Origin: an uncultured Alphaproteobacteria bacterium
GTDB lineage: Bacteria; Pseudomonadota; Alphaproteobacteria; Rs-D84
Length of the DNA: 61,933 nt
Direction: 5' to 3'
Assembly: GCA_944389265.1 (NCBI GenBank)
Contig: CALXLS010000006.1
Span: 1-61,933, forward strand
This document shows, in pieces, positions 1 to 61,933 of this stretch. Each line of letters starts with the position of its first letter. The first letter of the stretch is position 1. The notes beneath the pieces are model-generated. The model did no database searches, was not told the DNA's origin, and saw nothing but the letters and a program-made list of their open reading frames with translations. Both the position numbers and the translations under genes were made by a program.

Positions 1-51
1 GCGTTTGCTGAATTTGGATTTTTTGTTTGTGGTAGCAAATAGGTAGCAAAC

Positions 52-86
52 GAAAAATAAAAGAAAAAGGGTTTCGTATGAAACCC
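52..86 (-). terminator. Rho-independent terminator of tRNA-Asn
   Basis: On the minus strand a GGGTTT/AAACCC stem (69-86, 6-nt loop) is followed by a T-rich tract (52-68). It lies 10 nt beyond the 3' end of tRNA-Asn. Positions 1-51 hold no identifiable gene; a direct repeat of GGTAGCAAA occurs at about 32-51. Confidence 0.85.
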
Positions 87-96
87 TTAGAATTCT

Positions 97-172
97 TGGC
101 TCGGGCAACTGGACTCGAACCAGTGACATACGGATTAACAGTCCGTTGTTCTACCGACTGAACTATGCCCGA
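97..172 (-). tRNA. tRNA-Asn (anticodon GTT)
   Basis: The minus strand folds into a complete cloverleaf of 76 nt. The acceptor arms TCGGGCA and TGCCCGA pair, the discriminator base is G and CCA is encoded. The anticodon loop is CTGTTAA with anticodon GTT, and the T arm carries GTTCGAG. It is transcribed away from fabI and ends at its own terminator. The 3' end faces the left edge, where the DNA could belong to an integrated element, but too little is visible to tell. Confidence 0.97.
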
Positions 173-229
173 ATAACGTGCCCTATGTTATACTACTTTT
201 TATCCCTTTTCAAGTCTTTTTTTTAATTA

Positions 230-258
230 TTGATACTTTCTCTTTTTAGTGCTATATT
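230..258 (+). promoter_or_regulatory. fabI promoter (sigma70-like)
   Basis: TTGATA at 230-235 and TATATT at 253-258 are separated by 17 bp. Predicted transcription start is about 265, giving a leader of roughly 30 nt with an AAGGA Shine-Dalgarno at 284-288. Confidence 0.75.
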
Positions 259-294
259 CTTCTCGTCCAATAATATACAAATAAGGAAGTAATC

Positions 295-1107
295 ATGTTA
301 TTAAAAGGAAAAAAGATTCTTATTACCGGTGTGGCTAATGACTGGTCTATGGCTTGGGCTATCGCTAAACGTGCTCACGAAGAAGGAGCAGAAATTGCTA
401 TGCCTTATGCTATGCCTAATCTTGAAAAGCGTGTTCGCCCATTGGCGGAATCCATTGATGCCAAATTCGTTCAAGAATGTAATGTTCAAAACGATGAGCA
501 GATGGATGCTTTGTTCAGTGCAATTGAAAAAGAATGGGGACATTTAGACGGTATGTTGCATGCTATAGCTTTCTCCGATAAAAACGAATTGACTGGCAGA
601 TATGCTGATACAACACGCGCCAACTTTAAAAATACTATGGATATATCTGTATATTCATTGGTAGATTTAACTCGTCGTGCTTCTAAATTAATGACAGACG
701 GCGGTAGTATTGTTGCATTAACTTACTATGGTGGCGAAAAGTCTGTCCCTAACTATAACGTCATGGGTGTCGCAAAGTCTGCTTTGGATAGCAGTGTTCG
801 TTATCTGGCTTCTGACCTTGGTAAAGATAAAATCCGCGTTAATGCGATTAGTGCAGGTCCTATTATGACATTGGCTTCTTCTGGTGTGGGTGGCTTTAAA
901 GCGATGTTGCGTTTGAATGCGGAAACAACACCATTACGTCGTAATATGACGTTGGAAGATGTTTCTGGGGCTGCATTGTATTTGTTCAGTGACTTGTCTA
1001 GTGCGGTAACAGGTGAAGTTCATCACGTTGATTGTGGGTATTCTACAACAGGTATGATGCCGAACGAAATGAAAGACATTTTGTTAAAGGGCTTAGATGA
1101 ACAATAG
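295..1107 (+). CDS. fabI: Enoyl-[acyl-carrier-protein] reductase (NADH), FabI
   Basis: FabI catalyses the last reductive step of each fatty-acid elongation cycle, reducing trans-2-enoyl-ACP in the cytosol. The 270-residue length is typical. A Rossmann-type N terminus (ITGVAND, residues 10-16) opens the protein, and the FabI signature Tyr154-x6-Lys161 (YNVMGVAK) supplies the catalytic pair. The LASSGVGGF segment corresponds to the substrate-binding loop. The ATG at 295 is preceded by AAGGA and a clear promoter, and the gene is monocistronic, ending in a TAG codon before a strong terminator. FabI is the usual triclosan target; nothing here looks altered at the family level. Confidence 0.96.
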   Translation: MLLKGKKILITGVANDWSMAWAIAKRAHEEGAEIAMPYAMPNLEKRVRPLAESIDAKFVQECNVQNDEQMDALFSAIEKEWGHLDGMLHAIAFSDKNELTGRYADTTRANFKNTMDISVYSLVDLTRRASKLMTDGGSIVALTYYGGEKSVPNYNVMGVAKSALDSSVRYLASDLGKDKIRVNAISAGPIMTLASSGVGGFKAMLRLNAETTPLRRNMTLEDVSGAALYLFSDLSSAVTGEVHHVDCGYSTTGMMPNEMKDILLKGLDEQ

Positions 1108-1124
1108 GTCCAGAATAGTATTTT

Positions 1125-1153
1125 AAAAGCCTCGCATTAAGCGGGGCTTTTTT
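1125..1153 (+). terminator. fabI terminator
   Basis: An AAAAGCC..CGC/GCGGGGCTTTT hairpin with an ATTAA loop is followed by a run of T. Confidence 0.9.
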
Positions 1154-1253
1154 ATATGATTATTTTCTTATAAAAAACAATTGATTTTATATAAGAATTC
1201 AATCATAATTAGAACATAGTCTTAATAAAATACGGGTTATAAAGGGAGTGGAG

Positions 1254-1496
1254 ATGTTGACTAATAAAATGTTCTGGAAGGCTATAGATAATTTGGCGGC
1301 GGCGAACAGGATATCTTGTTCCCGTATGGCGCAAATTAGTGGTATGGATATAACTGCTTTGAATAAAAGTAAACGTTGTGGTCCAGATGGTAAGGCGCAT
1401 TGGATGTCTGTAGGTAGTTTGGTTAAGATTATGAATGCGACTAACACCAGTTGGGTAGAGTTTGCAAATTATTTCCCAAAAGAATATCAAAAGTAA
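1254..1496 (+). CDS. Small HTH protein resembling the N-terminal domain of alphaproteobacterial S24-family repressors
   Basis: This 80-residue protein is a single helix-turn-helix domain. The pattern FWKAIDNLA, then SRMAQISGMD, then LNKSKRCGPDGK, then W(x)SVGSLVKIM matches the DNA-binding domain of alphaproteobacterial S24/LexA-like repressors, which normally read FWxAID..A and FNKSKR..PEG. Those repressors carry a C-terminal autopeptidase domain that is absent here, and no remnant of it lies downstream. ATG 1254 is chosen over GTG 1248 because GGGAG at 1244-1248 is well spaced for it. It sits 54 bp before ligA. The regulatory target is unknown; a phage-repressor remnant or a small antagonist are both possible. 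Confidence 0.7.
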   Translation: MLTNKMFWKAIDNLAAANRISCSRMAQISGMDITALNKSKRCGPDGKAHWMSVGSLVKIMNATNTSWVEFANYFPKEYQK

Positions 1497-1502
1497 GTTT
1501 AG

Positions 1503-3548
<2,046 letters not shown>

Positions 3549-3558
3549 GGTAAATGTT

Positions 3559-3882
3559 ATGAAAAATATTATTTTTATTATTGCAGCAATAAGTTTAACG
3601 GCTTGTCAAAGTAGTTTGTATGGTACTTATCCTGAAACAAAAATTTCTTATAAACAAGACGGGAAAACATGTGTTTATACAGAAGAGTATGGTGAATGGA
3701 CATATGGTGTAGATTTTAATAAAATGCCAGAAAATGAATACTTTATTATAGCAAATAAACGTCAAGTAATATTTGAAAATACAGATTGTTCAAAAGTTAT
3801 AGAAGCGCATTTAGAAAAAGACAGGGATGTTTATAGTAATTATAAAATAGAACGTCCTGTTCATATAGAAAAATTGATTTAA
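3559..3882 (+). CDS. Small predicted lipoprotein, function unknown
   Basis: This 107-residue protein begins with a short signal sequence and a lipobox-like LTAC, so Cys16 is the likely lipidated residue. The mature part is polar with two further cysteines and no motif I recognise. It starts 10 bp after ligA with an AAGG Shine-Dalgarno and is likely co-transcribed with it, ending at a bidirectional terminator. I can support membrane anchoring but no function. Confidence 0.7.
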   Translation: MKNIIFIIAAISLTACQSSLYGTYPETKISYKQDGKTCVYTEEYGEWTYGVDFNKMPENEYFIIANKRQVIFENTDCSKVIEAHLEKDRDVYSNYKIERPVHIEKLI

Positions 3883-3888
3883 AAACAA

Positions 3889-3906
3889 AACGCCCATTTG
3901 GGCGTT
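3889..3906. terminator. Bidirectional terminator
   Basis: The stem AACGCCC/GGGCGTT (loop ATTT) is flanked by an A-rich tract on the left and a T-rich tract on the right. It serves the lipoprotein gene and the convergent outer-membrane protein gene. Confidence 0.85.
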
Positions 3907-3909
3907 CAT

Positions 3910-4554
3910 TTATTTTAGACTGAACTTATAAGATGCACCTATATATATTTCTGTTGCATCAATTTCTGTGGAAGCGTAAGTATTATCGCCATTTTTGTGT
4001 TCTATATCACCATAGTTTTGATATTTGACACCTATGTTTAAATCAATGCGTTCATTTAAAGCGAAGTTTACACCAAGCATTGCTGCCCATGCCATGTCTG
4101 CTGTTGAATCAGACATATTTAGTCCTGCACCATTTACACTGCCCCATAGTCCTGCTATACCTATACCGATACCTGCATAAGGTTCAACAGCACCGCCAAA
4201 CTGTTGGTATATATAGACGTTTAACATATTGGCCCAAACATCGAAATTAAAATCAGTATCATACTTACGTTCTTTACCTTTTGTATAAAGTGTTTCAAAT
4301 TCTACTTTTACATGATTAGTTAGTCTGTTCCCAAAAGTTAAACCTATGCCGATACCGTCGTCTTTCAGTGTTGTATTTCCGCCATCTAGTACTTCATATC
4401 CGAAAGCAATATGTTTATTTTGATGAAGACGTACACCGACATATGTATCACGTTGTACACCGGAAGAATACCCATAATTATAATCACCGTACCAGTCATC
4501 TGCAAACGCAGGGACAGATATTAAACACAATAGTAATGTTGTTATTTTTTTCAT
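3910..4554 (-). CDS. Outer-membrane beta-barrel protein (OmpA/Omp25-like 8-strand type)
   Basis: The 214-residue product has a cleavable signal peptide (MKKITTLLLCLISVPAFA) and a mature part of alternating amphipathic strands, with GIGIG-type turns and a C terminus ending YKFSLK, typical of small OMP_b-brl porin-like barrels. A longer reading to 4656 exists, but the ATG at 4554 is preceded by AAGGAAGAG, begins the signal peptide, and lies downstream of a good promoter (4582-4611), so it is preferred. Probably a surface or structural outer-membrane protein; ligand unknown. Confidence 0.85.
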   Translation of the reverse strand: MKKITTLLLCLISVPAFADDWYGDYNYGYSSGVQRDTYVGVRLHQNKHIAFGYEVLDGGNTTLKDDGIGIGLTFGNRLTNHVKVEFETLYTKGKERKYDTDFNFDVWANMLNVYIYQQFGGAVEPYAGIGIGIAGLWGSVNGAGLNMSDSTADMAWAAMLGVNFALNERIDLNIGVKYQNYGDIEHKNGDNTYASTEIDATEIYIGASYKFSLK

Positions 4555-4581
4555 ATTCTCTTCCTTTTTCTCATGAAGTTG

Positions 4582-4611
4582 ATTATACTGATAAAGTACA
4601 GAATAACGCAA
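4582..4611 (-). promoter_or_regulatory. Promoter of the outer-membrane barrel gene
   Basis: On the minus strand TTGCGT (4606-4611) and TATAAT (4582-4587) are separated by 18 bp. A TATAAT on the plus strand at 4623-4628 probably belongs to the divergent PBP gene, although no good -35 is visible for it. Confidence 0.7.
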
Positions 4612-4654
4612 GTCGTTTATGATATAATTCTGATTAAGGGAAGGAAGGCTTTGC

Positions 4655-6421
4655 ATGGTTAGAACAGCACGAAATAATATTGAAAATGAAAAGCCGGCGC
4701 CATCATGGCGTATGCGTGCACTAGTTTGGTTTATAGATTTGTGTATGCTTGGGTTGGTTGCGGTTGCTATTTATGTTGTTATCGTATTTCTTCAGATGCC
4801 ATCATTAGATGCAATATTGCACGAAACAAGACCCGCAACAGTTGTGTTCTTAGATAAAGATGGTGGTGAATTAAGATCTTCTAATCGTATTATGGGGACA
4901 CCTGTTTCTGTTGAAACATTGCCACCTTATGTATGGCAGGCGATAGTCGCAATAGAAGATAAAAGATTTTTTGAACATGGACCAATAGATTTTCGTGGAA
5001 TAACACGTGCGGTATTTTCTAATTTAATTCATGGGCGTTTTGCAGCAGGTGGTTCTTCTATTACGCAACAGACCGCAAAGAATATATTTTTATCACGTGA
5101 AAAGAAAATTTCACGTAAAGTGCAAGAATTAATATTGTCTTATTGGTTAGAGAACAGATTTAATAAGAATCAGATTTTAGATTTGTATATGAACAGGGTG
5201 TCATTGGTTGGGGGAATGCGCGGAATTGACGCTGCAGCTAGAACGATGTTTCAAACGTCTGCAAATAATTTAAGTATAGCGCAGGCAGCGCAAATAGCGG
5301 CAATGTTAAAAGCACCGACTACATATAGTCCGCTTCGTAATCCTGAAAAAAATATTGCACGTGCGCGTATTATATTGCAAGAAATGGTGCGTCAAGGTTT
5401 TATATCTTTAAATCAAGCGCGTGTCGCTGCAAAAGAATTGGGACCCGCTGTACCTGCACCGAATACAAATATATATCGTTATTGGACAGATTTTGTTTTG
5501 GATGAAGTTCGTTCAAGAATAGGTAGTTTTGATTCTGATATGTTTGTATATACTACGTTAGATACCGATTTGCAAGAACGTATTGCCGAAATTTTACCTG
5601 AAAAAGTTGGGGTATATCAAGGGGCCGTTGTGGCTATGAATACTGATGGCGCAGTTCGTGCTATGGTTGGTGGAACCGATTATCAAGAAAGTCAATTTAA
5701 TCGTGCTTTGGCTATGCGTCAGCCGGGGAGTTCTTTTAAACCTGTTGTTTATTTGGTTGCGCTGGAAAATGGTTTAACACCAGATTCTTATGTAAATGAT
5801 TCACCATTTGCGATTGGTGATTATAACCCAAAGAATTATAATGAACGCTATTATGGTGATATAACATTAGCAACTGCGTTTGCTAAAAGTGTAAATTCTG
5901 TACCGTTAAAATTAACAGAAACTTATGGTATCGATACTGTTTTAAATATGGCAGGCAGACTTGGGGTTGGAAATAAGTTGCGTCGTGAGTATTCGACTGT
6001 GCTTGGCGCATCAGAAATGTCTTTATTGGATTTAACGACGATTTATGCGGTTATCTGGAACGACGGTCAGTCTGTTCGACCTTATTCTATAACAAAGATA
6101 ACGGATCCAAAAGGGAATGTTTTATATGAACGAAATCCATCTGACCCGATACAAGTTTTAATGCCGCAGACTGTTGAATATATGACGCAATTATTAAACG
6201 ATGTTGTGCAAGTTGGTGGTACGGGGCATCGTGCTATGGTTCCTGGGGTTTTAGGGGGAAAAACGGGAACCAGTAATAATAACAGGGATGCATGGTTTGT
6301 TGGTGCAATAAATGATATGGTAATAGGCGTTTGGATGGGGAACGATGATTTTACACCTATGTCATCAAAAATCACTGGTGGTACAATACCGGCAGAAATC
6401 TTCCGTGATATAGTGAAATAA
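4655..6421 (+). CDS. Bifunctional class A penicillin-binding protein (PBP1-type)
   Basis: This enzyme polymerises lipid II into glycan strands and cross-links them. The 588 residues comprise a cytoplasmic N terminus, one membrane helix (about 24-47), a glycosyltransferase domain with catalytic Glu101 in IEDKRFFEHG and the GGSSITQQ motif (132-139), and a transpeptidase domain with Ser359-x-x-Lys362, Ser412-Val-Asn414 and Lys536-Thr-Gly538. All catalytic motifs are intact. It is shorter than the 700-850 residues of typical PBP1a, with little between the two domains and no C-terminal extension. AAGGAAGG precedes the ATG. Confidence 0.93.
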   Translation: MVRTARNNIENEKPAPSWRMRALVWFIDLCMLGLVAVAIYVVIVFLQMPSLDAILHETRPATVVFLDKDGGELRSSNRIMGTPVSVETLPPYVWQAIVAIEDKRFFEHGPIDFRGITRAVFSNLIHGRFAAGGSSITQQTAKNIFLSREKKISRKVQELILSYWLENRFNKNQILDLYMNRVSLVGGMRGIDAAARTMFQTSANNLSIAQAAQIAAMLKAPTTYSPLRNPEKNIARARIILQEMVRQGFISLNQARVAAKELGPAVPAPNTNIYRYWTDFVLDEVRSRIGSFDSDMFVYTTLDTDLQERIAEILPEKVGVYQGAVVAMNTDGAVRAMVGGTDYQESQFNRALAMRQPGSSFKPVVYLVALENGLTPDSYVNDSPFAIGDYNPKNYNERYYGDITLATAFAKSVNSVPLKLTETYGIDTVLNMAGRLGVGNKLRREYSTVLGASEMSLLDLTTIYAVIWNDGQSVRPYSITKITDPKGNVLYERNPSDPIQVLMPQTVEYMTQLLNDVVQVGGTGHRAMVPGVLGGKTGTSNNNRDAWFVGAINDMVIGVWMGNDDFTPMSSKITGGTIPAEIFRDIVK

Positions 6422-6438
6422 AAACTATTAAAATGTGT

Positions 6439-6467
6439 TTTTATTAGAATTTATTTTGTGGTATAAT
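6439..6467 (+). promoter_or_regulatory. Promoter of the outer-membrane protein gene at 6475
   Basis: A perfect TATAAT (6462-6467) lies 7 nt before the ATG. The -35 region (TTTTAT at 6439-6444, 17 bp away) is weak. No Shine-Dalgarno is present, so a leaderless transcript is predicted. Confidence 0.55.
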
Positions 6468-6474
6468 ATGTGAC

Positions 6475-7452
6475 ATGAGAAGTAGGAATCTGTTTTTTAT
6501 ACCGTTATTAACGTGTCTTGTTTTTGGAAGCGCAAATGCTAACTGGCAATATCCTGGGGAATTTGTTGGTGACGGTTGGTATGCAGATGATGGTGCGCGA
6601 TTTGTCATTTCTTTTCGTGGTGGTGCATCTATGGCAAATGCAAGTATAAAAAATGATATAGGTTCATTAACTGGTGAATACTATGTGGATACAGCAAACG
6701 GTGTAGTGGTTTCTGCTGAATATTATGATGCGTGTGCCGATGGTGGCGGATGTGAAAACTTTGTTTATGCAGGTGTGGGTGAGTTAGCAGAATTACCTGC
6801 AAGTAAGGATTTCTCATCGTTTTCTTTTGCAGCGGGCGCAAGTGTTGGTTGGACTTTGCCGAACCGACCGCAGTGGCGTATGGAACTTGGTTGGGACCAT
6901 ATAACAGAAAATGAATATAATGCATCGCCTTTGTATGAAGGTGATTTGGCTTTATCTGGTGGTAATGTTTCTGGTATAGAAGTTCATGTGCAAAGTGGTG
7001 GTGTTCAGTCAAAGGTTTCTACGGACATAATAAGTGCAATGGCTTTTTATGATTTTTTTGATGGTGTGCAGAAACCTATGCGTTCTGTGATTCCTTATAT
7101 AGGTATAGGAATAGGGTATGCAGATTCAAAGACTGTACTGAATCTGTCCGACTTGTATGGTGATTTATCTTCATCAGTAGATTTACAGAATTTTGGTAAA
7201 TTAGATGATTACGGGATTTTGCAGTTTTATCGTTCCGAAACAAGTTCTTCTAATATTGCAGGGCTTGCCGCAATAGGTATATCTTATGGTATAACAGAAG
7301 GTATGTTTTTAGATTTAGGCGCCCGTGTCGCGTATGTACCAAAAATAAAGTGGGCGCTTACCAATGAAGACGCAACTCGTCAACGTGATTGGTTTAGTGC
7401 AGAAAATGTTATATATGCAAACTTTATGTTGGGATTAAGGTTTGAATTTTAA
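6475..7452 (+). CDS. Outer-membrane beta-barrel protein (surface-antigen-like)
   Basis: This 325-residue protein has a signal peptide ending ANA and a mature barrel-like sequence. Repeated short amphipathic strands (YIGIGIGYA, AAIGISYG, NFMLGLRFEF) and the terminal phenylalanine mark a beta-barrel inserted by the BAM complex. The organisation resembles the surface-antigen barrels of Rickettsiales and relatives (OMP_b-brl/Surface_Ag_2 type), but I cannot assign a subfamily. It is monocistronic, apparently leaderless, and shares a terminator with comM. Confidence 0.8.
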   Translation: MRSRNLFFIPLLTCLVFGSANANWQYPGEFVGDGWYADDGARFVISFRGGASMANASIKNDIGSLTGEYYVDTANGVVVSAEYYDACADGGGCENFVYAGVGELAELPASKDFSSFSFAAGASVGWTLPNRPQWRMELGWDHITENEYNASPLYEGDLALSGGNVSGIEVHVQSGGVQSKVSTDIISAMAFYDFFDGVQKPMRSVIPYIGIGIGYADSKTVLNLSDLYGDLSSSVDLQNFGKLDDYGILQFYRSETSSSNIAGLAAIGISYGITEGMFLDLGARVAYVPKIKWALTNEDATRQRDWFSAENVIYANFMLGLRFEF

Positions 7453-7475
7453 AAAACGCCTATTTAGGCGTTTTT
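7452..7475. terminator. Bidirectional terminator
   Basis: The hairpin AACGCCTA/TAGGCGTT is flanked by A and T runs; the comM stop codon (7474-7476) overlaps its edge. Confidence 0.85.
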
Positions 7476-8994
7476 ATTTTATTCCGTATTTTCCGCGATT
7501 AATTGGACGATAAGAAAGGGCTTCTGCCAGGTCCTGCATATCTATATCGTCTGCGCCTTTAAGGTCTGCGATTGTTCTTGCTATTCGTTTTATTCTGTTA
7601 TATCCGCGCGCAGACATACCCATTTTTTCTGCGGCAGTATTTAAGAAATTGGTAAGTTCTTCAGATAAACGTGCAAATTTTTCTAATTCTGGACCATCTA
7701 GTTGAGCATTAGGTTTGCCTTGTCTTTTTATTTGTTTATTGCGTGCTGCGACTACGCGTTCTCTTATTTGTGCGCTGGTTTCTGTTGGGGTGTTATCTGT
7801 GTCCTTCATTTCCCATGGGTTAACAGGGTCTACATCAACATGCAAATCAATTCTGTCTAACAATGGTCCGGATATCTTATTTTGATATGCTTCTGCACAT
7901 CTGGGGGCTTTTGAACAGGAAAGCGCTGCATTCCCAAGGTGGCCACAAGGACATGGATTCATAGCGGCTATTAACTGAAAACGTGCAGGATATGTTGCAG
8001 TACGCTTTGCACGTGAAATCATAATTTTTCCTGCTTCCATAGGTTGCCGCAATATTTCAAGAGTTGTGCGATTAAATTCTGGTAATTCGTCTAAGAATAA
8101 AACGCCATTATGGGCAAGTGATATTTCGCCTGGTTTGGCGTCTGTGCCGCCACCTGCCAAAGATACTGCGCTGGAAGTATGGTGTACACTGCGGAAAGGG
8201 CGTACCGACACAAGACTTTTGTCATTTAATTGACCTGCTATAGAGTAAATTATAGAAGTTTCTAAAATTTCTTCTGGTGTCATTTCTGGCAAAATGGTTG
8301 GTAGTCTTGATGCCAGCATGGTTTTACCAGACCCTGGGGGGCCAACCATAAGCATTGCATGACCACCAGCGGCAGCTATTTCCAATGCGCGTTTAGCGGC
8401 AGCTTGACCGTGTACATCTGCTATATCAACTTTTGAATTATCTGTATTTCCTGTTGGTGCGGATTCTGGCAGTGGCAGAATTTGAGTGCCTTTAAAGTGG
8501 TTTATTAACTCTAAAACATGGAAGGGCGCAAGTATGTTTGTATGACCTGCCCAACGTGCTTCACCGCCTTGTTCGCCTGGGCAGATGATGCCAAGATTGT
8601 TTTGATTTGCCCATACACTTGTAGGCAGCACGCCATTTGTTTTTAATATTGCACCATTTAACCCGACTTCACCAATTATTACATATTTAGATAATTCTTC
8701 TTCCGGTAGGATACCGATAGCACATAAAATTCCACATAATATAGGAAGGTCGAAATGAGAACCGCTTTTTTCAACATCTGCTGGTGATAGGTTTACTGTT
8801 AGTCGTTTAGGGGGCAGGGATAAATTTAATGCCGATAGAACGTTTCTGATTCTTTCTGCTGATTCTTTGACAGCACGGTCTGCTAGACCGATTATATTAA
8901 ATTCTGGTTTAGCAAGACCTGAAGACAGTTGTACTTGTACATTTATTGGTGTTGCTTCCATTCCATTAAAAATTATAGAGGTTAAAGAAATCAT
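7474..8994 (-). CDS. comM: YifB/ComM-family Mg-chelatase-like AAA+ ATPase
   Basis: ComM-type proteins are hexameric helicases that promote branch migration during natural transformation and recombination. The 506-residue protein has the family's N-terminal Lon-like fold (RIRNVLSALNLSLPPKRLTVNLSP region), a Walker A motif GPPGSGKT, a Walker B LFLDELPEF, the four-cysteine segment CPCGHLG...CSKAPRC, and the C-terminal Mg_chelatase_C domain. The start at 8994 lies 6 nt downstream of a -10 box and has no Shine-Dalgarno, so it is predicted to be leaderless. A TfoX-like gene elsewhere in the window hints at competence, but no uptake genes are visible. Confidence 0.93.
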   Translation of the reverse strand: MISLTSIIFNGMEATPINVQVQLSSGLAKPEFNIIGLADRAVKESAERIRNVLSALNLSLPPKRLTVNLSPADVEKSGSHFDLPILCGILCAIGILPEEELSKYVIIGEVGLNGAILKTNGVLPTSVWANQNNLGIICPGEQGGEARWAGHTNILAPFHVLELINHFKGTQILPLPESAPTGNTDNSKVDIADVHGQAAAKRALEIAAAGGHAMLMVGPPGSGKTMLASRLPTILPEMTPEEILETSIIYSIAGQLNDKSLVSVRPFRSVHHTSSAVSLAGGGTDAKPGEISLAHNGVLFLDELPEFNRTTLEILRQPMEAGKIMISRAKRTATYPARFQLIAAMNPCPCGHLGNAALSCSKAPRCAEAYQNKISGPLLDRIDLHVDVDPVNPWEMKDTDNTPTETSAQIRERVVAARNKQIKRQGKPNAQLDGPELEKFARLSEELTNFLNTAAEKMGMSARGYNRIKRIARTIADLKGADDIDMQDLAEALSYRPINRGKYGIK

Positions 8995-9000
8995 GTACGC

Positions 9001-9029
9001 ATATTAAAACTTGCGCTATTTTAATTCAA
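9001..9029 (-). promoter_or_regulatory. comM promoter
   Basis: On the minus strand TTGAAT (9024-9029), a 17-bp spacer and TAATAT (9001-9006) precede the comM ATG by 6 nt. It overlaps the divergent lepB promoter. Confidence 0.7.
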
Positions 9030-9039
9030 GTTATAAAAT
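9011..9039 (+). promoter_or_regulatory. lepB-rnc promoter
   Basis: TTGCGC (9011-9016), 17 bp and TAAAAT (9034-9039) lie about 25 nt before lepB. The promoter interleaves with the comM promoter on the other strand, so the two polymerases should exclude each other. Confidence 0.6.
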
Positions 9040-9064
9040 GATGCGAACAAAAGGATAAAAAGAT

Positions 9065-9943
9065 ATGCCGATAAAAAAGACGAATGTTGCAAGAGATTGG
9101 TTTAACACGATTTTTTATGGTGCTTTGATAGCGATTGCTTTTAGAAGTTTTTTATTAGAACCATTTAATATACCATCTGGGTCTATGATACCGACCTTGC
9201 ATGTTGGTGACCATATTTTTGTAGAAAAATGGTCTTATGGTTATTCAAGATATTCTTTTCCTTTTGGTTCTTGGAAATTGTGGAATGGACGTTTTTGGGC
9301 GACAGAACCAGAAGTAGGTGATGTGATTGTGTTCAGAAATCCTATAAATGAATCCCAGGATTATGTAAAACGTTTAATAGGAAAGCCTGGTGATAAGATA
9401 CAGATGATAGAAGGGCGTTTGCATATAAATGGTGTTCAAGTGCCACGTGAAAATCCGCGTCCTTATATTATTGCTACGTTACCAAAGTCTTTACGTAGTG
9501 TAGGGTATTACAAAGATAATATGTCTATAAAGGGTAATAAGATTTGGGTAGATAACGAGCCTGCAACTTTTGGGTATACCATAGAATATAAAGACGATAA
9601 GTTCTGCAGAAGTTATGAATGGGCTTGTGGTGTGTTTGAGGCTACAGAGTATACGGAAACATTACCTAATGGTGTAAAGCATAGCATAATAGAAATGGCA
9701 GATGATGCGATGTTTGATAATACGCCATTATTTACGGTGCCAGAAAATCATTATTTCTTTATGGGTGATAATCGTGATAATAGCGGCGACAGTCGGGCCG
9801 ATATAGGTTTTGTACCACGTGATAATGTATTGGGTAAGGTTTGGTTTATATGGTATTCGCATAATTATTACGCACCTATGTTATCTGTTTGGAACTGGGG
9901 TAATAAGATGCGCTGGGATAGATTTGGAATGGGGATAGATTAA
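9065..9943 (+). CDS. lepB: Signal peptidase I
   Basis: LepB removes signal peptides from exported proteins at the outer face of the inner membrane. The 292-residue protein has one N-terminal membrane segment (about 14-31), box B with catalytic Ser40 (PSGSM), box D with general-base Lys102 (DYVKRLIG), and box E (GDNRDNSGDSR). A longer insertion between boxes D and E carries two cysteines. AAGGA precedes the ATG, and rnc follows after 2 bp, the classic lepB-rnc arrangement, although era is not the next gene here. Confidence 0.95.
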   Translation: MPIKKTNVARDWFNTIFYGALIAIAFRSFLLEPFNIPSGSMIPTLHVGDHIFVEKWSYGYSRYSFPFGSWKLWNGRFWATEPEVGDVIVFRNPINESQDYVKRLIGKPGDKIQMIEGRLHINGVQVPRENPRPYIIATLPKSLRSVGYYKDNMSIKGNKIWVDNEPATFGYTIEYKDDKFCRSYEWACGVFEATEYTETLPNGVKHSIIEMADDAMFDNTPLFTVPENHYFFMGDNRDNSGDSRADIGFVPRDNVLGKVWFIWYSHNYYAPMLSVWNWGNKMRWDRFGMGID

Positions 9944-9945
9944 AA

Positions 9946-10578
9946 GTGTCTAAATTAAATTATAAATTTAAGAATCCTGAATTGCTGGAATTAGCACTTA
10001 CACAAAGTGGTATTAATTCCGAGCATAATAATGAACGCTTAGAGTTCATAGGCGATAGAGTTCTTGGTCTAAGCGTTGCTGCATTATTGTATGATATGTT
10101 TCCGGATGAGGCCGAAGGTGAACTGTCGCGCAGACATGCGACGCTTGTTTCAACAGAAACATTGGCACAGGTTATCGCTATGCTTGGGCTTGCAGGAAAG
10201 GTTAGACATGGTCATATGACTGCTGGCAGGATAAAGCATGTACATGCAGACGCTATGGAGGCTATATTAGGAGCAATCTTTTTAGATAGTGGTTTTGAGG
10301 CTGCGCGTAAAGTGATAGTTGATATTTGGACCGATTTGGCAAAGGCCGAGGTTGTTGTTCCGAAAGATTCTAAGACAGCATTGCAAGAATTTGTGCAAAA
10401 GAACGCAAAAGGGGAGTTACCTGTATATGAAATGATAGAAGAAACGGGTGCAGCGCATAATCCGGTATTTAAGGTAAAGGCAAGTGCTATGGGTAAGTCT
10501 GCAATTGGGCAGGGGACATCGAAAAAAACAGCAAGTTTGGTTGCCGCTGAAGAGTTGTTGAAAATTCTTGCAATTTAA
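9946..10578 (+). CDS. rnc: Ribonuclease III
   Basis: RNase III cleaves double-stranded RNA, including rRNA precursors. The 210-residue protein has the signature NERLEFIGDRVL with metal-binding acidic residues, a second acidic cluster DAMEAILGAIFLD, and a C-terminal double-stranded-RNA-binding domain (about 140-210) ending in the usual TSKKTASLVAAEELL helix. It starts with GTG two bases after lepB and is probably translationally coupled. Confidence 0.95.
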   Translation: MSKLNYKFKNPELLELALTQSGINSEHNNERLEFIGDRVLGLSVAALLYDMFPDEAEGELSRRHATLVSTETLAQVIAMLGLAGKVRHGHMTAGRIKHVHADAMEAILGAIFLDSGFEAARKVIVDIWTDLAKAEVVVPKDSKTALQEFVQKNAKGELPVYEMIEETGAAHNPVFKVKASAMGKSAIGQGTSKKTASLVAAEELLKILAI

Positions 10579-10620
10579 GGTATTCGCAGATAAAATCGAC
10601 ACATAATTAAAGGATGAAGT

Positions 10621-10965
10621 ATGTTTTCTATTTTATTGGTATTATTAATAATAGTTGCAGTTTTTATGATAGGATTGATTTTGTTGCAGAAATCAGAAGG
10701 TAGTGGTATGTCTGGTTCTTCTGCTGCGTCTATGTTTGGTGGTGCCTTGACTGGTGCGGCTGCCGGGAACTTTTTAACACGTGCGACAGCATGGTTGGCA
10801 ACGATATTCTTTATTTTATGTGCTGCGCTGGCATTAGTCGCATCAAAATCAGATATGGCGCGTCAACAAAGTGATTTGCGTCAAGAAATAATACAGCAGG
10901 AAAACGCTGATGCAAATGTAGTTTCTGAATTACCGGTTCAAAATGGGACTTCGGAAACAAAATAA
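10621..10965 (+). CDS. secG: Protein translocase subunit SecG
   Basis: SecG is the small accessory membrane subunit of the SecYEG channel. The 114-residue protein has two hydrophobic helices (about 2-22 and 53-74) flanking the glycine/serine-rich loop (SEGSGMSGSSAASMFGG) that defines the family, followed by a polar tail. AAAGGATG lies upstream of the ATG. It may be transcribed with lepB-rnc, since the 42-bp gap holds no clear terminator. Confidence 0.92.
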   Translation: MFSILLVLLIIVAVFMIGLILLQKSEGSGMSGSSAASMFGGALTGAAAGNFLTRATAWLATIFFILCAALALVASKSDMARQQSDLRQEIIQQENADANVVSELPVQNGTSETK

Positions 10966-10978
10966 TAACAATAATAAA

Positions 10979-11003
10979 AAAACCGCCGAAATGGCGGTTT
11001 TTT
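10979..11003. terminator. Bidirectional terminator after secG
   Basis: The stem AAACCGCC/GGCGGTTT with a GAAAT loop is followed by T7; the opposite gene's stop codon is immediately adjacent at 11003. Confidence 0.85.
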
Positions 11004-11281
11004 TATTTCTTAGAATTCTTTTTTGTAGAAGTTTTCTTTTTTGCAGAAGCCTTTTTAGCAGACGCTTCTTTTACAACTGCTTTTGTAGACGAGAATTCTT
11101 TTTTTATTTCTTTATAAAGCATAACGGCGCAGATATAAGCAACCAGTGCACTTGCTGCTGTTATTATACCTGGAATCAGACCATCAGAGAAATATGCAAA
11201 GAAAATGATTGCGATTGCAAATATGATTGCATATCCCAAGTTTTTGCCAAGTACATTTAATAATTTTTCAAAAAAGTTCAT
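11003..11281 (-). CDS. Small inner-membrane protein with lysine/serine-rich tail
   Basis: The 92-residue product starts at ATG 11281, preceded by AAGGAAAG; a longer in-frame reading to 11380 would cross a terminator and is rejected. Two hydrophobic helices (about 14-29 and 33-53) form a hairpin, followed by a charged segment and a tail rich in Lys, Ala, Ser and Thr (ASAKKASAKKKTSTKK). I do not recognise a family. The basic tail resembles that of FtsH and the N terminus of the protein at 55123. Confidence 0.7.
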   Translation of the reverse strand: MNFFEKLLNVLGKNLGYAIIFAIAIIFFAYFSDGLIPGIITAASALVAYICAVMLYKEIKKEFSSTKAVVKEASAKKASAKKKTSTKKNSKK

Positions 11282-11340
11282 TTTACTTTCCTTTCGTTTG
11301 GACGGAATAATTATAACATATTTCAGGTAAAAAATCCATA

Positions 11341-11364
11341 GAAAAAGACCGCCGAAGCGGTCTT
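11341..11364 (-). terminator. Terminator of the membrane protein gene at 11397
   Basis: On the minus strand GACCGC-TTCG-GCGGTC, a stable UUCG-type tetraloop hairpin, is followed by TTTTTC. Confidence 0.85.
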
Positions 11365-11396
11365 CTAAGGAGAGAAACATGAATTTTTTGTGCTTT

Positions 11397-12188
11397 TTAT
11401 AATATTACCTGACCACCTAATCTTGCGGTACGTGGAATCGGGCCGAAAGATGAACGTGGGCTAACGTAAATATTGCCGGTTACTGTGAAATCACCGCAGA
11501 ATTGCAACATACCCATATCGCGCAGGAACAAGTTGCCTTCTATACGCATGTCGCATGGCAAGGTATATTTACGCATATTTTGCAGGTATAAATTACCTTT
11601 TACTACATCACCTGCTTTTAGCATTGTTGCGGCACCACGACTATCAATAATGACATCGCCATACATAGTATTGCGTACTCGTGCGGTTTGACGTTCTGCA
11701 ACTGTGCATTTTTCAACCTTTGCAACATTGATAGGTGCGTCAATAAATTTGCGTGTTGCAGCGTCTTTCTTCAAAGGTAGCGGTGCAGGTTTTGCTGTCT
11801 CTTGTTTTTTTAGTTCATGTGGTTTTGGTGCAGGCTTTACCTTGACGGGTTCTGCTTCGATTGTTGTCATGTCGTTTCTTGCGATTATAACAACTGGTTT
11901 TTTGTTGCAACCAACCATATCTATAATAAGCATAGAAAATAATACGATGATAGCAGATAATAAGGTTAGGTTAACTAAGCCTATTAAATCGATACTGCGA
12001 ATCCATGCCCAAAGATTTTTTAAGCCACGCCATATTGCTTGGAATGGTTTGCAGATGTAAAACCAAATTTTTGCCCAAAAAGATTGCGGTGCTTTTTTTG
12101 AATTGCGAGATTTCTTTGCAGCGTCTAAACGAGCCTTCTTTCTTTCTACGCGACGAGCCGCAATTTTCATTTTTAATTCTTTAAACAT
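11397..12188 (-). CDS. Single-pass membrane protein with bactofilin-like beta-repeat C terminus
   Basis: The 263-residue protein has a strongly basic N terminus (about 1-45), a Trp-rich amphipathic stretch, one membrane helix (about 70-91), a Pro/Lys-rich linker (about 110-145), and a C-terminal region (about 165-263) with short repeats of the form G-(D/N)-(V/L)-x-(I/L/V) such as GDVIIDS, GNLYLQN, GNLFLRD and GNIYVSP. This periodicity resembles bactofilin and related right-handed beta-helices. Bactofilins are cytosolic scaffolds, whereas here the repeats would lie beyond a membrane helix, so the analogy is structural only. AGGTGAG precedes the ATG. Function unknown. Confidence 0.65.
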   Translation of the reverse strand: MFKELKMKIAARRVERKKARLDAAKKSRNSKKAPQSFWAKIWFYICKPFQAIWRGLKNLWAWIRSIDLIGLVNLTLLSAIIVLFSMLIIDMVGCNKKPVVIIARNDMTTIEAEPVKVKPAPKPHELKKQETAKPAPLPLKKDAATRKFIDAPINVAKVEKCTVAERQTARVRNTMYGDVIIDSRGAATMLKAGDVVKGNLYLQNMRKYTLPCDMRIEGNLFLRDMGMLQFCGDFTVTGNIYVSPRSSFGPIPRTARLGGQVIL

Positions 12189-12215
12189 GAACTCACCTTT
12201 TGTTTTTTCGTAATC

Positions 12216-12268
12216 ATTATGTCCTAAAAATAATATTTGTCAAGTATTTTGTCAAGTGTTTTTGTCAA
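12216..12268 (-). promoter_or_regulatory. Promoter with three tandem TTGACA hexamers
   Basis: On the minus strand TTGACA occurs at 12238-12243, 12250-12255 and 12263-12268, 12 and 13 bp apart. The nearest copy lies 16 bp from CATAAT (12216-12221) and forms a plausible promoter for the gene at 12188. The two outer copies have no matching -10 and may be binding sites or repeat drift. Confidence 0.55.
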
Positions 12269-12289
12269 AAAAGTAAGATTTTTGTTTGT

Positions 12290-12318
12290 TTGACTGATTT
12301 TATGGATTGCGGTAATAT
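12290..12318 (+). promoter_or_regulatory. Promoter of the hydrolase lipoprotein gene
   Basis: TTGACT (12290-12295), 17 bp, TAATAT (12313-12318). Start ATG at 12328 follows after 9 nt, so the 5' leader would be only a few nucleotides. Confidence 0.7.
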
Positions 12319-12327
12319 AAAAGAACA

Positions 12328-13059
12328 ATGTTTCTAAGAAATTTTTTTATATTGTTGTTATTGTGTGGTTGTGGCAGTACTTGGCGGGCTTCGGATGATT
12401 TTTTGTTTGTTCCGATAAAATCTGGTGGATATGAAATTGCCACATGGCAGAAAATTACCAATCCGAAAGACGATATTCATATTTATATAGAAGGTGATGG
12501 TCGGTCTTTTGATTCGCGCGGACGCCCGAATTATGACCCGACACCACGCGGAACATTTCTAAGGGATATTGCGACTTCGGATAATGCGGCAAATGTGGTT
12601 TATATGGCGCGCCCATGTCAGTTTATAATGTCTGATTCTTGTACGAAAAGTGACTGGACGGACGGACGTTTTAGTCAGAAAATTATAGATTCTATGTCTG
12701 GTGCCGTAAAAGAAATCTCGAAAGACACTCCTATAATTTTGATAGGTTATTCTGGAGGTGCGATGATTTCTGGTCTGATAATAGAAAATGCGCCAGAATT
12801 AAATGTAAAGAAATGGATTACAATAGCGGGGGTTTTGAATCATGCGGATTGGACAGAGTATTTCGGGGATACTTCTTTATCATATTCTTTGAACTTGAAT
12901 GAATTACCACAGGTAAAGCAGTTACATTATGTCGCAGAAAAAGACGCTGTCGTCCCGCCCGAATTAACTAAGAAGTGGGCAAGGGGACAAAATATCGTAA
13001 TTATAAAAAATGCTACACATGATGATTTTGGGGATTTTAGTATAGATTTTACATATTGA
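12328..13059 (+). CDS. Predicted lipoprotein with alpha/beta-hydrolase fold
   Basis: The 243-residue protein begins with a lipoprotein signal (LLLLCGC; lipidated Cys about 13 or 15). The mature part carries the nucleophile elbow GYSGG (about 142-146) of serine hydrolases, an oxyanion-region IEGDGRS, an Asp in EKDAVVP at the position of the acid, and a His in THDDF near the C terminus, completing a plausible Ser-Asp-His triad. It probably acts as an esterase or lipase-like enzyme anchored to the outer membrane; substrate unknown. Confidence 0.75.
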   Translation: MFLRNFFILLLLCGCGSTWRASDDFLFVPIKSGGYEIATWQKITNPKDDIHIYIEGDGRSFDSRGRPNYDPTPRGTFLRDIATSDNAANVVYMARPCQFIMSDSCTKSDWTDGRFSQKIIDSMSGAVKEISKDTPIILIGYSGGAMISGLIIENAPELNVKKWITIAGVLNHADWTEYFGDTSLSYSLNLNELPQVKQLHYVAEKDAVVPPELTKKWARGQNIVIIKNATHDDFGDFSIDFTY

Positions 13060-13072
13060 ATCAAAATATATA

Positions 13073-13100
13073 TTGACAAACAATATATTTGTACTATATT
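13073..13100 (+). promoter_or_regulatory. Promoter of the GNAT/methyltransferase pair
   Basis: A consensus TTGACA (13073-13078), 16 bp and TATATT (13095-13100) precede the ATG at 13110 by 9 nt. This rules out the upstream in-frame ATG at 13089, which lies inside the promoter. Confidence 0.75.
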
Positions 13101-13109
13101 TGTTTTGTT

Positions 13110-13856
13110 ATGGAAGACATAAATATTGTTCCTATTTTTAATCAATCTGACCCAAATATTTGGGACGATTTTTTGCATATTCGTGCAGCATCCGTTATGC
13201 ATGTGTACAATTATAAAACGCCCGAAGAAGATGATGAAAGCACGAAAAAAGCATTTAAATCTCAATGGAAACATAAGTCTTTTAATTTTGCGTTTGGTGC
13301 ATATAACGGTTTCAGAATGGTTGGTTTTATACGTGGGTATGCGGAACAGAATGTGTCTAATATAGAACAATTATATGTATTACCCGATTATATGTCCAAG
13401 AGAATAGGACGCAGGTTATTAAGTGCTGCTGAAAGAGTTTCCACTTTTTGTGCAAAAGATATGGAACTTGTTTCTTTGGTTAATGCTCAAACTTTTTATG
13501 AAAAAAATGGGTATAAATCCTTGCATGTAAATAGGTATGCAAAGCATATAGACGGTTTGTGTAAATGTTCTGTTGTTCCTGTTTTCAGAAGTACACCGTT
13601 TATAACACGTTCTTGCAAACAAATTTGTGCTGATTTTGATGCGACCGCTATAAATCAGTTCCATAGTCCTATGTTTGTATATATGGATGTTGATTCTAAG
13701 ATTCAGGCTTACATTATTAGAACCCAAGAAAATCAGAATAGTGATGTACAAATTGCACGTTCACAGTCTGATTTTATTAAAACAAGATTATTAAGAGAAT
13801 TTAAGACTTTTTCTGATATACAAACTGCTATACAAGAAATACAAAATAAAAGATGA
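13110..13856 (+). CDS. GNAT-family N-acetyltransferase with extra C-terminal region
   Basis: The 248-residue product has a GNAT domain in about residues 1-145: an acetyl-CoA-binding region IEQLYVLPDYMSKRIGRRLLSAAE (the usual Q/R-x-x-G-x-G/A is here SKRIGRR) and the C-terminal strand with FYEKNGY. Residues 150-248 have no clear family and may be a degenerate second domain. It overlaps the next gene by 4 bp, so the two are translationally coupled. Neither the substrate nor the link between acetyltransferase and methyltransferase can be read from the sequence. Confidence 0.7.
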   Translation: MEDINIVPIFNQSDPNIWDDFLHIRAASVMHVYNYKTPEEDDESTKKAFKSQWKHKSFNFAFGAYNGFRMVGFIRGYAEQNVSNIEQLYVLPDYMSKRIGRRLLSAAERVSTFCAKDMELVSLVNAQTFYEKNGYKSLHVNRYAKHIDGLCKCSVVPVFRSTPFITRSCKQICADFDATAINQFHSPMFVYMDVDSKIQAYIIRTQENQNSDVQIARSQSDFIKTRLLREFKTFSDIQTAIQEIQNKR

Positions 13857-14728
13857 ATATAATGGAAAATAATAAAGAAAAATTTGGTTTAATGGATATT
13901 CCTTTGTCATGCAGTATGTTTTTAGAGCCTGCATTAAAGAAATACTCTTTACATGTTGCGCCAGTTTCTAAAGAGTTAAAGAAGTATATTCATGAATGGA
14001 ACTTGGCATTAATAGACATTGTTAAAAGTTCCAAGTATAAGGTACATTTAGGTGATATGGGGAATAAAATTTTATCGAATACATTAAAGTCAGAAACTTT
14101 CCCAAGTAAGTGTGTGGAACATGCAGCAAATGTTCCGCTTCATTCATTGCATTATGCGATACGTTTTTCAGAAAGTGTAAATTTTTTACAAAAGAAGATA
14201 AAAACGGATTCTGATATAAAGTTTGTTGATTTAGGGTGTGGTTTTTCACCATTTGCACCTGCAATGCAATGTGAATATAACTTAGAAGATGTTTATTGCA
14301 TAGATGTTCCATTAATTGCGGATGTTTATATGAGTGTTGCCGAAAAGGTTGGTGGTCGTGCACCACAGAGCATTTCTTGGAGTAAGGCAAAAGACATGGC
14401 AAGTAATGGTGATTTAAATACGATTGTTGCTATGGGTGTATTGCCATATATGGAAATAGAAGAACAGGTTTCAAGGTTAAAGTTTATAAATTCAAAATTT
14501 CAAAATTTTTTGGTAGAGATAAAATATAATAACAATGGTGAATCTGCTGGTAAAAATGTATTTGATTTAAAGCGTTTACAGAAATTGAAAATGGACGTAG
14601 AAAATACCCAGACACTAGAAACTGCATTGATACAAAATTCGTTAAGATATTTACATAAGTTTATGTGCGCAATGCCTGGGAAAAGGTATTTCTTGGCAAA
14701 TGATAGAAGTTTATTTTTAAGCAGATAA
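13853..14728 (+). CDS. Predicted class I SAM-dependent methyltransferase
   Basis: The 291-residue protein contains the motif I strand FVDLGCGFSPFAPAM (about 124-138), followed by YCIDVP for the acidic ribose-binding residue and IVAMGVLPYM at motif IV. The N-terminal 120 residues are helical and unassigned. It overlaps the GNAT gene by ATGA; an alternative ATG at 13862 is possible. The pairing suggests modification of a common substrate, which is inference. Confidence 0.65.
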   Translation: MNIMENNKEKFGLMDIPLSCSMFLEPALKKYSLHVAPVSKELKKYIHEWNLALIDIVKSSKYKVHLGDMGNKILSNTLKSETFPSKCVEHAANVPLHSLHYAIRFSESVNFLQKKIKTDSDIKFVDLGCGFSPFAPAMQCEYNLEDVYCIDVPLIADVYMSVAEKVGGRAPQSISWSKAKDMASNGDLNTIVAMGVLPYMEIEEQVSRLKFINSKFQNFLVEIKYNNNGESAGKNVFDLKRLQKLKMDVENTQTLETALIQNSLRYLHKFMCAMPGKRYFLANDRSLFLSR

Positions 14729-14758
14729 AAAAGTCCCCTACGAATAGGGGATTTTTTA
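14729..14758. terminator. Bidirectional terminator
   Basis: The stem TCCCCTA/TAGGGGA with a CGAA loop is followed by T6 on the plus strand and has A-rich flanks on the left. The degraded gene on the other strand ends inside it. Confidence 0.85.
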
Positions 14759-15399
14759 TTCTGAATAATAACAGTTGCTTGTGTAAGTATCAGTACCTGT
14801 TGAATCTGTTTGACTTGTGCCTGCTGGAATATAACAGTCTGTAATATCTGTGCTGCCCGCAGCAGAAGAACCAAAAATTCCGCCAGAAGATGGACATTGG
14901 GAACAACCGGTATAATTACCAACCATTTGAAAGGCAGGAGGGTTCCCGTAATAACCTGGTGCGCATCTAAATACAGTTGGTCTAGAACAAATACAGGTTG
15001 ATGTATTGCATATAGCGTCGGTTCTACGTTGATAGCCGGTTGTGACGTCTACCCAAGAAGTTGGTTCACAGTTTTCACATGTTCCGTCACAGTCTGGGTT
15101 CGGGTCAATTGACTGTTTTACACAAGATTTATATTTTATTTCATTCGAGCATTCTGAAATATTTACTGTAAGTTCTGTTAAATCGTATCCTGAATTACAA
15201 CTTAGACAAGATTTTACAGCTTTTTTGTTAGCCTAGCAGGTTGTTGATGATGTTGCGCAGTTTTGCCCCTCTGCTACTAATGTGTAATCCCCAGTGCAAA
15301 AATTTCCAACACAAATCGTATCTCCTAAAGCATACGATTCTTGTGGTTGTATTGCCGTTATAATCAATATGCCAGTAATAAATAAAAAATTTTTTTCAT
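14756..15399 (-). pseudogene. Broken gene for a cysteine-rich secreted protein (family of 46769-47371)
   Basis: Read on the minus strand from ATG 15399 (GGAG Shine-Dalgarno), the frame hits a stop after about 11 codons. The reading frame of the remaining roughly 200 codons is shifted, consistent with loss of one A from the A7 run right after ATG. That second frame encodes a hydrophobic signal-like segment (FITGILIITAIQ), many cysteines and the family C terminus (CYIPAGT..DSTG..Y..CYYSE), and is interrupted by an in-frame TAG (CTA at 15233-15235). It resembles the intact protein at 46769 in the QRR segment, the RC..GYYG segment and the C-terminal motif. Two lesions argue for decay; slippage in A7 alone could be reversible. 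Confidence 0.8.
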
Positions 15400-15423
15400 G
15401 TTCTAACTCCTGTTTTTTCGAAA

Positions 15424-15640
15424 TGAAAAACCACCAAAGTAATTGGTGGTCAGGAGGTTGAGAACAATCCTTAGAATTGTGTCGCGTATTTTGAATATTC
15501 CGCGAACCCTCCTGACCGATTTGATCAGGAGTTTATTTTTCGTCGTAATAATAAAACTGGCGCAATTTGCGCGCCATAGGTACTTATCCCGACGCTAAGG
15601 CAGAGGTTCTCACACCCCATCGACAGAATACCTGTCAACG
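15424..15640 (-). promoter_or_regulatory. Candidate riboswitch/attenuator leader RNA, copy A
   Basis: Copy A is the most divergent of four. In RNA order it has P1 (CTCCTGATC at 15531-15523 with GGTCAGGAGG at 15517-15508), P2 (TCGCG/CGCGA around an AT-rich loop), P3 (ACAAT/ATTGT), a third strand CCTCCTGACC (15457-15448) complementary to the P1 3' arm, and a terminator ACCACCAA/TTGGTGGT (15430-15450) with a T run. The third strand overlaps the terminator, so long-range pairing and termination exclude each other. Compared with the other copies the core reads CCTCCTGACC instead of CCTCCAACC, and all three competing strands changed together. It leads into the broken cysteine-rich gene. The 5' part is longer than in the other copies. 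Confidence 0.75.
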
Positions 15641-15646
15641 AGATAA

Positions 15647-15675
15647 ATTGTATATTGATTTAATGCTTATTGCAA
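15647..15675 (-). promoter_or_regulatory. Promoter of leader RNA copy A
   Basis: On the minus strand TTGCAA (15670-15675), 17 bp, TACAAT (15647-15652). Predicted start about 15640. Confidence 0.7.
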
Positions 15676-15676
15676 C

Positions 15677-15705
15677 AAAAAATCCCCTAGTTATAGGGGA
15701 TTTTT
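15677..15705 (-). terminator. groESL terminator
   Basis: The stem ATCCCCTA/TAGGGGAT with A and T runs on both sides lies just past the groEL stop, and is followed at once by the copy A promoter. Confidence 0.85.
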
Positions 15706-15716
15706 GTAATGTTTTT

Positions 15717-17336
15717 TTACATCATTCCTGGCATACCGCCGCCTGGCATTGGTGATGCAGGTTTTTCTTCTGGAATTTCAGACATAACAGCACCAGTTGT
15801 CAGCAATACGCCTGCAGTACTTGCGGCCGCCTGGATTGCAGTTTTTACAACTTTTGCAGGGTCAATAATACCCGCTTTCATCATGTCAACATATTCACCA
15901 GTTTGTGCATTGTAACCAAAGTTGTAGTCTTTTGATTCCATAACTTTACCGACAACGATTTCACCAGATACACCCGCATTTTCTGCAATTTGTGCGCATG
16001 GTGCAACCAATGTACGGCGAACTATATCAATACCAACATTTTGGTCTTGGTTTTCGCCAGACAATTTTTCTAACGCGTTTACTGCGCGAACTAATGCTAT
16101 ACCACCGCCTGCAACAATACCTTCTGCAACTGCGGCGCGTGTAGCAGCCAATGCATCATCAACGCGGTCTTTCTTTTCTTTTACTTCTACTTCAGTCATA
16201 CCACCAACTTTGATGACGGCCACACCACCAACTAATTTAGCCAAGCGTTCAGATAGTTTTTCTTTATCATAATCACTTGTGCTGATTGATAGTAATTTGC
16301 GGATTTCATCTGCGCGTGCTTCGATTGTTTTTTTATCACCGCCCCCTTGTGCTAATAAAGTAGAATCTTTGCTTACAACTACTTTCTTTGCGCTGCCTAA
16401 GACTTCTGCGGTTATATTTTCAAATGTCATACCCATATCGTCGGATACAACTGTTGCACCTGTGACTGCGGCAATATCTTTCAGCATTTCTTTGCGTCTG
16501 TCGCCAAATCCTGGTGCTTTTACAGCACAAACTTTTAAACCGCCACGCAATTTGTTTAATACCAAAGTTGCTAAAGCCTCTGATTCAACATCTTCTGCTA
16601 TAATCAACAGCGGACGACCAGATTGTGCAATAGGTTCCAAAATAGGTAACAAGGCTTGCAGACCTGTAATTTTCTTTTCTGAAACTAATATTTGCGCCCC
16701 ATCAAGTTCCGCCAACATTTTTTCACTGTTTGTGACGAAGTAAGGTGACATAAAGCCCTGGTCAAATTGCATACCTTCGACGACATCAATTTCTGTTTCC
16801 AAGCCTTTTGCTTCTTCAACAGTAATAACACCTTCTTTACCGACTTTTTCCATAGCACCCGCAATTTTTTCACCGATATCACGGTCGCTATTTGCAGAAA
16901 TTGTTGCGACTTGTGCGATTTCAGCACTGTCTTTTACAGGGCGGGCATGCTTTTCAATATCTGCGACAACTGCGGCAGTTGCTAAATCAATACCGCGTTT
17001 AATATCCATAGGGTTCATACCTGCTGCAATTACGCGGCGGCCTTCGCGAATAAGTTTTTGTGCCAATACTGTTGCGGTTGTTGTACCGTCACCAGCGTCG
17101 TCACCAGCTTTCTTTGCGACTTCTTGAACCATGCGGGCGCCAATGTTTTCCTGTGGGTCTTTAAGAGATACTGCTTTTGCAACGGTCACACCGTCTTTTG
17201 TTGCAACGGGGGCACCATAAGATTTTTCAATAACGACTGTGCGTCCTTTTGGCCCCATAGTAATTTTTACTGCATTTGCTAGTTTATCTACACCAGCAGC
17301 CATTTTATCTGTGTCAAAAACTATTTCTTTTGCCAT
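15717..17336 (-). CDS. groL: Chaperonin GroEL (Hsp60)
   Basis: GroEL forms the double-ring folding chamber closed by GroES. The 539-residue sequence is canonical, with [15 protein letters not shown], the ATP-binding [21 protein letters not shown] region, and a Gly/Met-rich tail (GGGMPGMM). It follows groES by 18 bp with an AAAGGA Shine-Dalgarno. This is the only GroEL in the window. Confidence 0.98.
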
Positions 17337-17354
17337 AGTTTAATCCTTTGTTAT

Positions 17355-17642
17355 TTAATCTAAAATACCTAATATATCTGTTTCTTTAATAAGTATGTAT
17401 TCTTTACCGTTAATTTTTACTTCATTTGCACTTGGTGCCCACTTAGCGAATAGTACAACATCATCAACTTTTACTGTCATAGGAATGCGGTCATCACCGT
17501 CAAACGCACCTTCGCCAACTGCGATTACACGACCACGAGAAGGCTTTTCTTTTGCGTTATCAGGGATTATGATTCCACCAGCAGTTTTGTTTTCTTCTTC
17601 GATACGTTCCAGCAGGACGTAATTATGTAAAGGTTTAAACAT
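17355..17642 (-). CDS. groS: Co-chaperonin GroES (Hsp10)
   Basis: The 95-residue protein has the mobile loop (EENKTAGGIIIPDNAKEKP) that binds GroEL and the conserved GRVIAVGEG and KWAPSANEVKINGKEYILIKE segments. AAGGAGA lies upstream of the ATG. It is the first gene of the groESL operon. Confidence 0.97.
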   Translation of the reverse strand: MFKPLHNYVLLERIEEENKTAGGIIIPDNAKEKPSRGRVIAVGEGAFDGDDRIPMTVKVDDVVLFAKWAPSANEVKINGKEYILIKETDILGILD

Positions 17643-17674
17643 ATTTGATTCTCCTTAATCTGCTTCTGGGCATA

Positions 17675-17702
17675 GATATAGTGCGATAAAATCTGATTTC
17701 AA
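17675..17702 (-). promoter_or_regulatory. groESL promoter, possible heat-shock (RpoH) type
   Basis: On the minus strand CTTGAAA (TTGAAA at 17697-17702) lies 16 bp from TATATC (17675-17680). The CTTGAAA box is the usual -35 of RpoH promoters; the -10 is a poor match to that class. No inverted-repeat CIRCE element is visible, so HrcA control is not supported. Confidence 0.5.
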
Positions 17703-17758
17703 GGCTTGATTTTAGTGCTTCTGTGTAATATTCTGAAAATCGTAAAAAAGGGGAAAAT

Positions 17759-18133
17759 ATGTATGATAAAAATAATGTATTTGCAAAGATAGCAAGAAAT
17801 GAAATACCTAGGGAAGCAATAGTAGAAAACGAATACGCGCTTAGTTTTAATGATATAAACCCATTGTTTGAGAAACATGTTTTGGTAATACCAAAGGGGG
17901 AATATGAAAATATCCTAGATTTTGTTTCTAATGCGTCTGCTGAAGAGCAGGCAGGTTTTTGGGCTTGTTTCAGAGAAACTGCGGAAAAGATGGGTATTTG
18001 CGCAAACTTTAATGTTTTGGCGAATGCTGGTGCAGAAGCGCCATTTGTGAAGCAGTCTGTATTTCACTTCCATTTGCATTTAGTCTGTGGTCCAAAGAAA
18101 GAAGAACTAAAAAAAGTATTAGCAGAGATATGA
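17759..18133 (+). CDS. HIT-family nucleotide-binding hydrolase (HinT-like)
   Basis: HIT proteins hydrolyse nucleoside phosphoramidates and similar compounds. The 124-residue protein shows the fold's FAKIARNEIP start, an FNDINP strand, and the catalytic histidine triad HFHLHL (about 103-108). GGGG lies upstream of the ATG, and a TAATAT box is at 17726-17731. It overlaps the DUF167 gene by 4 bp. Confidence 0.9.
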   Translation: MYDKNNVFAKIARNEIPREAIVENEYALSFNDINPLFEKHVLVIPKGEYENILDFVSNASAEEQAGFWACFRETAEKMGICANFNVLANAGAEAPFVKQSVFHFHLHLVCGPKKEELKKVLAEI

Positions 18134-18345
18134 TAGTCAAAGTTCGTGTTATTCCGCGTGCGCGCCAGAATAAAGTGACTGTTGATAGTGACGGTACAGT
18201 CCGGGTTCATACTGTTGCTGCGCCCGCGGATGGGCAGGCGAACGATGCCATAATAAAAATGCTGGCCAAGTATTATGATGTTCCAAAGACCAGCATAAAA
18301 ATAATTCGCGGGCAAACATCCCGCGATAAATTTATAGAACTTTAA
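18130..18345 (+). CDS. DUF167 (YggU) family protein
   Basis: This 71-residue protein matches the YggU family over its whole length: KVRVIPRARQNKV at the start, VAAPADGQANDAII in the middle, and KIIRGQTSRDKFIEL at the end. Its role is not established. Start overlaps the HIT stop (ATGA). Its last 4 bases overlap the convergent LOG gene. Confidence 0.9.
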   Translation: MIVKVRVIPRARQNKVTVDSDGTVRVHTVAAPADGQANDAIIKMLAKYYDVPKTSIKIIRGQTSRDKFIEL

Positions 18346-18893
18346 TAATCCAAAATAATTTTTATTAAATCTTCTGGTGTATTCCCGACATGTATATTGT
18401 AATCATGCATGTTTTCAATAAATCCACAATGTTGCATGTGTACGAATAAACGTCCAAAAGGCCCCCAGAATTTTGCAGTATTTAAGAAGAACAAGGGTTT
18501 TCTAGATTCTCCTATTTGTTGCATTGTCATAATATCTGTAAGTTCATTCAGAGTGCCGATACCACCAGGTAGAATTATAAATGCATCGGACAGGTCATAC
18601 ATTTTCTGTTTGCGTTCATTAACCCCTGTGACGACTTCTACTTCCACCCCTTCGTGTACAGGTTCTTGCTTTTCTATAACATTGTGAGTGGACACACCCA
18701 CAACATGTGCACCGTTTTCCAAGGCAGCGGTTGCAACAGTTCCCATAAGACCGACATCACCCCCACCGAAAACCATATTAAGTTTATTTTTACCCAACAA
18801 TTCACCAACCATTTTAGCATCCCGCGCAAATTCGGGGTTAGTTCCGTATTGATGTCCGCAATATACCGCGATAGTTTTTAATTTTTGTACCAT
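18342..18893 (-). CDS. LOG family (TIGR00730) Rossmann-fold protein
   Basis: The LOG family cleaves nucleoside 5'-monophosphates to free base and ribose 5-phosphate. The 183-residue protein has the GGGDVGLMG segment (about 42-50) and the diagnostic PGGIGTLNE motif (about 108-116), with upstream catalytic Arg/Lys in NERKQKM. The physiological substrate in bacteria is unclear. It is divergent from tilS. Confidence 0.88.
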   Translation of the reverse strand: MVQKLKTIAVYCGHQYGTNPEFARDAKMVGELLGKNKLNMVFGGGDVGLMGTVATAALENGAHVVGVSTHNVIEKQEPVHEGVEVEVVTGVNERKQKMYDLSDAFIILPGGIGTLNELTDIMTMQQIGESRKPLFFLNTAKFWGPFGRLFVHMQHCGFIENMHDYNIHVGNTPEDLIKIILDY

Positions 18894-18943
18894 TCTTTCT
18901 TTTTCCTTTATTTTTGCGAATTATAGCATAAAATATTTTCATT

Positions 18944-19936
18944 ATGAATCAAAACTTTGTTAATTTTATACGCGAATATTCCGGGCAGAAACTAGCAGTT
19001 GCTGTCAGTGGTGGAATTGATTCTGTATGCCTTCTATGCTGGATTGCGCAACTAAGAAAAGATGTTGTATGTTTGCATGTCAATCATGGGTTGCGTGCCA
19101 ATGCAGATATAGAAACCGAATATGTAAAAGATTTATGTAAAAAACTTGGTGTATCTTGTCAGATTTTCTATTGGAAGGGTGAAAAGCCCGTCGCTGGGTT
19201 AGAGGCCGCAGCCAGGGAAGCAAGATATAAACTTATGACCGATTTCTGCACAGAAAATGGTATTGACGCGATTTTAGTTGCACATCATGCAGATGACCAG
19301 ATTGAAACATTTTTGATGAATTTGGGGCGTGGCAGTGGTTTATACGGTCTGTCCGCTATGCGGCCAGTTTCATGGCGAAATGGTGTGAAAATTGTAAGAC
19401 CTTTATTAAAGGTACATCGTGCAGAGTTAAAGAAATATTGTGACGATAACGGTATCAAATATTTTATGGACGAAATGAACGACGACCCGCATTATACGCG
19501 TGTACGAATTCGCCAGAACAGACATTTGCTATCAGAAAAACTTGGGATTTCTGATGAAAGAATTTTATTAGCAATTGAAAACCTAGGTAGAATACGTGAT
19601 ACCTTGGATTCCGAGGTAGAAAATTATATCGCGCAAGTCCTTGATGAAAGGCGTGCTTTGTTTTCTGATTCTTTTCTATTTGACCAAGCCCCCGATGTTA
19701 GATTAAAGTTTCTTGGAACATTAATTCAACGCATTGGGGGGGATGAATATCAGCCACGCTTGAATTCGCTGTCAAACGCACTAGATAAATTAAAGACTGA
19801 TTGTAAATTCACTTTGGGACATTGTACAATTCGTCGTCTAGGACAGCGGATTTTGATTGTCCCCGAAGGTGCAAAAACAAGTTTTAGGAAAAGACATGGA
19901 AGACAAAAAAAGCAAAAAAATGAATATCAAAAATAA
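18944..19936 (+). CDS. tilS: tRNA(Ile)-lysidine synthetase TilS
   Basis: TilS converts C34 of tRNA-Ile(CAU) to lysidine. The 330-residue protein carries the PP-loop SGGIDS at residues 22-27 and LLVAHHADDQIETFLMNLGRGSG-type core motifs. The C-terminal domain is short compared with E. coli TilS. A TAAAAT box at 18929-18934 lies 9 nt before the ATG, and no Shine-Dalgarno is visible. Its 3' end overlaps ftsH by about 40 bp, giving the tilS-ftsH pair common in bacteria. Confidence 0.93.
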   Translation: MNQNFVNFIREYSGQKLAVAVSGGIDSVCLLCWIAQLRKDVVCLHVNHGLRANADIETEYVKDLCKKLGVSCQIFYWKGEKPVAGLEAAAREARYKLMTDFCTENGIDAILVAHHADDQIETFLMNLGRGSGLYGLSAMRPVSWRNGVKIVRPLLKVHRAELKKYCDDNGIKYFMDEMNDDPHYTRVRIRQNRHLLSEKLGISDERILLAIENLGRIRDTLDSEVENYIAQVLDERRALFSDSFLFDQAPDVRLKFLGTLIQRIGGDEYQPRLNSLSNALDKLKTDCKFTLGHCTIRRLGQRILIVPEGAKTSFRKRHGRQKKQKNEYQK

Positions 19937-21830
19937 ATTTAGCAAAAGTAAGTGGGATGGTTCCTCGTTATTTTTAATTGTATTCGCAGCATTATTTGTT
20001 GCGATGATAGTACGTTCTTTTATCGGGGGCGGTACCGCACCAAAAATTTTGGCAAATGGACAAGTGGCAACGCAAAATCAACCTATAGAAATGTCTTTTT
20101 CTGATGTGTTGCGTCGTGCATCAGATATTCAGACTATGAAGATCCGTGGCAGTGATGCCGAGGGGGTTTTACGTGACGGTACAGAATATTCTGCAACCAT
20201 TACATACGACCCAGAATTGCTTTCAAAGATTGCAGAAAATGGTGCGACAATATCAATAGATAATTCAAAAGGTTGGGTAGATTATCTTGGAACATGGGTA
20301 CCTATTTTAATGGGTTTGTTCTTTATATGGTGGATATTTCGTGGGTTTAAAGCAGGTGCGGGTGGTCTTAGTCGTAGCCTTGCACAACAGAATCCGACCA
20401 AGATAACAACAGGTAAAACCAAAACCTCATTTAAGGATGTTGCTGGTATTGATGCGGAAAAGCAAGAGTTAATGGAAATAGTAGATTTCTTGAAGAATAA
20501 AGAGAAGTTCAAGGAAGTAGGTGCACGTGTACCGCGTGGTATATTATTATCTGGTGAACCAGGAACTGGTAAAACATTACTGGCGCGTGCGATTGCGGGT
20601 GAAGCGAACGTACCTTTCTTTGCGGCATCTGGTAGTGACTTTTCTGGAATTATAGTTGGGTTAGGTGTTGCAAAGATAAAAGAAATCTTCGAAATGGCAA
20701 AACGTAATGCGCCGTGCATATTGTTTATTGATGAAATAGATGCTATTGGGCAGCGTCGTAGTTCCCATTCTTATAATGACCAAGACCGCGAGCAAACTTT
20801 GAATCAATTATTGATAGAAATGGACGGTTTTTCTAATGATACAGGAATAATTGTTATTGGTGCAACTAACAGACCTGATATGTTAGACCCAGCGTTATTG
20901 CGTCCAGGTCGTTTTGATAGACAGGTTTATATTGAATTGCCTGATTTGTCGGGTCGTCGTGAAATCTTGGATTTGTATGCAAAGAAAGTAAAGATTGCAT
21001 CAGATGTGGACTTGCAGGATTTGGCGCGTGGTACAACGGGTTTTTCTGGTGCAGACTTAGAGAATTTGTTAAATGAAGCGGCATTACATGCTGTACGTGG
21101 TGGTCGCAAGGAAATTGCGCAGATTGATGTAGAAGAAGCGCGTGACAAGATTTTAATGGGACCACGTAAAGTTCGCAAGATGCGTCCAGAAGATATAAAA
21201 CTTACTGCATATCACGAAGCAGGGCATGCATTTGTAAGCATAATGTATGCGGATATTACAGACCCTATTCATAAGGCTACAATAATACCGCGTGGTCGTG
21301 CTTTGGGTATGGTTCAGCACTTACCGATAGATGATAAGGTATCGATGACAATAGCAGAGGTTCGTGCAAACCTGTCGATTGCATTGGCAGGTCGTGCATC
21401 AGAAGAGGTTTTCTTTGGTGCGGATAAAATTACAACAGGTGCCGAAGCGGATATTGCCATGGCGACAAGATTGACGCGTTATGCTATTACAACTGCTGGA
21501 TTGTCACCAAAAGTCGGACTGGCAGCGATAAATCAAGTTAATAATTTTGGTAATCGCACAGCACTTGAAAACGCATCTGAAAAGACTGCGGAACTGGTTG
21601 ATAACGAGGTTCGTAATTGGCTGGACGTTGCCCATGAAGATGCAACAAAATTGTTGTCTAAGAACAAAGAAACCGTAAAGAAATTGGCAGAAGAATTGCT
21701 TGCGCGTGAAACCTTGACAGGTGACGAGATTAAAGAAATTGTCTTGGGTAAAAAAGCAAAAACTGCTGATAAAGCAAAGAAGACAACAGTAAAGAAAACT
21801 AAAAAATCTGGAAAAGAAAATGGAAAATAA
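19896..21830 (+). CDS. ftsH: ATP-dependent zinc metalloprotease FtsH
   Basis: FtsH degrades membrane and cytosolic proteins at the inner membrane. From the ATG at 19896 (AGGAAAAG upstream) the protein is 644 residues: membrane helices about 25-42 and 134-150 around a periplasmic domain, AAA+ domain with Walker A GEPGTGKT (220-227) and Walker B LFIDEID, SRH region, and the protease motif HEAGH (440-444). Unusually, the pore loop reads FSGIIVGLG (249-257) where nearly all FtsH proteins have FVEMFVGVG, so the substrate-gripping Phe is Ile253. The C terminus is a Lys/Thr-rich tail. A longer start at 19857 inside tilS is possible. It overlaps the next gene. Confidence 0.96.
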   Translation: MEDKKSKKMNIKNKFSKSKWDGSSLFLIVFAALFVAMIVRSFIGGGTAPKILANGQVATQNQPIEMSFSDVLRRASDIQTMKIRGSDAEGVLRDGTEYSATITYDPELLSKIAENGATISIDNSKGWVDYLGTWVPILMGLFFIWWIFRGFKAGAGGLSRSLAQQNPTKITTGKTKTSFKDVAGIDAEKQELMEIVDFLKNKEKFKEVGARVPRGILLSGEPGTGKTLLARAIAGEANVPFFAASGSDFSGIIVGLGVAKIKEIFEMAKRNAPCILFIDEIDAIGQRRSSHSYNDQDREQTLNQLLIEMDGFSNDTGIIVIGATNRPDMLDPALLRPGRFDRQVYIELPDLSGRREILDLYAKKVKIASDVDLQDLARGTTGFSGADLENLLNEAALHAVRGGRKEIAQIDVEEARDKILMGPRKVRKMRPEDIKLTAYHEAGHAFVSIMYADITDPIHKATIIPRGRALGMVQHLPIDDKVSMTIAEVRANLSIALAGRASEEVFFGADKITTGAEADIAMATRLTRYAITTAGLSPKVGLAAINQVNNFGNRTALENASEKTAELVDNEVRNWLDVAHEDATKLLSKNKETVKKLAEELLARETLTGDEIKEIVLGKKAKTADKAKKTTVKKTKKSGKENGK

Positions 21831-22551
21831 CGAACCTAAATTCGAGGTCTTGCATATGCCACCAGAAAACACAAATTCTGTGTTGGTAAGTCAAGGCGAA
21901 GATGCAGTTATATTTGACGCCTGGGGGCGTGCAGAAGATTGGGAAAAGTTATTGTCTGACCGTCACTTAAATCTGCGTGCTATTTATTCAACGCACGGTC
22001 ACAGTGACCATATATCTGCTGCACCAGATTTGGCTGCGAAATATAATGTACCTTGGTACCTGAATTCTGGGGACGAAGATTTGATTATGTGGGGTAATGC
22101 TTTGCTGGATTTTTTTGAAATGCCTCATATAGACCCAGATTATAAGAAACCAGAGGATTTGCACGCTGGTACCCAGAACATATTGCCGAATATTCAGATG
22201 CAGATTATTGAAACTCCTGGGCATTCTGCAGGTGGGGTATCTTTTTATTTTCCAGACTTCGGTGTTTTATTAACAGGGGATACATTATTCCGTGATAGTT
22301 TTGGGCGATACGATTTACCTGGCGGAAATGCCAAGGCTTTAAGTAAATCTATATCGAAATTATATGAAATGAATTTGCCTGACGAAACTTATGTAGTACA
22401 TGGGCACGGTGTGGATTCAACAATAGAGTTATTAAAACAACAGAATCCGTATTTTAAAGAGCATAAATGTTGTTGTGACGAGGGGGATTGTCAATGTGAC
22501 GAAGAAGGACATCATTGTTGTCATTGTCACGGACATTGTGGTTGTGAATAA
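21820..22551 (+). CDS. Metallo-beta-lactamase-fold hydrolase (glyoxalase II-like) with Cys/His-rich tail
   Basis: The 243-residue protein has the metal-binding signature THGHSDH (about 58-64), later ligands in TPGHSAGG, GDTLF and VVHGHG, and thus a complete dinuclear-zinc site of the glyoxalase II-like MBL group. Residues about 215-243 form a tail with 10 Cys and 6 His in 29 positions, not part of the fold, which should bind metal ions. ATG 21820 overlaps the ftsH stop, so it is co-transcribed. Substrate unknown; a thiol-ester hydrolase role is likely by family. Confidence 0.85.
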   Translation: MENNEPKFEVLHMPPENTNSVLVSQGEDAVIFDAWGRAEDWEKLLSDRHLNLRAIYSTHGHSDHISAAPDLAAKYNVPWYLNSGDEDLIMWGNALLDFFEMPHIDPDYKKPEDLHAGTQNILPNIQMQIIETPGHSAGGVSFYFPDFGVLLTGDTLFRDSFGRYDLPGGNAKALSKSISKLYEMNLPDETYVVHGHGVDSTIELLKQQNPYFKEHKCCCDEGDCQCDEEGHHCCHCHGHCGCE

Positions 22552-22553
22552 CA

Positions 22554-22573
22554 AAACCGCCAAATGGCGGTTT
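22554..22573. terminator. Bidirectional terminator
   Basis: AAACCGCC/GGCGGTTT with an AAAT loop, T-rich on the right and A-rich on the left; shared by the MBL gene and prmC. Confidence 0.85.
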
Positions 22574-23344
22574 TTATTTTTGGAAGATAAGGACTCTTTC
22601 TATTCCTGCCAAATCTTTTTCACTGCGGATAAATTTCCATGTTTCATTTTCAAAAATCTTGCGAACGTCTGATTCTTGCCCTGCACCAATTTCCAGATAT
22701 ATTTTACCGCTATTTTTTATCCATTTTTTTGCGTTTTTGGCGATTGCTTGATATGCGGCCAGTCCATTATTTTTTGCAAACAGTGCCATTGCTGGGTCGT
22801 GCATTGCAGCGTCGGTTACGCGCGTGTCACCTGTTGCTATATAAGGGGGGTTAGAAACAATTATATCAAATTGTTCTTTTATTTTTTTACCAGAATTAAA
22901 ATCATCTTTTATAATTTTTGTTTTGTGTGTAAGGTTTAAATCACGCATATTTTTTCGTGCGACCAGAACGGTGCACAAAGACTTATCTATACCAATTCCA
23001 GTTGCACCGTGAATATTTTTTACTAAAGCGGCAAGTATACAACCTGTACCAGTACCAAGATCAAGAATTCTATAATTTTTATTTTCTGGGCAGTCAGAAA
23101 TTACTGCAGCGACAAGGGTTTCTGTATCTGGACGTGGGTCCAGAGTATATTTATTTGTGTAAAATTTTAGTCCATAGAACCATTTTTGATGGATTATTTT
23201 GGCAACAGGTACCCCGTGACGCAACTGACGGCATATATACCATAATTTTATTTTAGAAAAATTCTTTGTATTTTCAGTGATTACCCTGGCGGCACGCACC
23301 CCACCTGCATCTTTTAAAGTTTCAAATACTTGATTTATTTCCAT
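22574..23344 (-). CDS. prmC: Peptide chain release factor N5-glutamine methyltransferase PrmC
   Basis: PrmC methylates the GGQ glutamine of release factors. The 256-residue protein has the LDPRPDTETLV segment (about 68-78), motif I LDLGTGTGCI (about 94-103), and the catalytic NPPY (about 165-168). The N-terminal helical domain is shorter than in E. coli. prfA is not adjacent. No Shine-Dalgarno is obvious, and the start codon lies inside the promoter of the divergent M23 gene. Confidence 0.93.
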   Translation of the reverse strand: MEINQVFETLKDAGGVRAARVITENTKNFSKIKLWYICRQLRHGVPVAKIIHQKWFYGLKFYTNKYTLDPRPDTETLVAAVISDCPENKNYRILDLGTGTGCILAALVKNIHGATGIGIDKSLCTVLVARKNMRDLNLTHKTKIIKDDFNSGKKIKEQFDIIVSNPPYIATGDTRVTDAAMHDPAMALFAKNNGLAAYQAIAKNAKKWIKNSGKIYLEIGAGQESDVRKIFENETWKFIRSEKDLAGIERVLIFQK

Positions 23345-23358
23345 GAAGCCATTATAAT
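23330..23358 (+). promoter_or_regulatory. Promoter of M23 peptidase gene, leaderless
   Basis: TTGATT (23330-23335), 17 bp, TATAAT (23353-23358), then 7 nt to ATG 23366. The promoter overlaps the prmC start codon on the other strand. Confidence 0.8.
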
Positions 23359-23365
23359 CGCACTT

Positions 23366-24619
23366 ATGAAAAAAGCAAAAGATATTCTAACTTCAAATAA
23401 TGTTGTGCGTGCGGTTTTAGTGTTGGCGGTATGGTTGACCTTGATTGCAGTTGCACTTGTAGTTTCACGTCATGTAAAGGATGAAGTGGGCAGCGATTCA
23501 GAGTATAAATCGTTGGTTGTTGTAGAATCTGGTGATACATTATCAAAGTTGTTGTTAGAACAAGGTTTTACTAATAATGATGTATTGCAGATTGCCAAGG
23601 TATTGAAGTCTGATGCAGATATAACAAGTCTGCGTGCAGATAATGACAAGATAGAGTTTGTTCGTTCTGAAGAAACAGAACCTGTATCAAAAATAGTAAT
23701 TATTCCGTCGCCATGGCGCCAGGTAGAGGTGACTTGCACCGAAAACGGTGAATGGCAGTGTAAAACAGTTGATATAGAACGCGATACGCGTGCAGTGTAT
23801 AAGACTGGTGAAATATTGGATGGGGATAGTTTTTATCTTGCTGGTATGCGCGCGGGAATACCTGCTGGTATTTTGGCAGAAGTTTATGATTTATTAGCGT
23901 TTGAAATGGACTTTGAACGTGATGTTCGTGCAGGACAGAAGTTTTCTGTATTGTATGAAGAAAATTTTTCTGGTGGGGAAAAGATAGACAATGGTCGTGT
24001 TTTGGCGGTAGAGTTTGAGGCTTTACGTGGTAATGTAAAAATGTATCGGTTTAAGAAAGCGGACGGTAAGACGGGCTATTATGATGAAAACGGTAATGGC
24101 GCGATAAAGTCTTTGAAACGTACACCGATAAATAATGCAAAGGTGACAAGTAGTTTTTCAAACAGCAGAAAACATCCTGTCTTGGGGTATACACGTGCGC
24201 ATAAGGGGGTAGACTTCAGGGCGTCCACTGGTACTCCTATTCCAGCAGCGGGTGCTGGTCGTGTTGTTGCGCGTAGTTATAATAAGGGTCATGGCAATTA
24301 TGTAAAGATAAGACATAATGGTTCTTATGAAACTTTATATGCGCATATGTCACGATTTGCAAAAGGGGTAGTTGTCGGAACTAATGTAAAACAAGGTCAG
24401 ACGATTGGTTATGTTGGTTCAACAGGTCTGTCAACAGGGCCACATTTACATTACGAAATTATAAAAGACGGTAAACATGTAAACCCGTTGACTGTAAAAT
24501 TACCTGCGATAAGCAATTTAGGTAAAGAAGATAAAGAAAAATTCTTGGAATATAGAAAGGTCTTAGATGAAGGCATGGAGCAGTTATCTAAACATCCCGA
24601 TTGGTTTATTCAGTTATAA
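23366..24619 (+). CDS. M23-family peptidoglycan endopeptidase (MepM-like)
   Basis: These enzymes cut peptide cross-links in murein to allow growth. The 417-residue protein has an N-terminal membrane anchor (about 14-33), a LysM-like segment (about 48-95, VVESGDTLSKLL), a middle OapA-type domain, and an M23 domain (about 275-375) with zinc ligands in HKGVDF and HLHYE. It starts at ATG 23366; an upstream in-frame ATG at 23330 lies in the promoter. It is monocistronic and ends at a strong terminator. Confidence 0.9.
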   Translation: MKKAKDILTSNNVVRAVLVLAVWLTLIAVALVVSRHVKDEVGSDSEYKSLVVVESGDTLSKLLLEQGFTNNDVLQIAKVLKSDADITSLRADNDKIEFVRSEETEPVSKIVIIPSPWRQVEVTCTENGEWQCKTVDIERDTRAVYKTGEILDGDSFYLAGMRAGIPAGILAEVYDLLAFEMDFERDVRAGQKFSVLYEENFSGGEKIDNGRVLAVEFEALRGNVKMYRFKKADGKTGYYDENGNGAIKSLKRTPINNAKVTSSFSNSRKHPVLGYTRAHKGVDFRASTGTPIPAAGAGRVVARSYNKGHGNYVKIRHNGSYETLYAHMSRFAKGVVVGTNVKQGQTIGYVGSTGLSTGPHLHYEIIKDGKHVNPLTVKLPAISNLGKEDKEKFLEYRKVLDEGMEQLSKHPDWFIQL

Positions 24620-24620
24620 G

Positions 24621-24649
24621 AAAAAGCGGCGATTATTTGCCGCTTTTTT
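24621..24649. terminator. Bidirectional terminator
   Basis: AAAAAGCGGC/GCCGCTTTTTT; the stop codon of the convergent MGMT-like gene lies in the loop. Confidence 0.85.
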
Positions 24650-24938
24650 CTTGTTCTAATAGTCTTTGTTTTTCTTTTACACCGCCTTTGGCAGAATAAC
24701 CACCTATTTTACCGTCGCTACGAATAACGCGATGACAAGGAATAATTGGTGGTAGTGGATTTTTCCCAATTGCATTTGCAACTGCGCGGATGGCGTTTGG
24801 GTGCCCAGATATTTGCGCAACTTGTGTGTAAGTTCTGGTTTCGCCGTATGGAATTTGTAATAAGGCGCGCCAGACATCTTTTTGAAAAGGCGTACCAGGT
24901 AATTTATTTATATCTGCATCTGTTATTTTATTTTGCAT
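24633..24938 (-). CDS. MGMT-family DNA-binding protein (O6-alkylguanine transferase domain)
   Basis: The 101-residue protein is a stand-alone C-terminal MGMT domain: GTPFQKDVWRALLQIPYGET, AIRAVANAIGKNP, and the active-site PCHRV. The methyl-accepting cysteine is present, so alkyl transfer is possible, unlike alkyltransferase-like proteins that have Trp there. The usual N-terminal domain is missing. It overlaps the TfoX-like gene by 11 bp. Confidence 0.88.
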   Translation of the reverse strand: MQNKITDADINKLPGTPFQKDVWRALLQIPYGETRTYTQVAQISGHPNAIRAVANAIGKNPLPPIIPCHRVIRSDGKIGGYSAKGGVKEKQRLLEQEKSGK

Positions 24939-25269
24939 TTTTACGTTTTTTCTTTTTCGGTACGGGCAGAATCTTTGCTAATAATTGTACCATTTCAATA
25001 GATAAATCAGAATTTTCTATATCTAAAATATAGTGTGGTCGTGCGCCTTTAAAAGGTATTCCTGTATCTGGGACTATGTCATATTGATTAAACAAGTTTG
25101 TCGTTTCAGGTAATTGCTTTACATAAACCGTATCATCACAAATAAGAAGTACAGGGCGTTCGTTACAGAATAACATATAATCACCGAACATTTTTCGATA
25201 TGTGATATCGTCAGAAGCACGTGCAACCTGGTCATAAACGAAGTCCATAAAATCTTTACTGGAAGCCAT
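24928..25269 (-). CDS. TfoX N-terminal-domain protein
   Basis: The 113-residue protein matches the TfoX/Sxy N-terminal domain (FVYDQVARASDDITYRKMFGDYMLF, then YVKQLPETT). In gammaproteobacteria TfoX regulates competence; single-domain versions have no proven role. The tail is lysine-rich. It overlaps the MGMT gene, and this TfoX-MGMT pairing is seen in other bacteria as far as I recall. A TATTCT box 6 nt before the ATG with TTGATT 16 bp further up suggests a leaderless mRNA. Confidence 0.85.
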   Translation of the reverse strand: MASSKDFMDFVYDQVARASDDITYRKMFGDYMLFCNERPVLLICDDTVYVKQLPETTNLFNQYDIVPDTGIPFKGARPHYILDIENSDLSIEMVQLLAKILPVPKKKKRKNAK

Positions 25270-25305
25270 AAGATAAGAATAACAAAAATATAGTCATAAT
25301 CAATG

Positions 25306-25335
25306 AAAAAGCCCGACTAATAAGTCAGGCTTTTC
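25306..25335 (-). terminator. tRNA-Arg terminator
   Basis: On the minus strand AAAAGCC.GACT/AGTC.GGCTTTTT forms a stem with one mismatch and a T run, 6 nt beyond the tRNA CCA. Confidence 0.75.
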
Positions 25336-25340
25336 AAAAC

Positions 25341-25417
25341 TGGCGCGCCCAGAAGGATTCGAACCCTCAACCTTCTGATCCGTAGTCAGATGCTCTATCC
25401 AATTGAGCCATGGGCGC
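25341..25417 (-). tRNA. tRNA-Arg (anticodon ACG)
   Basis: A complete 77-nt cloverleaf with acceptor GCGCCCA/TGGGCGC, discriminator G and encoded CCA. The anticodon stem TCTGA/TCAGA holds the loop CTACGGA, anticodon ACG, expected to be read as inosine after TadA editing. Confidence 0.97.
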
Positions 25418-25472
25418 AACGGTCTTATATTTTATAAGTTTTTATACAGATTGCAAGCAAAAATATTGTTTT

Positions 25473-26063
25473 TTATCTTTCGCCTTTTTCATTTTTGCCT
25501 ATTCCATGATAAAGCATATTAAAATGCTGGCGGCATACAGATTTAAAATTGCTGTCACCCAGTTCAAACTGTTCACCTGCGCGGATAACATTTCCGTTTT
25601 TATCAAATCTTAGGTGATGTGTTGCAAGTTTCATACAACCTGGTATTTGACAATTTGATTCCATACAATGCAACTTTGCGCCAACTTCTATTAATCGCTT
25701 TGAAGCAGGGAAAATACATTCATTACTGTCAACCATCAGACCATAGCACATAACAATAATGTTTTTATTGTCTGCAATATGTACCAGTTTATCTATATCT
25801 GCAGGGCTGAAAAATTGAATTTCATCAACTAATAAAACTTGAGTATTGGGTTGCGGTATAAAAGAGTTTAAATTTTTCAACGATAAAGCAGGGGTTTCTA
25901 TACCAATTCTGGATACAACTTTTTCGGATGCAAATCTGGAATCAAACTGTGGTTTTATTACTTCAACGGATGTACCATTCCTTTTAAAATTGTATGCAGT
26001 TATGATTAATCCTGCAGATTTTGAAGCCCCCATCGTTCCATAATGAAAATGTAAATTTGCCAT
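25473..26063 (-). CDS. tdk: Thymidine kinase
   Basis: Tdk phosphorylates salvaged thymidine. The 196-residue protein has the type II TK layout: P-loop region YGTMGASKSA (about 8-17), Walker B VLLVDEIQFF (about 78-87), the FPASKRLIEVGAK lasso region, and a zinc site from C-x(4)-C-x(3)-C and a later CRQH. The P-loop has Ser-Lys-Ser where most have Gly-Lys-Ser; the lysine is kept. It follows htpX after 14 bp, so the two are likely co-transcribed. Confidence 0.9.
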   Translation of the reverse strand: MANLHFHYGTMGASKSAGLIITAYNFKRNGTSVEVIKPQFDSRFASEKVVSRIGIETPALSLKNLNSFIPQPNTQVLLVDEIQFFSPADIDKLVHIADNKNIIVMCYGLMVDSNECIFPASKRLIEVGAKLHCMESNCQIPGCMKLATHHLRFDKNGNVIRAGEQFELGDSNFKSVCRQHFNMLYHGIGKNEKGER

Positions 26064-26077
26064 GCCTTATACCCTTT

Positions 26078-27010
26078 TTAAACCATTGATTCCAAGCGTT
26101 CAATTCGTTTTTCTACAGGTGGGTGCGTTGCCATAAGCGAACTTATAAATTCACGCGGTCCACCAGGATATGCAATACATACTGCGGACATAGATTTTAC
26201 CTTGTCCAAGCATTCTACGCGTGAATCAGTCGTGATTTTGCGCAGTGCAGAAGCAAGTGCTTTTGGGTTTCTTGTAATTTGAGCCCCTGTTGCGTCTGCC
26301 GCATATTCGCGGTTTCTTGATATAGCCATACGTAGAATAGGCGTAATAATCCAGTTAAATACTGCAAAAGCAAGCCATACCATCAGCAAAGCTGCTGCAC
26401 CCGAATTTTTATTATCGCTGTCATTATTACCGCTAGATAGTGCAACGCGTAAAATTACATCTGCTGCAAAGACGGTGACACCAACACCTGTTATAAGCAA
26501 CATATCCAGACGAATATCGCGGTTACCAATATGTGCCATTTCGTGTGCTATTACACCTTCTAGTTCTAGGCGGTCTAGTTTTTTTATGATTCCGCGTGTT
26601 AATGCAACGGAGGCGTCTTTCGGGCTTCTGCCAGTTGCAAATGCGTTCATGGAATCGTCATCGATTATATAAACGCGTGGGCAAGGCAGCCCCGCTGCCA
26701 TCGCAACATTTTCTACTGCGCGGAAGATTTCTTTGTTTTTTGGGTCATCGTCATAAATTTCATGTGCGTGCGCAGAGTTTAGCATCATTGAATCACCAAA
26801 CGCCCATGATATAAGCATCCATACAGCGCACGCAATAAAAGTTGGTATTGCGACTTCCATTGTCACCTGCAGAGCCTGGTCTACTGGTGCAACAATCCAC
26901 ATAAAAAGGAAAACCAGTGCTATAAAAAGAATAGGGAACAATGCGACTAATAAGATAGTTTTGATATTATTGCTGCGAATATGGTCATATACGGTTTTGA
27001 TTTGCTTCAT
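26078..27010 (-). CDS. htpX: Membrane zinc metalloprotease HtpX
   Basis: HtpX takes part in quality control of membrane proteins. The 310-residue protein has two N-terminal membrane helices (about 17-38 and 48-68), the zinc motif HEMAH (about 160-164), two further hydrophobic segments and the third ligand Glu in NREYAADATGA. It heads the htpX-tdk operon. AGGAAC lies upstream of the ATG. Confidence 0.94.
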   Translation of the reverse strand: MKQIKTVYDHIRSNNIKTILLVALFPILFIALVFLFMWIVAPVDQALQVTMEVAIPTFIACAVWMLISWAFGDSMMLNSAHAHEIYDDDPKNKEIFRAVENVAMAAGLPCPRVYIIDDDSMNAFATGRSPKDASVALTRGIIKKLDRLELEGVIAHEMAHIGNRDIRLDMLLITGVGVTVFAADVILRVALSSGNNDSDNKNSGAAALLMVWLAFAVFNWIITPILRMAISRNREYAADATGAQITRNPKALASALRKITTDSRVECLDKVKSMSAVCIAYPGGPREFISSLMATHPPVEKRIERLESMV

Positions 27011-27075
27011 AGTAAATGGTTCCTGTTAAAATTTTATCTTTCGGCACGTATTATAAACAAAAAATAAGGCGAGTC

Positions 27076-28224
27076 ATGAAAAATATTTTTAAATTTATCA
27101 TGCTGCTTTTTTGTTTTCAGGTCTACGCAGCAAAAGCACAAGAAGTTTATCCGTCTGGGTACTTATCAAATGCGGCGAAAGCATGGGCAGGGTTGCTGAC
27201 TAAACTAGGACCCAGTGGCGAGATTGCTTCCTATGTTCAAGAAGCACAAGACAACAATGCATCGGCTTTTTTTGATGCTATTTCTGTCTTGGCATTTAAC
27301 AGTACAGTGATAAGCCTATTTGAAATTACACATCATATAAATCAGGCTTTTGATGTTATTTCAGAACCGATAACTGCACGCAAGAATCAGTGTACAAAGA
27401 ATCTTACGAATTGTGCTTTGTTTAGTCAGACTATTGTAATCGATGGTGAAGTTTTCGGTGCTTTTGCGGATTATGATTCAGATAATAATGGTTCTTTTAA
27501 AACGCGTAATACAGGCTTTCACATAAACGCGAAAAGTTTTGTATCCAGTGGTTGGCAGATAGGAGTGTCTTATACCAGGAGCATGACTGATACAAAAGAT
27601 AGCAAAGTATATTCTGATGCAACAAGTAATAGTATAACAATTTTTTCAGAATATCTTGCGAATAGCGGTTTCTTTATAAACATGGGGATAAATGGAGGAA
27701 ATACAAGTTGGGCTACGGACAAGAATATAGCGGGTATCATAGACGACAGCGCATACGATACAGAATTTATGGCAGGTCAAGTTAATACAGGATTTCGTAT
27801 GTATCGTGGTCGTATAACAATGACACCGCAAGTTGGTGTAAAATATGCGATTATAAACGCGGATAAATATATAGATTCTGCCGCGCAAGAATTTAAAAGT
27901 TGGTGGTATAATGCACTAACTGGATTTGCAGGGTTAAAATTGGGCTTTGATTTTATCGGCAGTGATTTTATTGTAAGACCGAATTTGAATATTGGCGGCA
28001 GTTATGATGCAAGAAGCAGGGGAACAGAAAGCCTAGAAGTACAGTTAATAGATGGTTCTTATTACGCCATACCAATAGAAAAACCGAATAGAATGGCTTT
28101 AAATGCTGGAATAGGTGTAAATGTATACGGTGCATCTTATTCTGCGGGATTGAATTATAAATTTGATATGCGTTCCAACTATATTTCTAATACGATAATG
28201 ATGAATTTGAAGATAGCATTTTAA
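27076..28224 (+). CDS. Autotransporter-like outer-membrane beta-barrel protein
   Basis: The 382-residue protein begins with a signal peptide (MKNIFKFIMLLFCFQVYAAKAQ), has a short helical passenger-like part (about 25-110), and a C-terminal barrel of about 270 residues ending in MMNLKIAF. Segment order (GEVFGAFADYD, GFHINAKSF, GWQIGVSYTRS, GFFINMGING, VRPNLNIGGSYD) follows the autotransporter translocator domain. ATG 27076 has AAGGCGAG upstream; an earlier in-frame start at 27016 lacks one. With almost no passenger, it may be a plain porin-like barrel. Confidence 0.8.
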   Translation: MKNIFKFIMLLFCFQVYAAKAQEVYPSGYLSNAAKAWAGLLTKLGPSGEIASYVQEAQDNNASAFFDAISVLAFNSTVISLFEITHHINQAFDVISEPITARKNQCTKNLTNCALFSQTIVIDGEVFGAFADYDSDNNGSFKTRNTGFHINAKSFVSSGWQIGVSYTRSMTDTKDSKVYSDATSNSITIFSEYLANSGFFINMGINGGNTSWATDKNIAGIIDDSAYDTEFMAGQVNTGFRMYRGRITMTPQVGVKYAIINADKYIDSAAQEFKSWWYNALTGFAGLKLGFDFIGSDFIVRPNLNIGGSYDARSRGTESLEVQLIDGSYYAIPIEKPNRMALNAGIGVNVYGASYSAGLNYKFDMRSNYISNTIMMNLKIAF

Positions 28225-28256
28225 ATATTAATATATATATGCTATAATTCATTATT

Positions 28257-29075
28257 ATGAGAAAAGTAGGGTTATACGGTTTTTTACTATGTGGTTTTAC
28301 TTGCTGTAATTTGTACGGTGCAAGTTTATTAAAACCGCAGAGTTTTCCAAAAACATTTGAAGATTTGACATTTACACAGCGTATGGAAGTACTTTCAGAT
28401 GGATATGAGGTTTTAGAAACTACATATGATGCAAACGGGCGTTGTATATCTGGTTGTGCTTATCAAGGAATTACGCTTATGGATGATATGAAACGCTCTG
28501 AACAAAATACCACTGCTGCGCGTCAACAAATGTATAACTTAGGTTATCAAATTGGTGCAGATAATGTTTTTGTTAAACCAGAGCCTGAAAAAACGCAAAC
28601 AAATACTCCGCAAAGTGTAATTGTGCAAAACGCGCCAAGATGTACCCCTGTTAAATCAGATATACCTGTGGGACAGACTGAACCAGTTGGCGAGCCTTTA
28701 GTTGGGCACCCAAGAATAACTTCTTCTTATGGTTTTAGAAAGCACCCTGTGACAGGCGAATATAAAGGGCATAATGGTATAGATTTTGCGGCACCGATTG
28801 GAACATCTGTTTTTTCGCCTGCTACTGGAACAGTTGCAGCGGTATGGAAAGATAGTTCTTGTGGAAACGGGGTAAAAATTACGCATTCAAATGGTTATGA
28901 AACAGTTTATTGTCATTTAAGTAAGCAATTAGTTGAGAAGGGCGAAAGTGTATCTGCAGGGTGCGAAATCGCAAAAACGGGTAATACAGGTATATCAACT
29001 GGACCACACTTGCATTATTCTATTAAGTACAATGGAAATTATACAAATCCTAAAGATTGGATAGGTCGTAATTAA
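28257..29075 (+). CDS. Secreted M23-family metallopeptidase
   Basis: This second M23 protein of 272 residues has a signal peptide (about 1-21, followed by ASLL), an unassigned N-terminal region, a Thr/Pro/Gln-rich linker (about 105-125) and an M23 domain with zinc ligands in HNGIDF and HLHYS. All ligands are present, so murein endopeptidase activity is likely. A TATAAT at 28243-28248 is 8 nt before the ATG and no Shine-Dalgarno is seen. Its last bases overlap the convergent Smr gene. Confidence 0.88.
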   Translation: MRKVGLYGFLLCGFTCCNLYGASLLKPQSFPKTFEDLTFTQRMEVLSDGYEVLETTYDANGRCISGCAYQGITLMDDMKRSEQNTTAARQQMYNLGYQIGADNVFVKPEPEKTQTNTPQSVIVQNAPRCTPVKSDIPVGQTEPVGEPLVGHPRITSSYGFRKHPVTGEYKGHNGIDFAAPIGTSVFSPATGTVAAVWKDSSCGNGVKITHSNGYETVYCHLSKQLVEKGESVSAGCEIAKTGNTGISTGPHLHYSIKYNGNYTNPKDWIGRN

Positions 29076-29443
29076 TCTTTTATTTTTCTAAATTTTACAG
29101 CAAAACTTCCATTATTGATAGGCGTCACAGACAGAAAACGGTTAGATATAATACTGTCGCGTGCCCATTGTTGAAACTTGATTTTCAGAATCCCACTAGC
29201 ACCTGTAATAATAGTTGCACTTTTTACACCGCTATGTATTAAATCATTTATTGCATTCCATGCTTGTTCTTCTGTGTATTGATGTAAATCAAGTTTTGCA
29301 TAATTATTAGGGTAATTTGGGGTGTTTCTAGGAATTCTTGTAGATAAATGTAATTCAGTTCGCACTTGCTTTGCTGTATCTGGTGCTGGTGCAAAGTCGG
29401 ACGTTACCATATTTTCAATATCTGCATCTGATAATTTTTTCAT
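29072..29443 (-). CDS. Smr-domain protein
   Basis: The 123-residue protein has an Smr (MutS2 C-terminal-like) domain over about residues 48-123: LDLHQYTEEQA, IITGASGI and the terminal strand. Smr domains are nucleases acting on DNA or RNA, and bacterial ones rescue collided ribosomes. The usual HGKG loop is changed to TGASG, so the family call is good but activity is uncertain. Confidence 0.85.
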   Translation of the reverse strand: MKKLSDADIENMVTSDFAPAPDTAKQVRTELHLSTRIPRNTPNYPNNYAKLDLHQYTEEQAWNAINDLIHSGVKSATIITGASGILKIKFQQWARDSIISNRFLSVTPINNGSFAVKFRKIKD

Positions 29444-29486
29444 GAATTACAGTATAAAACAAAAAATCCAGAAATCAAAGCAACAA

Positions 29487-29509
29487 AAAACGCCCTAATT
29501 AGGGCGTTT
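29487..29509 (-). terminator. rlpA terminator
   Basis: AAACGCCCTAATTAGGGCGTTT is a near-perfect palindrome with a T6 run on the minus strand, just past the rlpA stop. Confidence 0.85.
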
Positions 29510-29529
29510 ATTCGTTTTAGTGTTTGTTA

Positions 29530-30429
29530 TTAAATGCTATCTGCATTTACCCAGCGACCATCTTTCAACAAACCTGGTGCCATACCTTCATTAGCACGCA
29601 AAGCATCGATTACGCTACGTGCCTGGGTTGCGTCTAAGTTAATGATACGAACTTTATACATATCACCTTCTTGAACTACAACCGCATTACCATATGCCTG
29701 CATTCTTGCGGCCAAGGCGTCTGCGCTATCTTGTGCATAAAAAGCGGCTAATTGTACACTGTATTCACCACTTGTTGCAGGTTGCGCAACAGGTGCCTGG
29801 GTTGTTGTCACAACAGTTGTTTCAACTGCAGGTTGTGTAACTGTATTAGTTGTGGTTTGAGTTAAACCTAATGTTGCATTCTTTACCATTGTAGATTCTT
29901 CTGCCATAACCTGAACTTGGACTTTAGATTGTCCGTTCATACCAATTTTTTGTGCTGCAGCAGGTGACAAATCCATTATACGAGTATTAACAAAAGGGCC
30001 ACGATTATTTACACGAACAACAACTGATTGACCGTTATCTAAGTTCGTTACGCGCGCGATTGTCGGTAATGGCAATGTTTTACTTGTCGCAACCATTTGG
30101 TTGATATCAAAGACTTCACCATTGCTGGTTTTTGTGCCATTTAATTCTGCTGGAATAATACCTGCAATACCTGTTTGATTATAATTCAAATCTTCTACAG
30201 GGATATACTGTACATCCTCTACTTTATAAGCACTGCCAACGTAATATTTTGGTGCAGGGGCCAGCAAATATGTATTATTCAAGGAATTTGTATCTGTCGT
30301 GATTAAGGTTTCTTCACCGAACCCGTCTGCAGAACCGTAACCATTCATAGAACTTGTGTCTGTTGTACTAAGGTCTGTACAACCTGACAGAACAGCAGTT
30401 AAAACTGCTAATGAAACTAGTTTCTTCAT
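29530..30429 (-). CDS. rlpA: RlpA-family lipoprotein with SPOR domain
   Basis: RlpA binds denuded glycan at the septum, and in Pseudomonas it is a lytic transglycosylase. The 299-residue protein has a lipobox LSGC (Cys17), a double-psi beta-barrel (about 90-165) and a C-terminal SPOR domain (about 222-297, GEYSVQLAAF). The barrel reads ATSKTLPLPT and VNNRGPF where active RlpA proteins have AAHKTLPL and VNDRGPF. Both expected catalytic residues (His and Asp) are therefore replaced, by Ser and Asn. It is probably a structural septal protein. AAGGAG precedes the ATG. Confidence 0.9.
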   Translation of the reverse strand: MKKLVSLAVLTAVLSGCTDLSTTDTSSMNGYGSADGFGEETLITTDTNSLNNTYLLAPAPKYYVGSAYKVEDVQYIPVEDLNYNQTGIAGIIPAELNGTKTSNGEVFDINQMVATSKTLPLPTIARVTNLDNGQSVVVRVNNRGPFVNTRIMDLSPAAAQKIGMNGQSKVQVQVMAEESTMVKNATLGLTQTTTNTVTQPAVETTVVTTTQAPVAQPATSGEYSVQLAAFYAQDSADALAARMQAYGNAVVVQEGDMYKVRIINLDATQARSVIDALRANEGMAPGLLKDGRWVNADSI

Positions 30430-30496
30430 TTAGGACTCCTTACATTCTTGATATAAATTTTATCATATCTTGAGCCCACTTTCAACTTTATTTTGA

Positions 30497-31957
30497 CTAT
30501 ATTTTTCTATCTATTATGTATGCTAGTGGCAGGTATATGACTGCGAATCCCGCGATAGATATAAACAGCATCCAAATACTTGTGATAGGTATTTGCCACA
30601 GTACGGCACCAAGTAAAATGGAAAGGGCAGAGAACGCAAGTATTGCTTTTATCGCGCGTTTGTCAGTACGGAATAGACCGCGTTTTTTACAGGCACGTCC
30701 CAAAAGATAGTTTTTCAAATATCCACTAATAACTACGCCGACTGGAATCGCTAAATACCCTATAAATGGAAATGCTGCAAGGTAGATAACAGAAGCCGCA
30801 CCAAGAGAAATCATACTTGTTTTAACTGGTGTTCTTACATCTTGACTTGCATAAAGGGTTTTGCTGTAAATCTGACTAATCATCATTGCAGGTAATACGA
30901 AGACTTGTATCATTATAGCGATTGCCACAGCGTGGGTAGAATGTGAAGTCCACGCACCATATTCAAATAAGTATTTTATAATAGGTTCTGCTAGAACAAA
31001 TAATCCAACCAAGCAAGGCATTATTAGCATCATGGAACGGCGCATAGAAGAATTCTGCTGTATATAAACGCTTCGCATATTCTTTTCTGCCAGCGCATTA
31101 GATATGGAAGACATAAGAACTGTACCGACCGCTAAACCTATCATAGCGAAGGGAAGTTGTACGATTCTATCTGAATAGTATAACCAAGAAACGGCACCAT
31201 TTTGGAAACTTGCGACCAAAGTGCCTATGATAATAGTGATTTGATAAAAACCGTTTCCAACGATGCTTATTCCAAGACGTTTAAAAAGGCTTTTAATACC
31301 AGGGGTCCATTTAGGTTTAATAAGGTGCAAACCGAAATGTTTTTTTCTGATTCTGCCCCAAAGCACACCGAATTGAATTATGCCAGACAGAACAACCGTT
31401 CCCGCCATGATGTAAAGAATTGTGCCTGACGAGAAAAAGGCGGCCAACAATAATGCGCATATCAGCATTATATTAAGCAGAACTGGCATAAATGCGGCCA
31501 GCAAGAACTTAGAGAAAGCGTTAAGAATTGCTGATAAGAATGCCGCACCACAGACAAAGATTACATAAAAGAACATAATTCTGGAAATAAGAACAGTAAG
31601 TTCCATTTTCCCTGGGTCTTCGGCAAAACCTGGTGCCAGAATCCAGACAACAATAGGCATTAATATTTCAAATACGATGGTTATGCCCAGTAAAATCGTC
31701 ATTAACCAAGAAAAGACATTTTTTGCAAAGTTATCGTCTTTTTTTAGGTCGGTGTACATAGGGATAAATATCGCAGACAGCGCACCTTCACCTAACAAGT
31801 CACGGAAAAGATTAGGCAGTTTAAATGCTGCAAGAAAGATGTCGGACAATCGTCCAGCACCTAAAACGCGTGCGATTAACATGTCGCGGATAAAGCCGAA
31901 TATACGACTTATTCCTGTCATCGCACCCACACCGAAAATATGTTTGCCTAGTTTCAT
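30497..31957 (-). CDS. murJ: Lipid II flippase MurJ
   Basis: MurJ flips lipid II across the inner membrane for murein synthesis. The 486-residue protein has about 14 membrane helices and the MOP-superfamily pattern, including SRIFGFIRDMLIA, FKLPNLFRDLLGEGALSAIFIP (conserved Arg and Glu/Asp residues) and an Arg-rich loop. ATG 31957 fits the family N terminus and lies 7 nt after TATAAT; the in-frame GTG at 31975 lies upstream of that box. Confidence 0.95.
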   Translation of the reverse strand: MKLGKHIFGVGAMTGISRIFGFIRDMLIARVLGAGRLSDIFLAAFKLPNLFRDLLGEGALSAIFIPMYTDLKKDDNFAKNVFSWLMTILLGITIVFEILMPIVVWILAPGFAEDPGKMELTVLISRIMFFYVIFVCGAAFLSAILNAFSKFLLAAFMPVLLNIMLICALLLAAFFSSGTILYIMAGTVVLSGIIQFGVLWGRIRKKHFGLHLIKPKWTPGIKSLFKRLGISIVGNGFYQITIIIGTLVASFQNGAVSWLYYSDRIVQLPFAMIGLAVGTVLMSSISNALAEKNMRSVYIQQNSSMRRSMMLIMPCLVGLFVLAEPIIKYLFEYGAWTSHSTHAVAIAIMIQVFVLPAMMISQIYSKTLYASQDVRTPVKTSMISLGAASVIYLAAFPFIGYLAIPVGVVISGYLKNYLLGRACKKRGLFRTDKRAIKAILAFSALSILLGAVLWQIPITSIWMLFISIAGFAVIYLPLAYIIDRKI

Positions 31958-31964
31958 AGTTTCG

Positions 31965-31994
31965 ATTATACTCACCTTTAAGATATAAAATCAA
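31965..31994 (-). promoter_or_regulatory. murJ promoter, leaderless
   Basis: On the minus strand TTGATT (31989-31994), 18 bp, TATAAT (31965-31970), then 7 nt to the ATG. Confidence 0.75.
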
Positions 31995-32009
31995 GACAGG
32001 AATAAAACG

Positions 32010-32774
32010 ATGAAAAAAATATTTACATTGTTCGGATTGATTGCGGTTTTATCTGGGTGTGCTGGTACTGATAAAGAAATAGAAGCAGATAAACCACTAA
32101 AAGAAATATACGAAACTGCATATGCAGAATTTAATGATGAAGATTACGAGACTGCTGCAAATGAGTTTTTAAAAGCAGAAAGTCAATATCCTTCCAGTTC
32201 ATGGGCGCCAGATGCGCTGGTTATGGCTGCATATTCGCAGTATATGGACAAAGATTTTGCAGGTGCGCTATTGACGACAGATAGGTTTATGAGATTTCAT
32301 CCAGGTCACAGGGACGTTCCTTATGTGTTATATTTGCGTGGTATGTGCTATTATCGTCAAGTTAGTGATGTCAGACGTGAACCAGGTATGTCTGCGTATG
32401 CTTTACAGCAATTTCAACAGTTAGTTGAAAGATTCCCGAAATCAGAATATGCGAAGAACGCAGAGAATAAAATTACTATTTTAAAGAATTATATTGCAGG
32501 TAAAGTTATGTATTCTGCGCGTTCTGATATGCAGAAGCAAAATTGGCCAAGTGCTATATCAAGGTTGCAATCGATAGTATCTGGTGCACAAGAAACAGTT
32601 ATGACACCAGAAGCGTTGTTTAGGTTGAAAGAGTGTTATACTGCTATTGGTTTGCCAGAACAAGCACAAGGTTATGCGGATATGTTAAAACTTAACTTCC
32701 CAGATAACGAGTGGACCAAGAAGTTAGAAAAGAAATCTGAAGAATTTGAAAATGTAGCAGAGTCAGAAAAATAA
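32010..32774 (+). CDS. bamD: Outer-membrane assembly lipoprotein BamD
   Basis: BamD is the essential lipoprotein partner of BamA in outer-membrane protein insertion. The 254-residue protein has a lipobox LSGC (Cys17) and five TPR-like helical pairs: YETAYAEFNDEDYETAANEFLKAESQYP-type repeat 1, YSQYMDKDFAGAL, the RFMRFHPGHRDVPYVLYLRGMCYYRQ signature, and RFPKSEYAKNAENKI. AGGAA lies upstream of the ATG. It is divergent from murJ and supplies the machinery for the several barrel proteins in this window. Confidence 0.94.
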   Translation: MKKIFTLFGLIAVLSGCAGTDKEIEADKPLKEIYETAYAEFNDEDYETAANEFLKAESQYPSSSWAPDALVMAAYSQYMDKDFAGALLTTDRFMRFHPGHRDVPYVLYLRGMCYYRQVSDVRREPGMSAYALQQFQQLVERFPKSEYAKNAENKITILKNYIAGKVMYSARSDMQKQNWPSAISRLQSIVSGAQETVMTPEALFRLKECYTAIGLPEQAQGYADMLKLNFPDNEWTKKLEKKSEEFENVAESEK

Positions 32775-32801
32775 AAAATCCGGTTTATTACCGGATTTTT
32801 T
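32774..32801. terminator. Bidirectional terminator
   Basis: AAAAATCCGGT/ACCGGATTTTT with a short loop; serves bamD and dcd. Confidence 0.85.
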
Positions 32802-33510
32802 AACGCACTTTTTCAATTTGGATTTTTGCCGCTGCCGTTGGGCCAATTTGACCGTTATAGTGACTTGCTTTATTTAAGTCATATGGTTTGCGTTTGCCGA
32901 TAAATGTTTCATAATAAATTTGTCCGATACGCATATATGGGTATACAATTGTTGGATATAAAGTTCTTATTTCCAAAGTCCAAGTACCACAGAAACCGTC
33001 GTCACCGCGTCCCGCAGTGTGGTGGTTTAAGATAAAGTTTCGACCAACAGAAGACTTACCGTCAATATAAGGAAATAAATTTCTTGTTTCTGTATATTCA
33101 ACGGTAGAACCCAGATATCCTATTTGTGGTGATAGTATTAACCCTGTTTCTGGTATCTTGATTTCGATGGTTTCATGAGATTCTTCAGAACATGGGTCTA
33201 GTGTATATTGGGGGTTGCGAATATCATATTTATATGAATTTTTAATAAAATCTTTATAAAATGCTTTATTCTCGAACCAGTCGCTCATGTCGTGCAAAGA
33301 TATGTCGCCTTTATATTCAATGGCTGGTTTCATACCTTTGGGTAAGGTGTTTTTATATATTTTCAATGTATCTGCCAGGTGTAAGTCGTAACTATTACTT
33401 CCTAGACATTTCTCGTCAAAAGGAGTTATTATAATATCAGGTTTGCTATCTTGATTCTTTTTATTCATAAAATTCATTCTGTGCAAAATTTCTGGTCCAG
33501 TTAATTGCAT
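32800..33510 (-). CDS. dcd: dCTP deaminase family protein
   Basis: Dcd makes dUTP from dCTP for thymidylate synthesis. The 236-residue protein retains the family core: SNSYDLHL near the N terminus, GKSSVGRNFILNHHTAGRGDDGFCGTWTLEI with the catalytic Glu, and the Q-IYYE region. It is longer than E. coli Dcd (193) through an insertion at about 60-115. A bifunctional deaminase/dUTPase is possible. AAGGG precedes the ATG. Confidence 0.85.
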   Translation of the reverse strand: MQLTGPEILHRMNFMNKKNQDSKPDIIITPFDEKCLGSNSYDLHLADTLKIYKNTLPKGMKPAIEYKGDISLHDMSDWFENKAFYKDFIKNSYKYDIRNPQYTLDPCSEESHETIEIKIPETGLILSPQIGYLGSTVEYTETRNLFPYIDGKSSVGRNFILNHHTAGRGDDGFCGTWTLEIRTLYPTIVYPYMRIGQIYYETFIGKRKPYDLNKASHYNGQIGPTAAAKIQIEKVR

Positions 33511-33615
33511 TTTATAACCCTTTTTAATATATTTCCTGTGTGGAAGAATACCCTAGACGGCTTCAAATGCAAGTTTTTTATTCACTTTTGGTTTTAGTGT
33601 GCTAATGTATTTGAT

Positions 33616-34509
33616 ATGACAAAAAAGACATATTCGGGATTTATTGCAATAGTTGGGCCAACCAACGCAGGTAAAAGTACTTTGATGAACCAGATTATGG
33701 GGCGCAAGGTATCTATTGTTTCACATAAAGTGCAGACTACGCGTACTCGCTTGCGTGCGGTAAAGATGGTCGGTGACCGACAGTTGATATTTGTGGATAC
33801 ACCTGGCGTGTTTAAGCCTGCAAGACGCTTAGACAGGGCTATGGTTGGCGCCGCTATGGACGCGGTATCAGACGCAGATGCTATTTTGTTGGTGATAGAT
33901 GCGCAAAAGGGTATTACAGATACTGTTAGAAATTTGGTTGCTAAAATTAAAGATCACAAGAATTTATTTGTTGCGCTTAATAAGGCTGACGCAATAAGGA
34001 AACAAGATTTATTGCCAATTGCTGCGGAATTGTCACAAATGGCAGAATGTAAAGAAATCTTTATGATTTCTGCGCTAAAAAATGATGGTGTAAAACAGAT
34101 GCTAGATTCTTTGGCGGCAGTTATGCCAGAATCTCCGTATTTGTTTGATACAAAAGACGCGTCAGATGTGCCAGATGCTTTGTATTTATCGGAATTAACG
34201 CGTGAAAAGATATATAAATATATTCATCAAGAATTGCCTTATCATATAAACGTTTTGACAGAAAAGGTAGAGGTTGATGATGAAGGTGTATTGGATATAT
34301 ATCAGAAAATATCTGTTCAGAACGAGGCGCATAAGAAAATCGTAATCGGTCGTGGTGGGGCGCAGTTAAAGCAGATAGGTACTGCTGCCAGACATGACAT
34401 ACAAGACCAGTGGGGGGTAAACGCGCGCCTTCATTTGTTTGTACGTGTAGAGCCTGATTGGGAAAATAAAGCCGAGAACTACGAAGAACAAGGGTTGGAG
34501 TTTAAATAA
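33616..34509 (+). CDS. era: GTPase Era
   Basis: Era binds the 3' end of 16S rRNA in small-subunit assembly. The 297-residue protein has G1 GPTNAGKST (about 13-21), G3 DTPG, G4 NKAD, and a C-terminal KH domain (about 215-290) with GRGGAQLKQIG. A TAATGT box at 33603-33608 is 7 nt before the ATG with TTCACT 16 bp further up, and no Shine-Dalgarno is visible. It is separated from rnc, its usual neighbour. Confidence 0.96.
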   Translation: MTKKTYSGFIAIVGPTNAGKSTLMNQIMGRKVSIVSHKVQTTRTRLRAVKMVGDRQLIFVDTPGVFKPARRLDRAMVGAAMDAVSDADAILLVIDAQKGITDTVRNLVAKIKDHKNLFVALNKADAIRKQDLLPIAAELSQMAECKEIFMISALKNDGVKQMLDSLAAVMPESPYLFDTKDASDVPDALYLSELTREKIYKYIHQELPYHINVLTEKVEVDDEGVLDIYQKISVQNEAHKKIVIGRGGAQLKQIGTAARHDIQDQWGVNARLHLFVRVEPDWENKAENYEEQGLEFK

Positions 34510-34526
34510 AAAGAAAAAAATAAAAT

Positions 34527-35558
34527 ATGTTGCATACATCAGATTTTGATTTTGACCTGCCACCAGAACTAATAGCATCGCATCCGTTGCATCAACGCGA
34601 TGCATCCAGGATGCTTGTTGTAAAAGGTAAAGATATAGCGGATAAACATATCCGCGATTTTTTGGATTATTTGCAGCCAGGCGATGTAGTGGTTTTTAAT
34701 AATTCCAAGGTTATCCCCGCGCGGTTTAATGCATCGGGTCACGAGATAACTTTGCATACTGCGGTAAGTGACAAAGTTTGGTGGGGGTTGTGCAAAAAGT
34801 TTAATAAAATAAACATTGATGAAATTTTGACTTTGGATGACGGCACACAAGTTAAAGTTTGGGATAAAGATGATGAAAGTGGTCTAAAACTGGAATTTTT
34901 ATGTGACAATGTTTTCGCTGTTTTGGATAAAGTTGGCAAGATGCCACTACCACCATATATGAAACGCGAGGCAGAAACCGAAGACCGTGAACGTTATCAA
35001 ACAGTATATGCAGACCCCATTGGTTCAATGGCTGCACCGACCGCAGGATTGCACTTTACACCAGAATTAATGCAAGAGATAGAAACGCGTGGCGCAAAGA
35101 TAGTAAAGATAACTTTACATGTTGGGGCAGGTACTTGGATGCCTGTTAAGACAGAAGATTTATCACAGCATAAAATGCATAGCGAATGGTGCTGCATAAC
35201 GCAAGAGCAAGCAGATATAATAAATGATGCGAAACGTGTAATTGCGGTTGGAACTACATCGATGAGGACACTTGAAAGTTCGGCAATGGACAACCGTAAA
35301 TTGCCAGAAAACGAAAGAAATGCAAGGGTTGTTCCAATTTGTCGTAGTACGGATATATTTATTACACCAGGTTATAAGTTTGGTGCAGTTGATGTGTTGT
35401 TAACTAACTTTCATTTACCAAAATCTACGTTGTTTATGTTGGTATCTGCGTTTGCGGGACTTGATGAAATGAAGTCCGCATACGCGCATGCAATTGCAGA
35501 AAAGTATAGATTTTTCTCATATGGGGATTGTTGCTTGTTGTTTAAGAAGGATAATTAG
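34527..35558 (+). CDS. queA: S-adenosylmethionine:tRNA ribosyltransferase-isomerase QueA
   Basis: QueA transfers the ribosyl part of SAM to preQ1-modified tRNA, making epoxyqueuosine. The 343-residue protein shows FDFDLPPELIASHP and DASRMLVV at the N terminus, the MAAPTAGLHFTPELM motif, GAGTWMPV and the terminal TNFHLPKSTLFMLVSAFAG segment. It begins 17 bp after era, and tgt follows after 3 bp, so queA-tgt form a queuosine unit. Confidence 0.96.
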   Translation: MLHTSDFDFDLPPELIASHPLHQRDASRMLVVKGKDIADKHIRDFLDYLQPGDVVVFNNSKVIPARFNASGHEITLHTAVSDKVWWGLCKKFNKINIDEILTLDDGTQVKVWDKDDESGLKLEFLCDNVFAVLDKVGKMPLPPYMKREAETEDRERYQTVYADPIGSMAAPTAGLHFTPELMQEIETRGAKIVKITLHVGAGTWMPVKTEDLSQHKMHSEWCCITQEQADIINDAKRVIAVGTTSMRTLESSAMDNRKLPENERNARVVPICRSTDIFITPGYKFGAVDVLLTNFHLPKSTLFMLVSAFAGLDEMKSAYAHAIAEKYRFFSYGDCCLLFKKDN

Positions 35559-36990
<1,432 letters not shown>

Positions 36991-37052
36991 AAGTCTTGAA
37001 AGATTTTTGCATAATTCATAAACTAGACTTATAAAAGCAAAAGGGGAAAGAA

Positions 37053-38084
37053 ATGCCAAGAAAAAAGAAAGAGATAGAAGTCATAGATATGGGCGGTGCT
37101 AAAACCGTCAAGAAAAAGACTTCTTTTGTTACGTGGATTAAGCGTGTTTTTGCGATAGTGTCTATTATATGGATTGCGATTGTAATTTGGGCACCATTAT
37201 GGGTAAAGAATACATATTCAGAACCTATCAAGAAGTCTATTGTTGTATCAATGTTTTTTGACCTACAACGTAATATTGTTGAACAGTATGAAAAACTGTT
37301 GGACGGAATAAAAGATTCTATAAACTTAGAAAAACCAGTTGCTTTTGCAATAGATAAAGTGCGTATGGCAGAAGATGCAGTAGACAAGGTCACAGATACA
37401 ACGGCCAAGGCAAAAGATGCAACTGCCAAGGCAGAAGAAACAACTGGTAAAGTTCAAGAAACAACCGACAAAGTACAAAAATTAAGTGGGTTAGCAAGCA
37501 AGTTTGGTATAAACACAAGTGGTGTTGATAAAGCACTGGGTGAAGTAAACAAGGGTGTAGATACAGCAAATTCTGGTATTGATAAAGCAAATGAAGCAAT
37601 ACAGAAAGTAGACGATACCGCTGCGCTGGTAAACAAAAAGTTGGATGAAATAGAAACGGACTTGACCAGTGTTTTACAGATTCAAATTGATGATATGATT
37701 GATACAGCAATTAAATCTCAACTTGATAAGAACAGCGGTGGTTTGGGGACGACATTGTTAACGAACTACGGTATTGAACATGTATATCCATGGCGTCCGT
37801 CTTCATGGCCTGTTGCAACGAAGATATATAATGACTTAGAGAAATCAAGTTTAAGTACAGTTACAATCATAACGGATACAGTTAATAAGTATTTTGGTTA
37901 TGTTGCATGGGGCTTAGTAATTGCGGTATGGGCTTTGGGATTATTAATATGGATTTCCATGTTTAAGAAGACAAAAGCAATGATATCACCATTTATTGTG
38001 TGCCCAAGATGTGGTCATACATTTACGGATAAACGTACCGCATATAGTTTATTGAAGGTATTACAACCGTGGAAATGGCTGTAA
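37053..38084 (+). CDS. Membrane protein with long coiled coil and C-terminal zinc-knuckle half
   Basis: The 343-residue protein has a basic N terminus, a membrane helix (about 31-50), a long Lys/Asp/Thr heptad-rich coiled coil (about 105-205, repeating TxKA and VDKA units), a linker, a second helix (about 286-310), and a C terminus with CPRCGH followed by basic residues. Only one CxxC pair is present, so zinc binding would need dimerisation. Between its two helices the coiled coil would lie in the periplasm. TTGAAA (36996-37001) and TAAACT (37019-37024) form a promoter, with GGGGAAAG before the ATG. No family recognised. Confidence 0.65.
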   Translation: MPRKKKEIEVIDMGGAKTVKKKTSFVTWIKRVFAIVSIIWIAIVIWAPLWVKNTYSEPIKKSIVVSMFFDLQRNIVEQYEKLLDGIKDSINLEKPVAFAIDKVRMAEDAVDKVTDTTAKAKDATAKAEETTGKVQETTDKVQKLSGLASKFGINTSGVDKALGEVNKGVDTANSGIDKANEAIQKVDDTAALVNKKLDEIETDLTSVLQIQIDDMIDTAIKSQLDKNSGGLGTTLLTNYGIEHVYPWRPSSWPVATKIYNDLEKSSLSTVTIITDTVNKYFGYVAWGLVIAVWALGLLIWISMFKKTKAMISPFIVCPRCGHTFTDKRTAYSLLKVLQPWKWL

Positions 38085-38094
38085 GGACCAAACA

Positions 38095-38120
38095 AAACCC
38101 GCATTCGTGCGGGTTTTTTA
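38095..38120 (+). terminator. Terminator
   Basis: AAAACCCGCA/TGCGGGTTTT with a TTCG loop and T6. Confidence 0.9.
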
Positions 38121-38137
38121 TTTTGTATAAAAAGTGC

Positions 38138-38165
38138 TTGCAATTATAAAAAAGATATGTAAAAA
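38138..38165 (+). promoter_or_regulatory. tRNA-Gly promoter
   Basis: TTGCAA (38138-38143), 16 bp, TAAAAA (38160-38165), with predicted start about 7 nt before the mature tRNA. Confidence 0.5.
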
Positions 38166-38178
38166 TATGCCACGCAGT

Positions 38179-38255
38179 GCGAGCGTAGCTCAGTTGGCTA
38201 GAGCGCAACCTTGCCAAGGTTGAGGTCGAGGGTTCGAGCCCCTTTGCTCGCACCA
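38179..38255 (+). tRNA. tRNA-Gly (anticodon GCC)
   Basis: A 77-nt cloverleaf with acceptor GCGAGCG/TGCTCGC (one G-U pair), discriminator A and encoded CCA. The anticodon stem CAACC/GGTTG holds TTGCCAA, anticodon GCC. Confidence 0.97.
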
Positions 38256-38342
38256 GAGTTTCTAAAAAGAAAAGGTCAGTGCACAATGAAATTTAATTCC
38301 AAAAAATTTTTGAATTGAAAAGTGCGACCATCTATTTAAATG

Positions 38343-38373
38343 ACGGACGCACTTTCATGCGTCCGTTTTTTTA
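38343..38373 (+). terminator. Terminator between tRNA-Gly and lysS
   Basis: ACGGACGCA/TGCGTCCGT with a CTTTCA loop and T7. It ends the tRNA transcript; lysS starts 28 nt later and could receive read-through. Confidence 0.85.
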
Positions 38374-38400
38374 ATTTTAACGTCCAAAAAGGAAAAGAAA

Positions 38401-39879
38401 ATGTCAGAAAACACAAACAACACAACGAAAATATCAACAAATGAATTAGAAGCGCGTTTGCAGAAAGCCGAGAATATTCGTGCACGTGACGGTGTTGTTT
38501 GGAAAGATAAATTTGACCGTACTAATACTATTGCTGATGCGCGTAATTTAGAAGATGGCGCGCAGGTAAAATTAGCAGGGCGTATTACTGCTTTGCGTTG
38601 GTTGGGTAAACTTATGTTTGGTCGCATTTATGATATAGACGGCGAAATTCAGTTTTCTATGTCGCGTGAAGAACTGGGCGAAGAACAGTATAAGTTTATG
38701 AAAGCAAATGTAGACTTAGGTGATTTTATTGGTATTACAGGCGAACTATACCACACAACCGCAGGTGAATTGACCGTTCGCGTGTCAAAGTATGATATTT
38801 TATCCAAGGCTCTACGTCCATTGCCAGAAAAGTTCCATGGACTTACGGATATGGAGACAAGATATCGTCAGCGCTATTTGGATATTATATCTAATGAAGA
38901 TACCCGCAATACAATGAAAATGCGATTTAAGATGTTGCGTCTTATTCGCGAATATTTGAATTCTAATGGGTTTGTCGAAGTTGAAACACCTATTATGCAG
39001 GTTGTGGCAAGTGGTGCAGCGGCAAGACCGTTTATTACACATCATAACGCGTTGGATGCAGATTTCTATTTGCGTATTGCACCAGAATTGTTTTTAAAGC
39101 AGACAATTGCGGCTGGGTTTGATAGGGTTTACGAACTTGGTAAAAACTTTCGTAATGAGGGTATGGATGCGATGCACCTGCAAGAATTCACTATGCTGGA
39201 ATGGTATGCGGCATACTGGAATTATAAAGATAACATAGATTTTTCTTGGAATATGGTTCAGAAGATTCTTATGGAATTGCGTGGAAGTCTGCAAATTGAA
39301 TATCAGGGTACAAAACTAGATTTCAGTAAGTACGAAGAAATAGACTATACTGCTCGTATGAATGACTTGCTTGGTGTTGACATCTTAGAATTTAAAGATA
39401 CAGATGCATTGAAGAAACAGTTGGCAGAAAAGGGCATGTTCCCTGCAGACGAATTAGAAGAATTAAAATCTGTACCTTCTATTGTTGACTATGTGTTCAA
39501 GCGCAAGATTCGTGACCAAATTGTGCAACCTGCAATAGTATATAATTATCCTGCATATTTGATACCTTTGGCGCGCAGAAATGATGAAGACAACAGAAGA
39601 ATAGACATATTCCAGTTGATAGTATGTGGTGCGGAGTTGATAAAGGCCTATTCTGAACTTGTTGATCCAATAGTGCAACGTGCTGCGTTCGAAGAACAGG
39701 CAAAGAATAAAGCCGCAGGTGATGAAGAAGCCTTTGACTTAGACGAAGATTTCTTACGTGCCATGGAACATGGTATGCCACCAATTTCTGGGCTTGGGTT
39801 GGGAATAGATAGATTCTTTTCGATAATAGCAAATCAGCCAACGTTGCGTGATGTAATACTATTCCCTATAATGAAATAG
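38401..39879 (+). CDS. lysS: Lysyl-tRNA synthetase (class II)
   Basis: The 492-residue enzyme has an N-terminal OB fold for the anticodon (about 55-160) and the class II catalytic core: motif 1 region GFVEVETPIMQ, motif 2 FRNEGMDAMHLQEFTMLEWY, and motif 3 GLGLGIDRFF. The AAAAGGAAAAG before the ATG is a good Shine-Dalgarno. The alarmone-synthetase-like gene follows after 22 bp, so the two are likely co-transcribed. Confidence 0.97.
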   Translation: MSENTNNTTKISTNELEARLQKAENIRARDGVVWKDKFDRTNTIADARNLEDGAQVKLAGRITALRWLGKLMFGRIYDIDGEIQFSMSREELGEEQYKFMKANVDLGDFIGITGELYHTTAGELTVRVSKYDILSKALRPLPEKFHGLTDMETRYRQRYLDIISNEDTRNTMKMRFKMLRLIREYLNSNGFVEVETPIMQVVASGAAARPFITHHNALDADFYLRIAPELFLKQTIAAGFDRVYELGKNFRNEGMDAMHLQEFTMLEWYAAYWNYKDNIDFSWNMVQKILMELRGSLQIEYQGTKLDFSKYEEIDYTARMNDLLGVDILEFKDTDALKKQLAEKGMFPADELEELKSVPSIVDYVFKRKIRDQIVQPAIVYNYPAYLIPLARRNDEDNRRIDIFQLIVCGAELIKAYSELVDPIVQRAAFEEQAKNKAAGDEEAFDLDEDFLRAMEHGMPPISGLGLGIDRFFSIIANQPTLRDVILFPIMK

Positions 39880-39901
39880 GAAGGAGAAAAGGGGGAACAT
39901 A

Positions 39902-41308
39902 ATGTCTACCCAGTATTCAGAAAATTATGCTGCAGATTTGACAGCAGAAAATGACCGGAAAAATTTAATGGCGATTGAAGCCGCGCGTCAGTCTGGTCGA
40001 ATAAATGATGAAGCGGCTAAATATTTATCAGAATTATATTCTGATGGTCTGATTTGGTTTCGCGAAGTGTTTTATTTCTTAGGTAAGTGTTTCGGAGCAC
40101 CTAAGGCACCTGTTATGCGATATGACTATGCAACAGATAATACAATTGACGAACCGATAAAGATTTCGGATATAAACCCGTTGCATCCTTATATTGTTCA
40201 TCATCGTTTAGATGCGGATCCTATGCGGAATCAGTTTTTTACAAGTGGTGAAGGGCACAAGATAGATTTGGCAGTATCTTCAATTGTCACTGTTATTGTT
40301 GGTGCTCAGAAAAAAATTGATAGAGCATTAGATAAAATAACTGGTAAATACTATGCTGCGTATGTTGATGAGGTTGCTAATACTGTTTATCGTGTAATAG
40401 CCGCGCACGAAAGAGTTGCATCTGCTAAGGCAGTTGCAGAAAAAATACGTGCTAAATTAAGTGAAAAATATATATCAACACCGTCAGAAACAGTATTGTC
40501 TATTATAGGTTCTGGACACGAGAAAATCGCAGTAGAGTTAGTTCGTGAACTTGATAAAATTGAAAAGCCTCGTATGCGTCTGCAAGATGTATGGCGTGTA
40601 AAATGTTTGTTTGATTTAATACCGCAGGCCAGAATATTTATAGAACGCATACATGAAATGATGCCGGATAGGATTATTTCTGTTCGTGATAAGTTTTATG
40701 ATATGGAAAACCCGCGTAATTATCGTGATGCAAAATTAATAATAGATATCGGTAAGGACGGCAAGGTTGTGCCATTGGAAATTATTTGCCAAGTTCGCAC
40801 GTTCTTTGAGTATGAAAGAAAGACGCATGAACATTATGAAATAACCAGAAGGGGTAATAATAAGAATAGGGTAAAAATTGAACGAGAACTTGCTAATTAT
40901 ATGGAACGTGGGGTAAAAGAATATAATTTATTAATATGCCAATGCTTAGAAGATTTGTTTGAAAGGGTTGGTTGGAATATTTTGTATAGTCAGGGTAATG
41001 GGGTTTCAATGTTTGACGGTTTCCCTAAGAGTTGCAAATTGTATTACCCCAAGAAGATTTTAGAAGTAATAACCGATAAGTTAGATAATGCCATTGAAAA
41101 TGAAGTTTTCCATGTGACAAATGCACCAGCAAAATTGACCCAAGTTCAAGAAAGCGAGATTTTCAGGTTTATGGCAAGGTTTATTTTGGTATCTGCTATG
41201 CCATATTTTCAATATGATTGGTCTGTGCCTTCGGATAAAATGTCAGGAAAATTATTTAATTTTGTAATGACAGAAGTTCAGCGGTATTATAAAAAAGCCG
41301 ATAAATAG
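39902..41308 (+). CDS. Divergent RelA/SpoT-like nucleotidyltransferase-domain protein
   Basis: In this 468-residue protein, residues about 225-320 resemble the RelA/SpoT synthetase fold: RLQDVWRVKCLF at the D-x-x-x-x-R position, a predicted strand VRDKFYDMENPRNYRDAKLII matching the kDY..NP..gYrs.hl pattern, and VPLEIICQVRTFFEYERKTHEHYE matching the EiQiRT..m..wE..H pattern. The usual ATP-binding and Gly-loop residues are only partly kept, so activity is uncertain. The N-terminal 200 and C-terminal 100 residues are unassigned and helical. It could be a (p)ppGpp-like synthetase or a tRNA-modifying relative such as ToxSAS. AAGGAG lies at 39880-39885 and AGGGGG nearer the start. Confidence 0.55.
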   Translation: MSTQYSENYAADLTAENDRKNLMAIEAARQSGRINDEAAKYLSELYSDGLIWFREVFYFLGKCFGAPKAPVMRYDYATDNTIDEPIKISDINPLHPYIVHHRLDADPMRNQFFTSGEGHKIDLAVSSIVTVIVGAQKKIDRALDKITGKYYAAYVDEVANTVYRVIAAHERVASAKAVAEKIRAKLSEKYISTPSETVLSIIGSGHEKIAVELVRELDKIEKPRMRLQDVWRVKCLFDLIPQARIFIERIHEMMPDRIISVRDKFYDMENPRNYRDAKLIIDIGKDGKVVPLEIICQVRTFFEYERKTHEHYEITRRGNNKNRVKIERELANYMERGVKEYNLLICQCLEDLFERVGWNILYSQGNGVSMFDGFPKSCKLYYPKKILEVITDKLDNAIENEVFHVTNAPAKLTQVQESEIFRFMARFILVSAMPYFQYDWSVPSDKMSGKLFNFVMTEVQRYYKKADK

Positions 41309-41311
41309 CAG

Positions 41312-41352
41312 CAAAGCCCCTTAGGAAATGAAACTATTTGGGGCTTTTTATT
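41312..41352 (+). terminator. Terminator
   Basis: AAAGCCCC/GGGGCTTT with a 19-nt loop and a T run. Confidence 0.75.
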
Positions 41353-41445
41353 TTTTCTTGCTTTAGGTTTTTTTATCGGCAACAATAATTACAGGATTCT
41401 ATGTTTGGTGGGGTCCATTAACAAGCATAAGAAAGGAAAGTAATT

Positions 41446-41790
41446 ATGCGTCAAGGTAAAGTAAAATGGTACAATGGTAAAAAGTGCTTCGGTTTCATTA
41501 CGCCGGACACACCTAATGAAAACGGCAATATGGACGATGTTTTTGTTCATTCCAGCTCTTTGAAAGCGGCGGGCATCAGATTCTTGAATGAAAATGATAT
41601 TGTCGAATTTGAAGAGGAAGTCCGAAATGATAAATTATCTGTAACGACATTAAAATTAATTCAGCGTGATGAAGAATCGGCAAGAAGATTTCAAGAACGT
41701 CGTGCAGAACGCCGCCGTGCGATAGAAGACAGAAAACAACGCGGTGAAAAAGCAGAACGCCGTTCGGGTTTCGCTTTTTGGAAAAAATAA
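41446..41790 (+). CDS. Cold-shock-domain protein with Arg-rich tail
   Basis: The 114-residue protein starts with a cold-shock domain (about 1-68) holding the RNP1-like KCFGFITP and RNP2-like VFVHSSSL motifs that bind single-stranded nucleic acid. RNP1 has Cys in place of the usual Gly/Tyr. A highly charged helix follows (RRFQERRAERRRAIEDRK), unlike the 67-70-residue CspA type. AAGGAAAG precedes the ATG. The untranslated region from 41353 holds no obvious thermosensor structure that I can assign. Confidence 0.88.
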   Translation: MRQGKVKWYNGKKCFGFITPDTPNENGNMDDVFVHSSSLKAAGIRFLNENDIVEFEEEVRNDKLSVTTLKLIQRDEESARRFQERRAERRRAIEDRKQRGEKAERRSGFAFWKK

Positions 41791-41812
41791 GTTCTTTTAT
41801 TGTTTTGTTAGT

Positions 41813-41838
41813 TAGCGCCCCTTATTGGGGCGTTTTTT
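41813..41838 (+). terminator. Terminator
   Basis: GCGCCCC/GGGGCGT with a TTATT loop and T7. Confidence 0.85.
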
Positions 41839-41850
41839 TATTTATGATAC

Positions 41851-41879
41851 TTGCTTTTTATATATGCTGGAATTATATT
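41851..41879 (+). promoter_or_regulatory. lemA promoter
   Basis: TTGCTT (41851-41856), 17 bp, TATATT (41874-41879). A 7-bp inverted repeat, ATGATAC (41844-41850) and GTATCAT (41880-41886), exactly brackets the promoter and could be an operator. Confidence 0.65.
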
Positions 41880-41908
41880 GTATCATAGAATAAAAAGGAG
41901 TTTAAAAT

Positions 41909-42448
41909 ATGTGGACTGTAGTCGCTGTTGTCGCTGTAATATTATTATATTTTATCGCGGTTTATAATGGATTGATTGCAAGAAAAAATCAGGCAAAAGA
42001 GGCATGGTCAACAATAGATACGCAGTTAAAGCGTCGTTATGATTTAATACCGAATTTGATTGAAACAGTACGTGGTGCCGCCAAACATGAAAAAGAAACT
42101 CTGCAAGCAGTGACAGAGGCGCGAAATGCCGCTATGTCTGCGAATGGTCCTGCAAAAGCAGATGCAGAAAATCATCTGACGGAAACTTTAAAGAGCATAT
42201 TTGCATTATCTGAAAATTATCCGACTTTGCGTGCGAATGAAAATTTCTTAGAATTGCAGCGTGAATTGACGGATACTGAAACAAAGATACAGGCAGCACG
42301 TCAATTTTATAACACTGTTGTTATGGGGTTAAATACGCAGATTCAGCAGTTCCCAAGCAATATTGTTGCGAATATGTTTCATATAACAGAAGAAAAGTTA
42401 TTTGAAATGGATGAAGCAGAAAAAGTTGCACCAAAAGTAAAGTTTTAA
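41909..42448 (+). CDS. lemA: LemA family protein
   Basis: The 179-residue protein has an N-terminal membrane helix (about 2-20), the LemA core AKEAWSTIDTQLKRRYDLIPNLIETV, and the later ENYPTLRANENFLELQREL and NTQIQQFPSNIVA segments. LemA proteins are membrane-anchored helical bundles of unknown biochemical role, often linked to HtpX-like proteases; htpX here is 15 kb away. AAGGAG precedes the ATG. Confidence 0.93.
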   Translation: MWTVVAVVAVILLYFIAVYNGLIARKNQAKEAWSTIDTQLKRRYDLIPNLIETVRGAAKHEKETLQAVTEARNAAMSANGPAKADAENHLTETLKSIFALSENYPTLRANENFLELQRELTDTETKIQAARQFYNTVVMGLNTQIQQFPSNIVANMFHITEEKLFEMDEAEKVAPKVKF

Positions 42449-42475
42449 AAAAGTCCCGCAAAGCGGGATTTTTAC
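42449..42475 (+). terminator. lemA terminator
   Basis: GTCCCGC/GCGGGAT with an AAA loop and T5. Confidence 0.85.
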
Positions 42476-42504
42476 TTGATTTTTCTAAAAAAACAGTATA
42501 AACT
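42476..42504 (+). promoter_or_regulatory. rpsD promoter
   Basis: TTGATT (42476-42481), 17 bp, TAAACT (42499-42504). It implies a leader of about 105 nt before rpsD with an ATATG/CATAT hairpin near 42538-42556; S4 autoregulation through this leader is possible but unsupported. Confidence 0.55.
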
Positions 42505-42614
42505 GAGCCTCGCTGGATAACCAGAACTGAATAAGTTATATGTCTTTTGGTCATATAAACGATAAGGAATCTGTGAAATGTCTGGCACAAACAAAAACCA
42601 AAAGGATAAAAATT

Positions 42615-43247
42615 ATGGCAAGAGCAGGCGCAAAGCGCAGCACAAGAAAATTGAAAATCGGACGTAGTCTGGGCGTAAATTTGTGGGGTCAGGCTAAATC
42701 TCCATTTAATAAACGTAAATACAAACCTGGTCAGCATGGTCCAACATCTCGTGGGGGTAATTCTTCTGATTACGCAAAACAGATGCGTGCAAAGCAGACT
42801 TTGAAAGGTTATTATGGGAATATTGGTGAAAAGAAGTTCCGTGCATATTATCTGGAAGCAGAAAATATGAAAGGTGACACACCAGATAACTTGATTGGTG
42901 TGTTGGAACGTCGTTTGGACGCGGTTGTATATCGTTCTAAATTGGCACCCACTGTATTTGCATCTCGTCAGTTGGTAAGCCATGGTCATATTTATGTTAA
43001 TGGTAAGCGCGTAAAAATTGCTTCTTATCAGGTAAAACCTGGCGATGTTATAACAGTCAGTGAAAAAGCAAAACAGATGCCATTGGTTGTATTAGCTTTG
43101 GAATCTGCAGAACGCACATATCCAGATTATATTAATGTAGATAGTGCAAACTTTACTGCAACATTTACACGTGTACCTGCATTTGCAGACGTACCATATC
43201 CTGTACAAATGTTCCCAGAATTGGTTGTTGAATTCTATTCTCGTTAA
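42615..43247 (+). CDS. rpsD: 30S ribosomal protein S4
   Basis: S4 nucleates 30S assembly by binding the 5' domain of 16S rRNA. The 210-residue protein starts at ATG 42615 (AAAGGA upstream) with MARAGAKRS; an in-frame ATG at 42540 lies in the leader and is rejected. The S4 RNA-binding domain (about 100-160) contains [36 protein letters not shown] core. The N terminus lacks zinc-binding cysteines. Confidence 0.96.
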
Positions 43248-43257
43248 TAGAAAAAAT

Positions 43258-43283
43258 AAAACCGCCGAAATGGCGGTTTTTTT
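43258..43283. terminator. rpsD terminator (bidirectional)
   Basis: AAACCGCC/GGCGGTTT with a GAAAT loop and T runs on both sides. It also ends anything read leftwards from leader RNA copy B. Confidence 0.85.
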
Positions 43284-43296
43284 ATTGCTCTTGGGA

Positions 43297-43365
43297 GGAA
43301 TCTACCCATTTTGTGTGGAGATAAGATTTTGCACTGTATATAAGAAGTGCATTTGGGCAGATTCC
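43297..43365. repeat. Long imperfect inverted repeat next to leader RNA copy B
   Basis: GGAATCTACCCA (43297-43308) and TGGGCAGATTCC (43354-43365) can form a 12-bp stem with one wobble, enclosing a second stem TGCACT/AGTGCA (43330-43335, 43346-43351). It lies where copies A, C and D have a cysteine-rich gene. It may be a small RNA or the scar of a lost gene. Nothing else is visible between 43284 and 43364. Confidence 0.5.
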
Positions 43366-43545
43366 ATAAAAATAACCACCTAATAAAAATATTTAAGGTG
43401 GTTGGAGTTTCTAAACAATAACTTGAATTGCGTGCTTATTCTGTATATTCACACACTCCAACCATAACACACGGTTGGAGATATTTTTCGTCATCTCTGA
43501 CGCAAGTTAGGGCTTAGAATACCCATGTGGTAACGCACCAACACG
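43365..43545 (-). promoter_or_regulatory. Candidate riboswitch/attenuator leader RNA, copy B (orphan)
   Basis: In RNA order: a hairpin CGTC-AGAGAT-GACG, P1 (CTCCAACC at 43480-43473 with GGTTGGAG at 43463-43456), P2 (GTGTG/CACGC around the conserved GAATATACAGAATAAG loop), P3 (CAAT/ATTG), third strand ACTCCAACC, and terminator AACCACCT/AGGTGGTT (43374-43403). The last long-range pair is T-A here, where copies C and D have G-C. A TATAAT at 43551-43556 with a weak -35 lies upstream. No cysteine-rich gene follows; about 110 nt later comes the rpsD terminator. Confidence 0.7.
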
Positions 43546-43604
43546 CAAGCATTATACATTATTTTTTATGATTGTATATATTTTTATTTAGTGCTTCATG
43601 ATTC

Positions 43605-43632
43605 TTGACATTAAAAGGGAAAAAAGTAGAAT
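43605..43632 (+). promoter_or_regulatory. Promoter of the trpS leader
   Basis: A consensus TTGACA (43605-43610), 16 bp, TAGAAT (43627-43632), 8 nt before the leader-peptide ATG. Confidence 0.7.
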
Positions 43633-43640
43633 ATATAAAT

Positions 43641-43691
43641 ATGACAAAAATAGATTCTTATTTTTCTTCACTTGTTTGGTGGCGCCGCTAG
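43641..43691 (+). CDS. Trp-Trp leader peptide upstream of trpS
   Basis: A 16-codon reading frame, MTKIDSYFSSLVWWRR, begins 8 nt after a -10 box and ends in TAG. Two adjacent Trp codons followed by Arg codons closely resemble the rhizobial trpE leader peptide peTrpL (ending WWWAR), which is also translated from a nearly leaderless mRNA. Its position directly upstream of tryptophanyl-tRNA synthetase fits ribosome-stalling control by charged tRNA-Trp. An imperfect GGC.CC/GG.GCC hairpin (43681-43696) followed by a T-rich stretch overlaps the Trp codons; a full terminator/antiterminator pair is not evident. The rest of the 83-nt gap to trpS is A/T-rich. Confidence 0.65.
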   Translation: MTKIDSYFSSLVWWRR

Positions 43692-43774
43692 GGGCCTGAT
43701 TTATTATATTTTTGATATTTTATACTTTCTTTTTACATACAAACAATTTAATATAAAAAATAAGGATTTTTATT

Positions 43775-44830
43775 ATGGTAGAGAAGAAAAATATTGTTTT
43801 AACGGGTATACGTCCAACGGGTGCTTTGCATATAGGTCATCTGGTAGGTTCATTGATTGCGAATGTAGATATTCAAAATAAGGGCGATTATGACCGTATG
43901 TATGGTATGATTGCAGATGCACAAGGACTGACTGATAATTTTGATAATCCAGATAAAGTTCGCCAAAATGTTATGGAAGTCGCACTAGATATGCTAGCGG
44001 TTGGGTATGACCCGAATAAGACGACTATGTTTATTCAGTCAGAAGTTTCTGAATTAACAGAGTTAACTTTTTACTATATGAATTTAGTAACTGTGGCGCG
44101 CTTACAACGCAATCCGACTGTAAAGACGGAAATATCACAGAAGGAAAAGTTTAACGGTGGTGTGCCAGTTGGTTTCTTTACATATCCAATTTCTCAGGCT
44201 GCGGACATAACTGCTTTTGATGCGAATATTGTTCCTGTTGGGGAAGACCAATTACCGATGTTAGAACAAGCAAGCGAGATTGTTCATAAGTTTAACAGTA
44301 TCTACGGTGAAACCCTGGTTATGCCGCATGCTGTGGTTCCGCAATCAAAGGCTGCAGCAAGATTGCCTGGTACAGATGGTAATGCAAAAATGAGCAAATC
44401 TTTGAATAATTGTATTTATCTAAAAGATTCTGCGGATGAAATCGCAGCAAAGGTAAAAACAATGTTTACTGACCCAAATCATTTGCGGGTAGAAGACCCA
44501 GGGAATACGACAGAAAACCCCGTATTTATATATATTTCTGTTTTTGCAAAACAGGAACATTTTGCCGCGTTTTTGCCTGAGTATTCTGGCTATGAAGAAC
44601 TTGCAGCACATTATGAACGTGGTGGACTTGGGGATGTAAAGGTAAAGAAGTTTTTAAATTCTGTACTGCAAGAGACATTGCGTCCTATACGTGAAAGACG
44701 TGAAGAATTTGCGCGCAATCCTGATAAGGTTATGGATATTTTGCGCGAAGGAACAAAGGTGGCGCGTAATGCTGCTGCAGAAACAGTTATGCGTGTAAAG
44801 CGTGCGATGAAATTAAACTATTTTGAGTAA
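43775..44830 (+). CDS. trpS: Tryptophanyl-tRNA synthetase
   Basis: The 351-residue class I synthetase has the HIGH motif as HIGH in [10 protein letters not shown] (about 17-26), the GEDQ motif, and the KMSKS motif KMSKS in [14 protein letters not shown] precedes the ATG. Its upstream leader peptide suggests control by tryptophan supply. The SIMPL gene follows after 27 bp. Confidence 0.97.
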
Positions 44831-44857
44831 GAAAAAAATAAGGAAAGGAGAGAAAAA

Positions 44858-45598
44858 ATGAAAAAATATTTAATCTGGGCAGGTAGTGTAATCGGTGCTG
44901 GTGCGGTTATGGCGTTGGTATTTGGTATGTTTACACAACCGCGAGAGATGCGTTTAATTTCTGTCTCTGGCGAGTGTTTAACAACGGTGCCCAAGGATAG
45001 AACGGCGATAACTTTACGCGTGACTACGCTTGATAAAAATGCTGCTGTGTCGATGAAGATGGCGACTGCAAAGGTAGCAGAAATAACAAATTTCTTAAAA
45101 ACACAAGATGTGAAAATGCAGACAACGGAATTTAATTCGTACGAAAAGTCCGAATGGAATCGCGAATTAGAAAAGTCTGTTGTTCTTGGTATAGAAACTA
45201 CGATAGCGGTAGAAGTTTCTGCAGATAATATAGAAGCGATAGAAAAGGTGTTGTCTAAGTTTGCGGGGCAGGAAAATATTTATTCTGAAAATTTGCGTAT
45301 GTATACCAGTGCTGAAGCGATGAAACCTGTGTTGGAAGATTGCTTGGGCAAAGCAGTTGAAAATGCGCGTGAACGAGCAAACGCTTTGGCCGCAGGTGAC
45401 GGTCGTGAAGCTGGAAAGTTGGTAAATGTATCGTATAACGCGAATACATCTTCTTCTATTCAGCCGCGTGCGTCTAATTTCTTGGCAACTGGTGCAAAGA
45501 TGGCAGTTGCAGAAGATGCTATGGCGATGTCTGGAAGTATAGTTTCAAAAGATACAGAAGTATCAGTAAGTGTATCCGCAACATTTGATATAAAATAA
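44858..45598 (+). CDS. SIMPL-domain (DUF541) protein
   Basis: The 246-residue protein has an N-terminal signal or anchor (about 4-26) and a SIMPL domain (about 30-245): ISVSGECLTTVPKDRTAITLRV, a helix with repeated Lys/Ala, and the terminal strand VSVSVSATFDIK. SIMPL proteins are periplasmic oligomers of poorly known function, related to E. coli YggE. AAAGGAGAG precedes the ATG. It overlaps xerD by one base, so trpS-SIMPL-xerD probably form an operon. Confidence 0.88.
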   Translation: MKKYLIWAGSVIGAGAVMALVFGMFTQPREMRLISVSGECLTTVPKDRTAITLRVTTLDKNAAVSMKMATAKVAEITNFLKTQDVKMQTTEFNSYEKSEWNRELEKSVVLGIETTIAVEVSADNIEAIEKVLSKFAGQENIYSENLRMYTSAEAMKPVLEDCLGKAVENARERANALAAGDGREAGKLVNVSYNANTSSSIQPRASNFLATGAKMAVAEDAMAMSGSIVSKDTEVSVSVSATFDIK

Positions 45599-46518
45599 TG
45601 AATGAAACGATACAAGAGTTCATAAATTATTTAACACAGACGAAGAACTATTCTGTGCATACAGCGTCTGCTTATGAAAACGATATCCGTGACTTTGTAA
45701 AGTTCTACGAGAACTTTACAGGCGCGGATGTTTTTATTAATGACATGGGACTTGCAGACACTATATGCTTTCGTTCTTGGCTTGCAGACAGACAGCGTCG
45801 CAATTTAGCACATAAATCAACTGCGCGTGCTTTATCATCAGTTCGTGGTTTTTATAAATTTCTTAATAAGCAATATGGTGTAAAAAATGATGCAATTGGT
45901 TTAATTTCTTCGCCGAAAGTGCCACGCAAGTTATCAAAGGCGATAGAAGTCAGTGATGTTGAGCATATGCACGATGCGATAAAAGAATTAGATGCAACTG
46001 AACCATGGATTGTCGCACGTGATTGGGCTTTAGTTTTGTTGATATTTGGTTGTGGGCTTCGTATATCAGAAGCATTGTCTTTAAAGAATATAGATATTAT
46101 AAACAGACCAGATTCTTTGCGTATAATGGGGAAGGGTGGAAAGGAAAGAATAGTACCTATTTTACCTGCGGTATTAGATGCGATAGACAAGTATATAAAA
46201 TTGCGTCCATTTGGTAATGATGCAGAAGATGAATTGTTCAGGAGTGTTCGCGGTCTTCCGATGTCTGCACGTATGGCAGAAAAGGTAGTAGAAAGATTAA
46301 GACATTATTTGCAATTACCAGATTATGTGACGCCACACGCATTAAGGCATACATTTGCGACGGCATTACTGGCAGGTGGTGCGGATTTAAGAAGTTTGCA
46401 AGAGTTACTGGGGCATTCTTCGTTATCTACTACACAACTTTATACAAAAGTAAATATGGCAGAGATAATGAATGCTTATGAGCGCGCACATCCGCGTGCA
46501 CATGATGAAAACAAATAA
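45598..46518 (+). CDS. xerD: Tyrosine recombinase XerD/XerC
   Basis: Xer recombinases resolve chromosome dimers at dif. The 306-residue protein has an N-terminal SAM-like DNA-binding domain (about 1-90) and a catalytic domain with Arg in CGLRISEAL, His-x-x-Arg in HALRHTFAT, His in LLGHSSLSTT and the nucleophile in QLYTKV. All catalytic residues are present. XerD and XerC cannot be told apart safely here. It overlaps the SIMPL gene (TAATG). Confidence 0.93.
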   Translation: MNETIQEFINYLTQTKNYSVHTASAYENDIRDFVKFYENFTGADVFINDMGLADTICFRSWLADRQRRNLAHKSTARALSSVRGFYKFLNKQYGVKNDAIGLISSPKVPRKLSKAIEVSDVEHMHDAIKELDATEPWIVARDWALVLLIFGCGLRISEALSLKNIDIINRPDSLRIMGKGGKERIVPILPAVLDAIDKYIKLRPFGNDAEDELFRSVRGLPMSARMAEKVVERLRHYLQLPDYVTPHALRHTFATALLAGGADLRSLQELLGHSSLSTTQLYTKVNMAEIMNAYERAHPRAHDENK

Positions 46519-46523
46519 AATAG

Positions 46524-46552
46524 TTGTCCTATATATTTTTTTGATATAAAAT
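46524..46552 (+). promoter_or_regulatory. Promoter of leader RNA copy C
   Basis: TTGTCC (46524-46529), 17 bp, TAAAAT (46547-46552); predicted start about 46559. Confidence 0.7.
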
Positions 46553-46558
46553 TTCAAG

Positions 46559-46735
46559 TGACACAGGGTGTTCTTGTGTTGAGGCATCTAAACCTCTATG
46601 CTGTGTGTCCGTGGGGACATAAAATACCTCCAACTGTATTCTGGTTGGAGGATGGTGAATATATTGAATAAGCCATGCTATCTCACAGTATATAGTTTAG
46701 AACCTCCAACCACCTAATTTTATGGTGGTTTTTTT
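46559..46735 (+). promoter_or_regulatory. Candidate riboswitch/attenuator leader RNA, copy C
   Basis: Elements in order: a hairpin GTCC/GGAC, P1 (CCTCCAAC 46627-46634 with GGTTGGAGG 46643-46651), P2 (ATGG/CCAT, 46652-46676, with the conserved GAATATATTGAATAAG loop), P3 (CTAT/ATAG, 46678-46695), the third strand CCTCCAACC (46703-46711), and the terminator AACCACC/GGTGGTT (46708-46730) with T7. The third strand pairs perfectly with GGTTGGAGG and shares AACC with the terminator, so the two states exclude each other. The cysteine-rich gene starts 33 nt after the T run behind a near-perfect AAGGAGGT. No known riboswitch class fits that I recognise. Confidence 0.8.
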
Positions 46736-46768
46736 CGTTCGCAAAAACTGAAAAAAGGAGGTCTAAGA

Positions 46769-47371
46769 ATGAAAAAAACAATTAATATGGTTGTGCTATG
46801 TGTTGCGTTAAGTTGTTCAGGAAATGTATATGGCGCATATGATTGTTCGTATACAAGTTCAAATTTGCCGTCAGGATATTCGTTGGGAAATCCCTATTTA
46901 CCTGATAGTAAATGTACTAATACTTCTAGTGCATATTATTGTAGTGACACTTATAAAGTATGTGATAAGTTTTATATGTGTAGTTCTTGTTCGTCTGGAT
47001 ATTACCCCACTACAACCACTATAAAGGGCGAGCTGTGTAATTCTGTTGCATATTCTAGGTGTTGTAAGCCTTGTACTGATTGTGGTGGGGCTACAAATGA
47101 TTGGGAATATTATAATGAGAGCCATCAGCGCAGAACGATTCAGACATGTAATTGTGATGGGACTTGTAGCACAACCTATGAGTATAGGTGTTATATTGGA
47201 TATTACGGTTCCCCCAGTGATAGTGCAAGTGGTTGTACAAAATGTCCAGGAAAAGGCTATGCCAATCCGGGTAGTAAATATATTACAAACTGCTTTATAA
47301 TACCTGGGACAACATTAAATGATGAGACAGGGGAGTATACATTTACTGACGAGTGTTATTATACAGAATAA
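46769..47371 (+). CDS. Secreted cysteine-rich protein with C-terminal CxYxE motif
   Basis: The 200-residue protein has a signal peptide (about 1-22, ending YGA) and a mature part with 19 cysteines in short EGF/furin-like spacings (CSSCSSGYYP, CCKPCTDC, GCTKCPGKG). The C terminus, CFIIPGT...DETGEYTFTDECYYTE, is shared with the broken gene at 14756 and the protein at 53559. It is exported, probably disulphide-bonded, and of unknown role; adhesion or surface interaction is a guess. AAAGGAGGT before the ATG is the strongest Shine-Dalgarno in the window. The gene sits behind leader RNA copy C and ends at its own terminator. Confidence 0.8.
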   Translation: MKKTINMVVLCVALSCSGNVYGAYDCSYTSSNLPSGYSLGNPYLPDSKCTNTSSAYYCSDTYKVCDKFYMCSSCSSGYYPTTTTIKGELCNSVAYSRCCKPCTDCGGATNDWEYYNESHQRRTIQTCNCDGTCSTTYEYRCYIGYYGSPSDSASGCTKCPGKGYANPGSKYITNCFIIPGTTLNDETGEYTFTDECYYTE

Positions 47372-47375
47372 AAAA

Positions 47376-47397
47376 TCGCCCCTAAGGGCGTTTTTTA
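47376..47397. terminator. Bidirectional terminator
   Basis: CGCCC/GGGCG with a CTAA loop and flanking A and T runs; shared with rnj. Confidence 0.85.
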
Positions 47398-49197
47398 TTT
47401 CTGTACAAAGTGAACGCTATATTGCGGTTTTTTGTCTGCTCCCAAAGATGCACGAATTACTTTATTCGAAGCAACTTGAACTGCACGAACTAAATTGTCG
47501 CGGTCTTTGCGTTCTGCTTTTGTTAAATCATCGATTGCTTTTGTGATTTCGATTTGAATTTGACGTTTCATAAAACCAGTTGTATCCGTTTCGAATATAC
47601 CTGCACTAGATACTTCTGGAACGCCTTTTAAGAAACCGCGCTTGTCAACAGGCAAGGTCACAAAAACTGCACCATTTGTAGCAATCTTTTTACGGTTTTT
47701 ATAAACCTTGTCATCTGCGCTACGTTCTGTTTCGCCTTCCATAACGACAAACCCTGTTTCGATGGTTTCAGAAATATAAGGTGCTTCACCGTCTTTTAAA
47801 GCAATCATTTCGCCGTTATGAACAACCATCATATGTTTTGCACCGCCACGTTCCATAGCCATTTTACCATTTAACATTTCGTTAATGTAATCACCATGCA
47901 TTGGAATAGAGACTTGTGGGTGTACAATATCGTAGAATCTTTCGAATTCTGGACGACCTGCGTGACCGCTGGCGTGCAAATGGTCAGTATCAAATATCGT
48001 ATGTGTTTTTATACCCATACGCGCTAGTTTGTTATACAGGTAAGATACATCTTGTTCGCGACCAGGAATAACAATTGCACTGAACAAAACAGTGTCTGTT
48101 GGCTGCAATTTCATTTCTTTTACATGACCGCGGCAAAGACGAGTTAACATAGCATATTGTTCACCCTGAGAGCCCGTTAAGAAGATTGCTTGTTTTTCTG
48201 CAGGCAGGTCTTTTATTTCACTGTGCAAATAAACATCGTCTTTATTTAAGTATCCGAATTCTATGCCCATTTCGCGGAATTCTGGTAAACCAACATAAGG
48301 AACAGGGTTAGGATTACTGCGTTCTTTAATTGCTGCAACGCGTCCTGCAGCATGTGCTGCTTCTGAAAACATTTTCATACGCGCAATACTACGTGAATAA
48401 CCTGTCACAAGAACGCGACCTGGTGCATTTTTCATAATTTCAGTTAAGGTTTCACGAACTTGGACTTCTGTGGTTTGTGGTTCTTGACGAGAAGCAGAAG
48501 TTGAGTCTGATACACAAGCCAATAACTTAGGGTCAGAACCGATTTCGCGTAAGCGTGCAAAATCTGTCGGGTCTTCTATAGGGTTGTTATCATTGAATGT
48601 CCAGTCTCCAGTATGCAAAACCTTTCCAGCAGGTGTTTTTATAATCAACATCTGTGCTTCTGGTACAGAGTGAGACACATGAAATGTTTCGACTTCGAAC
48701 GGGTCAAGTTTTAAAGTCGCACCGTGATGGTCAAAAATAACGATGTCTTTTTCTGGGTTAAAGTCTAATTCTATACCCTTGAAAGTTTGAATTAAAATTT
48801 CACCAGGAAAACGAGTGCAATAAATAGGTTTTCTAAACTTTGGCCAAACATATTTTAAAGCCCCGATATGGTCTTCGTGCCCGTGAGTTATAACAAAACC
48901 GACAACATCTTTTTTGCGTTTTTCAAGCCAAGTAGTATCGCAGTATTGAACGTCACCAGCACCGATTTCTTCTTCCAAAAATCCCATACCGCAATCAACG
49001 ACCAGATATTTACCTTTGTATTTATAGACATACATGTTTTGACCGACGTGTTCCAGGCCACCTAATGCCATAAAATATAGTTTTTCATCGTTTTTATCGT
49101 TTTCGTGCTTGTTCATACCTGTTATTTTTGCAGGCTTTTTAGATGTTGCAGTTTCTTCTGCAACAGGTGCTTGCTTTTTTTCTCTAACTTTTACCAT
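47395..49197 (-). CDS. rnj: Ribonuclease J
   Basis: RNase J is a metallo-beta-lactamase/beta-CASP enzyme with endo- and 5'-exonuclease activity, processing rRNA and mRNA in alphaproteobacteria. From ATG 49197 (AAGGA upstream) the protein is 600 residues: a Lys/Ala-rich N-terminal extension (about 1-38), MBL motif THGHEDHIGA, later ligands SHSVPEA and HTGDW, the beta-CASP part, HASGHAGRPE, and a C-terminal domain. A longer reading to 49245 lacks a Shine-Dalgarno. The upstream leader is highly structured. It converges on the cysteine-rich gene. Confidence 0.95.
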   Translation of the reverse strand: MVKVREKKQAPVAEETATSKKPAKITGMNKHENDKNDEKLYFMALGGLEHVGQNMYVYKYKGKYLVVDCGMGFLEEEIGAGDVQYCDTTWLEKRKKDVVGFVITHGHEDHIGALKYVWPKFRKPIYCTRFPGEILIQTFKGIELDFNPEKDIVIFDHHGATLKLDPFEVETFHVSHSVPEAQMLIIKTPAGKVLHTGDWTFNDNNPIEDPTDFARLREIGSDPKLLACVSDSTSASRQEPQTTEVQVRETLTEIMKNAPGRVLVTGYSRSIARMKMFSEAAHAAGRVAAIKERSNPNPVPYVGLPEFREMGIEFGYLNKDDVYLHSEIKDLPAEKQAIFLTGSQGEQYAMLTRLCRGHVKEMKLQPTDTVLFSAIVIPGREQDVSYLYNKLARMGIKTHTIFDTDHLHASGHAGRPEFERFYDIVHPQVSIPMHGDYINEMLNGKMAMERGGAKHMMVVHNGEMIALKDGEAPYISETIETGFVVMEGETERSADDKVYKNRKKIATNGAVFVTLPVDKRGFLKGVPEVSSAGIFETDTTGFMKRQIQIEITKAIDDLTKAERKDRDNLVRAVQVASNKVIRASLGADKKPQYSVHFVQK

Positions 49198-49393
49198 AAA
49201 TAATCCTTTTTTATCGTTTAACTTATGCGTTGTCACGAAATCCATTGCTAATAAAGAAAAATATCTTTATTTGTAGTGAATCTGTGACAACGCCGCTTTT
49301 GTGCCCCTATTTGGCAATTGGTTAATAGAATCAATATACTTAGGGGTGTTTTTAAGGAACTTTATTTATGTCGTTCCTTTTTTATCTCTCACC
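49198..49393 (-). promoter_or_regulatory. Structured 5' leader of the RNase J gene
   Basis: On the minus strand TTGCAT (49422-49427), 16 bp and TATCAT (49400-49405) predict a start near 49393 and a leader of about 196 nt. It holds an AAGGAAC/GTTCCTT hairpin (49354-49379), a CCCCTA segment (49341-49346) that can pair either with the 5' end or with TAGGGG (49304-49309), and a 10-bp stem GTGACAACGC/GCGTTGTCAC-type pair (49227-49236, 49284-49293) enclosing AATAAAGA/TCTTTATT. Competing pairings suggest regulation, perhaps by RNase J itself. The plus strand could alternatively encode a small RNA ending in GTTCCTTTTTT. Confidence 0.55.
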
Positions 49394-49436
49394 CCAATAA
49401 TGATACTATTAAATGTTGTGAATGCAAGAATTTAAT

Positions 49437-49460
49437 TACCCGCCAAAAAGGCGGGTTTTC
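49437..49460 (-). terminator. alaS terminator (weak on the minus strand)
   Basis: ACCCGCC/GGCGGGT with a 5-nt loop just past the alaS stop; the T tract is better on the plus strand (TTTTCTTATT) than on the minus strand. Confidence 0.6.
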
Positions 49461-49463
49461 TTA

Positions 49464-51521
49464 TTATTCTGCCAAAGTACCAACTGACATAGTTATTCTG
49501 CGAATTCCGCTGCTGATAGATTTTTCTTTGTTAATCTTTGCGCGGATAATTTCACCTGTGTGATAAATATGCGTTCCACCGCATAGTTCACAAGATACAT
49601 CACCTGCAGTAATAACCTTTACCGTATTTCCGTATTTTTCACCGAACAGAGCCATTGCACCTTTTGACTTGGCTTCGTCCAAAGACATTTCTTCGTGGGA
49701 AACGGGCAGGTCTTCAGAAATCCATTTATTAATAAGGTCTTCGGTTGCTTGCTTTTCTTCCGCGGTCATTGCGCGTCCGAACGAGAAGTCAAAACGAACG
49801 GAGTCAGGCGATACCTTGGAACCGCGCTGTTCAACATCTTCGTTTAATACATGACGCAAAGCCGCTTGTAGTAAGTGTGTTGCAGTATGCGCACGTGCGG
49901 TCTGTTGACGAGAAGGCGCGTTTATAATTGTAGATACAGTATCACCAACATTTAATGTACCAGTTAAAGTTCCTTTGTGAATGACAACATTGTCAACACG
50001 TGCGGCTTCGGATACAGTCATAACCGTTTTTCCATCCTTCTGCATTTCACCGCTATCACCGACTTGACCGCCTTGTGTGCCATAGAAGTTTGTTTTATCC
50101 AAAGCAACTTCTACTTCGTCCCCTGCATTAGCACTTTCAACAAACTCGCCATTGCGTAAGATAGATAATACTTTTGATTGCATATTTGCATCAGGCGAAT
50201 ATTTTGTACTATCGTCTGTATCGGTTAGTTGAGTTTGTGACTCCCATAAAGTACGTGTGCCTTTTGTATTAGCGCGACTGCGTTCTTTCTGTTCTGCCAT
50301 TGACTTTTCAAAGCCTGCGACATCTACATCAATATTTTTATCGCGTAAAATCATCTGGGTTAAATCTAATGGGAATCCATAGGTATCAAATAGTTTAAAT
50401 GCAACATCACCAGGCAGTACGTTATTATTTACTTTTGGTATTTCGTTTTCTAATAATTTCATACCATTTTGCAACATGTCTGCAAACGCATTTTCTTCAT
50501 TTTGTATAATTTCAACAACGTGCTTTTCTTCGCGTGCAAGTTCTGGATAAGCCGCACCCATTTCTGTAATAAGCGCAGGGTATAACTTTGATAATAATGC
50601 ACCTTTATGACCTAGAATCTGACCGTGACGCATAGCACGTCGCAAAATACGCCGAATTACATAACCACGGTCTGTGTTGCTTGGAATAACGCCATCTGCA
50701 ATAGCAAAACCAACAGCGCGCAAGTGGTCTGCAATTACTTTGAATGAAGGGGTGTTTTCTGCTGTTTTTTGTACACCAACAACATTTTCAATTGCCTTCA
50801 TTAAATTAACAAATAGGTCGGTATCATAGTTGTCAGTTTTGCCTTGTAGAACTGCAGCCCAGCGTTCCAAACCACCACCTGTATCAACATTTTTCTTTGG
50901 CAGTGGCGACAGATTACCGTTTGCGTCGCGGTCGTATTGCATGAATACGTCATTCCAGATTTCAACCCATCTATCATCTTCGTTTTCTATATCTGCCCCG
51001 AAATCATAGAATATTTCTGTACAAGGACCACAAGGGCCAGTGTCACCAGCGGACCACCAGTTATCTTTATCGCCAAGTCTAATTGCTTCTTTGCCAGCAA
51101 CTTTGCGCCATATTTCTGTGGATTCTTCGTCTGTTTCGTGGGTTGTCACGCGAAGTTTATTCGGGTCCAGACCTAAAACTTTTGTTAATAATTCCCAAGA
51201 GTACTCGATTGCGCCTTCTTTGAAGTAATCACCAAAAGACCAGTTCCCAACCATTTCAAAGAATGTATGATGACGACCGTCAAACCCGACTTCGTCCAAG
51301 TCATTGTGCTTGCCACCTGCGCGAATACATTTTTGTACGTCTGCAACACGGGGGGCGAAAGCAGGTTCTGTACCTTGCAAAATGCCTTTCCATGGAACCA
51401 TACCTGCAACAGTGAATAGCAGGGTAGGGTCATTTGGAATTAGTGAAGCAGAAGGAACAATTTTATGACCTTTTTCTTCAAAGAATTTTAAGAAAGTTGT
51501 ACGAATATCATTATATTTCAT
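49464..51521 (-). CDS. alaS: Alanyl-tRNA synthetase lacking the C-Ala domain
   Basis: The enzyme charges tRNA-Ala and clears Ser/Gly-tRNA-Ala. From ATG 51521 (AAGGG upstream) it has 685 residues: a class II core with FEEKGH, TLLFTVAGMVPWK and RHHTFFEMVGNWSFGDYFK, the tRNA-recognition domain, and the editing domain with zinc motifs THLLQ..H and CELCGGTH. It ends about 45 residues after CGGTH, whereas typical bacterial AlaRS runs to about 870-880 with a C-Ala domain. No downstream frame encodes the missing part. The in-frame start at 51578 is rejected for lack of a Shine-Dalgarno. Confidence 0.93.
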   Translation of the reverse strand: MKYNDIRTTFLKFFEEKGHKIVPSASLIPNDPTLLFTVAGMVPWKGILQGTEPAFAPRVADVQKCIRAGGKHNDLDEVGFDGRHHTFFEMVGNWSFGDYFKEGAIEYSWELLTKVLGLDPNKLRVTTHETDEESTEIWRKVAGKEAIRLGDKDNWWSAGDTGPCGPCTEIFYDFGADIENEDDRWVEIWNDVFMQYDRDANGNLSPLPKKNVDTGGGLERWAAVLQGKTDNYDTDLFVNLMKAIENVVGVQKTAENTPSFKVIADHLRAVGFAIADGVIPSNTDRGYVIRRILRRAMRHGQILGHKGALLSKLYPALITEMGAAYPELAREEKHVVEIIQNEENAFADMLQNGMKLLENEIPKVNNNVLPGDVAFKLFDTYGFPLDLTQMILRDKNIDVDVAGFEKSMAEQKERSRANTKGTRTLWESQTQLTDTDDSTKYSPDANMQSKVLSILRNGEFVESANAGDEVEVALDKTNFYGTQGGQVGDSGEMQKDGKTVMTVSEAARVDNVVIHKGTLTGTLNVGDTVSTIINAPSRQQTARAHTATHLLQAALRHVLNEDVEQRGSKVSPDSVRFDFSFGRAMTAEEKQATEDLINKWISEDLPVSHEEMSLDEAKSKGAMALFGEKYGNTVKVITAGDVSCELCGGTHIYHTGEIIRAKINKEKSISSGIRRITMSVGTLAE

Positions 51522-51619
51522 TTTAAATAATCCCTTGTTTATCGGTGCAATTTTATAAATATTGCACAGAAGTTTCAATCATAAATATTTATATTTTATA
51601 AAAAAGCAGAAAATGATAG

Positions 51620-52435
51620 TTAGCCCCTAAGGGCAGCAGCGTTCAAAGCCGTCTGCATAAGGTTTTCATATTTAATAAGTGCGCGACGGTAATGGTCTGA
51701 TATATTTCTGACGGGTCGATTAAGTTTTTCATATTTTATCTGGCAAGAATCTATATCTGTTTTTATGTAGTTTATTTTATCCATATAAATAGGTGCAGAG
51801 TCAGGGTTAAGAAATTTAGCATACATGTTCAAGAACACACGCATTACTGCATCAACAGGTGCGCGAAAATCCAAACCGTCATCTAGTTTTTTTATAGATT
51901 CCAATAATGGTTTTAGGAAAGCGAACAATTTAATGACGATATTTGTTCTTATAAGTGTTCCTGCAAAACCTAGGTTAGGTCTGGATAAAGTTATGTTATC
52001 ACCGTCGATTTCAAGATTATCTGGATTCGTTTTTGCACGTAACAAGTCCAATATGCGATGATGAATAACGACAGAATTTTGTACGACAGAAAATATATCA
52101 TTAGAAACATCTGGTATTGTTAAGTCTGTTATAATGTCATCATCATCATTAAAAATAATCCAATCTGGGGAAATTTTTAATTTACCAATGGCTTCTGTAA
52201 TTGCTATACGCGCACGAAAAGTACCGACATTTTCAGAACTGTTGATTATAAAAATATCACCATTGTATCCTAAATCGCGAATTTGTTTTTTTGTGACAGT
52301 AGTGACTGGGTTATCATTATGTACGATAAGCATAAATTTTTGATTTAGTTTACCAAGTGCGGGCACAGAAATTTGCAACATTTCGTTATGGAATGTTGTT
52401 AAACCGACTACAAGATTTATTTTTCTACCCAGCAT
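51620..52435 (-). CDS. Glycosyltransferase-like (GT-A fold) protein
   Basis: The 271-residue protein starts with a Rossmann-like strand (INLVVGLTTFHNEM), has the segment NVGTFRARIAITEAI common in family 2-type transferases, and an acidic DDDD motif after the strand DWIIFN (about 94-97) in the place of DxD. The rest is unassigned. Donor and acceptor are unknown, and the family call is by motif only. The -10 box lies 7 nt before the ATG, so the mRNA is predicted to be leaderless. Confidence 0.6.
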   Translation of the reverse strand: MLGRKINLVVGLTTFHNEMLQISVPALGKLNQKFMLIVHNDNPVTTVTKKQIRDLGYNGDIFIINSSENVGTFRARIAITEAIGKLKISPDWIIFNDDDDIITDLTIPDVSNDIFSVVQNSVVIHHRILDLLRAKTNPDNLEIDGDNITLSRPNLGFAGTLIRTNIVIKLFAFLKPLLESIKKLDDGLDFRAPVDAVMRVFLNMYAKFLNPDSAPIYMDKINYIKTDIDSCQIKYEKLNRPVRNISDHYRRALIKYENLMQTALNAAALRG

Positions 52436-52442
52436 GGAATGA

Positions 52443-52495
52443 ATATTAGTTTAAAGTTTATAAAATTGCAATCGCTTAGTTGTTTATGATATAAT
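52443..52495. promoter_or_regulatory. Divergent promoters sharing one palindromic -35 hexamer
   Basis: TTGCAA (52466-52471) is its own reverse complement. Leftwards it is 17 bp from TAATAT (52443-52448, minus strand); rightwards it is 18 bp from TATAAT (52490-52495). One box can therefore serve the glycosyltransferase-like gene and the membrane-protein gene, but not both at once. Confidence 0.7.
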
Positions 52496-52527
52496 ATAAA
52501 TCAAGAAAATTTGAGGGGCAGCAGTAA

Positions 52528-53004
52528 ATGAAACCAATAATGTTATTTTCGATAGTTGCGTTAACAATGATAGTAATAGCAACATCGTTTGGTTTGCAGA
52601 TATCGAATACGGAATCAATACAAATACCGGCTAATTTAGTTGGGCAAGAATTGTATGTATGTCCTGCTGCGGATTCTATGTGGGATACAATTTCTCAGAT
52701 GCTTCATCCTTTTATAAATTATATAACCATAGCATTCTTTTTTGTTGTTATGCTATTGGCGTTTAACTGGGGTTGGGCATTATATCAGAATTTGTTAAGT
52801 GATTCTTTTAAACGTGAAAGTTTTTCAAAACCGTGGCAGTTTACCAAGTTTACATTTTGGGTAGGTGTTATAGTTTTACTATTAACATTGACACCTAATC
52901 ATTTCAGAACAGTTCATGTCAAAGGCACGACAGAGAATTGGGTGTTATGTGAAAGTAATTCCCCAGATGCGCGCGCAGTAAGGGCAGAAGCAGTTCATAA
53001 CTAA
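52528..53004 (+). CDS. Small multi-pass membrane protein, unknown family
   Basis: The 158-residue protein has three hydrophobic segments (about 4-22, 64-86 and 110-126). The loop between the first two holds one cysteine and the C-terminal part a second (VLCESN), which may face the same compartment and pair. GAGGGG is upstream of the ATG. I recognise no family; some type IV secretion membrane components have a similar size, but I see no supporting motif or neighbour. Confidence 0.65.
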   Translation: MKPIMLFSIVALTMIVIATSFGLQISNTESIQIPANLVGQELYVCPAADSMWDTISQMLHPFINYITIAFFFVVMLLAFNWGWALYQNLLSDSFKRESFSKPWQFTKFTFWVGVIVLLLTLTPNHFRTVHVKGTTENWVLCESNSPDARAVRAEAVHN

Positions 53005-53057
53005 GCATCACAGTTTTTGTCAAGTTTATGAAAAATATCTAAGAAATAAATATGCTC

Positions 53058-53086
53058 TTGACTTAAAGGCAGGATTTCTCTACGAT
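53058..53086 (+). promoter_or_regulatory. hup promoter
   Basis: TTGACT (53058-53063), 17 bp, TACGAT (53081-53086); predicted start about 53093. Confidence 0.7.
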
Positions 53087-53092
53087 TCGAGT

Positions 53093-53236
53093 AAGCAGGA
53101 CAGGCAATGTCCTTGAAATGTAAGAAGTTGCGGTTATGATATTCTTGAAAGTATTTGATAGCCGGGCAAAAGATTTCAAAGACATTGCCTTGGAACTGCC
53201 GGACACCTTATATAAATTTATGAAAGGAGAAACAAA
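53093..53236 (+). promoter_or_regulatory. Structured 5' leader of the HU gene
   Basis: The leader of about 144 nt contains GGCAATGTCCTTGAAAT (53103-53119) and ATTTCAAAGACATTGCC (53173-53189), a 17-bp inverted repeat with one mismatch around a 53-nt loop. The 5' arm can instead form a local GGACA/TGTCC hairpin (53098-53112). These alternatives suggest post-transcriptional control of hup or a processed small RNA. It does not match SRP RNA, tmRNA or a 6S RNA that I can recognise. Confidence 0.55.
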
Positions 53237-53509
53237 ATGAATAAACAGCAATTGATTGAAGCAATCGCAAACGAAGTTGAAGTAACAAAAGCAACAGCTG
53301 CTTCTTGCTTGGATGCATTCATCAACACAGTAACAAAAGTTTTGAAGAAGAAAGGCGAAGTACGTTTGGTTGGTTTTGGTACATTTACAACAGCAAAACG
53401 CAAAGCAACAACAGGCCGCAATCCTCAGACAGGTGCTGCTATTAAGATTCCGGCTTCCACTCAGCCGAAATTCAAACCAGGTAAAGCTTTGAAAGATGCT
53501 TTGAACTAA
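53237..53509 (+). CDS. hup: DNA-binding protein HU
   Basis: HU is a small histone-like dimer that bends DNA. The 90-residue protein is canonical: MNKQQLIEAIANE, GEVRLVGFGTF, the DNA-intercalating arm with KATTGRNPQTG, and KFKPGKALKDALN. AAAGGAG precedes the ATG. It has a long structured leader and a bidirectional terminator. Confidence 0.96.
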   Translation: MNKQQLIEAIANEVEVTKATAASCLDAFINTVTKVLKKKGEVRLVGFGTFTTAKRKATTGRNPQTGAAIKIPASTQPKFKPGKALKDALN

Positions 53510-53531
53510 ATCGTTTGAATTCGATTTGAAT

Positions 53532-53555
53532 AAAAGCCACCAATCGGTGGCTTTT
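53532..53555. terminator. Bidirectional terminator
   Basis: AAAAGCCACC/GGTGGCTTTT with an AATC loop; serves hup and the cysteine-rich operon. Confidence 0.85.
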
Positions 53556-53558
53556 ATT

Positions 53559-53864
53559 TTATTCTACATATGGACAAATATCTGTAATTTGATATGTTCC
53601 AGTGCTATCTGTATATGTTCCTGGTGCCAAATACATAAAGCATGCAGGGTAACTTTCTCTTTTGTTTTCAGATAGGCAACTTAATGCGGATGTGTTGTTG
53701 CTGCCTCCAACTGCAATATATCCAGATGGGCATTGATTATAATTTTGTACTATTTTTATATTGTAATAATAAACAGGTACATAATTTGTTGGGCAAGCAC
53801 CTGCCGCAAATAAATTTTTTGTTGCAAGCAAAGCAAGCATTATAAATATAGATATTTTTTTCAT
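53559..53864 (-). CDS. Small secreted cysteine-rich protein with C-terminal CxYxE motif
   Basis: The 101-residue protein has a signal peptide (about 1-20, ending LFA) and five cysteines in the mature part. Its C terminus, CFMYLAPGT..DSTGTYQITDICPYVE, matches those of the proteins at 46769 and 14756 although the rest differs, so the motif is likely functional. It starts one base after the stop of the upstream gene, with GGGAG inside that gene's end. Last gene of the operon behind leader RNA copy D. Confidence 0.75.
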   Translation of the reverse strand: MKKISIFIMLALLATKNLFAAGACPTNYVPVYYYNIKIVQNYNQCPSGYIAVGGSNNTSALSCLSENKRESYPACFMYLAPGTYTDSTGTYQITDICPYVE

Positions 53865-53865
53865 T

Positions 53866-54312
53866 TTAATTGCTCCCTTCTAAATTTTGGAAAAATGCTT
53901 CTGCGCTATTGCTAGAACCGTCTGATGGGTTAACGGCGCGTCTTGTGCAATTTTGCAAGCAATCTGTTTCATCGTCATAAATTGCAACAAGAATAAATTT
54001 TGATTCTGCAGGGTATAAAAGTTTGGACCAACAATATTTATTTGCAGCAGAAGAAGTTCTGCTTCTATAAATTTCTGATGTGACACTTCCTACTGAACCA
54101 CTAGAATTAGAACATATCCCGACACCACGCCGCCTTAAAGGGTTTACTGCTGTCATCTCATACCTTCCGACCCAATCGGAACCCCCTTCACCAACCTCTG
54201 TTAACATGCCGTAGGCATATGATTCTTTATTTACGCATAAAGTATGTGCTTGTGAATAATTACAGAATATGACGGAACAAAAAATTATAAAAATATTCGT
54301 ATAGATTTTCAT
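53866..54312 (-). CDS. Small secreted cysteine-containing protein, family 2
   Basis: The 148-residue protein has a signal peptide (about 1-22, ending SQA) and five cysteines after it. It resembles the upstream neighbour: a Gly-rich segment with Trp, then GVGIC, K-Y-C-W with Pro shortly after, and a D-C-x2-N-C pair near the end. It lacks the CxYxE C terminus. GGAGG precedes the ATG. Function unknown; the repeated pattern suggests a duplicated gene pair. Confidence 0.7.
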   Translation of the reverse strand: MKIYTNIFIIFCSVIFCNYSQAHTLCVNKESYAYGMLTEVGEGGSDWVGRYEMTAVNPLRRRGVGICSNSSGSVGSVTSEIYRSRTSSAANKYCWSKLLYPAESKFILVAIYDDETDCLQNCTRRAVNPSDGSSNSAEAFFQNLEGSN

Positions 54313-54334
54313 TTTATCCTCCGGCGTTTAAAAT

Positions 54335-54778
54335 TTAATAAGTATCTGCCAGTGATGATAATAATCTTCGAATAAGATCAGACGAACCAGGTATTTCCCC
54401 TGCACATATGCTAGCACATTGATCATTACAAGTTGTTTCACTAGATGGTGTAGAATAAGTAGATACCCAATTTGAAAGTGCCGGAGAAATCATCCTGCAC
54501 CAACATTGTGTATTAGAACCGGGGCTATAAGCCAAATTTATTGCGGGGGATGAACCTCGTTGTGCGCATAAAGCAAGTCCCTTAAATGTTATTTCTGTGT
54601 TGTTTGAATAGCAACTTGCTTTCCATTGAATTCCACCGCCACCACTGCCACCAGTGTACGAGTCTACTTGACAAGAAGACAAACTATTAGGAATACACTT
54701 AATAAAAGTATCGCAAATTCCTGTGGTTGTTATAAATAGTCCCACCATAAAAACTGGGAGTATTTGTTTTATGTTCAT
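54335..54778 (-). CDS. Small secreted cysteine-rich protein, family 2
   Basis: The 147-residue protein starts at ATG 54778, which has GGAGG 5 nt upstream; a longer reading to 54829 would run into the leader terminator. A signal peptide (about 1-22) is followed by about nine cysteines, with CWC in the middle and C-x3-C-x3-C near the end. The arrangement G-x-x-W...GLALC...QCWC...P...TCNDQC parallels the next gene. It is the first gene after leader RNA copy D. Confidence 0.7.
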   Translation of the reverse strand: MNIKQILPVFMVGLFITTTGICDTFIKCIPNSLSSCQVDSYTGGSGGGGIQWKASCYSNNTEITFKGLALCAQRGSSPAINLAYSPGSNTQCWCRMISPALSNWVSTYSTPSSETTCNDQCASICAGEIPGSSDLIRRLLSSLADTY

Positions 54779-54818
54779 ATTAGCCTCCATTTTTTTATCT
54801 TGTTTGCAAACAAGTATT

Positions 54819-54991
54819 AAAAAAACCACCGAATATTTAAGGTGGTTGGAGGTTCATAGCTATAATTTGGTATAGTGTGCTTATTCAGTATATTCACAAC
54901 CCTCCAACCAAAATGATTGGAGACAATATCGTCCATTTCTGAACGCCAAATTTACGGGCTATGACACCCCAATACATCAACACGACGTATC
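54819..54991 (-). promoter_or_regulatory. Candidate riboswitch/attenuator leader RNA, copy D
   Basis: In RNA order: a hairpin CGTTC-AGAAAT-GGACG, P1 (CTCCAATC with GGTTGGAG; 54922-54915 and 54909-54902), P2 (TGTG/CACA with the conserved AATATACTGAATAAG loop), P3 (CTATA/TATAG), third strand CCTCCAACC (54852-54844), and terminator AACCACC/GGTGGTT (54824-54847) with T7. It leads into the three-gene cysteine-rich operon, 41 nt before the first start codon. It is closest to copy B in the 5' half (shared GTGTTGRTG and AGARAT hairpin). Confidence 0.8.
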
Positions 54992-54997
54992 ATTTTT

Positions 54998-55026
54998 ATC
55001 TTATAACAAAATATTTATTGGGGCAA
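54998..55026 (-). promoter_or_regulatory. Promoter of leader RNA copy D
   Basis: On the minus strand TTGCCC (55021-55026), 17 bp, TAAGAT (54998-55003). Confidence 0.7.
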
Positions 55027-55067
55027 GTGGTTTGTTTTCAGAAATCGCAGTTAATAAAAAATCTACT

Positions 55068-55095
55068 TTACATAAAAATTAATATTGAATACAAT
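55068..55095 (+). promoter_or_regulatory. Promoter of the EF-hand membrane protein gene
   Basis: TTTACA (55068-55073), 16 bp, TACAAT (55090-55095), with AAGGAAAG before the ATG at 55123. Confidence 0.6.
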
Positions 55096-55122
55096 TAATG
55101 GGGTAAACAAAAAGGAAAGAAA

Positions 55123-55593
55123 ATGCCAACAAAAACAGTTAAAAAAGCGGCTGCAAAACCAGCAGCAACAAAAAAAACAACGGTTAAAAAGGCTGCAGTA
55201 AAAAAACCTGCAACAAAGAAAGTTGTTGTTGAAGAAGTAAAAGAAGTTATTCCAGAAACTCATGAATGCACATGCGGTCATGAATGCAAATGCGGTTGTC
55301 ATGGTGGTTCTAAATTTGGTCGTTTCTTAAAGAAATTGATTTTTATTTTGATTATTTTTGCGTTGGGTTTTGCTGCTGGTAAATTATGTGATAATGGTCG
55401 TGATTTTCGTGGCCCGCGCGCAAATTTCAAAAATGGATGCTTAGTAGTGTCATCTATAAAATGTCCGCAGATGCAAGCATTGTTGCCAGTAATGGATATG
55501 GATCAAGATGGTTGTATTACCAAATCTGAATACAAGGCGGTAAGAGATGAATTTCGTGCCCAGGTTCGTGCTGGTATGAATATGAACGACTAA
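55123..55593 (+). CDS. Membrane protein with Lys/Ala-rich N terminus, Cys/His cluster and EF-hand
   Basis: The 156-residue protein combines parts I have not seen together: a histone-H1-like Lys/Ala/Thr repeat (1-33), a metal-binding cluster with 5 Cys and 3 His between residues 47 and 60 (HECTCGHECKCGCH), a basic stretch and one membrane helix (about 70-86), two cysteines, and a canonical EF-hand loop (D125-x-D127-x-D129-G-x-I-x3-E136). With the basic side inside, the Lys-rich part and Cys/His cluster are cytosolic and the EF-hand periplasmic, which would allow calcium sensing across the membrane. Function unknown. It is divergent from leader RNA copy D. Confidence 0.75.
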   Translation: MPTKTVKKAAAKPAATKKTTVKKAAVKKPATKKVVVEEVKEVIPETHECTCGHECKCGCHGGSKFGRFLKKLIFILIIFALGFAAGKLCDNGRDFRGPRANFKNGCLVVSSIKCPQMQALLPVMDMDQDGCITKSEYKAVRDEFRAQVRAGMNMND

Positions 55594-55618
55594 GATGTTG
55601 TCATATTAATAAAAAGAA

Positions 55619-55647
55619 AAAGACGCATTTTTATGCGTCTTTTTTTA
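55619..55647. terminator. Bidirectional terminator
   Basis: AAAGACGCAT/ATGCGTCTTT with a TTT loop and T7; shared with smpB. Confidence 0.85.
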
Positions 55648-56112
55648 TCCCTTAAGAATTCTTGATTTGTTTTTATTCCATTCGCGTTGTTTAATAGTTT
55701 CTCGTTTATCAACTTTATTTTTACCGTATCCGACACCCAATAGAACTTTAAGTCTACCACGATTATTAAAGTATAATTTTAAAGGAACGATTGTTGCACC
55801 TTTTTCTTGAAGTTTTCCTATCAAACGATTGATTTGTGCACGGTGTAGCAATAGTTGACGTGGTCTGCGTTCATCAAAATTTACTATGCGGGCGGCAGTA
55901 GGTAATTTTTGAATTTCGATTCCTGCTAAATATAAATCTGTACCGCGTCTTTGTACAAAACCGTCAACGATTGTGACCAAACCGTAACGAATAGATTTTA
56001 TTTCTGCGCCAGTTAAAGAAATGCCGGCCTCTATTGTGTCTTCAATAGAGTAATTGTATCGCGCTTTGCGATTTTCAGAAACTTGACCAAATTTTATTAA
56101 TTGACGTGGCAT
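55645..56112 (-). CDS. smpB: SsrA-binding protein SmpB
   Basis: SmpB delivers tmRNA to stalled ribosomes. The 155-residue protein shows ARYNYSIEDTIEAGISLTGAEIKSIR, GFVQRRGTDLYLAGIEI, the LLLHRAQINRL helix, and the C-terminal GVGYGKNKVDKRETIKQREWNK tail. It overlaps tatD by 16 bp at its start and is the last gene of a run from dacA. Confidence 0.97.
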   Translation of the reverse strand: MPRQLIKFGQVSENRKARYNYSIEDTIEAGISLTGAEIKSIRYGLVTIVDGFVQRRGTDLYLAGIEIQKLPTAARIVNFDERRPRQLLLHRAQINRLIGKLQEKGATIVPLKLYFNNRGRLKVLLGVGYGKNKVDKRETIKQREWNKNKSRILKG

Positions 56113-56855
56113 TTTGGATATAACTTTTTTGTATTGTCAGCAAGTATAATAGCCAAATCGTCCAATTGCAAATTTTTGATTTGTGCCAGTACTTTTGCAG
56201 TTTCAACAACCATGGCTGGTTCACACGTTTTTCCGCGATATGGAACGGGTGCACAATATGGTGCGTCTGTTTCAATTACAAGTCTATCGGTTGGAATCTT
56301 TTTAAAGGTTTCGCGTATTTCTTCTGCATTTTTGAAAGTTAAAATTCCACTGGCAGAAAAAAAGAATCCGCGGTCTAACATAACTTTTGCTAAATTCCAC
56401 GAGCTTGTAAAGCAGTGCATCACACCATGAAATTCGTCAGTTAAAATTGCTTTTGTATCTTCTTCTGCGTCACGAGTATGAATTGCTACTGGCAGGTTAT
56501 GTTTTTTTGCCAAGGTTAGTTGTTGTTCAAATAATTTTATTTGTGCATCACGATTTTGGGTATTTTCATGATAGTCTAAACCAATTTCTCCGACCCCTAT
56601 TACGCGCGGGTGTGATAGGATTTCATCAGTTAAAAATTTTTCTGCATCCAGACCGGCATATTCAGGATGAATACCGATAGTAGCAAATATATTATCATGT
56701 GTTTCTGTGATAGTAATTGCATTTTCTATATCATTCGGGTCAGCGGTCGGGCAAATTAATGTACTAACCCCAGCAGACTTTGCACGTGTAATAACATCGT
56801 TTAAATCGCCTGATATATAGTTATCTGTTAAATGACAGTGAGTATCTATAAACAT
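56097..56855 (-). CDS. tatD: TatD-family metal-dependent deoxyribonuclease
   Basis: TatD enzymes are 3'-5' DNA exonucleases or D-aminoacyl-tRNA deacylases. The 252-residue TIM barrel has DTHCHL (residues 4-9), GEIGLDYH, IHTRDA, MHCF and ETDAPY, the complete metal site. It overlaps holB by 10 bp, the holB-tatD order common in bacteria. Confidence 0.94.
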   Translation of the reverse strand: MFIDTHCHLTDNYISGDLNDVITRAKSAGVSTLICPTADPNDIENAITITETHDNIFATIGIHPEYAGLDAEKFLTDEILSHPRVIGVGEIGLDYHENTQNRDAQIKLFEQQLTLAKKHNLPVAIHTRDAEEDTKAILTDEFHGVMHCFTSSWNLAKVMLDRGFFFSASGILTFKNAEEIRETFKKIPTDRLVIETDAPYCAPVPYRGKTCEPAMVVETAKVLAQIKNLQLDDLAIILADNTKKLYPKCHVN

Positions 56856-57745
56856 TTTTTTATTTCTGTAATTATTTTAAAAATACCGATTTCTGGTTCA
56901 AGGTATAGTTTATTTATATCAGATATAGATTTTATAGTATTTGAGTATAAGTCTGCTAATCCGAAATAAGCAATAGCATCTAATAAAATGCTATATAATT
57001 CTGGTTGTGCAGCAATTTTTTTTGCTATATTCATCATATCTGCGCTATTTGTACGTTCGTTTTGTAAGGTTTCTATTAATTCTTCATAAACTGCATCCCC
57101 ACCAGACTTTTTAAGGTTAGCGATGCTTCCGAAACTACCGTTTGCAAGTTTCAATGTTTCTGTGCTTACTTCTTCATCTGGCATAAATTTTGCACAAAGT
57201 TCACGTAGTTGAGATATTGTAAGCGGATGCATTTTTTCAACGCGCGCACGTGAACGTACCGTTGGCAGAACATTAGATAATTGATGTACAACTAACAGAA
57301 ACAGGGTTTTTGCAGGTGGTTCTTCTAATAGTTTTAACAAAGCATTTGATGCGGCAGTATTTAGTTCGTCTACAGAATCTATAAGAATAACGCGCCAGTC
57401 CCCGGACATAGAAGACATTTGCATTTTTTCAATCATGGCGCGAACTGTATAAACAGAAATTACTTTACCGTCTGTTTTTATTTTACCATCTTTTTCGATG
57501 TTCCTATCCATGTCTATTATAAAAAAGTCGCCGATATTGCCATAAACCATTTTTGCTATTTTATAGGCCATTGTGGCTTTACCAATACCACGAGGTCCTG
57601 TTAACATCCACACAGGGTGAATGGGGTGACTGTCGCGCATATTCCATGCAGACATGAAGTTGTTCAAAACATCATTATGACCGACCAGGCAATCGTTGTC
57701 CATCGGATGAGGAAAGTTATAAGAAGTCGGTTTCTTAGTTGCCAT
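56846..57745 (-). CDS. holB: DNA polymerase III delta' subunit
   Basis: Delta' is the stator of the clamp loader. The 299-residue AAA+ protein has a P-loop-like GPRGIGKATMA (about 46-56), VILIDSVDELNTAASNALLKLLEEPP and the RSRARVEKM segment. The four-cysteine zinc module of E. coli delta' is absent. ATG 57745 is preferred over the TTG nine bases upstream. It starts 5 bp beyond the dacA stop. Confidence 0.9.
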   Translation of the reverse strand: MATKKPTSYNFPHPMDNDCLVGHNDVLNNFMSAWNMRDSHPIHPVWMLTGPRGIGKATMAYKIAKMVYGNIGDFFIIDMDRNIEKDGKIKTDGKVISVYTVRAMIEKMQMSSMSGDWRVILIDSVDELNTAASNALLKLLEEPPAKTLFLLVVHQLSNVLPTVRSRARVEKMHPLTISQLRELCAKFMPDEEVSTETLKLANGSFGSIANLKKSGGDAVYEELIETLQNERTNSADMMNIAKKIAAQPELYSILLDAIAYFGLADLYSNTIKSISDINKLYLEPEIGIFKIITEIKKCL

Positions 57746-57750
57746 GATTA

Positions 57751-58923
57751 TCAAATACCTAACATAACTCTAATATTTTTAATTACGCGACCAAAGAACT
57801 GTGTTTTGTTTACTTTATCCATTGCGATAAGTGGGGCACGTGCGATTATTTCACCATTCTTTTCCGCAATTATTTCGCCGACTTTATCACCTCTTTTTAC
57901 AGGTGCAGGAATTGGATCATCATATCTTGCCAGAACTCTTATACCTGTTAAGCCTTCAGATTTAGGTAAAGTGATAGCAAAAGTTTTTTCTACGGTTGCT
58001 ATAACATATGGTTGGCGCCCATACCAAACTGGAATTTTCGCAATTTTATCACCTGCACGATAAAAGACTTTATTTGTTGTATTTGTAAAACCATAGTTTA
58101 GCAATTTTTTCATTTCTGCGGCCAGTGCATCATGACTGTCGCCACGGAAACCATTTATTACACCGATTAGTCTGCGTCCACCGATTTTAGCACTTGCTAC
58201 CATGCCATAACCGCCGTCTTCTGTGTGACCTGTTTTAAGACCATCTGCACCAGGCATTGTAAACAATAGTTTATTATAATTCATCGTGTGGGTGCGGCCC
58301 CATTCGCGACACCAGTCAGTTTGGTGTTCTTTGAATTCAAAACGTTTTGTAGCAAACAAAGGATATATATCAGGATGATTTGTGATGACATAATTTGCCA
58401 ACATCGCCAGTTCACGACTTGTCATCAAGTTGTTTGGGTTTGGTAAACCGCTTGCATTACCGAAAGTAGATTGCGTCATGCCGATTTCGCGTGCTTTTTT
58501 CTGCATTAATTCTGTAAACGCGCTTTCAGAGCCTGCTAATTTTTCAGCAACCACAACACTTGCGTCGCCACCAGATAATACGATTAACCCAAGTATCGCA
58601 TCGCGTACGCTGATTGTCTGACCTGTAACCAAACAAATCTTACTTGCTGGATACCACAAAGGATTGTTATAGTCAGCGTTTTCGCTAACGGTTAAACGGT
58701 CTTCCATAGTAAGGTTGCCTGCCTTTATTTCATCAAACAAGACAGTAAGTGTCATCAGTTTTATCATGGAAGAAGGGGGCATTAATTCGTCAGCGTTTTT
58801 CGCGACGATTTCTGCACCAGATTCATAGTCTATTAAAAAAGCAGATTTTGCACGTGTCGAAAAATCGGCATGCGCAGAAGTTGTTATCAATGCTAATAAC
58901 AGGATAAATATTTTCTTTTTCAT
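57751..58923 (-). CDS. dacA: D-alanyl-D-alanine carboxypeptidase (DacA/PBP5 family)
   Basis: DacA trims the terminal D-Ala of murein stem peptides in the periplasm. From ATG 58923 the protein has 390 residues: signal peptide (about 1-19, ending AHA), Ser52-x-x-Lys55 in PSSMIK, SGGD in place of the usual SGN-type motif, Lys-Thr-Gly in LKTGHT, and the PBP5-type C-terminal beta domain. A start at 58959 lies in the promoter. The last motif is intact, so activity is likely. Confidence 0.94.
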   Translation of the reverse strand: MKKKIFILLLALITTSAHADFSTRAKSAFLIDYESGAEIVAKNADELMPPSSMIKLMTLTVLFDEIKAGNLTMEDRLTVSENADYNNPLWYPASKICLVTGQTISVRDAILGLIVLSGGDASVVVAEKLAGSESAFTELMQKKAREIGMTQSTFGNASGLPNPNNLMTSRELAMLANYVITNHPDIYPLFATKRFEFKEHQTDWCREWGRTHTMNYNKLLFTMPGADGLKTGHTEDGGYGMVASAKIGGRRLIGVINGFRGDSHDALAAEMKKLLNYGFTNTTNKVFYRAGDKIAKIPVWYGRQPYVIATVEKTFAITLPKSEGLTGIRVLARYDDPIPAPVKRGDKVGEIIAEKNGEIIARAPLIAMDKVNKTQFFGRVIKNIRVMLGI

Positions 58924-58930
58924 GATGAAG

Positions 58931-58959
58931 ATATTAGCAACTATAAAACGACTTGCCAA
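58931..58959 (-). promoter_or_regulatory. dacA promoter, leaderless
   Basis: On the minus strand TTGGCA (58954-58959), 17 bp, TAATAT (58931-58936), 7 nt before the ATG. Confidence 0.8.
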
Positions 58960-58967
58960 CTTATTTT

Positions 58968-60212
58968 TTATGCTAAAATTCCGATAAAAGACTCTTCATT
59001 GATTTCAGTCAGTTTTACATTGCATATAGTTTTTGAAGGAATAGGATTTCCGATGATTTTTACATCTATATCATTAGGAGTCCTTGCGATATTATTTTCT
59101 TCAACCAATACCTGAACTTCTGTCGAAAGTTGTTTCTTCATAAATTCTTTTCTGAAATTGTCGGCAAGGTCAGATATAATTTTTACTCGTTTTTTTGATA
59201 TTTCTCGGTTGATTTGATTGGTCATGTCTGCTGCTTCTGTTCCTGGACGTGGTGAAAAAGGGAAGGCGTGTATTTTTATAGGTCTTGTTTCTTGTACAAG
59301 TTCGACTGTTTCGTTAAATAATTCATCTGTTTCACCTGGAAAACCACAAATTATATCCCAACTAAATGTGATATTATTATTTGCTGCTTTAACTATTTTG
59401 CGTACCGTTTCCGAATTGTGCCTGCGGTGCATAGCGTTAAGTATAGTATCTGAACCGGATTGCATAGATAGGTGCATATGTGGCATCATTCGATTGTCTG
59501 AATGGATTAAATCAATTATTTTGAATATTTCTGGTGAAGCCGGGTCCATAGAAGAAAGTCTTAATCGTTTTATTTCTGGGACATCTTGTAAAAGATTTTT
59601 ACATAAATCAGAAATTAAAACGCCATTTTTGGCATAACTAGCAATATCTACACCTGTTAAAACTATTTCACCAAATCCGTTTTTTATGGCATTTTGTACG
59701 TCTTTTAATATTTCAGCATATTCAAAAGATACGGCAGGACCGCGCAGTAAGCGGGTGACGCAATAAGCGCATTTGTGATTGCAACCATTTTGAACTTGTA
59801 CAAATTGCTTTGATAGTTGTGGTGCGGGGTGTGAAAATTTAACAATTTTCGGGCTTTCAAAATGGCATGGCGCATTATTTAAAGCGTCTAAGTATGCATT
59901 AAGGCGCATTTTATTTTGGTTCTTTACAACCAGTGCATTTGGTATTTGCAAGAAAAGTTCAGGGTTCCTTGTTGCTGCGCAACCTGTTACGAAAATGGGG
60001 GCGTCTGGATTTTCGCGAGCTAGTTTTCTAACAGCTTGACCAGATTGCCGTTCTGCTTCTGCGGTAACGGCGCAAGTATTTACCAGAATTGCAGCATTTA
60101 TGGCAGAAGATAGCATTTTTTGTATTTTTTCTGCTTCCATAGCATTAAGTCTGCATCCGAAAGAAAGAGTTTTTATATTGTTTTTAATATTTTCTTCTTG
60201 CATTTTTACCAT
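58968..60212 (-). CDS. mtaB: tRNA t6A37 methylthiotransferase MtaB
   Basis: MtaB adds a methylthio group to t6A37 of ANN-decoding tRNAs. The 414-residue radical-SAM enzyme has an N-terminal UPF0004 domain with three cluster cysteines (SFGCRLN, NTCAV, GCAA), the SAM-cluster motif CNHKCAYC (about 142-149), and a TRAM-like C terminus. GPAVSFEYAEI and the SRP(G) region fit MtaB better than MiaB. TATAAT lies 9 nt before the ATG with TTGAAA 16 bp further up. Confidence 0.92.
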   Translation of the reverse strand: MVKMQEENIKNNIKTLSFGCRLNAMEAEKIQKMLSSAINAAILVNTCAVTAEAERQSGQAVRKLARENPDAPIFVTGCAATRNPELFLQIPNALVVKNQNKMRLNAYLDALNNAPCHFESPKIVKFSHPAPQLSKQFVQVQNGCNHKCAYCVTRLLRGPAVSFEYAEILKDVQNAIKNGFGEIVLTGVDIASYAKNGVLISDLCKNLLQDVPEIKRLRLSSMDPASPEIFKIIDLIHSDNRMMPHMHLSMQSGSDTILNAMHRRHNSETVRKIVKAANNNITFSWDIICGFPGETDELFNETVELVQETRPIKIHAFPFSPRPGTEAADMTNQINREISKKRVKIISDLADNFRKEFMKKQLSTEVQVLVEENNIARTPNDIDVKIIGNPIPSKTICNVKLTEINEESFIGILA

Positions 60213-60263
60213 CCATGGGGCATTATAGCGAGGTTAAAAACGTTTTCAACAAAGGAATTTATT

Positions 60264-60647
60264 ATGGCACGTACAACAAATTCAGATACATTACCATTTG
60301 TAGAAAGCCGTTATGAACTTGGTATGTTGGCTTCGCAGCGCGTTCGTGATTTGAACGGTGGTGCACAACCTGTTGTAGAAAAGAATGATGACAAGTTAAC
60401 AGTTGTTGCATTGCGTGAAATTGCAACGGGTAAGTTGGATATGAATGAAGTTCGTCATGAATTTGTACAGTCATATAAAGAAACGCCAGCATTACCAGAT
60501 GGTGAAGAATCTTTGGAAATTGCCGCGACAGAAGATCCTAAATTGCGTGAAATAGACGCAGAATTGGAAGAAACATTGTTAGAAGATGCGCCTATTGTTG
60601 TGGAAGAAGGCGAAGATGATACGCCAGATTCAGGTGAGGAAGAATAA
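60264..60647 (+). CDS. rpoZ: RNA polymerase omega subunit
   Basis: Omega stabilises the beta' subunit. The 127-residue protein has the family core ESRYELGMLASQRVRDLN and VVALREIATGKL, followed by a long acidic tail (EEGEDDTPDSGEEE), as in other alphaproteobacterial omegas. ATG 60264 has AAAGGA upstream; an in-frame extension to 60120 is unsupported. tRNA-Ser follows 13 bp after the stop. Confidence 0.92.
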   Translation: MARTTNSDTLPFVESRYELGMLASQRVRDLNGGAQPVVEKNDDKLTVVALREIATGKLDMNEVRHEFVQSYKETPALPDGEESLEIAATEDPKLREIDAELEETLLEDAPIVVEEGEDDTPDSGEEE

Positions 60648-60660
60648 GAAGTAAGGATTA

Positions 60661-60751
60661 GGAGACGTCGCATAGTTGGTCTAGTGCGCCACATTGGAAA
60701 TGTGGTATACTCGCAAGGGTATCAAGGGTTCGAATCCCTTCGTCTCCGCCA
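60661..60751 (+). tRNA. tRNA-Ser (anticodon GGA)
   Basis: A 91-nt class II tRNA with a long variable arm. The acceptor GGAGACG pairs with CGTCTCC, the discriminator is G and CCA is encoded. The anticodon stem CCACA/TGTGG holds TTGGAAA, anticodon GGA. It borders the recombinase element on its right and may be its target site. Confidence 0.96.
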
Positions 60752-60780
60752 GGAATACAAAAAATTCAAAAAAGTTATAT

Positions 60781-60817
60781 AAAGTCCCACAAACCCGCCG
60801 GTTTCTGGGACTTTTTT
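60781..60817 (+). terminator. tRNA-Ser terminator
   Basis: AAAGTCCCA/TGGGACTTT enclosing a second stem AAACC/GGTTT, with T6. Positions 60818-60925 hold no gene that I can see. Confidence 0.85.
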
Positions 60818-60925
60818 GGTGCGTTATTGCTCTGGTATGCCTTTACTTTTCCAAGATCCACCATTTTACCCACTCTGACATACTTCGCCCAAAAATGGGG
60901 TGTCAAAAACAGAAGAAAAACATTG

Positions 60926-61933
60926 TTATAATGAATATTGTTTAGAGTTATTTAAAAGATTTTTGTATGTGCAAGTGATGGTGCCGTCAAGTATTTGATT
61001 CACTCTTTTCGGATTCATATAAGCTATATCAAGGTATCTGTAAATTGTACGTGGCGTGGAACCAACTTTCCTTGCAACTGTATCCACATCACCGCATTCT
61101 TCGTACATTTCACGATATCGCCACGCAGTTGCAAACGCCTTGACAATAAGGTTATTGTTTTCTGATACAGTTAAAATCGTATCGTTACCTTTGTTAAATC
61201 TTGTGTTTGCAAAGGGGCGTAATATAACCTGAACTGTAATAATTACCTGATTCCCGGAAACTATGTAATCAACAGTATTCGTCGTGTTTTGATTTATATA
61301 TTCGGCAGACATAAAACCGGCCAAGTTATCTGGATTAGTGTTCAAATAAAACGTAAGTTGATTTTTAGTGTAAATGATTCTGGTTACAAATGCGCCGATA
61401 AATTCTTTTTTGTGCGTGTAGTCCATATCACAGAAGTTTATAGATTTCAAAGCATTGGCATTTTGTGTTGGCAGATTTTTCATATCGCTGTTCAAAAAGT
61501 TGCATATAGTATCAATGCCAATCTTGTCCAGTTTTACTGCTGGTAAATAGAAGCCCTTAATTGCGTAATAGAACAGGTTTTGATTGCTTCTTTGGTTGTA
61601 AAATCTTTCGCCAGATGCCGAAAACACTTTGCTTGAAAATATGTTTGGTGACGGGGTTGTCTTTTCGCGGGTGTTTTTTCTGGATTTTATGATTTCTTGG
61701 ACTTGGTTAAACAACTCTTCTGATATAATCGGACTATGTTCGCCACGAACAGCGGTACCCAGTTTCTTATGCGTAATTAGTCCGATATAGATTTTGTTGG
61801 TTAGAATTAAGTGCAAATTATACGGTTTTAACGGTCGCCCGCCCATAGGTTTATTTTTTATTGTATGCCAGTGTTTTGTTGTTATGCCAATTCGCCTGGC
61901 ATAAGTCGCCGTATCAACAAATGACTGCAACTC
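60926..61933 (-). CDS. Large serine recombinase, C-terminal part (gene runs off the window)
   Basis: The frame is open to the right edge, and the N-terminal catalytic domain with the active-site serine lies outside the window. The visible 335 residues begin in the Recombinase domain (PYNLHLILTNKIYIGLITHKK, GEHSPIISEELFNQVQEII), typical of site-specific integrases of phages and conjugative elements. The zinc-ribbon segment usually found next has no clear CxxC. A helix-turn-helix-like region near the end (about residues 275-315) is unusual. The gene reads toward tRNA-Ser and probably marks the end of an integrated element continuing to the right. Confidence 0.85.
   Translation of the reverse strand, partial: ELQSFVDTATYARRIGITTKHWHTIKNKPMGGRPLKPYNLHLILTNKIYIGLITHKKLGTAVRGEHSPIISEELFNQVQEIIKSRKNTREKTTPSPNIFSSKVFSASGERFYNQRSNQNLFYYAIKGFYLPAVKLDKIGIDTICNFLNSDMKNLPTQNANALKSINFCDMDYTHKKEFIGAFVTRIIYTKNQLTFYLNTNPDNLAGFMSAEYINQNTTNTVDYIVSGNQVIITVQVILRPFANTRFNKGNDTILTVSENNNLIVKAFATAWRYREMYEECGDVDTVARKVGSTPRTIYRYLDIAYMNPKRVNQILDGTITCTYKNLLNNSKQYSL

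What the first reader, a model, noticed from the sequence alone, without database searches (positions are those of the whole stretch)
46559..46768. Four-copy riboswitch-like leader RNA with mutually exclusive pairings
Four segments (15424-15640, 43365-43545, 46559-46735, 54819-54991) share one architecture: P1 hairpin, P2 hairpin with a conserved GAATATAYWGAATAAG-type loop, P3 hairpin, then a third strand identical to the 5' arm of P1, overlapping an intrinsic terminator. The third strand can pair with the 3' arm of P1 to close a three-way junction around P2 and P3, which blocks the terminator. If P1 forms, the terminator forms. The three competing strands co-vary: CCTCCAACC in C and D, ACTCCAACC in B, CCTCCTGACC in A, each matched by its partners; P2 and P3 stems change sequence but keep pairing. 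Three copies lead into secreted cysteine-rich protein genes. I recognise no known riboswitch, T-box or leader class.
Basis: partly seen in the sequence, partly recalled or inferred. Interest (0 to 1): 0.95.

Follow-up and report, generated by a model that had tools for sequence, protein, structure and literature searches.

The report
Self-silencing antisense leaders of secreted genes
In a small-genome gut bacterium the same folded RNA leader recurs across the genome, mostly in front of genes for predicted exported proteins, and it likely keeps each gene off by pairing two copy-specific segments inside itself, a scheme resembling the antisense RNA that phage P1 uses for immunity.

Summary
The four segments and their competing helices are real, but they are half of a larger element. 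A covariance model finds 15 strong copies in this ~0.93 Mb Ca. Enterousia-like genome; related genomes have up to 45, and 178 of 190 genomes searched in the order have matches. Covariation strongly supports both alternative states.

Order and topology (a, b, three-way-junction RNA carrying b' and a', then the gene) match phage P1 C4 antisense RNA with its annotated a1/b1 sites. The 3' half gives sub-threshold matches to Rfam sRNA-Xcc1; one locus in another alphaproteobacterial family hits both models. Thirty genuine sRNA-Xcc1 loci carry a1/b1 and RBS-side complementarity too, so that family appears C4-like.

Best reading: a multiplied C4/sRNA-Xcc1-like antisense leader with an added terminator, not a metabolite riboswitch. 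Of 134 copies with a gene behind them, 108 look exported and 51 are cysteine-rich. The fold rests on covariation; termination control, processing and RBS blocking are inferred.

The parts
46561..46737 (+). copy C, whole leader RNA (model match)
   Evidence: R1 E 1.5e-35, R2 E 1.6e-38; C was among the seeds of R1 and R2
46561..46579 (+). C: 5' hairpin PA with GTGTT pentaloop
   Evidence: 7 of 7 pairs with change on both sides in A4
46587..46593 (+). C: segment a (loop of GAGG..CCUC hairpin H0), pairs with a'
   Evidence: all 6 pairs counted covary, 98.8% paired
46597..46605 (+). C: segment b, pairs with b' in the P3 loop
   Evidence: 140 of 148 copies have >=6 bp
46627..46634 (+). C: P1 5' arm (CCTCCAAC)
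46643..46651 (+). C: P1 3' arm = 5' arm of the outer helix (GGTTGGAGG)
   Evidence: pairs with P1 5' arm or third strand
46652..46676 (+). C: P2 hairpin with conserved loop GAATATATTGAATAAG
   Evidence: P2 stem 74.5% paired in A4 over three pairs
46678..46695 (+). C: P3 hairpin, loop carries b'
   Evidence: A-U 35 / U-A 25 at one pair
46695..46701 (+). C: segment a'
46703..46711 (+). C: third strand CCTCCAACC
   Evidence: outer helix 98.7% paired
46708..46735 (+). C: intrinsic terminator AACCACC..GGTGGTT and T run
   Evidence: sequence; helix 98.3% paired in A4
46757..46767 (+). C: SD GGAGG and spacer with CTAAG, complementary to third strand and a'
   Evidence: by eye; a'+CCTCC against own RBS over 123 copies, z -6.6
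46769..47371 (+). gene after C: predicted secreted, cysteine-rich protein, 200 aa
54817..54990 (-). copy D leader
   Evidence: R2 E 7.5e-38
54335..54778 (-). gene after D: predicted secreted protein, 147 aa, 10 Cys
43367..43543 (-). copy B leader, no gene behind it
   Evidence: R2 E 3.4e-30
15422..15638 (-). copy A leader (CCTCCTGACC class, longer insert); frame behind it is interrupted
   Evidence: R2 E 6.5e-23

Best explanation
It is a cis-encoded antisense-RNA leader, apparently a divergent relative of sRNA-Xcc1 and laid out like the C4 antisense RNA of phage P1, that likely holds its own gene off by pairing segments a' and b' with segments a and b near the 5' end of the same transcript so that the terminator behind it forms. 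Shown by sequence and covariation: the hairpins, a/a', b/b', P1, P2, P3, the outer helix (P1 3' arm with third strand) and the terminator stem. Predicted from energies: in the lone leader the a/a' + P1 + terminator state is the most stable; once the RNA is cut at the GG that starts the outer helix, the outer helix forms and gives a three-way-junction antisense RNA exposing b' and a'. Inferred: outer-helix formation weakens the terminator and lets transcription through; an RNase P-like cut could release the module; in read-through mRNA a' plus CUCC pairs with the Shine-Dalgarno region and dampens translation. What shifts the balance (a trans RNA, a protein on the conserved P2 loop, or processing) is unknown.
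For: Covariation of both states. a/a' >=6 bp in 143 and b/b' >=6 bp in 140 of 148 copies, mean scores well above swapped controls. Phage P1 record: promoter, a1, b1, c4, a2, b2, icd in that order; a1 sits in a GG..CC hairpin, b' in the P3 loop, a' between P3 and the outer stem; Rfam C4 and c4-a1b1 both hit it. RF02221 matches at E 1.4e-6 to 2.4e-5 at three places of this genome, and at E <= 0.1 in 19 of 20 genomes that I chose for their R1 or R2 hits; locus G369:C8 scores 51.7 bits with RF02221 and 47.8 bits with R2. Thirty RF02221 loci: a1, b1 and RBS-side complementarity to a' and b' above shuffles, 0 of 500 each. Enterousia a'+CCTCC against own RBS: 0 of 300 within-genome swaps reach it, 123 of the 134 copies with an ORF, 16 genomes. 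Outer helix starts with GG in 130 of 143, as described for the C4 cleavage site (PMC5320573, passages).
Against: No Rfam RNA family other than tRNA reaches its cut-off in the window; C4 (RF01695) has no credible match in the genome (best E 1.74), and R2 finds neither the P1 C4 leader nor any of the 30 sRNA-Xcc1 loci at E <= 1 (three weak hits elsewhere in the P1 stretch). b' shows no excess complementarity to the RBS (108 of 300 swaps reach it); a' alone is weak within genomes (z -2.1, 5 of 300; z -5.1 when swapped over all copies). In genome G019, 24 of 32 RBSs contain GGAGA whatever the a' (17 distinct), so complementarity there is not clearly copy-specific. Exclusion of the terminator is partial. 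The outer helix is favoured in only 3 of 143 uncut leaders. Copy B and tandem copy E1 have no gene directly behind them. No expression data.
Confidence: 0.68

Rival explanations
1. A ligand-binding riboswitch: a metabolite or ion binds the pseudoknotted a/b core or the conserved P2 loop and shifts the fold between terminated and read-through forms.
For: Compact, pseudoknotted leader with conserved unpaired loops (5' pentaloop, GAAUAUAYWGAAUAAG), a terminator and an alternative helix; tandem copies before one gene.
Against: Downstream genes share no pathway: exported unknowns, small HTH proteins, PAP2, glycosyltransferase, superinfection immunity. The variable paired segments and RBS complementarity are antisense features; related loci are antisense-like.
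Confidence: 0.12
2. Protein-controlled attenuator: an RNA-binding protein recognises the GAAUAUA..GAAUAAG loop or the 5' pentaloop and decides between terminator and outer helix for a regulon of exported proteins.
For: The P2 loop is a strongly conserved sequence and resembles the loop halves of sRNA-Xcc1 (by eye); up to 45 copies in one genome suggest a shared input.
Against: No candidate protein was sought or found; it does not explain copy-specific a/a' and b/b'. It can coexist with the antisense reading.
Confidence: 0.13
3. A stand-alone trans-acting small RNA gene family with an ordinary constitutive terminator and no control of the gene behind it.
For: -10-like boxes and terminators in the copies read by eye; orphan copy B and tandem copy E1; sRNA-Xcc1 was reported as an 88-nt sRNA (PMC2996969, passages).
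Against: 134 of 148 copies are followed by an SD-like motif and ORF within 160 nt, 123 of them with the start codon at most 36 nt after the model end, leaving little room for a second promoter; RBS complementarity is to the own gene.
Confidence: 0.07

Closest known systems
C4 antisense RNA of phages P1/P7 with a1 b1 and a2 b2 targets (Rfam RF01695 C4, RF03163 c4-a1b1)
   Same: Order promoter, a1 (in a small GG..CC hairpin), b1, antisense RNA, RBS of the next gene; three-way junction with b' in the P3 loop and a' before the 3' arm of the outer stem; outer stem starting with GG.
   Different: No C4 covariance match; P1 C4 is followed directly by a2/b2 with no T run seen by eye, here a terminator overlaps the outer stem; no b2 signal at the RBS; SD can pair with the CUCC of the outer stem; many copies per genome before predicted exported proteins.
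sRNA-Xcc1 (Rfam RF02221)
   Same: Outer helix, P2, P3 and the following ACC align; P2 loop halves GAAUA..A and GAAUAAG shared, by eye; sub-threshold hits in this genome; bridging locus in another alphaproteobacterial family.
   Different: Below the 53-bit cut-off in all 20 genomes tested; by eye sRNA-Xcc1 has an extra hairpin inside the P2 loop and, in several loci, a terminator-like hairpin before the antisense module rather than after it.
C4-like Group 1 sRNAs of Acinetobacter baumannii (PMC5320573, passages seen)
   Same: Several chromosomal C4-type RNAs in one genome with variable a' regions, apparently processed at a GG motif.
   Different: There described as sRNAs matching the Rfam C4 motif; here cis leaders before genes, without a C4 match.

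Membership tests
C4 antisense RNA (RF01695) | Rfam covariance match over the gathering score | tested here: not met
   Own genome best E 1.74 at 15.4 bits against 45; the P1 leader itself scores 68.8
C4 antisense RNA (RF01695) | Three-way junction with b' in the P3 loop and a' between P3 and the outer stem | tested here: met
   Covariation of outer helix, P2, P3, a/a', b/b' and comparison with the P1 sequence
C4 antisense RNA (RF01695) | a1 and b1 sites upstream of the antisense RNA | tested here: met
   143 and 140 of 148 copies with >=6 bp
C4 antisense RNA (RF01695) | a2 and b2 sites at the RBS of the next gene | tested here: inconclusive
   a'+CCTCC against RBS z -6.6; a' alone z -2.1; b' z -0.3
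C4 antisense RNA (RF01695) | RNase P cut at the 5' end of the outer stem | not testable with these tools
   Only the GG motif can be seen: 130 of 143
sRNA-Xcc1 (RF02221) | Rfam covariance match over the gathering score (53 bits) | tested here: not met
   Best 42.5 bits in own genome; 0 of 20 genomes over the cut-off
sRNA-Xcc1 (RF02221) | Detectable homology of the 3' half | tested here: met
   E 1.4e-6, 1.8e-5, 2.4e-5 in own genome; 19 of 20 chosen genomes at E <= 0.1
sRNA-Xcc1 (RF02221) | About 88-nt mature RNA with mapped ends | not testable with these tools
   Reported for Xanthomonas (PMC2996969, passages); no RNA data here
Metabolite riboswitch | Genes behind the copies belong to one pathway (usual, not strictly required) | tested here: not met
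   Mixed genes in 94 proteins scanned of 127 closed ORFs of 45 aa or more
Metabolite riboswitch | Binding of a small molecule | not testable with these tools
   needs in-line probing or a termination assay

The most novel reading that the evidence does not exclude
These reduced-genome gut bacteria run an address-coded RNA silencing system: dozens of copies of a phage-immunity-type antisense RNA, each with its own two-part address, each locking one predicted exported-protein gene at transcription and translation, so that released antisense RNAs or changes of address could decide which surface proteins a cell displays. It would also redefine sRNA-Xcc1 as the C4-type antisense leader of integron and mobile-element genes.
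Probability: 0.25. Interest if true: 0.88.

Novelty: new variant of a known kind. Interest (0 to 1): 0.72.

Why it matters
It would turn a phage immunity device into a genome-wide control layer for exported proteins in host-associated bacteria with about 1 Mb of DNA. It would also explain sRNA-Xcc1, reported so far as a trans-acting sRNA, as an antisense leader with target sites on both sides of itself. One Rfam family would gain its missing 5' half, and predicted a/b pairs can be tested one by one with reporters.

Tried and rejected
Rfam at gathering score: only four tRNAs in the window. Integron attC site: considered because sRNA-Xcc1 is linked to cassettes; the P1 arms CTCCAAC..GTTGGAG do not fit the R-box consensus as I recall it, and the copies read sit between a promoter-like box and a terminator; dropped without a formal test. 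Leader peptide: by reading, a frame runs from 46558 into the P2 loop in copy C but not in copies D and A; dropped, no call made. Kissing of the 5' pentaloop with the P2 loop (GUGUUC with GAAUAU): not among the 90 top covarying pairs printed, and too conserved to test. Cysteine-linked control: 51 of 134 only. b' pairing with the RBS in Enterousia: no signal. The first test of a/a' and b/b' lost 35 of 148 copies because my search string missed the ACTCC class; repeated with all 148. The first structure string for A4 was off by one column and was not used (corrected). In one search the sRNA-Xcc1 test used wide windows and showed no b1 signal (15.9 against 15.5); with narrower windows did. Fold statistics use 143 of 148 copies; 5 without a 6-bp outer helix were dropped. 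In one search two of the weak matches lie on the opposite strand of strong copies and were not counted. Literature: sRNA-Xcc1 with 'C4 antisense' gave one paper, which lists the two as separate annotations (PMC12189769, passages); 'C4 antisense' with Alphaproteobacteria gave none. The original sRNA-Xcc1 paper of 2011 is not held and is known to me only from its title in other papers. A search for papers on structured leader RNAs in gut Alphaproteobacteria gave nothing relevant in the listing.

Full report
What is there. The four segments were read directly. All four contain P1, P2, P3, a third strand repeating the P1 5' arm, and an overlapping intrinsic terminator. In the window only tRNAs reach an Rfam cut-off. 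A pattern search of the whole genome for the P2 loop, with up to one mismatch, found seven places: three in the window and four outside it, namely a tandem pair and a single copy on contig C4 and one on C2. Reading these showed that the element begins well before P1, just after a -10-like box (by eye).

How many copies. A covariance model from seven copies (R1) found 20 places in the own genome at E <= 1. Among the genomes drawn as relatives 44 of 59 (own included) have a match at E <= 0.01, among them 33 of 34 other genomes of the genus, with up to 45 copies in one genome. A second model from 67 copies (R2) gives 15 copies at E <= 2.1e-21 in the own genome and one more at 1.3e-6, then weak matches. 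It finds the element in 178 of 190 genomes of the order at E <= 0.001; at most 14 places per genome were scored there. In the class it finds 15 of 289 genomes at E <= 1e-7, of which three belong to the genus and 12 lie outside the order. E-values of both models are rough, and their seeds match by construction. The best TrpS match (ORF 43775-44830, named by eye) is 96% to an uncultured proteobacterium; the nearest record with a species name is Candidatus Enterousia intestinigallinarum, 82%. A paper places Enterousia in GTDB order Rs-D84, with MAGs of 748 to 1,015 kb in its table (PMC12306168, passages).

Anatomy. I used 148 copies from 28 genomes: 128 from 100 sources and 20 from 21 sources, taken from the listed matches; genome G019 gives 32 of them. 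From 5' to 3': hairpin PA with a five-base loop; hairpin H0 (GGG..CCC) with loop a; tail b; hairpin Hx; P1; P2 with the conserved loop; P3 with loop b'; tail a'; third strand; terminator. The best helix between a and a' is at least 6 bp in 143 of 148 and between b and b' in 140 of 148 (G-U counted), with 75 distinct a and 141 distinct b helices; mean scores are 17.0 and 17.9 against 10.3 and 11.9 when partners are swapped between copies. Mutual information over 128 copies, without a structure given to the calculation, puts PA, a/a', P3, H0, b/b' and a pair linking the P1 3' arm to the third strand beyond P1 among its top pairs. That alignment was fitted to R1, which contains PA, a/a', P1, P2 and the terminator but not H0, b/b', P3 or the outer helix, so the latter four are independent of the fit. 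Pair counts on 67 copies: whole-structure score 0.482 against 0.173 for the a/b-paired state and 0.478 against 0.158 for the outer-helix state, 0 of 500 shuffles each. The b/b' columns are poorly aligned there (55 to 70% paired), and P2 is 75% paired over three of its pairs.

What the genes are. 134 of 148 copies have an SD-like motif (permissive list) and an ORF of at least 40 codons within 160 nt; in 123 the start codon is at most 36 nt after the model end. Some of the 14 misses lie at contig ends. In the own genome 14 of 17 copies have an ORF; B, the first of the tandem pair and A (interrupted frame) do not. By a crude rule for a hydrophobic N-terminus 108 of 134 look exported, against 16 of 60 other ORFs of the window that I picked as its main genes. 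51 of 134 have 4% cysteine or more. I scanned 94 of the 127 closed ORFs of 45 aa or more. Pfam gives 30 families at E <= 0.01, each in few members: ephrin-receptor-like (6), NCD3G (5), HTH_3 (4), PAP2 (3) and singles such as a superinfection-immunity protein and YdaS. PHROGs adds phage-type regulators and a GtrB-like protein. This mix speaks against a metabolite pathway.

What it is related to. RF02221 (sRNA-Xcc1) aligns to the 3' half of copy C at 28.8 bits, its outer stem being the P1 3' arm with the third strand, followed by CCACC. In the own genome it scores 42.5, 37.7 and 37.2 bits at three places, below the cut-off of 53. In 20 genomes chosen because R1 or R2 hit them, 19 have a match at E <= 0.1 and none over the cut-off. 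Locus G369:C8 is matched by both RF02221 (51.7 bits) and R2 (47.8 bits). By eye it has a GTGTT-loop 5' hairpin and an sRNA-Xcc1-type P2 loop. Over the phylum, 39 of 398 genomes have RF02221 over the cut-off. I examined the 30 loci returned from these: upstream lies a small hairpin whose loop is complementary to a' and a tail complementary to b'. Complementarity of own segments exceeds all 500 shuffles for a1 (z 11.2), b1 (6.9), the 75 nt behind with a' (3.7) and with b' (8.3); helices of at least 6 bp are found for a1 in 29, b1 in 21 and b2 in 26 of 30. So sRNA-Xcc1 appears to be an antisense RNA with target sites before and after it. Papers report it as an 88-nt sRNA (PMC2996969, passages) located upstream of symE in Xanthomonas integron cassettes (PMC12444791, passages).

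The phage P1 record annotates exactly this order: P1c4 promoter, a1, b1, C4 RNA, a2, b2, icd. In its sequence a1 (TTGACAG) lies in a GG..CC hairpin, b' in the P3 loop and a' before the outer stem 3' arm. Rfam finds C4 and c4-a1b1 there. By contrast RF01695 has no credible match in our genome, and R2 matches neither the P1 C4 leader nor the 30 sRNA-Xcc1 loci. I therefore say 'works like C4 and is probably related to sRNA-Xcc1', not 'is a C4'.

How it most likely works. Predicted folds of the uncut leader contain P1 in 139, a/a' in 140 and the terminator in 140 of 143 copies, and the outer helix in 1; forcing the outer helix costs 8.7 kcal/mol on average before the terminator is complete, and it is favoured in 3 of 143. 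When the RNA starts at the outer helix, which begins with GG in 130 of 143, the outer helix forms in 132 of 143. C4 is reported to be cut by RNase P at such a GG (PMC5320573, passages). The predicted default is thus a terminated leader. Occupation of a/b, or a cut, would free the antisense module and weaken the terminator, since both need AACC; the remaining ACC still pairs in 122 of 143. In read-through mRNA, a' with CUCC is complementary to the SD and spacer of its own gene more than to those of other copies in the same genome (-9.11 against -8.08 kcal/mol, 0 of 300 swaps, 123 of the 134 copies with an ORF). By eye, copy A's third strand CCUCCUG matches its SD CAGGAG. a' alone is only weakly so within genomes (5 of 300; z -5.1 when swapped over all copies), and b' not at all (108 of 300). 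All these functional steps are inferred.

Addresses. Within each of seven genomes with at least eight copies in my set nearly every (a, b) string pair is unique (32 of 32 in G019, 14 of 14 in G027, 16 of 17 in G000); in the own genome the two tandem copies before one gene have the same a and b. Since b varies so much, uniqueness alone does not prove selection for orthogonality.

Verdict. The riboswitch reading gives way to an antisense leader of C4/sRNA-Xcc1 type with a different terminator arrangement and a large chromosomal expansion. In the held library I found one paper with both sRNA-Xcc1 and C4 antisense, which keeps them apart, and none with C4 antisense and Alphaproteobacteria; that library lacks most subscription journals.

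Noticed in passing
L008:1501-1896 (G000:C4:20557-20952): Two leaders in tandem, each with its own -10-like box and terminator by eye, share the same a and b segments and precede one secreted-protein gene.
   Followed up: partly
L198:12023-12197, L199:8444-8617, L200:771-945 (IMG/VR contigs): The leader occurs on three contigs filed as viral (L198 and L200 give the same score, so may be one sequence). On L198 it precedes a predicted secreted 316-aa ORF on a contig whose nearby small ORFs look holin- or endolysin-like by eye, so phage carriage is possible.
   Followed up: partly
L257 (G000:C2:188244-188336, minus strand): A copy in the same genome scores better with sRNA-Xcc1 (42.5 bits) than with R2 (27.1 bits), is followed by a terminator-like hairpin and T run, and has no start codon directly behind it in the 110 bases read.
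   Followed up: partly
G407:C28:153, G279:C4:153, G262:C37:144, G262:C30:145: In other alphaproteobacteria several matches start about 150 bases from a contig end, as if assembly broke at a repeated or mobile sequence.
   Followed up: no
L252:270-320 and L222-L226: By eye, in phage P1 and in several sRNA-Xcc1 loci a terminator-like hairpin with a T run lies between b1 and the antisense RNA, in some preceded by a competing GCGG..CCGC-type hairpin; this may be a second attenuator.
   Followed up: no
window 53559-54778, minus strand: Three consecutive small genes for predicted secreted proteins follow leader D and may form one operon.
   Followed up: no
alignment A4, model positions 25 and 115: A base just after the GGG of H0 covaries with a base just before P3 (C-G 30, U-A 24 of 67), outside any helix described here; possibly a tertiary contact.
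   Followed up: partly
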